Origin: a virus
Reading direction: 5' to 3' (one strand)
IMG/VR virus record: IMGVR_UViG_3300042990_000020
Span: 1 to 24,683 of that record
Length of the DNA stretch: 24,683 nt
The notes below the pieces were generated by a model. It was not told the DNA's origin. It searched no databases and worked only from the letters and a program-made list of their open reading frames with translations. How positions within the stretch are numbered: the stretch's first letter is position 1; each line of letters opens with the position of its first letter. Positions 1 through 24,683 of the stretch are shown one piece after another. A program made the position numbers and the translations under genes.

Positions 1-87
1 ACTATTGCAACTCAATCGTTTGTCCTAAATGTTTGTTAAATTCTTATGTGTTATGAATACACGCAACCGTTTGCGTAATGTATATAC
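1..87. other. Short non-coding left edge with a small hairpin
   Basis: No gene is supported here. A 6-bp perfect inverted repeat (ACGCAA, loop CCGT, TTGCGT; 61-76) lies just downstream of the leftward resolvase gene. It could form a weak hairpin after that gene's stop codon, but no T-tract follows on the minus strand, so I do not call it a terminator. Confidence 0.35.
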
Positions 88-573
88 TCACAAAGGGCTA
101 CTTTCCCCTTCGATTGAAGGCGGAAGCATGAATATTTGTGCAGGATCGGTGATGGTTACTTCAATCCAGCCGGTTTCGGCGTTGACCCATCGTTTACCGA
201 GATGTGAGTAGAAGGCGATGCCCTTGTCCTGTTTGCGGAGGCCATCTTCAAAAGCCTGAAGACAGTTCTTTAGATCGGGGAGATTGCCATGAAAAAGACC
301 ATGATGCTGTCTTTTTTTCTTTTTAGACCATGATTTTGGGACTGGTATGTAAAACATAATGCCAGCACCTATGTCTGGCAATTCAAAATTATTTCTCTTT
401 GCTTCTGCTGAAAGGTTTAGCTTGTAGTCATTGTACCTCTGAATCCGTAGTTTTCTTTTCTGCCCGGATGGATACAGCTTATCGAATGGAATCCTGAAGA
501 AAATTTTATCTCGTTGGGTTACTCTGCACCATGTTTGAGGGGTAATATTAAGAATTATCTTCTGTTGTTTCAA
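88..573 (-). CDS. RusA-like Holliday junction resolvase, degenerate metal site
   Basis: 161 aa, likely started by TTG at 573, since no ATG occurs before residue 73. The N-terminal part (TPQTWCRVTQRDKIFFRIP, then YPSGQKRKLR) and the core IPVPKSWSKKKK followed by PDLKNCLQAFEDGL match the layout of RusA-family proteins in Bacteroidota phages. RusA enzymes cut Holliday junctions using clustered metal-binding aspartates. The usual RPDLDN motif here reads LPDLKN: D100 is kept but the second Asp is Lys102; D110 is also present. The reading frame is intact. It overlaps the upstream exonuclease gene by 26 nt, which fits a recombination cassette. The family call is fairly firm; whether the enzyme is active is open because of the D-to-K change. 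Confidence 0.75.
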   Translation of the reverse strand: MKQQKIILNITPQTWCRVTQRDKIFFRIPFDKLYPSGQKRKLRIQRYNDYKLNLSAEAKRNNFELPDIGAGIMFYIPVPKSWSKKKKRQHHGLFHGNLPDLKNCLQAFEDGLRKQDKGIAFYSHLGKRWVNAETGWIEVTITDPAQIFMLPPSIEGESSPL

Positions 574-1501
574 TAATTTCTGAAATTTCAGACAAAATTA
601 CGTTATCCGGCCCTAACAAGTGCCTTTTTTCTATTACCGGGAGATATTCACGGACTTTTTTGACCTGATTGTATATTTTTTGGATCAGTTCTTCATCCCG
701 GTGAACAGTAAACTTAACCCGGCGTTCCTCGAACGGCATATCCCCGAAGTGTAAGTTGCGGAATAATTGAGCTTCAGCCATTTTAAATTCAATACTTTCT
801 TCTGTAAGCACCTCCATGCGCTTAAAAAGGTTCATTCTTTCCTTTTCCCACATGAAATCTGGAATATCTACCAAACAAAAGTGAACTTCAGCCATCGGTG
901 CGCCGGAAATAGCCATGTACCCCTGCATCTGAAATTTGTATTGGTCTGGCAATTCATCGTTCAGGTTCACAAAAAAAGTCTCACAATCCCACGGTGACTT
1001 AGCATCTACTATAAGATTGGCATTATATGGGTCGCCAACGATAACATCAGGCGTCCCACGCAAAAAATCATTCTGAATAAGTAATTCGTTCTTTACATAA
1101 AGTTGTTTTTCCAACCGGGATATGAGATCAATAGATGCTTCCTCTGCGTGTTTCCCTTTGCTTGTATATTTATTCCCAATATCCTTTGTTGGGTTCCATT
1201 TTCCGTACTTTACATCAGCATAAAGGGCAGAACAGAACGATTTTGTTCCATCTGACAACGGAAGTTCATCATCTTTTACCGATTCAAAAACTTTTATACA
1301 ATTTTCCAACCGTTCTATGGTTTCAACGACCTTTGGATACATTGGGCCATCTTTTTTCTTCATTTTTTCCTTGCGAAGCTGCTGTTTTGCAAGTTCTTCA
1401 CACATTTCTTCCCACTTCTGAAGGTTTGTCTTACGATCAGAACCACCCATTATCTGATAAATGGAACTGCATCTTACTCTGGCTGTTGAAAAATCAAACA
1501 T
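548..1501 (-). CDS. YqaJ/lambda-exonuclease-type PD-(D/E)XK recombination nuclease
   Basis: 317 aa from an ATG. The PD-(D/E)XK fold is recognisable from its ordered motifs: G116-KHA-E120 (GxxxE helix), GTPD152 (first metal Asp), VDAK at 165-168 (D166, K168), and QMQGYM at 191-196 (Q then Y motif). This order is typical of YqaJ-like viral recombinases, 5'-3' exonucleases that make single strands for phage recombination. The N-terminal 110 residues hold a Lys/Glu-rich helical region (KQQLRKEKMKKKD), probably coiled. Downstream lies the resolvase gene, so the pair is a plausible resection-plus-resolution module. A Cas4-like nuclease is less likely because no cysteine cluster is seen. Confidence 0.8.
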   Translation of the reverse strand: MFDFSTARVRCSSIYQIMGGSDRKTNLQKWEEMCEELAKQQLRKEKMKKKDGPMYPKVVETIERLENCIKVFESVKDDELPLSDGTKSFCSALYADVKYGKWNPTKDIGNKYTSKGKHAEEASIDLISRLEKQLYVKNELLIQNDFLRGTPDVIVGDPYNANLIVDAKSPWDCETFFVNLNDELPDQYKFQMQGYMAISGAPMAEVHFCLVDIPDFMWEKERMNLFKRMEVLTEESIEFKMAEAQLFRNLHFGDMPFEERRVKFTVHRDEELIQKIYNQVKKVREYLPVIEKRHLLGPDNVILSEISEIIETTEDNS

Positions 1502-1521
1502 TGTTAACTATTTGAAGGTTC

Positions 1522-1791
1522 TTAGATCTTTTTTATCAAGTTGTCTATATTTTCTTTCATCTTAGGGAGTGCCTCTGTTGAAATAACATCTACTACCTGA
1601 AAATGTCCTATCCAATTACCAAGCATTATTAAATGTCCCAAGTCGGTAATCTCCAAATCAATAGAGCAGAAAAGTTTATTCTGGCTTGTGTGATCTTCAG
1701 ATAATAATTTTGCCCTGTCATCATTTTCTTTTATTGCCCTGTATAATGGCTTGAGCCATTCTTTAGGAAAAAGATCAATAGTTACTATCAT
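1522..1791 (-). CDS. Hypothetical protein (89 aa)
   Basis: Not recognised. It starts at ATG 1791 and ends 20 nt before the exonuclease gene, in the same leftward operon. The protein is mixed charge with alternating hydrophobic residues in the middle (SIDLEITDLGHLIMLGNW) and a Lys-rich end. There is no signal peptide, membrane helix or cysteine motif. Position among recombination genes suggests an early accessory role only. Confidence 0.7.
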   Translation of the reverse strand: MIVTIDLFPKEWLKPLYRAIKENDDRAKLLSEDHTSQNKLFCSIDLEITDLGHLIMLGNWIGHFQVVDVISTEALPKMKENIDNLIKKI

Positions 1792-1797
1792 ATTTTT

Positions 1798-2037
1798 TTA
1801 TTCTTTAACGTACCCATTTGATTCAGCCCACTCAGCAAGTTCTTTTTCCGGGAACACATCTTCTGGTGTCTTTGATTTTGCCACGTAATCTACCAAATCC
1901 TTTTCATCAAAGATGTCGTCTGGTTCAAAATTTGACTTTATAAATTCTATTGCTGCCAATAGTCCTGACTTATCAACTGTTACGTGCCCGGCTATTTCAT
2001 CTGCAAAATCTCGTTGCTGTCTGCCTGTTATACTCAT
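1798..2037 (-). CDS. Small acidic protein with an internal duplicated motif
   Basis: 79 aa. The C-terminal half contains two tandem copies of a PxD(I/V)F-x-EK(D/E)L-x-(D/E)(Y/W) motif: PDDIFDEKDLVDYVA from P39 and PEDVFPEKELAEWA from P58, spaced 19 residues apart. DVF...L..WA-type acidic motifs occur in small proteins of many phages, with no function I can name. The start overlaps the stop of the gene upstream (ATGA at 2037-2034), indicating translational coupling. Probably a small helical adaptor; that is inference. Confidence 0.7.
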   Translation of the reverse strand: MSITGRQQRDFADEIAGHVTVDKSGLLAAIEFIKSNFEPDDIFDEKDLVDYVAKSKTPEDVFPEKELAEWAESNGYVKE

Positions 2038-2414
2038 TGTTTTTGTTTTAATTGTATCATTTTCAAGTCATAAGCTGCTTTTATTCGTGGGTCTGAATTG
2101 GCTGCTGATTCATAAGCCAGCAACCCGGTTTGAACACCAACGGCATTAATATCGTGGATAGCAGCGCAAAGTTCAATATCACCTATTATGGTTTCCACCC
2201 TTTTATCCACCTGATTGACCGGCAATGCTTCCCTTATATCGTGAACAGGAATAACCCCGAACTTTTCCTGAAGGCTCTCTACTCTGTTCTTTAGGTTTTC
2301 GGTTTCGGTTTCGGGATCATCGGTGGGTTCGATTTCTGCAATCCAACTGAGTTTTCTCCATAGTCCTTCGTGAACCATAAGAGAGGATGAATATTCTATT
2401 GTTTTTATTGTCAT
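2034..2414 (-). CDS. Hypothetical protein (126 aa), helical
   Basis: Not recognised. Starts ATG at 2414 inside an ATGA overlap with the open frame upstream, and itself overlaps the next gene by ATGA, so it sits in a run of coupled genes. Residues 30-52 (PTDDPETETENLKNRVESLQ) are charged and predicted helical or coiled coil. The C-terminus is Lys/Gln-rich (MIQLKQKQ). No catalytic motif is visible. Most likely an early accessory protein of the recombination operon. Confidence 0.65.
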   Translation of the reverse strand: MTIKTIEYSSSLMVHEGLWRKLSWIAEIEPTDDPETETENLKNRVESLQEKFGVIPVHDIREALPVNQVDKRVETIIGDIELCAAIHDINAVGVQTGLLAYESAANSDPRIKAAYDLKMIQLKQKQ

Positions 2415-2578
2415 GTGGATTTAGTTTCAGGAGATTTAAATTTTCTACCAACGACATCTTCCATAAGTTCACGAAAATCATTTTTGTTAAGTTTTTTATC
2501 TATTATGAAAGCAAGTATCTTTTGGGTTGACGCTATTCTCGCTGCATTGGTGGGGGTATTGAAACGAGCTTTATCACT
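2411..2578 (-). pseudogene. Open frame without a start codon, possible +1 extension of the HTH gene
   Basis: A 55-codon frame opens right after a TGA that overlaps the end of the HTH gene and closes in an ATGA overlap with the 2414 gene. It has no ATG, GTG or TTG until M39, yet reads like protein (IASTQKILAFIIDKKLNKND, then FRELMEDVVGRKF). It is +1 relative to the HTH frame, and the HTH stop context is AAG TGA T. It may be the lost C-terminal part of the HTH protein (indel), a +1 recoded extension, or a chance open frame. The coupled junction with the next gene favours a translated frame. No function is recognised. Confidence 0.4.
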
Positions 2579-2729
2579 TCATTGCTTTTTCAATGTCAGA
2601 TAATTTATACCGAATGATGCCGCCTATCTTAGTAGCCTTGATCTTTCTTTTTTTCTTCCACTTTGTTATTGTCTGGCGGGAAATCTTTAAGATTTTGCAG
2701 GCTTCTATTGTCGTTAAATACTGTTCCAT
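2574..2729 (-). CDS. Excisionase/MerR-like helix-turn-helix protein (51 aa)
   Basis: Starts ATG at 2729. The whole protein is one HTH_17-like domain: YLTTIEACKILKISRQTITK gives the first helices and turn (EACKILKISRQTI), followed by a basic stretch (KWKKKRKIKA), then KIGGIIRYKLSDIEKAM, the beta-wing and closing helix typical of the excisionase/DNA-binding family. Proteins of this size act as small phage DNA-binding regulators or recombination directionality factors. No integrase is in the window, so a regulator role is equally likely. It ends by TGA next to the start-less frame 2411-2578, and may be the N-terminal half of a longer protein. Confidence 0.75.
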   Translation of the reverse strand: MEQYLTTIEACKILKISRQTITKWKKKRKIKATKIGGIIRYKLSDIEKAMK

Positions 2730-2774
2730 GAAGCCAAAAGTAGTAAATATCTGTAAACTTACAAATAATTCTTT

Positions 2775-2915
2775 TTAATTCAGCCAATACACCCACCAGA
2801 TACCTTTACATTGAAGGGTATTGTAGTATTTATATTTTGAAGTGAGGGATTCAATCAGGTCGGCATTTCCAAATCGCCGCCACCATGCGTAGAAATGTGC
2901 AAGTCTTTCATCCAT
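2775..2915 (-). CDS. Tiny aromatic-rich hypothetical protein (46 aa)
   Basis: Starts ATG at 2915. Not recognised. Very rich in Trp and Tyr for its size (HFYAWWRRFGNADL near the start, GIWWVYWLN at the end). No membrane helix of full length. It lies just downstream of a minus-strand terminator hairpin (2940-2967) and 45 nt upstream of the HTH gene, so it may start its own transcription unit. The clean stop and spacing suggest a real gene, but length limits certainty. Confidence 0.55.
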   Translation of the reverse strand: MDERLAHFYAWWRRFGNADLIESLTSKYKYYNTLQCKGIWWVYWLN

Positions 2916-2928
2916 CTTGATGGTAAAG

Positions 2929-2967
2929 GTATAAAAATAAATCCCGGAATAAGAATAAACCGGGATT
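2929..2967 (-). terminator. Rho-independent terminator after the 3004 gene
   Basis: Perfect 8-bp inverted repeat AATCCCGG / CCGGGATT (2940-2947 and 2960-2967) with a 12-nt loop. On the minus strand it is followed directly by TATTTTTATA. This ends the leftward unit of genes 3604-3004 and isolates the HTH/recombination genes downstream. Confidence 0.7.
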
Positions 2968-3003
2968 GCGTTATGTCAAAATATTACTATGAGACAAATG
3001 GTA

Positions 3004-3219
3004 CTACGTTGATTTTAATATTTCGTTCACCCATTCTAATCCTTCCCGCCCATCGAACGAATTGTGAACTATAAGCAATGAATCATTTTCTTCTTTGAAC
3101 TGTGGGTTGCATTTACATGGACAATACGGCGCTCCAATAGCAGGATACACACATTCAAGATAATGGGTTTCAAAATCATTTCGTGGGTAAACGTGATATA
3201 CCTTGTCGGGGTCTATCAT
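3004..3219 (-). CDS. Hypothetical protein with CPCKC cysteine cluster (71 aa)
   Basis: Not recognised. Starts ATG 3219, one base after the stop of the upstream gene, so the two are coupled. Carries a compact cysteine motif (YCPCKCNPQF, around residues 32-41) plus C23, which could bind a metal. No other motif. It is followed by a strong minus-strand terminator, so it is the last gene of a two-gene unit. Confidence 0.65.
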   Translation of the reverse strand: MIDPDKVYHVYPRNDFETHYLECVYPAIGAPYCPCKCNPQFKEENDSLLIVHNSFDGREGLEWVNEILKST

Positions 3220-3220
3220 A

Positions 3221-3604
3221 TCAAACTGGTTCGACTACAGATGAATCAATGTTATACACCCTTGTTGTTGTAAATCCGGCAGGATGATCGCTATTACCCT
3301 CAAAGGATATTTTCACTTCAAGATCATAAAGTACTTTGCTTTCTGTGAAATGAACTTTGATAACCCTTGCTTCATTGATTACAAAATCCGGCCTGAACCT
3401 TACCGATACTTTATCATCCAATTGAAATCTTGATGGCAATGTGTTACCGTTATCCTTTTGCGTTTCTTTCCAGTTGCAAAAATCTGCATCCGTTACTTCC
3501 CTTTGATAAACCGGAATGTTTTTACCATCTGTTGAGTGAACCTGTACGCCGTAAGTTAAAAGGAGATAGTTCCCGAAGGAAACAAGTTGTGCTTCTGTAA
3601 ACAT
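3221..3604 (-). CDS. Hypothetical phage protein (127 aa)
   Basis: I choose ATG 3604, giving MFTEAQLVSFGNYLL as N-terminus, rather than the ATG 33 nt upstream; the added residues (RGLAKQSRHI) look like leader and this N-terminus has the look of small Bacteroidota phage proteins. The middle contains a beta-rich segment (DKVSVRFRPDFVINEARVI) and the end is strand-like, suggesting a small beta-barrel. No catalytic residues are visible. It is first in a two-gene leftward unit ending at the terminator near 2940. Confidence 0.65.
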   Translation of the reverse strand: MFTEAQLVSFGNYLLLTYGVQVHSTDGKNIPVYQREVTDADFCNWKETQKDNGNTLPSRFQLDDKVSVRFRPDFVINEARVIKVHFTESKVLYDLEVKISFEGNSDHPAGFTTTRVYNIDSSVVEPV

Positions 3605-3716
3605 AATATGTCTGGATTGCTTTGCCAATCCCCGCATTAAGAATTAAAAGTACAAAAAATTTAAGTACCTAATCGCTTACCCACAGATCCCTGTACCTCA
3701 TTTCGGAATCCTATTA

Positions 3717-3923
3717 TTAACCGGGTGGGGTCTTCGTAGGCTTCCCGATACGGCGCTTAAACCGCCTGTAATATTCATCCCAATGGCAGAACGGGTGTAC
3801 CTGCGCCGACCTTTCTTCCATAATTTCTTTGCACCCATAGCCCCAAATTAAAACAACTACTTCAATCCGTGTCCTCGTTTCAGCTACCCCGCCACATTTC
3901 AGCGAACGGGTGGCATTGGTCAT
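3717..3923 (-). CDS. Doubtful small ORF in GC-rich region (68 aa)
   Basis: Starts ATG 3923. Contains three cysteines (C10, C31, C46) and a basic C-terminus (YYRRFKRRIGKPTKTPPG). The surrounding DNA is more GC-rich than the rest of the window and no family is recognised. It is the only frame of useful length between 3640 and 4420 in the direction of the neighbours. It may be a small transferred gene or a chance frame; I hold it weakly. Confidence 0.35.
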   Translation of the reverse strand: MTNATRSLKCGGVAETRTRIEVVVLIWGYGCKEIMEERSAQVHPFCHWDEYYRRFKRRIGKPTKTPPG

Positions 3924-4419
3924 TGCGTTTACTCTGACCCGGTGGCCTAACTTTTTGTTTTCTCCTATTGCCTGTAAATAAAAAACTTCTCACTACAAGC
4001 TATTTCGGGCAATTGGCAGGCTGTTTTCTAACCCGCATCATTATCTTATCTGAATTGAAGATCGTTGAACTGCGGGCGGCTGTGTGTGGGGGGTTGCCCC
4101 TGATTTGGGTGAGGGGATCAGGCTAAAGGTAAACAGGAAAGGCGATGGCCAGCCGTCAATGATCTTTGATTCAGCTTTCAAACGTAGATTAAATGATTTG
4201 CTGGTTATTCTAATGGGCATAGGATAAGACTGATTTGATTACTGCTCTTGTGCTGGTTTGTGTTTGGATCGGGCAAGGAAGGCAGCTCTATTGCATTGTC
4301 AGGGGGGAAATAGGATCAGGCTGGAATAGTGGTTTGCTGTATGGGTTGTGGGCAAAGCTATTTAACTGTGGTCTGGTTTGCTAAATAGCCCTTTAAAATA
4401 GCTCGTGACTGAGCAAATA
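3924..4419. other. Gene-poor GC-rich stretch
   Basis: No convincing gene on either strand. The plus strand is G/T-rich (for example 4071-4125). Visible structure: a 10-bp direct repeat GGATCAGGCT at 4113-4122 and 4312-4321, and an 8-bp inverted repeat GCTATTTA / TAAATAGC (4357-4364, 4382-4389, 17-nt loop). A short plus frame ending at the TAA near 4226 reads LKVNRKGDGQPSMIFDSAFK but has no good start. Could be an origin, a decayed gene or transferred non-coding DNA. Confidence 0.4.
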
Positions 4420-4487
4420 AGTCGGGGTGAAAGTTGGCCTCATTAGCCAACCGTAATCGAGTTTAGCAGACTCACCCGGCTTTTTTT
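4420..4487 (+). terminator. Branched terminator-like structure (element A)
   Basis: AGTCGGGGTGA (4420-4430) pairs with TCACCCGGCT (4472-4481) with one bulged G and a G-U pair, followed by seven T. Inside lies a second perfect hairpin, GTTGGC, loop CTCATTA, GCCAAC (4433-4451). The T-run suggests a plus-strand intrinsic terminator with a structured interior. Related modules recur at 8010-8100. Confidence 0.6.
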
Positions 4488-4508
4488 GCATTGTAAAGGT
4501 AACATATT

Positions 4509-4542
4509 GTTGCATCAAAAAAAAGTGCAACAAAATGTTGCA
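4509..4542. repeat. Operator-like GTTGCA repeats
   Basis: GTTGCA at 4509-4514, its inverse TGCAAC at 4526-4531, and GTTGCA again at 4537-4542. The two direct copies sit within TGTTGCAT, 28 bp apart. The last copy overlaps the proposed -33 element of a plus-strand promoter, so a repressor bound here would block it. Which protein binds is unknown; the HTH and XRE proteins of the window are candidates. Confidence 0.45.
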
Positions 4543-4568
4543 TATTTCAAAACATTGGTGTAACTTTA
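4538..4568 (+). promoter_or_regulatory. Bacteroidota-type promoter for a short transcript
   Basis: TTG (4538-4540), 20-bp spacer, TAACTTTA (4561-4568), which matches the TAnnTTTG -7 consensus at all but the last base. Transcription would begin near 4575, just before a Shine-Dalgarno-like AAAGGA and a 13-codon ORF, and end at the terminator at 4661-4684. Confidence 0.45.
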
Positions 4569-4595
4569 TTGTTTTACCGTTAAAAAGGAATAGAT

Positions 4596-4637
4596 ATGAA
4601 AAGGACAACTATATTATTAGACTTTGAAGGACTTTAA
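4596..4637 (+). CDS. 13-codon peptide ORF in a ~110-nt transcription unit
   Basis: ATG at 4596 preceded by AAAAAGGAATAGAT, an unusually good ribosome-binding site for this genome. It encodes MKRTTILLDFEGL then TAA. The ORF is framed by a promoter with operator-like repeats and an intrinsic terminator, with nothing else in the transcript. It may be a regulatory peptide, a leader, or incidental to a small RNA. No similarity is recognised. Confidence 0.35.
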   Translation: MKRTTILLDFEGL

Positions 4638-4660
4638 AGTAATAAACTAAGTAAAGAAGG

Positions 4661-4684
4661 CGGGGCTAACAAGCCCCGTTTTTT
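4661..4684 (+). terminator. Strong intrinsic terminator
   Basis: CGGGGCT, loop AACA, AGCCCCG followed by TTTTTT: a 7-bp perfect GC-rich stem and six T. It ends the short plus-strand transcript that begins near 4575. On the opposite strand it has no good T-tract. Confidence 0.8.
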
Positions 4685-4707
4685 ATTGCCATAGGGCGAA
4701 CCGACAA

Positions 4708-5010
4708 CTACTTACATAATGGGCGAAATAATTTAATTACCTCTACTATACCGTAAAGTCCTGCTCCAACTGTTCCTGCAACAATCAACCATTTTTCAGC
4801 CTGCTGGACAAATCTTTGAGTTTTTTTTCTTCTAATATCAGCAGTATAGCCGCCAGCCTGATAAAATAATCTTCCATCAATTGATAAACTAAAAACGAAT
4901 ATGCCTGCTAAAACCTATTTTAATAGCTTCAATATTTCAATTATTACCTTTATAATTGGTAGCCATCTTTTTAGGTTACCCAACCACTTCTTTGATGTTT
5001 TGTGCTTCAT
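4708..5010 (-). pseudogene. Small membrane protein gene interrupted by an in-frame amber codon
   Basis: ATG 5010 opens a 31-codon frame (KTSKKWLGNLKRWLPIIKVI, basic and amphipathic) stopped by TAG at 4917-4915. The same frame stays open for 68 more codons to TAG 4710-4708 and has no start codon of its own after the first TAG. The second part is clearly protein-like: GRLFYQAGGYTADIRRKK, then a membrane helix WLIVAGTVGAGLYGIVEVI. Read through, it would be about 100 aa with one full helix and one amphipathic N-terminal region, reminiscent of small phage holin-like proteins. Since TAG also ends normal genes here (e.g. the primase-helicase), global recoding is unlikely. The amber is a nonsense mutation, a readthrough site or a suppressed codon. 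Confidence 0.55.
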
Positions 5011-5171
5011 ACAGGTATATGGCACAAGCCGGGGAGTGTTGCATTTAAGAAATTATGCCCAGTCCCAACTGCTATATAGTCACCGCTGTTTGCCTTGTTG
5101 TGGGTTGTGTTTGGGCAATGGTGATTGGGGAATGAGCTTGATGGGGGATTGAATGGGATTTAATAAATAAA

Positions 5172-5210
5172 GCGTGACAAAAAGTGTGACAGAACTAAAA
5201 AAAGTGTGAC
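5172..5210. repeat. Three GTGTGAC repeats upstream of the zinc-finger gene
   Basis: GCGTGAC (5172-5178), GTGTGAC (5184-5190) and GTGTGAC (5204-5210) in direct orientation, separated by A-rich spacers, 20-58 bp before the ATG at 5230. The arrangement resembles regulator binding sites or short iterons. No promoter of canonical form is seen between them and the gene. Confidence 0.5.
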
Positions 5211-5229
5211 ATTTAACTAAACGTTTGAA

Positions 5230-5592
5230 ATGGCAAAGAAAGAAAGGGTTTGTATTGTTTGCGGGAACGGCTTCATCGGTAATGCCCACGCCGAAACTTG
5301 TAGCCCATCCTGCCGGAAAAAATTAAGTCGCATGAAAGCGAAGGGAGAAAAACCAACCTTTGTATTGGTGGCTAAGTCAAAGAAAAAAGAATCTCCTTTA
5401 GAATCTAAGGTTAAGTATGTAAAGGCAACTCCTAAATCATACGATTCTCCAAAACAAAACATTACTTCAGATGAGGTAGGACAATGGAAAGAACCAAATA
5501 AGTCAACCGTTGATTACTCTAAATGTCCAGAAAGAAAAAAAGACGTGGTAGCATGGAGTAAGTGGATGCGACAAAATATATGGGGTAAATGA
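5230..5592 (+). CDS. Small zinc-finger protein (120 aa)
   Basis: N-terminus carries CIVCGNGFIGNAHAETCSPS followed by CRKKLSRMKA: a C8-x2-C11-x12-C24-x3-C28 arrangement followed by a basic helix, typical of small zinc ribbons that bind nucleic acid. The rest is Lys-rich and low complexity (KSKKKESPLESKVKY), ending in an aromatic tail (AWSKWMRQNIWGK). It is on the plus strand amid leftward genes, behind three direct repeats. Likely a nucleic-acid-binding accessory protein; no specific family is identified. Confidence 0.7.
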   Translation: MAKKERVCIVCGNGFIGNAHAETCSPSCRKKLSRMKAKGEKPTFVLVAKSKKKESPLESKVKYVKATPKSYDSPKQNITSDEVGQWKEPNKSTVDYSKCPERKKDVVAWSKWMRQNIWGK

Positions 5593-5660
5593 AAACAAAA
5601 TAACCCCAACCAAAAGTCAGGGTAAGTCTGTATAAATTGGCATTGGCGTTATAGCAGGCG

Positions 5661-6245
5661 TTACGGCTGTTCGGTTGGGTCTTTGAAGTCAACGCCGCCT
5701 GTTACTGCATCACTACCTAAAATTTCAATAGCAATATCATCAAAGTGGATGTCTGCTCCTGCTTTGTTAGTTGCTTTGATTGTAAGGGCGGTAACGCCGG
5801 GATTGCCAGCAACGACTGTAACCGTATTAGTTGAATCCTCATAAGTTGCAGTGGCTACGTTGGTATCAGCAACAGTTAGCTGCACGGCTCCGTCTGGAAC
5901 ATCTGTGATTGCAAGTTTCTTGTCTTTGAAAGTCAATACGCCTGATGCTTGCTGCGTGTCGGTCATTGAAAGTGCCATAAAATTAAATTTACCTTTTGTT
6001 GAAAAAATTATGTTGTCTCCGTCTTTGATTTGAAATGTTGAAAAATATCCTTCGGTTTCTGGTTGAGTACCGCCACCACCCGTTCCCCCTGCAATTATCT
6101 TATCTAACTTTCTCCCGTTGGATAACTCAATTTTTTTTATCTCTTGAAGTATGTGGGAATTGTGGTGATACTGTTCACCATTTATAATGATGATGTGTTC
6201 TTCGATAAAGTGAACCTCGCATTTCTTTTTCCTTGATCTGAACAT
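5661..6245 (-). CDS. Ig-like (BIG_2-type) domain protein
   Basis: 194 aa from ATG 6245. This start is preferred over the ATG at 6278 because a perfect -7 box, TACATTTG, ends four bases before it, so the transcript would be nearly leaderless. N-terminal part is basic (FRSRKKK), then a Gly-rich linker (GGTGGGGT), then a bacterial Ig-like domain: AVQLTVADTNVATATYED, TNTVTVVAGNPGVTALTI, the usual V..V..GN.GVT.LT pattern of BIG_2 domains. These domains decorate phage virions or adhesins and bind surface sugars. No signal peptide is visible. Unusual is its position away from the structural genes and its own promoter. Confidence 0.65.
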   Translation of the reverse strand: MFRSRKKKCEVHFIEEHIIIINGEQYHHNSHILQEIKKIELSNGRKLDKIIAGGTGGGGTQPETEGYFSTFQIKDGDNIIFSTKGKFNFMALSMTDTQQASGVLTFKDKKLAITDVPDGAVQLTVADTNVATATYEDSTNTVTVVAGNPGVTALTIKATNKAGADIHFDDIAIEILGSDAVTGGVDFKDPTEQP

Positions 6246-6249
6246 ATTG

Positions 6250-6257
6250 CAAATGTA
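6250..6257 (-). promoter_or_regulatory. TACATTTG -7 box, leaderless start
   Basis: Perfect TAnnTTTG on the minus strand, 4 nt upstream of ATG 6245. The start of transcription would fall at or just beside the ATG. No clear -33 TTTG is present. The same TACATTTG box precedes the plus-strand XRE gene at 20347 at nearly the same distance. Confidence 0.5.
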
Positions 6258-6346
6258 TCTCAAAAAACGTTCCCACATTCACCGAAATTACCATTTTCCT
6301 TCATTAACATAGAAATAATCTACCTTTAGTGTCTCAAAATTAAATC

Positions 6347-6571
6347 ATGGCAAAGAATAAAAATAAAAAAACCACTTTTAAAAAGAAGGCTGCGCCTAAA
6401 AAGAAACCAGCCCCAAAGAAAGTTCCACCGAAGAAAAAGGTTTATTTGAAAAAGAAAGAAACACCCATCATCCCACTTCCCGAAATTGTAGAACCAATTC
6501 CCGAAATAATTCAAGACCAAATCCCACCACCCAACGATACAACAACATCACGTAAACTACCGCTAACCTAA
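6347..6571 (+). CDS. Lys/Pro-rich basic protein (74 aa), 3' end in the TnpB element
   Basis: The first half is histone H1-tail-like (TTFKKKAAPKKKPAPKKVPP then KKK), the second half proline/acidic (PLPEIVEPIPEIIQDQIPPP). Disordered; the basic half probably binds DNA, the Pro-rich tail could bind protein, both inferred from composition. The stop codon TAA at 6569-6571 lies in the loop of the right-end hairpin of the TnpB element, so the last residues may be supplied by the inserted element and the native C-terminus lost. A TACCTTTA box 19 nt upstream could be its -7. Confidence 0.6.
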   Translation: MAKNKNKKTTFKKKAAPKKKPAPKKVPPKKKVYLKKKETPIIPLPEIVEPIPEIIQDQIPPPNDTTTSRKLPLT

Positions 6572-6582
6572 AGGTATAGCGG
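6560..6582. repeat. Right-end hairpin of the TnpB element
   Basis: CCGCTAACCT, AA loop, AGGT, bulged A, TAGCGG: 10 paired bases in 23 nt. It lies 9 nt beyond the tnpB stop codon, where IS200/IS605-type elements carry their right-end hairpin. It matches the left-end core (7728-7750) at 18 of 23 positions, with the changes mostly compensatory. Confidence 0.75.
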
Positions 6583-6591
6583 CTTTAAATC

Positions 6592-7677
6592 TCAATAATG
6601 CAAAGCACAGCTAAACATATCGGACTTTTCGGGCAGGCCTACGGATGCCCCAAGTGTAGCTATATTCTTGGCCGCATTAATATCGGCATCAAACACAGCA
6701 ACACAGTTTGTACATTCAAATACTTTCCCTTTTCGATTTCCAACGTGATGGCAAACGTGGCATGTCTTACTGGTATATCGTGGATCAATCAGCACGACAG
6801 GAATGCCAGCCAAATTAGCCTTGTATTGAATGTAATTACGAAGCTGATTAAAAGACCATTTACCTACACGACTTCTAAACTTTTTTCCTTTTTTCAAAGA
6901 AGAAAAACGGACGCCTTTCAAGTCTTCCAAAGAAATACCCTTTCTTTCTGCAACAGCAATGGCAACAATTTGTTTAGCAATCGTGTGGTTAATAATCGAG
7001 GTCGTAGTACGCTCCCTGCCGGAAAGCCTTTTCAAGAGTTTTTTAGAACCTCTTGTGCGTTTGCTTTGAACAGAACTACGAACTTTTTGTCTTTTTTCTC
7101 TATAGGTAGTAAGTTTTTTAGAACAAAATTCTTTACCATTACTAAGCGTTGCAATGGAAACGAGGCCAAAGTCAACACCAATAAAACTCTCAATATCCTT
7201 AATAGCTTCATCGGGTACATCAACGGTTTGAAAAAGGTAGTACTTGCCTTTCTTAAAAACCAAATCTGCCTCACCTTTAATGTATGGAAGATAATTTCTG
7301 TTATGGCATACAAATGGAATTTTCAATCTGCCAATAACAGACCAGATAGAAACGGTGTCGTTTGGTCTGTAAGTGAGAATACGGCTATCATAAGTAATGC
7401 CGCCAAGCGGTTTAAAGGTTCGCTTTGTTTTTTTATCCAATTTATAAGCGTCGGCAACCTTAGAAATACAACGAATCAAAACTTGTGCGCTGAGATTAGA
7501 AGAAGTTTTAAATTTATGGTAAACTTCCTTATGCAGCTTAAATTGATTGAATATTTTCAACTGCCACGCCGTTTCCGAAATACTATTGCAAACAGTATTT
7601 GCCTCTTTAATCGTTTGGAGCAAACCTTTCGCTTGTTCATCCGTTGGCAACAACTTTATTTTCAATGTCAATTTCAC
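6592..7677 (-). CDS. tnpB: TnpB RNA-guided endonuclease
   Basis: Start set at GTG 7677 (VKLTLKIKLLPTDEQAKGLL matches the family N-terminus; TTG 7695 is an alternative). With numbering from 7695, the RuvC catalytic residues are all present: D175 in IGVDFGLVS, E257 in ISLEDLKG, and the DADINAAKNI motif at 336-345. Between the last two lies the zinc ribbon C312-x2-C315 ... C328-x2-C331. TnpB is the RNA-guided nuclease ancestral to Cas12, which uses an omega RNA from the element's right end. Length and motifs suggest an intact protein. A long open frame on the opposite strand is a shadow. Confidence 0.9.
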   Translation of the reverse strand: MKLTLKIKLLPTDEQAKGLLQTIKEANTVCNSISETAWQLKIFNQFKLHKEVYHKFKTSSNLSAQVLIRCISKVADAYKLDKKTKRTFKPLGGITYDSRILTYRPNDTVSIWSVIGRLKIPFVCHNRNYLPYIKGEADLVFKKGKYYLFQTVDVPDEAIKDIESFIGVDFGLVSIATLSNGKEFCSKKLTTYREKRQKVRSSVQSKRTRGSKKLLKRLSGRERTTTSIINHTIAKQIVAIAVAERKGISLEDLKGVRFSSLKKGKKFRSRVGKWSFNQLRNYIQYKANLAGIPVVLIDPRYTSKTCHVCHHVGNRKGKVFECTNCVAVFDADINAAKNIATLGASVGLPEKSDMFSCALHY

Positions 7678-7717
7678 CAAACAAACATAATTCAATTATT
7701 TGAAATAACAAAGGACT

Positions 7718-7760
7718 GGCAATTCCTCCGCTTGCCTAAAGGCGAAGCGGTTTCCTTGCC
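7718..7760. repeat. Left-end hairpin of the TnpB element
   Basis: Outer arms GGCAA (7718-7722) and TTGCC (7756-7760) enclose a 23-nt core (7728-7750) in which CCGCTT pairs with AAGCGG and GCC with GGC around a TAAA loop. The core is the partner of the right-end hairpin at 6560-6582. It lies 41 nt upstream of the tnpB start. Confidence 0.75.
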
Positions 7761-7803
7761 ATAGATATATGAAGAAAATCATCAAAATTAAAAACTACTT
7801 ACC

Positions 7804-7971
7804 ATGAATATTTTCATAATCTTCCTATTGCTGTTTGCTTTTGTACTTCTAATTTTGGTTCTTCTCAATGTTCCAGTCAGCCAAAAAATTATCAATGTAT
7901 TATTCCTCATCTTGCTTATTTTGATATTAGCAAGTAATGGCGGGTTATTCGGGCATATCAGCATAAAATAA
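7804..7971 (+). CDS. Two-helix membrane peptide (55 aa)
   Basis: Starts ATG 7804. Two strongly hydrophobic segments, residues 2-22 (IFIIFLLLFAFVLLILVL) and 30-43 (NVLFLILLILILA), are joined by a short polar turn (NVPVSQKI). Short hydrophilic tail GHISIK. Size and hairpin topology fit a small holin-like or other phage inner-membrane protein, but there is no lysis enzyme next to it. The gene lies just outside the TnpB left end, so its original promoter may have been displaced by the insertion. Confidence 0.65.
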   Translation: MNIFIIFLLLFAFVLLILVLLNVPVSQKIINVLFLILLILILASNGGLFGHISIK

Positions 7972-8126
7972 TTCCACTTTGTAAATCAAAGGTCTTTTCA
8001 AAAAAAAGAAGTCGGGGAATGTAGAAACACCCTGACTTTCCCGGCTACCCTATTAGCTTTGCTTAATCCACATTGGAAGTTGGTAGCCTCATTAACCAAC
8101 TCAATAAAAACCATGAAAACACTATC
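7972..8126 (+). ncRNA. Structured non-coding region (element B)
   Basis: AGTCGGGGAA (8010-8019) can pair with TTTCCCGGCT (8037-8046), or GTCGGGG (8011-8017) with CCCTGAC (8030-8036); these foldings exclude each other. A second hairpin GTTGGT, loop AGCCTCATTA, ACCAAC (8079-8100) shares loop and stem with that of element A (4433-4451), with a compensatory T-A for C-G change. A 5-codon ORF (MKTLS) follows at 8113. Probably an RNA or DNA structural element; no terminator T-run is present. Confidence 0.4.
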
Positions 8127-8453
8127 TTAATACTTTAAGGTAAGAAGTTTAACTGCATTCATTTGTGCATTCAGGATTTCTCCAATAGTGTGATGATACA
8201 ATACGTTTTTAAGTTCAGTGATTTCATTGTTCTGGTAGTCGGCATAAACGAGGTCTGCAAGTTCGGCACAAAGCCTTTTTGCTTTATCTACTCCGCTATC
8301 GTTCGACGGGTTGAATGTTAATCCAACAAGCCGTTGCCCAAATGTTAATGTCAACTGCGGCGCAGGTGTTTTTGTCGCTGACACATCAGAAAGCGCTTGT
8401 TTCATTGCTTCGTTTGTAGCCTCCGAAGAAAAGGCATCTCTTGATTCCGGCAT
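8127..8453 (-). CDS. Acb2/Tad1-hairpin-like candidate cyclic-nucleotide sponge
   Basis: 108 aa. Residues 38-52 read FGQRLVGLTFNPSND and the C-terminus QMNAVKLLTLKY, bracketing a helical hairpin (VDKAKRLCAELADLV ...). A GxxxVGLxFNPS entry, an AE-rich helix and a final QMxAVKxxT helix are, as I recall them, the signature of small phage proteins grouped as Acb2/Tad1 hairpin domain proteins. Characterised members sequester cyclic oligonucleotide or gcADPR signals of CBASS and Thoeris defence. The first 34 residues are low complexity (SEATNEAMKQALSDVSATK). It is last in a leftward accessory operon. The family call rests on memory of the motif, so it is probable, not certain; ligand is unknown. Confidence 0.55.
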   Translation of the reverse strand: MPESRDAFSSEATNEAMKQALSDVSATKTPAPQLTLTFGQRLVGLTFNPSNDSGVDKAKRLCAELADLVYADYQNNEITELKNVLYHHTIGEILNAQMNAVKLLTLKY

Positions 8454-8472
8454 AATATATAGTTTTTAATGT

Positions 8473-8763
8473 TTAAAAAAGGGGAGGGTGGAAAATCTTT
8501 TTACATTTTTTGCAAGTTACTGCGCCACCGCAAATCGGGTCGTCAATATCCTGCTGGTGTTCGTAAATTAATCTATTTCTCATTGGGGCGGTGAATGATG
8601 CCCATTGTCTGAATGTATGCCAATAAATAGTTTTCCCCGACTGAGTAAAATGAACTTCGTCACCACTCCAATCATGCTGACATTTATCGGGAATACCGTC
8701 AACGAAAGCGGTAGAACCATTTCCTAAATCAATAAAAGCACTATGGGTATTACTATCAAACAT
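8473..8763 (-). CDS. Hypothetical protein with Cys/His metal-site motifs (96 aa)
   Basis: N-terminal half is short strands (FIDLGNGSTAFVDGIPD). CQHDW at 28-32 and CKKCKKIFH at 83-91 resemble the two halves of a zinc ribbon, interrupted by about 50 residues rich in aromatics (IYWHTFRQWASF). Function unknown. It lies 19 nt upstream of the Acb2/Tad1-like gene in the same direction, and one might be part of the same accessory set. Confidence 0.65.
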   Translation of the reverse strand: MFDSNTHSAFIDLGNGSTAFVDGIPDKCQHDWSGDEVHFTQSGKTIYWHTFRQWASFTAPMRNRLIYEHQQDIDDPICGGAVTCKKCKKIFHPPLF

Positions 8764-8765
8764 AC

Positions 8766-9101
8766 TTATTTTTTATGTTTTTGTTTTCTTTGAATCCATG
8801 CACTATACTGAAGTTGTAAATATGTATTCCACAATTCAGAAAACTTACCATCATTATATTGCTTTGCTGATACATTTTCGTACATAAATAATTGGAACTG
8901 ACTTATAGAAGTATTTTTTGCGAGCGAATCAATAAAAGCATTTGTTTCCCTCTGTATCAATGCTACCGAATCTTCATGGGTTGTCTTTGTTTGCCCATAG
9001 GCTTTCCCACAACCAATCAACAACCAAAGAACAAGCACCCCCGCACATACCCCTGCAATCTTGAAGCAGATTATTCCTGAATTTTGTGAGTCTGTTATCA
9101 T
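8766..9101 (-). CDS. Putative lipoprotein (111 aa)
   Basis: Residues 11-30 form a hydrophobic signal segment ending in the lipobox LIGC (C31), so cleavage before C31 and lipid attachment are expected. The mature part is polar and helical (TKTTHEDSVALIQRETNAFI) with a basic end (WIQRKQKHKK). A small phage lipoprotein with a helical mature domain could be an outer spanin, but no inner spanin neighbour is obvious. It is 2 nt from the next gene, in a tight leftward operon. Confidence 0.65.
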   Translation of the reverse strand: MITDSQNSGIICFKIAGVCAGVLVLWLLIGCGKAYGQTKTTHEDSVALIQRETNAFIDSLAKNTSISQFQLFMYENVSAKQYNDGKFSELWNTYLQLQYSAWIQRKQKHKK

Positions 9102-9106
9102 GTTTT

Positions 9107-9325
9107 TTATTTTAAAGTTGTTACCACCGAATCTGATTTAATATTTCTACCATTGATAAGGTAGCTGTTCACACACCCGTAGTCTTTTGCTATTGTTTCA
9201 TAGGTTTTTTCTTCCACTAACCTTCCATGCAGGTAATACCGTTGGGTGATCTTACATTGGCCTGCTGGCTGTCTGCCAAAGGAAACGCAGATAAATACGA
9301 TTGCAATAATTAAAATGTATTTCAT
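9107..9325 (-). CDS. Small secreted protein (72 aa)
   Basis: Starts with a short signal peptide (KYILIIAIVFICVSFG, likely cut near residues 18-22). The mature peptide has two cysteines (C24 and C51) that could form a disulfide, and basic/tyrosine residues (ITQRYYLHGRLVEEKTYETI). Not recognised. It precedes the lipoprotein gene by 5 nt, so both probably act in the envelope. Confidence 0.6.
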   Translation of the reverse strand: MKYILIIAIVFICVSFGRQPAGQCKITQRYYLHGRLVEEKTYETIAKDYGCVNSYLINGRNIKSDSVVTTLK

Positions 9326-9383
9326 GTTATTCCTTTTTTGTGATCGTTCAATTTTATTTTATCATCGTTCTATTCTTTGAGCG

Positions 9384-9791
9384 TCAGTTTGACAAAATTC
9401 GTGACTGTAATTTCTTTTCATACTTTTTTACAATGGTACTGACGAATGTTTCCATATCTTCTTCGTTTTGGAACATAGACTTTAAAACAATTTCATCCTC
9501 TATAGAAGAAACGGAAGGAATACTCTTTTCCTCTATCTTTTCAATCATCGACTTAACATTATCGTATGCGCTAATATTTGTACTTCTGCCAACAATAGTA
9601 TATAGCGTTCGATCATGCTTTGTTATTTCATCCTGCGCCTTTTGTTTTTTATCAGTCAGTTCATCCCTTTTAGAAACAAACTGCTCCACCCCCTTCCGTA
9701 TATGATCTGGACATTTTTGGGCTTTCTTTTCTTTTAATTGTCTAACGATTTCTTTTGCCAGTAAGAAGGCTTGTTTTTGAGAGATTTTCAT
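9384..9791 (-). CDS. Coiled-coil hypothetical protein (135 aa)
   Basis: Highly charged. Residues 13-58 (EIVRQLKEKKAQK ... VSKRDELTDKKQKAQDEITK) are a probable coiled coil. The C-terminal part (EEDMETFVSTIVKKYEKKL) is also helical. No enzyme motif, signal or membrane segment. It starts a subgroup of leftward accessory genes; function unknown. Confidence 0.65.
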   Translation of the reverse strand: MKISQKQAFLLAKEIVRQLKEKKAQKCPDHIRKGVEQFVSKRDELTDKKQKAQDEITKHDRTLYTIVGRSTNISAYDNVKSMIEKIEEKSIPSVSSIEDEIVLKSMFQNEEDMETFVSTIVKKYEKKLQSRILSN

Positions 9792-9806
9792 AATTGTATT
9801 TTTTAT

Positions 9807-10412
9807 TTATTTTTCGTGAATTAAATAAGTCAATCTTTGAATTTCTATTTTGGCAATTTCCAATTCCCCCTTCAGCCTCTCCACCTCACCCAGCAGCTTA
9901 ATTCTTTCCCCTGATTCCTTTACTCGAATTGAATCTATTGAGGGTTGCCATTTTGCACCGGCTATAAATGCGTTAAATATTTCTTTTTGAATAATAAGTT
10001 TATCGTGTATCTCCCCTTCCCCATCTTGTGTATTAATAATTCCCCATGCAGATTGTTTACCCGTATACTCTTTCGCCGCACCTTCTACACCAGCCTGCTT
10101 GCCTTCATTCTCCGGGGATTGCCAGCGATTATAGTTTTCAAGTACTTCATTCAACATAGATAGCCGGGCTTGAATCCTTTCCTTTTTACCATAAAATTCT
10201 TTTTCACCTTCATAGTTTTTTATTCTTTCTTCCAACCAATTTTTAAACCGGCCTTCCCCTCCCTTTGATTGACTATAGAGAGATAGGGCGTTAGTGGCGA
10301 TACTTTTAATTTCCATTTGATATGTATGGGCATTGAACATCGGCTTGTCCCTTATCTCCTCCAGTGCTTTTACAAGAATAGATGCGGGTTGCTCCCCTTT
10401 ATTTTCTTTCAT
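9807..10412 (-). CDS. Hypothetical protein with the MKENKGEQ start cassette (201 aa)
   Basis: Starts MKENKGEQPASILVKALEEI. Mostly helical, with charged repeats, a conserved-looking FNAFIAGAKWQPSIDSI segment near residue 147 of a type seen in many small phage proteins, and a C-terminal coiled coil (GEVERLKGELEIAKIEIQRL). The first eight codons and the 7 nt before the ATG are identical to those of the 11186 gene, although the proteins are otherwise unrelated. Function unknown. Confidence 0.65.
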   Translation of the reverse strand: MKENKGEQPASILVKALEEIRDKPMFNAHTYQMEIKSIATNALSLYSQSKGGEGRFKNWLEERIKNYEGEKEFYGKKERIQARLSMLNEVLENYNRWQSPENEGKQAGVEGAAKEYTGKQSAWGIINTQDGEGEIHDKLIIQKEIFNAFIAGAKWQPSIDSIRVKESGERIKLLGEVERLKGELEIAKIEIQRLTYLIHEK

Positions 10413-10419
10413 GGTTGAA
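10390..10419. repeat. 30-bp start-region repeat, copy 1
   Basis: Identical 30 bp to 11164-11193. It spans TTCAACC, the ATG and the first codons (MKENKGEQ) of the 10412 gene. Sequence diverges immediately on both sides, so it is a discrete module and not a gene duplication. Confidence 0.85.
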
Positions 10420-10425
10420 GTATGG

Positions 10426-10938
10426 TTATTGGGTTAATAAAAACTGTGAGTTCATAATATTTAAGTCGGCTAAATTATCTACTTGAGTTATCAATTTGTC
10501 CAACACAGAATTACTTCCTATTTGTATTTTTAAAAGAATCGTATCCTTTTGTGCCTCCAATTCATTTATCTCTCTCTCAACTCTTAATTTTTCGGATTCG
10601 TATTCAGCTAAGGCGTCTTTATATGATTGCGGGATAATGAATAAATCCTCAGCCTCCACTTCGCAAATATGTTTAACAGTTTCACTGTTTTGTCTGTTCC
10701 AGCTACCGTTTTCTTTAATAAGAGAATCAGATACCCCCATTTTCAGAACAGTGTTTCTCATTTTAATCTTCAACGCTTCAATATCATTAAACTGAATTGA
10801 ATTATCGAGAAAGCAAGCTATGAGGTAATTATTTAGTGACGGTCTGCTAAGCTTCATTGTATCCTGAATCTTTGCTGACTGATTAGAGAACGTTTTATTA
10901 ACCCGCTCAACAAGAAATTTTCTTTGATCTGCATTCAT
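10426..10938 (-). CDS. Hypothetical helical protein (170 aa)
   Basis: I choose ATG 10938 (MNADQRKFLVERVNKTFSNQ) because it follows the upstream stop by 5 nt; the ATG at 11004 would overlap the upstream gene by 61 nt. The middle carries SRPSLNNYLIACFLDNSI, a helix-turn-helix-like stretch, and residues 115-150 form a charged coiled coil (YESEKLRVEREINELEAQKD). No family is recognised. Confidence 0.65.
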   Translation of the reverse strand: MNADQRKFLVERVNKTFSNQSAKIQDTMKLSRPSLNNYLIACFLDNSIQFNDIEALKIKMRNTVLKMGVSDSLIKENGSWNRQNSETVKHICEVEAEDLFIIPQSYKDALAEYESEKLRVEREINELEAQKDTILLKIQIGSNSVLDKLITQVDNLADLNIMNSQFLLTQ

Positions 10939-10943
10939 TATTT

Positions 10944-11186
10944 TTATATTTCGGTATATGAATAAAGTTTGTTTGTTTCTATCGCCATCTTGCAAAGCAT
11001 CCATCTAACTTCTTCGTTTTCAAGAGGAATATTCTTTTCCTGCATGATCTTTACTATTTTATCGTGGATTTCTAATGCATAAGCCCCAAACGTATCGCTC
11101 AGTTCAACCATGATTAAATCTAATCTCGGTGTGTCGTGTTTTGGAAACTTGTGTACTCTCTTCTGCTCCCCTTTATTTTCTTTCAT
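10944..11186 (-). CDS. Hypothetical protein with the MKENKGEQ start cassette (80 aa)
   Basis: Start at ATG 11186, where the shared cassette begins, rather than ATG 11213, which would only add a non-conserved leader inside the upstream gene. After MKENKGEQ a basic segment (KRVHKFPKHDTPRLD) is followed by two helices (ELSDTFGAYALEIHDKIVKI and a W/C-containing end). Not recognised. Confidence 0.65.
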   Translation of the reverse strand: MKENKGEQKRVHKFPKHDTPRLDLIMVELSDTFGAYALEIHDKIVKIMQEKNIPLENEEVRWMLCKMAIETNKLYSYTEI

Positions 11187-11193
11187 GGTTGAA
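11164..11193. repeat. 30-bp start-region repeat, copy 2
   Basis: Perfect match to 10390-10419, covering 7 nt of 5' leader, the ATG and codons 2-8 of the 11186 gene. The next gene upstream (ATG 11424) has a degenerate version: ATTCAA then ATGAAAGAAC and GGGGAGCAG. Confidence 0.85.
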
Positions 11194-11196
11194 TAA

Positions 11197-11424
11197 TTAT
11201 TTTCCTGTTTCATAAAATTTTATAAACCTTTCAAATTCTTTTTTAGTTAGCTTAACTTCCCCTGTTGACTCTTTACCTGTTACCTGATTAGTAATTGTAA
11301 CGCCTCCTTCATGTAACAGCATCCAGCTTTTCCGCGTGCTTACATTATCCCTTTTTAACTTACAAATCTGCTTAAAAGTATTAGCTTTCTTTGGGGTCTG
11401 CTCCCCTTGTGCTTGTTCTTTCAT
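11197..11424 (-). CDS. Hypothetical protein, degenerate cassette start (75 aa)
   Basis: Starts MKEQAQGEQTPKKANTFKQI, a variant of the MKENKGEQ N-terminus. Mostly basic and strand-rich (WMLLHEGGVTITNQVTGKE), ending KEFERFIKFYETGK. Overlaps the start region of the following gene and shares an ATGA overlap with the preceding one, so translation is coupled. No family recognised. Confidence 0.65.
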   Translation of the reverse strand: MKEQAQGEQTPKKANTFKQICKLKRDNVSTRKSWMLLHEGGVTITNQVTGKESTGEVKLTKKEFERFIKFYETGK

Positions 11425-11819
11425 TTTGAATTAGTATTATACCATTTGATGAAATCAATTACTGCAAACCACGTTGCTTCGATTAAAGTATCGGCCTCAA
11501 ATAACTGACTCGAATTAATCCTAACCATTGTTTTACCCTCTGGGGAAGTCATACCGAATGTTCTCGGATAGTAAGTATCTTGAATTGTTGCGTTTTCCCA
11601 ATCAGTCCGAATCTTACTTATTTTTTCCACTACAGGCATAAGTAATGACCAGTTTTTATGGTAAGAAAACTCTGTTTCCTTTACTGATCTCTCCCATTCG
11701 TGTTCTCCATCCTCAGCCATATACCGGCCCGACTTTACAAACCTGTTACCATGTTTGTTCCATCCATCGAATTCAGCAATAATCCCATTCCCCTCTCCCT
11801 GTGTTTTGTCGGCTGTCAT
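11421..11819 (-). CDS. Hypothetical phage protein (132 aa)
   Basis: N-terminus MTADKTQGEGNGIIAEFDGW begins with a further weak form of the GE-type start cassette. Core motifs NWSLLMPVVEKISKI and TLIEATWFAVIDFIKWYN are of a kind I recall from small Bacteroidota phage proteins; no activity is known to me. Start overlaps the stop of the upstream gene (ATGA), and its stop overlaps the next start. Confidence 0.7.
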   Translation of the reverse strand: MTADKTQGEGNGIIAEFDGWNKHGNRFVKSGRYMAEDGEHEWERSVKETEFSYHKNWSLLMPVVEKISKIRTDWENATIQDTYYPRTFGMTSPEGKTMVRINSSQLFEADTLIEATWFAVIDFIKWYNTNSK

Positions 11820-12229
11820 GGTAAAATAATTTTAAGGAATGAAGTAATCCTGCCCATTGACGGTGTTTTAAGGTATTCTGTCCAATGATTTATTTCCCCG
11901 GATGGACAATAGACAACCCCATTTTTATAAACCACCCAATGCCCGTTATTCTTTCTCCAATCGTATGTTATTTTAAGAATAGCGGTTTTTGAGAAAAAAA
12001 CATTTGATGAATTGCGGGTTAGTTTTTTATCACTTACTACTTTAAATATTTTCAAAGCAGCGTGAAGCTCTCTTGTTCTGGTTGAATGTTTATGCCCAAC
12101 TACTTTTATTACTTCTTCAATGGGGCGATTTGTAACCATAGCCACACAACATTGCCCACAAATGGATGATCCTTTCGGCTGAGTAACCATTTTAACGCCC
12201 TTAATCTCCCTGTCGGTTGTCGGCTTCAT
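11816..12229 (-). CDS. C39-like papain-fold cysteine protein
   Basis: 137 aa. QPKGSSICGQCCVAMV at residues 17-32 fits the C39 peptidase entry (Q....C G..C ..M): Q17 as oxyanion-hole residue and C24 as catalytic Cys. The histidine motif is GHWVVYKNGVVYCPSG with H97; the usual following Asp appears replaced (YCP instead of a YDP-like motif). C39-like folds cleave peptides, sometimes double-glycine leaders. M14 is an alternative start. A cysteine protease in an accessory phage operon could act on host or phage proteins; target unknown. Fold call is moderate, activity uncertain. Confidence 0.6.
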   Translation of the reverse strand: MKPTTDREIKGVKMVTQPKGSSICGQCCVAMVTNRPIEEVIKVVGHKHSTRTRELHAALKIFKVVSDKKLTRNSSNVFFSKTAILKITYDWRKNNGHWVVYKNGVVYCPSGEINHWTEYLKTPSMGRITSFLKIILP

Positions 12230-12285
12230 GATTTTGATTTTAGATAATTTTGGTAATCGGTTTCAGTAGCGGCTTTTCAAAAGGG

Positions 12286-12480
12286 CTAAGAAATCAACTT
12301 TTCCCTGAATGCTCCTGCCACCACCCCTGCCGCTGTTTTTAAGCCATTCCTTTTCTTCAAATTATAAATATGCGCTTCTACGGTTGGGGAGGCGATCTTT
12401 AATTTTTGGGCTATCCGGGGCACGTTAAAGTCATTTGCCATCATCTGAACCACTTCCTTTTCTCGTTCTGTCAATTTCAT
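12286..12480 (-). CDS. LuxR/GerE-type HTH regulator (64 aa)
   Basis: ATG 12480 gives MKLTEREKEVVQMMANDFNV then PRIAQKLKIASPTVEAHIYN: the full GerE/LuxR DNA-binding helix set (LTxREkEVvqmma, iAqkL, SxxTVeaHiyNlkkrngL) and nothing else. The longer frame to 12585 would add sequence from the upstream structured region. A -7 box (TAAATTTG) lies 34 nt upstream. A stand-alone HTH of this type is probably a phage transcription regulator of the accessory genes to its left. Confidence 0.8.
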   Translation of the reverse strand: MKLTEREKEVVQMMANDFNVPRIAQKLKIASPTVEAHIYNLKKRNGLKTAAGVVAGAFREKLIS

Positions 12481-12513
12481 ACTGCGAATATAAGGGGATT
12501 CAATTATACAATC

Positions 12514-12521
12514 CAAATTTA
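12514..12521 (-). promoter_or_regulatory. TAAATTTG -7 box upstream of the LuxR-type gene
   Basis: Perfect match to TAnnTTTG on the minus strand, about 34 nt before ATG 12480. A -33 TTTG is not evident. It follows directly after the terminator-like structure at 12529-12627, consistent with a new transcription unit starting here. Confidence 0.4.
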
Positions 12522-12528
12522 TTTTGAA

Positions 12529-12627
12529 GAAAAAAAGAAAGCCTCCGATTTCATTAATTACGCCAGTAATTTCCACCAATGCCAAAAACCCGTGACTTTG
12601 GCTGCATTGATGGTTTCTTCGGAGGCT
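12529..12627 (-). ncRNA. Multi-branched RNA structure ending in a T-tract
   Basis: On the minus strand, AGCCTCCGA (12627-12619) pairs perfectly with TCGGAGGCT (12548-12540), followed by TTCTTTTTTTC. The 70-nt interior itself folds: ATTAC/GTAAT with a 4-nt loop, and CAATG-CCAAA against TTTGG-CATTG arms with a bulge. This is a closed three-way junction with terminator tail, between the 12670 gene and the LuxR-type gene. It also contains a short start-less frame ending KVTGFWHWWKLLA. It may be a terminator with structured loop, or a riboregulator. Confidence 0.45.
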
Positions 12628-12669
12628 CTTGCTACCTCAGATTTTTACATTGTTCGGTAGCCACACAAT

Positions 12670-12873
12670 TCATTGATGAAAATATCTATCAACTATATCA
12701 AGGGTTGTAATTCTTCTTTGATGATCTGCGCAATAATCACTGCATAGGGATTGCCACAATGTCAATTTCTCCACACAACCATGTTGCTTACAATTCACTC
12801 TGGCGTGTTTTTCTTTATCTCCTTCACCATAGAATTTTCTTAGGTCAATGGTTGTATCGGTGTGGGTTTTCAT
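12670..12873 (-). CDS. Small cysteine-rich protein (67 aa)
   Basis: Contains C28, H31, C33, C44 and C48 (VNCKQHGCVEKLTL and SLCSDYCADHQRRI), a plausible zinc site. Short and basic. Its ATG overlaps the stop of the acidic 51-aa gene upstream (ATGA), and it is the last gene before the structured terminator region, so it ends the replication operon. Function unknown; a nucleic-acid-binding accessory protein is likely. Confidence 0.6.
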   Translation of the reverse strand: MKTHTDTTIDLRKFYGEGDKEKHARVNCKQHGCVEKLTLWQSLCSDYCADHQRRITTLDIVDRYFHQ

Positions 12874-13025
12874 AGAGGTTCATCTTCTGGTTGTTCATCG
12901 GGGATTTCTTCATCATCTTCGAGTTCTCTTTTTTGAATTGGTTCATAGTCAAAATAATTCCCATTGCCGTTGTGTATTGGGGCATCGTCTGTGCAAGGCC
13001 ATTCAAAATATTTGGGGTCAATCAT
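12870..13025 (-). CDS. Small acidic protein (51 aa)
   Basis: ATG 13025. N-terminus MIDPKYFEWPCTDDAPI is followed by an acidic tail (ELEDDEEIPDEQPEDEPL). ATGA overlaps exist at both ends, with the 13022 gene upstream and 12873 gene downstream, which is strong evidence that this short frame is translated. Not recognised. Its charge resembles DNA-mimic or clamp-adjacent acidic proteins, but that is only composition. Confidence 0.65.
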   Translation of the reverse strand: MIDPKYFEWPCTDDAPIHNGNGNYFDYEPIQKRELEDDEEIPDEQPEDEPL

Positions 13026-13354
13026 GCTGAAACAAGGTTTTGCTTTTGCAGATTCTTGACGAATTGTTCCACTTGCATTTGGATTTTTAAATTACCGTTT
13101 ACAAGACGATATTCGATAGTATCAAGCCCAACGAACTCTTTTGTAAATTCATCGGCGATATAATCTTCTGCTATTTCTTCCAATTCGGCCTTGTCTGGCT
13201 CTGCGCTTTCGGCATCTCTTACGTCTTGCTTCAGATCATCAATCTCTTCTTCAATAGAATCCAAAAACTCACCAGCTTCTTCGGCTTTCAATGAATCATG
13301 TGTTTCAAATTCTTTAATTATGTCCCGCAGGTGTTGAACGTTTGTCTTTGCCAT
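13022..13354 (-). CDS. Acidic coiled-coil protein (110 aa)
   Basis: MAKTNVQHLRDIIKEFETHD opens a long charged helix (SIEEEIDDLKQDVRDAESAE). Second half (YIADEFTKEFVGLDTIEYRL) is mixed. Directly downstream of the sliding clamp gene by 12 nt, within the replication operon. Not recognised; an accessory to the replisome is a positional guess. Confidence 0.65.
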   Translation of the reverse strand: MAKTNVQHLRDIIKEFETHDSLKAEEAGEFLDSIEEEIDDLKQDVRDAESAEPDKAELEEIAEDYIADEFTKEFVGLDTIEYRLVNGNLKIQMQVEQFVKNLQKQNLVSA

Positions 13355-13366
13355 GATAATTATTTT

Positions 13367-14461
13367 TTAAATGTTAGTAGTATCAATCATTAAGGGTTGA
13401 AGCAGGCACATGGTATTTGGTTCTCCGGCAGGGCGAAGGAATATTGTTTGGGTTGCACCACGAAAAGCCATCTCCACTTCTTCTGAATCAAAAAGGTTTA
13501 ACAGTTTCAACATTTGGTGGCCGTTCACGCCGATGGCTTTTATTTCTACCGTGTGGATTGCTTTTACTTTTGTTTCCCCTTCTTTCCCATAATCAATATC
13601 CTGTGAAGTTATTTTTATATCGCCACCGTTGAAATGGATTACACACAAATGCGCTGCGGGGTTGGCGGCGATTCCTGCAATGACTAACTTAGTTATTAGA
13701 TCAGCCCGGTTGATATTTAGGTTGTAGTCTGTATCTTTTCCCATTATCATTTCATAGGCGCAATACTTACCATCCATAAGGCGGCTTATTATAACCATTG
13801 TTCCTGATTCAGCTTTTATAAACTTTTCACCAATGGATATTTTGGCGTTGGCAAAACCTTTTACTAACTGAACGAATTGAGCACAAACCATTACCTGTAA
13901 GTCTTTGCCTGTTTTTACTTTCAAATCTTTTTTATAAGCAACATAAGCATCAGTTCCAACAACGGTAAGTGAATCTTTTTTTATGTGGATGCAGGCGGCG
14001 TTCATGTTATTTTTAAATTGATCGTCGGCTTTACAAAAGTCTGCGCTGAATAATGCTGTAAAGAAGTCTGTATCGGCATCAATAGTCAACAAAAATTCTT
14101 CTTCGTTCACTTTTGGAAATGACTCTTCGTCATTGTTTTTTGTGAACTTAAACTTTGCGGCATCGGAAGTTATTTGAATATTTTCCTTACCTGAAGCATC
14201 AATAGTAATCGGTTCAAATATCCTGCTGCAAACATCATTGAGTACTGAAAACTCAACAATGATAACAAACGGCGACTTACACTCACACTCCAAAGAAAGC
14301 AATACCGTTGTTTCCAAATCGGTAGCCATTATTGTGACCTTTCCCTTTTCAAAAGATAGCTTTATCGAAGTAAGAATAGGAATGACAGAGTTCTTTTTTA
14401 TTATAGGAGAAAGTTTCTTTAACTCCTTTGACATCTTTTGAGCATCTACTACCGCTTTCAT
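13367..14461 (-). CDS. dnaN: DNA polymerase III beta subunit (sliding clamp)
   Basis: 364 aa, close to the usual clamp length. Residues 1-60 (KKNSVIPILTSIKLSFEKGK, ATDLETTVLLSLE) match the first clamp domain and the protein ends MCLLQPLMI, the typical clamp C-terminal pattern (mPl). Three structurally repeated domains are expected. A phage-coded clamp gives processivity to a phage or host polymerase; no polymerase gene is in the window. It lies within the leftward replication operon, with 19 nt to the gene upstream. Confidence 0.85.
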   Translation of the reverse strand: MKAVVDAQKMSKELKKLSPIIKKNSVIPILTSIKLSFEKGKVTIMATDLETTVLLSLECECKSPFVIIVEFSVLNDVCSRIFEPITIDASGKENIQITSDAAKFKFTKNNDEESFPKVNEEEFLLTIDADTDFFTALFSADFCKADDQFKNNMNAACIHIKKDSLTVVGTDAYVAYKKDLKVKTGKDLQVMVCAQFVQLVKGFANAKISIGEKFIKAESGTMVIISRLMDGKYCAYEMIMGKDTDYNLNINRADLITKLVIAGIAANPAAHLCVIHFNGGDIKITSQDIDYGKEGETKVKAIHTVEIKAIGVNGHQMLKLLNLFDSEEVEMAFRGATQTIFLRPAGEPNTMCLLQPLMIDTTNI

Positions 14462-14480
14462 TTTATTTGATATTTACTTA

Positions 14481-14903
14481 TTACAAAAAAGGTTGTTGAA
14501 TAACGTGATCATTATTTTCGTCAGGCAGATTAAACACTTTTACCATTTTCTTTTTGGGTGCTACTTTTTTCATAGCATTAATAACGGCTTCTGCTTTTTC
14601 AATGACTTCATTTTTTGTTGGGATGCCGGTAATCTCTAACCAGTACTCAACCGCCAGTCTTTTCCCGTTACTATCCAATCTCCATTGTTTTTTGCAATCT
14701 TTTCTTGAAACAAGAATTTCTCTTAGCCTTCTCCCCCCTTCAGCCATATTAAGAGTATCGTTCACTTCTTTTGCTGTATACTTTTTTCCTGAGTACAAAA
14801 GCTCAACCACACGATTAGAATGATTTCTTATCTTACCCATGTTCTCTTGAAGGAATGATTCAGTATCTTCCGAATTTTCACGCTGATGTAGTTCTATTTC
14901 CAT
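14481..14903 (-). CDS. Winged-helix-like DNA-binding protein (140 aa)
   Basis: Residues 30-70 (RVVELLYSGKKYTAKEVNDT, LNMAEGGRRLREILVSRKDC) read as a winged helix: helix, short strand, recognition helix. The C-terminal end is Lys-rich (KKVAPKKKMVKVF). Position next to the clamp gene suggests a role in replication initiation or regulation. Family not identified. Confidence 0.6.
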   Translation of the reverse strand: MEIELHQRENSEDTESFLQENMGKIRNHSNRVVELLYSGKKYTAKEVNDTLNMAEGGRRLREILVSRKDCKKQWRLDSNGKRLAVEYWLEITGIPTKNEVIEKAEAVINAMKKVAPKKKMVKVFNLPDENNDHVIQQPFL

Positions 14904-14957
14904 AAAAAAGTTTTAATAGATTTGGCTTTTTGGTTCTCCACACGGACAATGCCTTGT

Positions 14958-15242
14958 TTATTTTGATTCAAATTCAAGTTGTGATATTCTGTGGCGTATT
15001 GCATCTCTGGTTCTTGGGTTTAATTTCATAGTCCTGTCAGCCCACTGTAAATAATTTAGATCATCTATTTCTTCAATTAATTTTCCTTTGTACTTACCGA
15101 CATATAGCGCTGGTTTCTGGTAAGGAATGTTTTTTATGAATCCGTTACATTCATTACACCATGCGGTATTTTGATTTGACTTTAGTTCGGTGTAATAGCC
15201 AACTTGTTTATTGCAGTGGCCGCAAAATAGTGTTTCTCCCAT
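14958..15242 (-). CDS. Zinc-ribbon plus exonuclease-associated (DUF3820-like) protein
   Basis: 94 aa. N-terminal zinc ribbon FCGHC ... WCNEC (C7, C10, C29, C32). The second half, YVGKYKGKLIEEIDDLNYLQ then WADRTMKLNPRTRDAI, matches the small domain found at the end of ExoX-like exonucleases and in DUF3820 proteins (the GKYKGK...I.d..YL.W pattern). Fused to a zinc ribbon here, without the nuclease domain, it is probably a nucleic-acid-binding module. It lies in the replication operon directly after the SSB-like gene. Confidence 0.65.
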   Translation of the reverse strand: MGETLFCGHCNKQVGYYTELKSNQNTAWCNECNGFIKNIPYQKPALYVGKYKGKLIEEIDDLNYLQWADRTMKLNPRTRDAIRHRISQLEFESK

Positions 15243-15243
15243 A

Positions 15244-15612
15244 TCAAAATGGCAAATCCGAAATAGGCTCTTTTATTTCGTCAGGGTTAGGAATATTGTT
15301 TGTAGGCGTTTTTTCTTTTCCGGGAATATCTTCTGGCAACGACAACCCTGAAGCATCTTTGGCGTTTATTATCTTAGCCTCCGATTCTTTGCAATTACCA
15401 AAATAGGGCTGCCCGTCTAAATCTTTTAATTCTTTTTTTGGACTTAGCTGTAAGGCCATGACGTTTCCGTACTTATCCTTTTCATCATTAATCCAAACGG
15501 TTATATTGGCGTATATTTTACCGTTGTCTCCTTTGGTAAAGGCAGAATGTTTTTTATGAGCAAGGTCAACGAGGTCGGTAATGCAAATGCTACCGTAGAA
15601 TCTTTGTGACAT
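15244..15612 (-). CDS. SSB-like single-stranded DNA-binding protein
   Basis: 122 aa with a basic, strand-rich front (GSICITDLVDLAHKKHSAFT, KIYANITVWINDEKDKYG), then a Pro/Asp-rich linker and the acidic tip SDLPF at the end, which is the hallmark C-terminal tip by which SSB proteins recruit partners. N-terminal sequence is too divergent to place in the canonical OB-fold family by eye. Adjacent to the prim-pol helicase gene with one intervening gene, as expected for a phage SSB. Confidence 0.65.
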   Translation of the reverse strand: MSQRFYGSICITDLVDLAHKKHSAFTKGDNGKIYANITVWINDEKDKYGNVMALQLSPKKELKDLDGQPYFGNCKESEAKIINAKDASGLSLPEDIPGKEKTPTNNIPNPDEIKEPISDLPF

Positions 15613-15617
15613 AAACT

Positions 15618-15866
15618 TTATTTTTTATTGTTATTAAATTTAAGATTTAGTTTTTGTATCATTTCGGCAATTATGGGATATTCATTTATGATTTCTGTTG
15701 CGGCAACGTTAATTTTAAAAACCCTACCAGCGGTATCGTCGTCAACCATTCCGCTACCGCCAGATCGGATATTTTCAAATTGGTTGTTGCCGTTGTAAAA
15801 ATATGCGTCATTATTCTGCACATTACGTACCACTGGCCTAAAAGGCAATTTCACTTCCAGTATCAT
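15618..15866 (-). CDS. Hypothetical protein (82 aa) overlapping the helicase gene end
   Basis: ATG 15866 (MILEVKLPFRPVVRNVQNND) is the better start; ATG 15887 would only extend the overlap. It overlaps the primase-helicase gene by 29 nt. The middle is Gly/Asp-rich and disordered (RSGGSGMVDDDTAG), the end is basic (LNLKFNNNKK). Not recognised. Position between helicase and SSB suggests a replication role. Confidence 0.55.
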   Translation of the reverse strand: MILEVKLPFRPVVRNVQNNDAYFYNGNNQFENIRSGGSGMVDDDTAGRVFKINVAATEIINEYPIIAEMIQKLNLKFNNNKK

Positions 15867-17901
15867 CTTTATACGGCAAATAGCCATTTATTGGTAAAGT
15901 AAATATTTTTGCTTGCGATACTCCGTTTTTTTCATCGTGCCATTGTCTAATTGGGTCAATCCCACGCTGCCCCATTTCATCCCTCTCAATATATGCGTAG
16001 CCGCCCCGGTATCTTTCAAACTTTACTGGCATATCTATACTAGTTGGTCGTCCACCCGTCTCTGTGTCTTTTATTTTTCTAATATGCAACTCTGTTATCA
16101 TCCACTCTGTTGGGTGTTGCGTTACTCTATGTACCGTAAAAAAATCATCGGCCTTGTTTGCAAATTTTCCACCGCCTTCCGTATCTTCTTTTCGTGGGGC
16201 TACTGGATACTTCCTGTCAGCATCTTTCAGCCTTAGCGCAGAAGTTACAGCATGATTGTTTATAAACCAACCGAAATTTGTTTGCTGTCCATAAGATTTT
16301 ATTTCAGACAATGCCTCGTAATGATACTCGTGTGTTGATAGTTTACTGAAGCCGCTCAAATTAATTTTTAAAGAATTGTATGGGTCAATCATTGCATATT
16401 TATAATCTCCTGCCTTACGCCCAATCTTTGCAAGATTTATAATATCCTTGTAGCTATACAAATCTTCCTGTGCCTTGATAAGAAGGAAGTGTTTTTCAAC
16501 AAACTCTTTCGCCGTCTCGTATTCTTTCCTACTCATGGCAAAATCGCCACGCAAAGGTTTTCCCCAATAAAATTGAATCATTCGTCTCATAAATGCACCT
16601 AAAGTATTTTCACTTGAAAATATTATTCCTTTCCACTGGTGTAGCATTGCTGCCAACATTAATAGCCACCAAACAATTTCAGATTTGCCAACGTTATCAA
16701 TTCCATTGGTCATTACTAAATTTCCTTCCTTAAAAAGAAAGTGTTCGTCAAGTTTTGAACTACCCGTAGTAAGACCTTGTTTTAGTGTTCCGTCAATAAC
16801 CTGCTGCAAATAGTTGTCATAGTCGCTGCTTGTTGCAAAATAAGACAAATCTGTTTTTTCCGGGTCAATTCGTGATTCAATTACCCTTGTGCTTGTTGTT
16901 GTCTTTTTTGTTTCCGGTTCTTCACCATAACCCAATTGCCTTAATCTTCTGGCTGTCTCTGAATAGTCTTTATTACATTCTAACGTGGCATATACCGAAT
17001 ATGGCAGGTATGCGTGTTGTGGCTCAAATTCGCTGCTTGTGGTAAATACACTGAACCAGTTTTTATCATGGTCAAAGTTTCCGCTACTTTGGGAAGTGGT
17101 TTGTCCCGGTCTAAGAAAAATCGTTTTCTTTCCTTTCTGACCAACTACTTTCCAACCATGTTCCTGAAGCAGTCCAACAACGTCTCCGCGATTATTGTAA
17201 TCATCGAATGGTGATAAGCCTTTTGTTTTTTCTATCTTATTTTTAGGAATAATAATTTCTTCAACAACCTGATTAAACTGCATTGCTATTCCAAAAAGAA
17301 CCTCCCTTTCTTCTGGCGATATTTCAGCAATTGAATAGAGATCGCCGTAAACAAATTCATATCCCGGCGTAGGGTGACAAACAAACTGCCCCCCCGTACC
17401 TCTTGTCTCAAATAAAACCCTAACCTTATCGTTTGTTTTAGATTTTTCTGCAATTCTTTTTGCTGTAGTCTCGTCCTTTCCTTCTTTAATCTCTTTTTGA
17501 TATGTCAAACGATATGTTTCGTCTTTTTCATCATCGGTAGTTGGTCTATTTGCTAATTTTGTGTTTCCGCAGACAGTAGTGCAGCGATAAATTAAATGAT
17601 AACCCCCGCTTCTTGTTTTCTGAACTACCATTTTTGATAAAATGCTTTCATCAATTTCGTGAACCAAACTTTTATATCGTTCAAACATCTTTCCAGTCAG
17701 GTCGTATTTTGTATCAACATCAATACATTCTAAGTTTCCAGATATAGCACCACAAACAATTCCTACTCCCGCAGTATCTGGAAAGCTGTCGAATGAATAT
17801 TTTTTTTTAGTCTCTTGCCATTTTTTTGGCAGAGGTGCTTTTCCGGCGTTTACAGGGACAAATTGTAAGCCTTCAATGTCATTCAGATCGTCGTAATTCA
17901 T
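15838..17901 (-). CDS. Prim-pol primase fused to DnaB-like helicase
   Basis: 687 aa. Residues 45-190 form an archaeo-eukaryotic primase-polymerase domain: GIVCGAISGNLECIDVD (D61, D63 metal ligands), SGGYH at 98-102, then FETRGTGGQFVCHPTPGYEF at 164-183 as motif III. A RecA/DnaB-type ATPase follows at about 385-600: Walker A GIDNVGKS (400-407), Walker B YAMIDPYN with D506, and INNHAV (547-552) as sensor. Such fusions start and unwind phage DNA in one protein. The leftward operon places it early. Ends with TAG, and the ATG overlaps the upstream stop (ATGA). Confidence 0.85.
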   Translation of the reverse strand: MNYDDLNDIEGLQFVPVNAGKAPLPKKWQETKKKYSFDSFPDTAGVGIVCGAISGNLECIDVDTKYDLTGKMFERYKSLVHEIDESILSKMVVQKTRSGGYHLIYRCTTVCGNTKLANRPTTDDEKDETYRLTYQKEIKEGKDETTAKRIAEKSKTNDKVRVLFETRGTGGQFVCHPTPGYEFVYGDLYSIAEISPEEREVLFGIAMQFNQVVEEIIIPKNKIEKTKGLSPFDDYNNRGDVVGLLQEHGWKVVGQKGKKTIFLRPGQTTSQSSGNFDHDKNWFSVFTTSSEFEPQHAYLPYSVYATLECNKDYSETARRLRQLGYGEEPETKKTTTSTRVIESRIDPEKTDLSYFATSSDYDNYLQQVIDGTLKQGLTTGSSKLDEHFLFKEGNLVMTNGIDNVGKSEIVWWLLMLAAMLHQWKGIIFSSENTLGAFMRRMIQFYWGKPLRGDFAMSRKEYETAKEFVEKHFLLIKAQEDLYSYKDIINLAKIGRKAGDYKYAMIDPYNSLKINLSGFSKLSTHEYHYEALSEIKSYGQQTNFGWFINNHAVTSALRLKDADRKYPVAPRKEDTEGGGKFANKADDFFTVHRVTQHPTEWMITELHIRKIKDTETGGRPTSIDMPVKFERYRGGYAYIERDEMGQRGIDPIRQWHDEKNGVSQAKIFTLPINGYLPYKDDTGSEIAF

Positions 17902-18386
17902 TCGTATCCGTCAATTAAATTTTGAAATCTCCTTTCTATGTGAGTTCTTACGGCCATATAGTTTGATAAAACATTTGCAATAAATGTTAGGTTTACACAG
18001 CGTCCAGAAAATTCTGCCTGAACCAACTGCATTCCTCCCGGAAGTCTATAAGAGTGATTAAGATTCATTTCCATTGAAAAAATTATTTCATTTTCATTTA
18101 GATCAGAGTAACCCATATTTAATAAAAACGAAATAATTGTTTCCGATAGCGTGGTGGCAAAAAAATCTGTTGCCGGTAATTCAGCCCCGGTATAGGCACT
18201 GCATTTTAAAATTATTTGGTCGGCTGTAGTCCGTAATTCTTCTGCTGTCATTTCTGACAGTGGCCGTCCATTGCTTCTTTTGTCAATGCAGAGACTTTCA
18301 ATTTCCGTTATTTTTTTTAGCCCTTTCTTTAAGTCCTGCAATGAATGATTCTTCTCTCTGTACCTTAAAGTCCTTTGATTGTCCAT
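17898..18386 (-). CDS. Hypothetical replication-operon protein (162 aa)
   Basis: Starts ATG 18386 inside the end of the previous gene, an 89-nt overlap in a different frame; M45 would shorten this if the overlap is not real. Middle reads LPATDFFATTLSETIISFLL, helical. The gene sits immediately before the primase-helicase with an ATGA overlap, so it could be a helicase loader or partner, by position. No family is recognised. Confidence 0.6.
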   Translation of the reverse strand: MDNQRTLRYREKNHSLQDLKKGLKKITEIESLCIDKRSNGRPLSEMTAEELRTTADQIILKCSAYTGAELPATDFFATTLSETIISFLLNMGYSDLNENEIIFSMEMNLNHSYRLPGGMQLVQAEFSGRCVNLTFIANVLSNYMAVRTHIERRFQNLIDGYE

Positions 18387-18807
18387 TTTTTTTATTTTCG
18401 TTGTTTAAAGAGTCCTTATCCTTATCCTTATCTTTATCCTTAATGATTAGGTAATCATTGCCAAACGATTCGGGTATTAATTTATAATATCCAGTCCTTT
18501 CTAATTCTTTTCTTACAGACACTATTACTGGCTTATCGCTATGCAAACCAACATATTGGAACTTTAAAAATTTTGGTACAAACCAATCGCTTTCAGTGAT
18601 AATAACCCTGCCACTCATAGCTTCTATCATTTCCGTTTCTGAAAACGAGGTTCTGCACATCATATTTAAAATACCTATACTTCGCTTACATATTCCGGCA
18701 TGATTGCAATTATCCAATAACCATTGCCAAACTATTCTGTAATCATTATTTAATGCCACGTACCAATCATCTTTCCACTTTTCGGTGTCAGTAAATCTTT
18801 TAGCCAT
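18298..18807 (-). CDS. Phage replication-initiator-like protein with KD repeat
   Basis: 169 aa. N-terminus MAKRFTDTEKWKDDWYVALN then DYRIVWQWLLDNCNHAGICK resembles the N-terminal domain of phage replication proteins of the Lin1244/O type (W..lp...kl.W.yll..c..aG). A KDKDKDKDKD stretch (residues 123-132) encoded by a hexamer repeat joins a basic tail (ESFIAGLKERAKKNNGN). Such proteins bind the origin and recruit helicase. It lies two genes upstream of the helicase. The identity is a fold-level guess. Confidence 0.6.
   Translation of the reverse strand: MAKRFTDTEKWKDDWYVALNNDYRIVWQWLLDNCNHAGICKRSIGILNMMCRTSFSETEMIEAMSGRVIITESDWFVPKFLKFQYVGLHSDKPVIVSVRKELERTGYYKLIPESFGNDYLIIKDKDKDKDKDSLNNENKKNGQSKDFKVQREESFIAGLKERAKKNNGN
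18413..18442. repeat. Hexanucleotide tandem repeat inside the initiator-like gene
   Basis: Five consecutive copies of CCTTAT (one variant CTTTAT, the last ending CCTTAA). On the coding strand it adds Lys-Asp pairs. A six-base unit keeps frame, so slippage would only change linker length between the N-terminal domain and the basic tail. Confidence 0.8.
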
Positions 18808-18809
18808 TA

Positions 18810-19175
18810 TTAATCAAATGGATCGGCGGGTTGCCCTCTTGTAACAGCCCGGATATTGAAAAATATTGTGTCTTTCTGTCTGTTGATATTGGATAGTAAC
18901 CAGTGTTCACGAAGCCATTTTTCACCCCGTGCAAAGTCAAGGAAGTTTTTCATCCGAAGTTGGGCGATCTGAAGTGACCACTCAATGTTTGATTTTTCGG
19001 CACGTTCCCGAAGCGCAATAAGAATTATTTTTAAATCTCTTGGGGCAGAGCCGGTGAAGGAAGGTTCTTCATTGAATTTTTCCCGGCAATACGCAAACCA
19101 CAACTCGACCATTTCTTTAAAGAATGGCTCAGGTGGCTTTTTCTCCTTTTTAGGTTTCTTTTCTTTGGTAGCCAT
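18810..19175 (-). CDS. Basic replication-operon protein (121 aa)
   Basis: ATG 19175 preferred over the TTG two codons upstream. Lys-rich N-terminus (ATKEKKPKKEKKPPEPFF), then helical segments PRDLKIILIALRERAE and FARGEKWLREHWLLSNINRQ. Its placement as first gene of the replication operon, just before the initiator-like gene (2-nt spacing), supports a role in replication initiation. No named family. The ATG is 20 nt past an intrinsic terminator, so its expression needs readthrough. Confidence 0.65.
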   Translation of the reverse strand: MATKEKKPKKEKKPPEPFFKEMVELWFAYCREKFNEEPSFTGSAPRDLKIILIALRERAEKSNIEWSLQIAQLRMKNFLDFARGEKWLREHWLLSNINRQKDTIFFNIRAVTRGQPADPFD

Positions 19176-19194
19176 GCGCAAAGGTTTAAAAGAT

Positions 19195-19225
19195 AAAAAA
19201 CCCCACCGGGTATAAATCGGCGGGG
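19195..19225 (-). terminator. Terminator in the leader of the replication operon
   Basis: On the minus strand CCCCGCCG (19225-19218) pairs with CGGTGGGG (19208-19201, one G-U pair), loop of 9 nt, then TTTTTT (19200-19195). It is downstream of the 19342-19374 promoter and upstream of ATG 19175, so it would end most transcripts before the operon unless countered. Confidence 0.7.
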
Positions 19226-19237
19226 GCGCAATAAAAT

Positions 19238-19309
19238 CTAAAACATGATTACTATGAAAGACTGACGAGAAGAGCCGTCAAGAACGTAAAGATAATAAGT
19301 TTGAATCAT
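19238..19309 (-). CDS. 23-codon leader ORF before the terminator
   Basis: ATG 19309 to TAG 19240-19238, encoding MIQTYYLYVLDGSSRQSFIV and three more residues (IMF). The stop lies 12 nt before the terminator stem. The sequence includes a 9-bp inverted repeat TTACTATGA / TCATAGTAA (19249-19257, 19306-19314) spanning the ORF. Three Tyr codons occur among the first eight. Together with promoter and terminator it has the look of an attenuator leader peptide. Translation is unproven. Confidence 0.4.
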   Translation of the reverse strand: MIQTYYLYVLDGSSRQSFIVIMF

Positions 19310-19341
19310 AGTAAATAAAATTTTCAGAAATTATTGCAGTA

Positions 19342-19374
19342 CAAAAGTAAATTCAAAGAACTGATACTTCCAAA
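19342..19374 (-). promoter_or_regulatory. Canonical Bacteroidota promoter of the replication operon
   Basis: TTTG (19374-19371), 21-bp spacer, TACTTTTG (19349-19342): both elements match the TTTG / TAnnTTTG consensus of Bacteroidota primary sigma promoters. Transcription would start near 19336, read leftward through the leader ORF and terminator, then the replication operon. Confidence 0.7.
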
Positions 19375-19392
19375 TCTTTTGTATAAACTTTT

Positions 19393-19629
19393 TCACACCA
19401 TGTAATCATTGATGCTTTTTCCCATGATCTCACAAAGGTTATAGGCTATTTCCAAAGATGGCTTGAGGGATTTGTTTTCGATGTTTAAAATGGCTGAATT
19501 TGCCCCCACTCCCATCATTTCCCATAACCTATGCCTTGATAACTTATTCTCTATTCTAAATCTAAGAACATCGGTTGAAAAGGATTCTGCATCGAATCTC
19601 TTTATCGCTATTAAAGTTTTAGTTTGCAT
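19393..19629 (-). CDS. XRE-family HTH regulator (78 aa)
   Basis: FSTDVLRFRIENKLSRHRLW then EMMGVGANSAILNIENKSLK: the Cro/CI HTH pattern (helix, turn with GV, recognition helix, closing NIENKSLKPSLEIAYNLCEI). The entire protein is one DNA-binding domain, of Cro-like size. The start overlaps the HNH gene stop by 11 nt. Divergent to the plus-strand XRE gene across the HNH gene; the two may compete for operators in the 19.3-20.3 kb promoters, as in phage switches. Which promoters it controls is inference. Confidence 0.8.
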   Translation of the reverse strand: MQTKTLIAIKRFDAESFSTDVLRFRIENKLSRHRLWEMMGVGANSAILNIENKSLKPSLEIAYNLCEIMGKSINDYMV

Positions 19630-20173
19630 AAATTTCTGGTTTTATTTCCTGAGTGATGATTTCTGGTAAATATTTTCTTTCATCTTTTGCAATGAATGGG
19701 TACAGTTGGTTTATGATGTCAATGGCTTTTGGAAACACAGCCATCTTTGCCATTGCTTCATAGGATGAATCAAAAAGGTCATGGCATCCACATAAATATT
19801 TTCCGTAACCGGGGAATAGCACTAAATGATTCGTTAAGTTACTTGCCACTGATGGAAACCCGCCAATGTTATCTTTTTTTCTCAACACATGAGCCTGACA
19901 TCCCCGCCAAACATGGGCATACTTTTCTTCCAATAACCATTCTGCTACCATCCCACAATTTTCACATTTCGGAAAACTATTCTTCATGTGGTAATCAAAG
20001 TATTTATCCAGTCCAGATTCACCCCCCGCTTCTTTCTGCTCTTTTATTTCAGCTTTTTTCTTTTCAGATTGACGGGCTATTGGTTTAGGTTTTTTAGCAA
20101 CAGCCTCTTTGGGTAACTTTCCTAACTTTATTAATTTCAATCGTTCGTGGTATGGGAGTTGTTCTTCAGTCAT
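19619..20173 (-). CDS. NinG/HNH-like zinc protein
   Basis: 184 aa. Basic N-terminus (VAKKPKPIARQSEKKKAEIK), then KCENCG (C70, C73), GCQAHVLRKK with H95, GGFPSVASNLTNHLVL, and CGCHDLFDSS with H131. The order CxxC ... C.aH ... GGFPSVas.l.N ... C..C/H..fD is that of NinG-like/HNH proteins of Bacteroidota phages, which act in recombination. Probable DNA-binding nuclease. First gene after the leftward promoter at 20262-20294, and it is followed by the XRE gene. Confidence 0.7.
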   Translation of the reverse strand: MTEEQLPYHERLKLIKLGKLPKEAVAKKPKPIARQSEKKKAEIKEQKEAGGESGLDKYFDYHMKNSFPKCENCGMVAEWLLEEKYAHVWRGCQAHVLRKKDNIGGFPSVASNLTNHLVLFPGYGKYLCGCHDLFDSSYEAMAKMAVFPKAIDIINQLYPFIAKDERKYLPEIITQEIKPEIYAN

Positions 20174-20261
20174 TTGATATGCTTTTCCACGTAATTTTTT
20201 ATTTGTTCAAAGTGCTTTTCTCTTGTCTTTTCGTTGTAATCATTAAGGGGTTTAGTCGGGA

Positions 20262-20294
20262 CAAATATAAGGGTGTTTTACTAATAAAACCAAA
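20262..20294 (-). promoter_or_regulatory. Canonical Bacteroidota promoter, leftward
   Basis: TTTG (20294-20291), 21-bp spacer, TATATTTG (20269-20262). Same spacing as the promoter at 19342-19374. Transcription starts near 20256, giving an 80-nt leader before the HNH gene at 20173. It is divergent from and 40-70 bp away from the XRE -7 box at 20334, so the two probably share control. Confidence 0.7.
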
Positions 20295-20333
20295 TAAATT
20301 GAGAAAAATATTTTTTTATGTGCAAAAAATTTT

Positions 20334-20341
20334 TACATTTG
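20334..20341 (+). promoter_or_regulatory. TACATTTG -7 box for the plus-strand XRE gene
   Basis: Perfect TAnnTTTG, with CGATT then ATG 20347. No TTTG at the expected -33. The transcript would be leaderless or nearly so, a common trait of phage repressor genes. Confidence 0.6.
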
Positions 20342-20346
20342 CGATT

Positions 20347-20589
20347 ATGTTAATGGTCTATAACGGTGAAAAATTAGCAAAAGAATTAAGGACAAAGCGG
20401 CTTATTGAGATGGATATGACGCTTCGGGACGTAGCAAACGAATTGGGTATTGGGTATTCAACTATTTCCAGAATTGAAAATAAAAAGAAGCCCGACATTG
20501 AAACAATGGCAACCGTTTGTAATTGGATTAATCAGCCAATGAATGCTTTTTTCACTAAACCACAACCGATTAAAAAATCAAAAAAATAA
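20347..20589 (+). CDS. XRE-family HTH regulator, likely repressor (80 aa)
   Basis: ATG 20347; the frame is open upstream but the extra part is AT-rich leader. EKLAKELRTKRLIEMDMTLR then DVANELGIGYSTISRIENKK is the classic Cro/CI HTH (TLRDVANELGIGYSTISRIENKKKPDIETM), then a short C-terminal tail of basic residues. Leaderless promoter. It is the first rightward gene, facing the leftward HNH/XRE operon, which makes it the best candidate for the switch repressor or Cro of this phage. Confidence 0.85.
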   Translation: MLMVYNGEKLAKELRTKRLIEMDMTLRDVANELGIGYSTISRIENKKKPDIETMATVCNWINQPMNAFFTKPQPIKKSKK

Positions 20590-20601
20590 ATCTTCCCCCA
20601 A

Positions 20602-20775
20602 ATGCCAAAGACAAAAGACCCAATGACAATTCCAGAGATAGTAAAGGAATTTGAAAAGCACCAACTCCCCGCAAAAATAATGGGATTAAAGCAAATGCAG
20701 GAAATTGTAGCCGACGAAGTATTGCAGGCCGAACAGAACGTAGCTGACTATAAAAAAATTAACGGAAAACAATGA
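20602..20775 (+). CDS. Small helical hypothetical protein (57 aa)
   Basis: ATG 20602, encoding PKTKDPMTIPEIVKEFEKHQ then LPAKIMGLKQMQEIVADEVL and a short polar tail. Its TGA overlaps the lipoprotein gene start (ATGA at 20772-20775), supporting translation. Helical, with no recognised family. It follows the XRE gene by 12 nt and may be co-transcribed. Confidence 0.6.
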   Translation: MPKTKDPMTIPEIVKEFEKHQLPAKIMGLKQMQEIVADEVLQAEQNVADYKKINGKQ

Positions 20776-21005
20776 AACCCCTCTACATAATCATCTCCAT
20801 ATCCCTTTGCTTAATGGGGTGTAGTAAAGAAACAAAAGAGAAAGATATTAAATATCAGTACAAGGAGGGGGCTACTGTTATGGTAATGTATAAGTTCATG
20901 GGTGTTATCATTGGAAGAAAAGATGGAAAATATTTAGTAAGTTATGGGGCAGATTGCGGAATGAAAGAAGATTTACTTGATGAAAGGGTTTTGGTTGAAA
21001 GATAA
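20772..21005 (+). CDS. Small lipoprotein with SH3-like domain (77 aa)
   Basis: Signal peptide KPLYIIISISLCLMGC with lipobox LMGC at C17; cleaved lipoprotein. The mature part, KEGATVMVMYKFMGVIIGRK then DGKYLVSY and a short acidic end, has the KOW/SH3-like G..V.V...F.G.I pattern. A lipoprotein at the start of the late region could be a superinfection-exclusion or lysis factor, inferred from position only. Confidence 0.6.
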   Translation: MKPLYIIISISLCLMGCSKETKEKDIKYQYKEGATVMVMYKFMGVIIGRKDGKYLVSYGADCGMKEDLLDERVLVER

Positions 21006-21017
21006 TTAAAAACAAAA

Positions 21018-21359
21018 ATGAGTATAAATTATTCTCCTCTTGAAGATCGCGTTTTACTAAAAGCTGTTAAAAAGAACGAGATTGAAACAACAGCATCCGG
21101 CATAATCATTCCCGATACCGTTAAAAAGCAAGTGTGCGAAGCCGAAGTTGTTGCCGCTGGTGATGGTGTTTATGCAAAAGATACCGGGAGTTTGATACCA
21201 ACCTACGTCGTTCGTGGAAATATAGTATTGGTTGGTGCAAACGAAGGGAAGCCAAACGGACTTGAAATAGAAATAGAAACTGATACAGGAAAAGAGACGG
21301 TTTATATCCTTAGGGAAAGCGACATTCTAATGATTATCAAGAAAAAAGACAAAGAGTAA
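21018..21359 (+). CDS. Phage GroES-like co-chaperonin
   Basis: 113 aa. YSPLEDRVLLKAVKKNEIET, ASGIIIPDTVKKQVCEAEVV (GroES mobile loop and after) and VYILRESDILMIIKK at the end fit GroES throughout: L.DRVLvk, asGIiiPDt, aeVVAaGdGv, iLreSDIL. Phage GroES homologues replace the host co-chaperonin in folding the major capsid protein, as T4 gp31 does. It is in the rightward late region before the structural genes, where such a gene is expected. Slightly larger than host GroES because of an insertion after the mobile loop. Confidence 0.85.
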   Translation: MSINYSPLEDRVLLKAVKKNEIETTASGIIIPDTVKKQVCEAEVVAAGDGVYAKDTGSLIPTYVVRGNIVLVGANEGKPNGLEIEIETDTGKETVYILRESDILMIIKKKDKE

Positions 21360-21399
21360 TATATTTTTTTTACTTTCGTAGGTATAAAAATGCCTAAAC

Positions 21400-22248
21400 T
21401 TGACTTCAGCACCCATTTCCTGTGCCTTATTGACTATACCACAAACATTTCAAGACGAAATAATTACTCCGTCCGGCATCAAACTTTTTTATGATGGTAG
21501 TTTTAGAAAAGAATGGAGCGCAGCCGTGGTCGGAACGATTGCCAAGCTCCCGATAAATACCCATCCAAAAAACAAAAAAATATTAGAGCAGCTTCAGGAA
21601 GGCGACGAAATATGCTTCAGTTATCAAGTTGTATATGACCTATCTTATGGTTCAGATAGCGGAAGGTTCATGCAAGCTACCGAAAATAATGACTATTATA
21701 AAGAGTTCATAAACGGCAGGGGCGAAAAAGTAAGGGTTCAGGCAATGCCCAAGCGTTCCGGACTGAAAGGTATTATTTGGGCTGCGCTATACCTTGATAA
21801 AAGAGGTGAATTAATTGATGGAGTTCAGGGGGATGAATCAACTGTGGAAAAATGGCTCTCTCAGTTCCCATTCGGAAAGGCTGATGAGTTTACTTTTAAT
21901 AATTTTTTTGAGTACAACGGCAAGGATTATTGGAAATGCGAACTCGATGAAATATTTGCGATCAAAAAGAAGGGGCATTTGGTTGCAGTTGGCAATAGAA
22001 TTATTTGTAAGCCGGTAGATGAAGAAATCCAAGATCAATTTTTTATTGATGGAACAGGGTTTCCGCAAAAAGTAATCATAAGACGGAAAGATCGTGGTCG
22101 TGTTATTAGCGGGGGGAAAGAAAAAGGAATTAAAAAAGACGATGTGATTTCCTTTGACCCACGACACTGCGAGCGTTACGAATTTTTTGGAAAGCAATAC
22201 TTTCTTATAAAACAAAATATGGTTCTCGGTAAATTCAGTAAAAACTAA
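21400..22248 (+). CDS. Two-domain GroES-like protein, 5' end possibly frameshifted
   Basis: 282 aa in this frame (TTG 21400). The first half, CALLTIPQTFQDEIITPSGI then KLFYDGSF and a VVGTIAKLP segment, and the second half, GNRIICKPVDEE, RGRVISGGKEKGIKKDDVIS and YFLIKQNMVLGKF, both follow the GroES strand order (entry strand, mobile loop, GrV.a.G, GDev.f, final iLire-like strand). It looks like a fused double co-chaperonin. An ATG at 21390 begins MPKLDFSTHF in another frame and joins naturally to CALLTIPQTF by a +1 shift at TTC-C-TGT, so the true N-terminus may use that ATG. Fold call is by pattern only. Confidence 0.55.
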   Translation: MTSAPISCALLTIPQTFQDEIITPSGIKLFYDGSFRKEWSAAVVGTIAKLPINTHPKNKKILEQLQEGDEICFSYQVVYDLSYGSDSGRFMQATENNDYYKEFINGRGEKVRVQAMPKRSGLKGIIWAALYLDKRGELIDGVQGDESTVEKWLSQFPFGKADEFTFNNFFEYNGKDYWKCELDEIFAIKKKGHLVAVGNRIICKPVDEEIQDQFFIDGTGFPQKVIIRRKDRGRVISGGKEKGIKKDDVISFDPRHCERYEFFGKQYFLIKQNMVLGKFSKN

Positions 22249-22811
22249 TGGATAATTTAGAAAACGAAATATGGCGAGATGCTATAGGCTACGAAGGCCT
22301 GTACCTTATCAGTAGCGTAGGAAGGGTAAGGTCTTTGTATAAAGAGGTGGCTTACAGGAACCAGAAATCTCCAAGAATATTTCCTGAAAAAATCATTACC
22401 CCGATATTAAGTAGAAAGGGCTATGCGACTATAAATATGAGAAACAGGGCTGGTAGTCAAACCCCAGTAAAAATACACAGATTAGTTGCAATTGCCTTTA
22501 TTCCTAATCCAGATAATAAGCCTCAGGTAAACCATAAAAATGGCATCAAGACGGATAATCGGGTTGAAAATTTAGAATGGGCAACTAATCAAGAAAATGT
22601 AATCCATTCGTATAAAACCGGATTGCAAGTACCTTTAAAAGGTGGCGAACGCTGGCAGTCAAGATTGGTTTTAAATACGCAAACAGGAATATTTTACGAT
22701 TGTATCCAAGAGGCGGCGGATACAATTGGGCGTGGATTTGCTAATTATATATCATTATATAAAAAACTAACTGGGTATAGTAAAAACAATACGTCGTTTA
22801 TACTTGCGTAA
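22248..22811 (+). CDS. HNH homing endonuclease with NUMOD4 domain
   Basis: 187 aa. NUMOD4 at the start: EIWRDAIGYEGLYLISSVGR then VRSLYKE. The HNH motif follows: KIHRLVAIAFIPNPDNKPQV then NHKNGIKTDNRVENLEWATN with H95, N107 and H-N-EN-x-EW elements. A short DNA-binding region ends it (FYDCIQEAADTIGRGFANYI). Both ends use TAATG overlaps with neighbouring genes. Free-standing HNH genes of this kind invade phage late regions by homing; the adjacent genes look intact. Confidence 0.85.
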   Translation: MDNLENEIWRDAIGYEGLYLISSVGRVRSLYKEVAYRNQKSPRIFPEKIITPILSRKGYATINMRNRAGSQTPVKIHRLVAIAFIPNPDNKPQVNHKNGIKTDNRVENLEWATNQENVIHSYKTGLQVPLKGGERWQSRLVLNTQTGIFYDCIQEAADTIGRGFANYISLYKKLTGYSKNNTSFILA

Positions 22812-23449
22812 TGAGAAATCTAAATGATTTATATAATTTTTGTCTTTTTATAATAAGAAAAGAGAGAGGCTCGTTCATCTCTCCCGCTCAATTTACGGCC
22901 AATTTAGATAACGGTCAATTAGATGCTTTCAATGACTATTTTGATAAATATGGAGTTAATCAGGATGTTCACGACGCTCTTGACATTTTCAAAGTTTATC
23001 AACCATTTACTTCTGCCGCCGATGGAAGCGTAACATATCCATCAAACTATCTACATTTACTTGCGGGAGTTTTTACTGTAACTGGATCAACCGTGAATAA
23101 AGTAAGATTTGTTCAAACTGATGAATACCCGGATGTGATAACAAACCAGCTTCGACCAGTTAGTTTATCAAGGCCAATAGCGATAGATTCATCCAATGGA
23201 TTTAATCTTTACCCGCAGTCGCAACAAACCGGGGCATACTATTATATGCGAAGACCGGCAACTCCGGTGTATGGATTTTCACAAGTTGGCAGAGTTATTA
23301 CTTATAATCCAACAACAAGCACACAATTGGAGTGGCTAGATGTTTATTTAAACAATATCATTGCTAAAACGCTAAGATATTTTGGCATTTATATGAATGA
23401 AGACAAGGTGTATCAATTCGCCGAACAATATAATCAAGAAACAGGATAA
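22811..23449 (+). CDS. Connector/neck-type structural protein 1 (212 aa)
   Basis: Motifs include SFISPAQFTANLDNGQLDAF, VYQPFTSAADGSVTYPSNYL, VRFVQTDEYPDVITNQLRPV, SRPIAIDSSNGFNLYPQS and YYYMRRPATPVYGFS. This P-rich pattern with DEYPD and a (Y)xRRPxTP motif is one I associate with adaptor-type proteins in Bacteroidota phages, including crAss-like ones. It probably joins head and tail. The next gene follows 2 nt later. Family name uncertain; structural role likely from position. Confidence 0.55.
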   Translation: MRNLNDLYNFCLFIIRKERGSFISPAQFTANLDNGQLDAFNDYFDKYGVNQDVHDALDIFKVYQPFTSAADGSVTYPSNYLHLLAGVFTVTGSTVNKVRFVQTDEYPDVITNQLRPVSLSRPIAIDSSNGFNLYPQSQQTGAYYYMRRPATPVYGFSQVGRVITYNPTTSTQLEWLDVYLNNIIAKTLRYFGIYMNEDKVYQFAEQYNQETG

Positions 23450-23451
23450 GT

Positions 23452-24120
23452 ATGGCCGCAATAACAAAAAGGTTGCTTTCGGATCAGGTTCGCTTTTTTT
23501 TAAAAGGCGGCTATCCCGATGTGGCTATGGCAACACAAGATGAAGATGTTTATAAAAGAATTGAGCAGGTGTTAAACGCAATGTATAAAACGCAGCAATT
23601 CAGTCAAACGCTTCCTAGCGGAGAAACGATACCAGATAATCTTATACTGGCTACTTATGAAGATGTTGCCGTTACTTCCGTCTCTAATTATTCAAAAGCC
23701 ACATTGCCGGTGATGCCAATTTCTTTGCCGCGGAACATCGGAGTAAATGAGATACGCCCAATATTAAGTAAGCGTGGTGAGGATAGGATTTATGGAAGCC
23801 CAATGATTCCATTACAAGCGGGGCAAAATTATTTATTACAGGCCGATAGTTTGTTAAGCGATTTACTAGGCCAATTTGGGTACGAAATTAATGGCAGAAC
23901 AGCGATTTTTACTAAGGACATTACAACGCTAGGCGTATCAACAGTTCAAATGAAATTGGTTGTGTTTTCAATAGATCAGTACTCGGAAACGGACATTCTC
24001 CCTGTTCCAAGTGATGCGGAAGATGCTATAGTTAAGGAGGTGATTTCTTTCTTTGTGCCAGTCCAACCGCAACCCGGAATTGTGTCTAATTATCCAGAAC
24101 AAAAAATTAAAGCACAATGA
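23452..24120 (+). CDS. Connector-type structural protein 2 (222 aa)
   Basis: N-terminus MAAITKRLLSDQVRFFLKGG then YPDVAMATQDEDVYKRIEQV; middle ATLPVMPISLPRNIGVNEIR; end DAEDAIVKEVISFFVPVQPQ. Fits a virion assembly or tail-neck protein by position between the two neighbours and by its beta-rich Pro/Gly content. No catalytic motif. Its TGA overlaps the next gene's ATG, and the spacing with gene 1 is 2 nt, so all three are one late operon. Confidence 0.5.
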   Translation: MAAITKRLLSDQVRFFLKGGYPDVAMATQDEDVYKRIEQVLNAMYKTQQFSQTLPSGETIPDNLILATYEDVAVTSVSNYSKATLPVMPISLPRNIGVNEIRPILSKRGEDRIYGSPMIPLQAGQNYLLQADSLLSDLLGQFGYEINGRTAIFTKDITTLGVSTVQMKLVVFSIDQYSETDILPVPSDAEDAIVKEVISFFVPVQPQPGIVSNYPEQKIKAQ

Positions 24121-24683
24121 CATCTACATCTCTTGATAAAATTGTGAAGTCAATGTTGCTGAAGCGTCGCTACCCACTTCAATATTACATTGATTTCTTA
24201 GTATATAGTGCTTCTTGCCTCCGAGAATTAAGTTTTGACTTGCCAATAATGCCTATACGCTACGCCGTTTTGCCGGTTGATGCAACCAATGGCAATACAA
24301 TAGATTTACCGAATGATTATCAGGATTGGACTGGTGTTTTTGTAAGGCGAGATCAATATTTAATTCCATTAATTGAAGACAAAGGGCTGAACCTTGTTCC
24401 AAATTATGATTCAACATTTACTATTCAACCATATAGTCAGGGGGTAGCAACCGATACGGCACAACAAAATCAGATCAATCAATATACGGGGGCATTATCA
24501 GCCTATTGGTGGATGGTTAATTATGATAATTTCGGAGAGAACTTAGGGAGACAATTCGGAGGCATGGGAACTTATTCTGATACATTCAGGGAAGATCGGG
24601 CGCATAATAAAATTAAGATAAACGAAAACTTGCTTGAGCCAAGTATTTTGTTAGGGTATATAAGCGATGGGCAAGATGCCGAT
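24117..24683 (+). CDS. Connector-type structural protein 3, cut by window end
   Basis: ATG 24117, 189 codons to the window end, no stop. Motifs: SMLLKRRYPLQYYIDFLVYS, SCLRELSFDLPIM, TNGNTIDLPNDYQDWTGVFV, and repeated Asn/Tyr loops (ALSAYWWMVNYDNFGENLG). The K(R)RYPl.YYi.Fl.y...cLRELsFD entry and P.DY.DW segment are a pattern I recall from head-tail adaptor proteins of crAss-like and related Bacteroidota phages. Third of three late genes; C-terminal part is missing. Confidence 0.6.
   Translation, partial: MTSTSLDKIVKSMLLKRRYPLQYYIDFLVYSASCLRELSFDLPIMPIRYAVLPVDATNGNTIDLPNDYQDWTGVFVRRDQYLIPLIEDKGLNLVPNYDSTFTIQPYSQGVATDTAQQNQINQYTGALSAYWWMVNYDNFGENLGRQFGGMGTYSDTFREDRAHNKIKINENLLEPSILLGYISDGQDAD

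Follow-up and report, generated by a model that had tools for sequence, protein, structure and literature searches.

Acb2 and Tad1 are the closest described relatives of the protein analysed here. Acb2 blocks CBASS as a homohexamer that takes up cyclic oligonucleotides, and T4-type Acb2 is a proven cGAMP sponge. In the PaP2 protein, Lys26 is taken here to be a ligand residue, and Arg67 and Thr74 presumably belong to the cyclic-trinucleotide site. T4 Acb2 carrying Y8A is binding-deficient and T68M lowers its binding; wild-type T4 Acb2, unlike Y8A, sets off Panoptes toxicity (PMC12657230). SPO1 Acb4 reportedly rescues T4 delta-acb1 in an E. coli CBASS strain (PMC11722364).

The window, i.e. the whole stretch of DNA that was analysed (24,683 nt), is a 24.7-kb virus contig which is probably a fragment. 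An ORF on its minus strand at 8127–8453 (ATG at 8453–8451, stop codon at 8129–8127) encodes a protein of 108 amino acids, as seen from the ORF list and an alignment of 37 members. The first-pass annotation had placed a candidate anti-defence protein at these coordinates, which are correct for the minus-strand ORF, and both segments it had singled out, FGQRLVGLTFNPS and QMNAVKLLT, are present in the product exactly as quoted. The plus-strand frame of the same interval is interrupted by stops and the minus-strand frame is open; the hairpin ORF is a genuine conserved gene rather than a chance ORF. It is the final member of a co-directional minus-strand series, which includes a homologue of the DNA polymerase III beta-clamp and a primase/polymerase-helicase, and follows at a distance of 19 nt a 96-aa gene (8473–8763, minus strand), with which it likely shares a transcript. 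For this upstream neighbour, no match was obtained in Pfam or PADLOC and no family was assigned. The nearest relatives of the window primase are those of Cellulophaga phages, and a relative of the hairpin protein with 67% identity sits in a Bacteroidia MAG; on both grounds the virus is likely a Bacteroidota phage, in agreement with the context proposed earlier.

Neighborhood comparison revealed few genes common to the window and the relatives' loci, so that synteny gives no direct functional clue at the window locus. Near the hairpin gene, on its downstream side, a TnpB-like transposase is encoded at 6592–7695 on the minus strand (PHROG 506, 6e-45; Cas12f-like in PADLOC, 8e-38). A 137-aa protein encoded at 11816–12229 (minus strand) resembles, by eye, a small C39/papain-type cysteine peptidase (GQCCVAMV, HWVVY), its sole match being PHROG 4049, of unknown function. 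An Rfam search of the whole window gave no match anywhere.

Using the single window protein as query, tblastn located 58 related loci in IMG/VR; with the family alignment as query, at least 541 IMG/VR loci and 19 loci in bacterial contigs were matched. Conservation is limited to the last 73–75 residues, with 13 invariant columns among the 37 aligned members. The N-terminal tail (residues 1–33; 8355–8453, minus strand) varies, is missing in most relatives and was modelled at lower pLDDT, and the conserved hairpin core spans residues 34–108 (8130–8354, minus strand). The family consists of two clades parted by a single branch (SH-aLRT 92), namely the window clade with the motif GEILNAQMNxVKxLT and a sister clade with the motif AITExQxAQMWAVKAxTW. 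Judged by their profile comparison (hhalign; 99.8%, E 1.4e-27), the two are without doubt related. The window gene belongs to an unstudied branch of Acb2-like proteins.

Searched alone, the window protein matched no Pfam family, direct sequence searches of PADLOC and the PDB yielded nothing usable, and PHROGs returned one weak match of unknown function. The relatives provided the connection: PF24729, the "Acb2/Tad1 hairpin domain" (curated cut-off 27 bits), was matched by 33 of the 37 aligned members (window excluded; best E 8.7e-13), with 48.1 bits for L016 and 42.4 bits for L050, as compared to 71.4 bits for T4 Vs.4/Acb2. Sister-clade members scored above the cut-off (42–48 bits), whereas window-clade relatives stayed below (14–21 bits). 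An Acb2-only profile, built from PaP2- and T4-type homologues without leaning on the Pfam label, retrieved 44 of 8,070 neighborhood ORFs at E ≤ 1e-3 (best 1.8e-5), all of them family members of the sister clade, and no non-family ORF. The window protein scored 1.0 bit against this profile; single scores of window-clade members were low, yet as a group they ranked above length-matched ORFs (rank test p 2e-32). In hhalign, the sister clade aligned to Acb2 with 94% probability (E 1.3e-7) and the window clade alone weakly, with 6.6%; reversed-profile controls gave less than 1%. Homology to Acb2 thus has good sequence support at the level of the family; the window protein is tied in transitively, through its relatives. 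A separate search of PDB sequences with the family profile returned designed proteins and ribosomal S2 fragments only, which were judged to be chance matches.

The hairpin core was modelled with AlphaFold2 from 83 sequences (pLDDT 96.1, pTM 0.83). The model predicts a short N-terminal helix (residues 38–43) and two long antiparallel helices at residues 53–75 (8229–8297, minus strand) and 80–105 (8139–8216, minus strand), the second of which carries the window-clade motif. Two long antiparallel helices are the feature required for PF24729, and the predicted layout agrees with the Acb2 protomer as described (PMC10419184). No beta-strands occur in the full or the core model. The top two matches of a BFVD fold search (probability 1.00) were named Acb2/Tad1 hairpin domain-containing protein; both are sequence relatives and thus not independent of sequence. 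When the full model and the core were each compared with the PDB by Foldseek and VIA-align, no Acb2, Vs.4 or Tad1 chain was among the matches listed, which were generic helical hairpins, AcrIIC4 included, at E of about 1 or worse and Z of 5–7. We read this silence as low power of fold searches with a two-helix monomer and not as counter-evidence. Membership in the Acb2/Tad1 hairpin superfamily, as put forward in the first-pass annotation, is supported by the relatives' PF24729 matches, the Acb2-only profile and the predicted architecture. The structure comparison it had called for gave a divided answer, agreeing for the top predicted viral structures and failing to recover solved Acb2 with Foldseek. 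The family guess is correct at superfamily level, leaning towards Acb2 rather than Tad1.

Putative ligand-site columns were compared in a joint alignment of Acb2 with 98 family members. The column of Tyr11 (PaP2) and Tyr8 (T4) holds Phe in 98 of 98 members, in the window protein Phe47, the first residue of an FNPS motif (residues 47–50; 8304–8315, minus strand). Lys59 (8277–8279, minus strand) falls into the column of Lys26 (PaP2) and Lys23 (T4), by hhalign as well as by the joint alignment, with Lys in 97 of 98 members. Lys is equally frequent (97/98) in the column of Arg85 (PaP2) and Arg79 (T4), occupied in the window by Lys102 of the QMNAVK segment (residues 97–102; 8148–8165, minus strand). 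As the N-terminal part of the alignment crosses a three-residue gap, the Tyr–Phe correspondence is less sure than that of the Lys residues. The columns of PaP2 Arg67 and Thr74 are kept in 45/47 and 44/47 sister-clade members, respectively, and lost in the window clade: the window protein carries Val at the former and Gly91 (8181–8183, minus strand; column of T4 Thr68) at the latter, where Gly is found in 49 of 51 window-clade members. What emerges anew from the sequence comparisons is that the window sits in a diverged clade, under the Pfam threshold and devoid of Arg67 and Thr74. T4-type Acb2 likewise lacks conserved Arg67 and Thr74, hence these residues are not needed in every Acb2, and a dinucleotide sponge stays plausible.

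Taking these data together, we assign a probability of roughly 55% to the hairpin protein being an Acb2-type cyclic-dinucleotide sponge and a divergent representative of the superfamily's Acb2 branch; oligomerization, ligand and anti-CBASS action are most likely on the analogy with Acb2. The protein would be made during infection, and its helical hairpin would drive assembly into a ring of few protomers, six in the case of Acb2. Pockets between protomers may then hold a cyclic dinucleotide through the N-terminal aromatic Phe47, Lys59 and Lys102, and a CBASS-type signal would be kept away from its effector by sequestration, not hydrolysis. For the window clade, dinucleotide binding and little trinucleotide binding would be expected, the latter because Arg67 and Thr74 of PaP2 Acb2 have been lost there. 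Against a sponge stand the lack of a direct Pfam match, the score of 1.0 bit, the 6.6% in hhalign, the missing PDB match to Acb2, Phe in place of Tyr, the shorter spacing and the rarity of anti-defence neighbors.

This rarity is apparent from the relatives' loci, where a Tad1 gene adjoins the hairpin gene in one lineage only. In this lineage (L001:5231–5575, plus strand; also L002), a true Tad1 homologue of 115 aa (E 4e-10 to PDB 8kbb) is encoded directly downstream of the hairpin gene, so that two different sponge-type candidates occur as adjoining genes. A second, distinct PF24729 protein (34.7 bits) is encoded at L332:1300–1539 (minus strand) in a GroEL-carrying phage, on a common contig with L284; it ends in ASMWITKAFTHKI, which is close in sequence to the ASMWACRAVF of T4 Acb2. 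These anti-defence neighbors are suggestive only.

It is possible, if unlikely, that the oligomeric hairpin serves as a sponge for a different signal and holds another small molecule, for instance a cyclic trinucleotide, gcADPR or some nucleotide not yet described. Phe in place of the key Tyr suggests an altered specificity, as does the novel window-clade motif carried by helix 2, and the observation that Acb2 and Tad1 sponges accommodate several ligand classes (PMC12043709) was counted in favor of this reading as well. Against it stand the columns of Arg67 and Thr74, which are not retained, the lack of a Tad1 profile match in the family and the absence of the N-terminal beta-sheet of Tad1. 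Tad1 identity was rejected, the Tad1 profile reaching less than 2% probability against the family. The Tad1/Thoeris/gcADPR half of the earlier proposal was not sustained; the window clade has also lost the residues that presumably make up the cyclic-trinucleotide site.

A further new and unexpected observation, made when neighboring genes were surveyed, is the recurrent adjacency of the hairpin gene to GroEL in the window clade. Counts were based on Pfam GroEL (PF00118) and Cpn10, our own GroES profile having been partly seeded with diverged genes unconfirmed by Cpn10. GroEL was found on 16 of 44 window-clade contigs, and on 14 of these 16 it is separated from the hairpin gene by no more than 700 bp, in five cases on the same strand with a gap of at most 10 bp. 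Random placement on the GroEL-carrying contigs would give about 0.7 adjacencies, an estimate that ignores phage kinship. Pfam detected GroEL on none of 35 sister-clade contigs, and Cpn10 on 19/44 window-clade versus 5/29 sister-clade contigs. The hairpin gene precedes GroEL on some contigs and comes after it on others, and to explain the adjacency on the poorly resolved family tree, between 4 and 9 changes are required; variable order and repeated changes show that this is not one frozen arrangement. At the window-clade loci L007, L263, L286, L294, L295 and L316, the hairpin gene adjoins phage GroEL and/or GroES in varying gene orders.

The recurrent link suggests another role for the window clade, in which the hairpin would have been repurposed for phage GroEL/GroES, for instance to aid or regulate chaperonin-assisted capsid folding or to adapt substrates for it, and nucleotide-signal binding would have been lost. 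The adjacency and Cpn10 counts, the absence of GroEL from the 35 sister-clade contigs, the variable gene order and the loss of the Arg67 and Thr74 columns all speak for such a role, which we nevertheless regard as improbable. The majority of window-clade contigs have no nearby GroEL, Phe47 and Lys59 are retained just as they are in sister-clade members, a common operon may reflect common timing only, and the chance estimate leaves out phage kinship. In the window itself, GroES is encoded at 21018–21359 on the plus strand (Cpn10, 60.4 bits), about 12.6 kb from the hairpin gene, on the opposite strand and in a separate transcription unit, and there is no GroEL within the 24,683-nt fragment. A 282-aa gene at 21400–22248 (plus strand) has a Cpn10-like C-terminus (20.6 bits, cut-off 21.1) and possibly encodes an enlarged GroES-like protein. 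Of comparably low probability is the reading that the window clade is a functionally distinct offshoot of the Acb2 fold that works with phage GroEL/GroES, either a sponge scaffold turned chaperonin partner or a sponge inside a phage chaperonin operon.

A mere helical hairpin, i.e. a small oligomeric phage protein whose generic helix similarity to Acb2 has no relation to signal sequestration, is highly improbable: helical hairpins are common folds, the PDB fold searches gave many unrelated ones (Z 5–7) and no direct match of the window protein to Acb2 reached significance, but relatives exceed the curated PF24729 cut-off, the Acb2-only profile matched zero non-family ORFs at E ≤ 1e-3, and the Lys26 and aromatic columns correspond with Acb2.

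If the protein is an Acb2-type sponge, Acb2-like counter-defence would reach many phages, many of them likely infecting Bacteroidota, that are missed by the Pfam threshold, and the predicted specificity would be for dinucleotides only. If the GroEL link is functional, the sponge fold would be redeployable, which would advise caution against anti-CBASS naming from the Pfam label alone.

In comparison with known systems, the window protein is most like Acb2 (T4 Vs.4, PDB 7uq2; PaP2 p26, PDB 8h2j), with which it shares, via its relatives, the PF24729 domain, further the small stand-alone format, a short N-terminal helix with a long helical hairpin, Lys in the Lys26/Lys23 column, a basic residue at Arg85/Arg79 and an aromatic one at Tyr11/Tyr8. 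It differs from Acb2 in having Phe for Tyr, an aromatic-to-Lys spacing shorter by three residues, Lys for Arg85 and a non-significant direct sequence score, and in the absence of Arg67 and Thr74, which the sister clade keeps. With Tad1, the gcADPR sponge (PDB 7uav, 8kbb, 8smd), it has in common the two C-terminal helices defining PF24729; the window family differs in lacking the N-terminal beta-sheet region and a Tad1 profile match, and the window protein in lacking FPCRENALxITKxEEAxxW, the signature of the L001 Tad1 neighbor. The "Acb2/Tad1 hairpin domain-containing" proteins of the sister clade, e.g. A0A411AWH0 of Providencia phage PS3 (49% identity to L010/L016 across the core), share the FNPS and QMxAVK motifs with the window clade, but retain Arg67, Thr74 and the Trp of QMW, all three lost in the window clade, and are encoded on contigs of which 0/35 searched carry GroEL.
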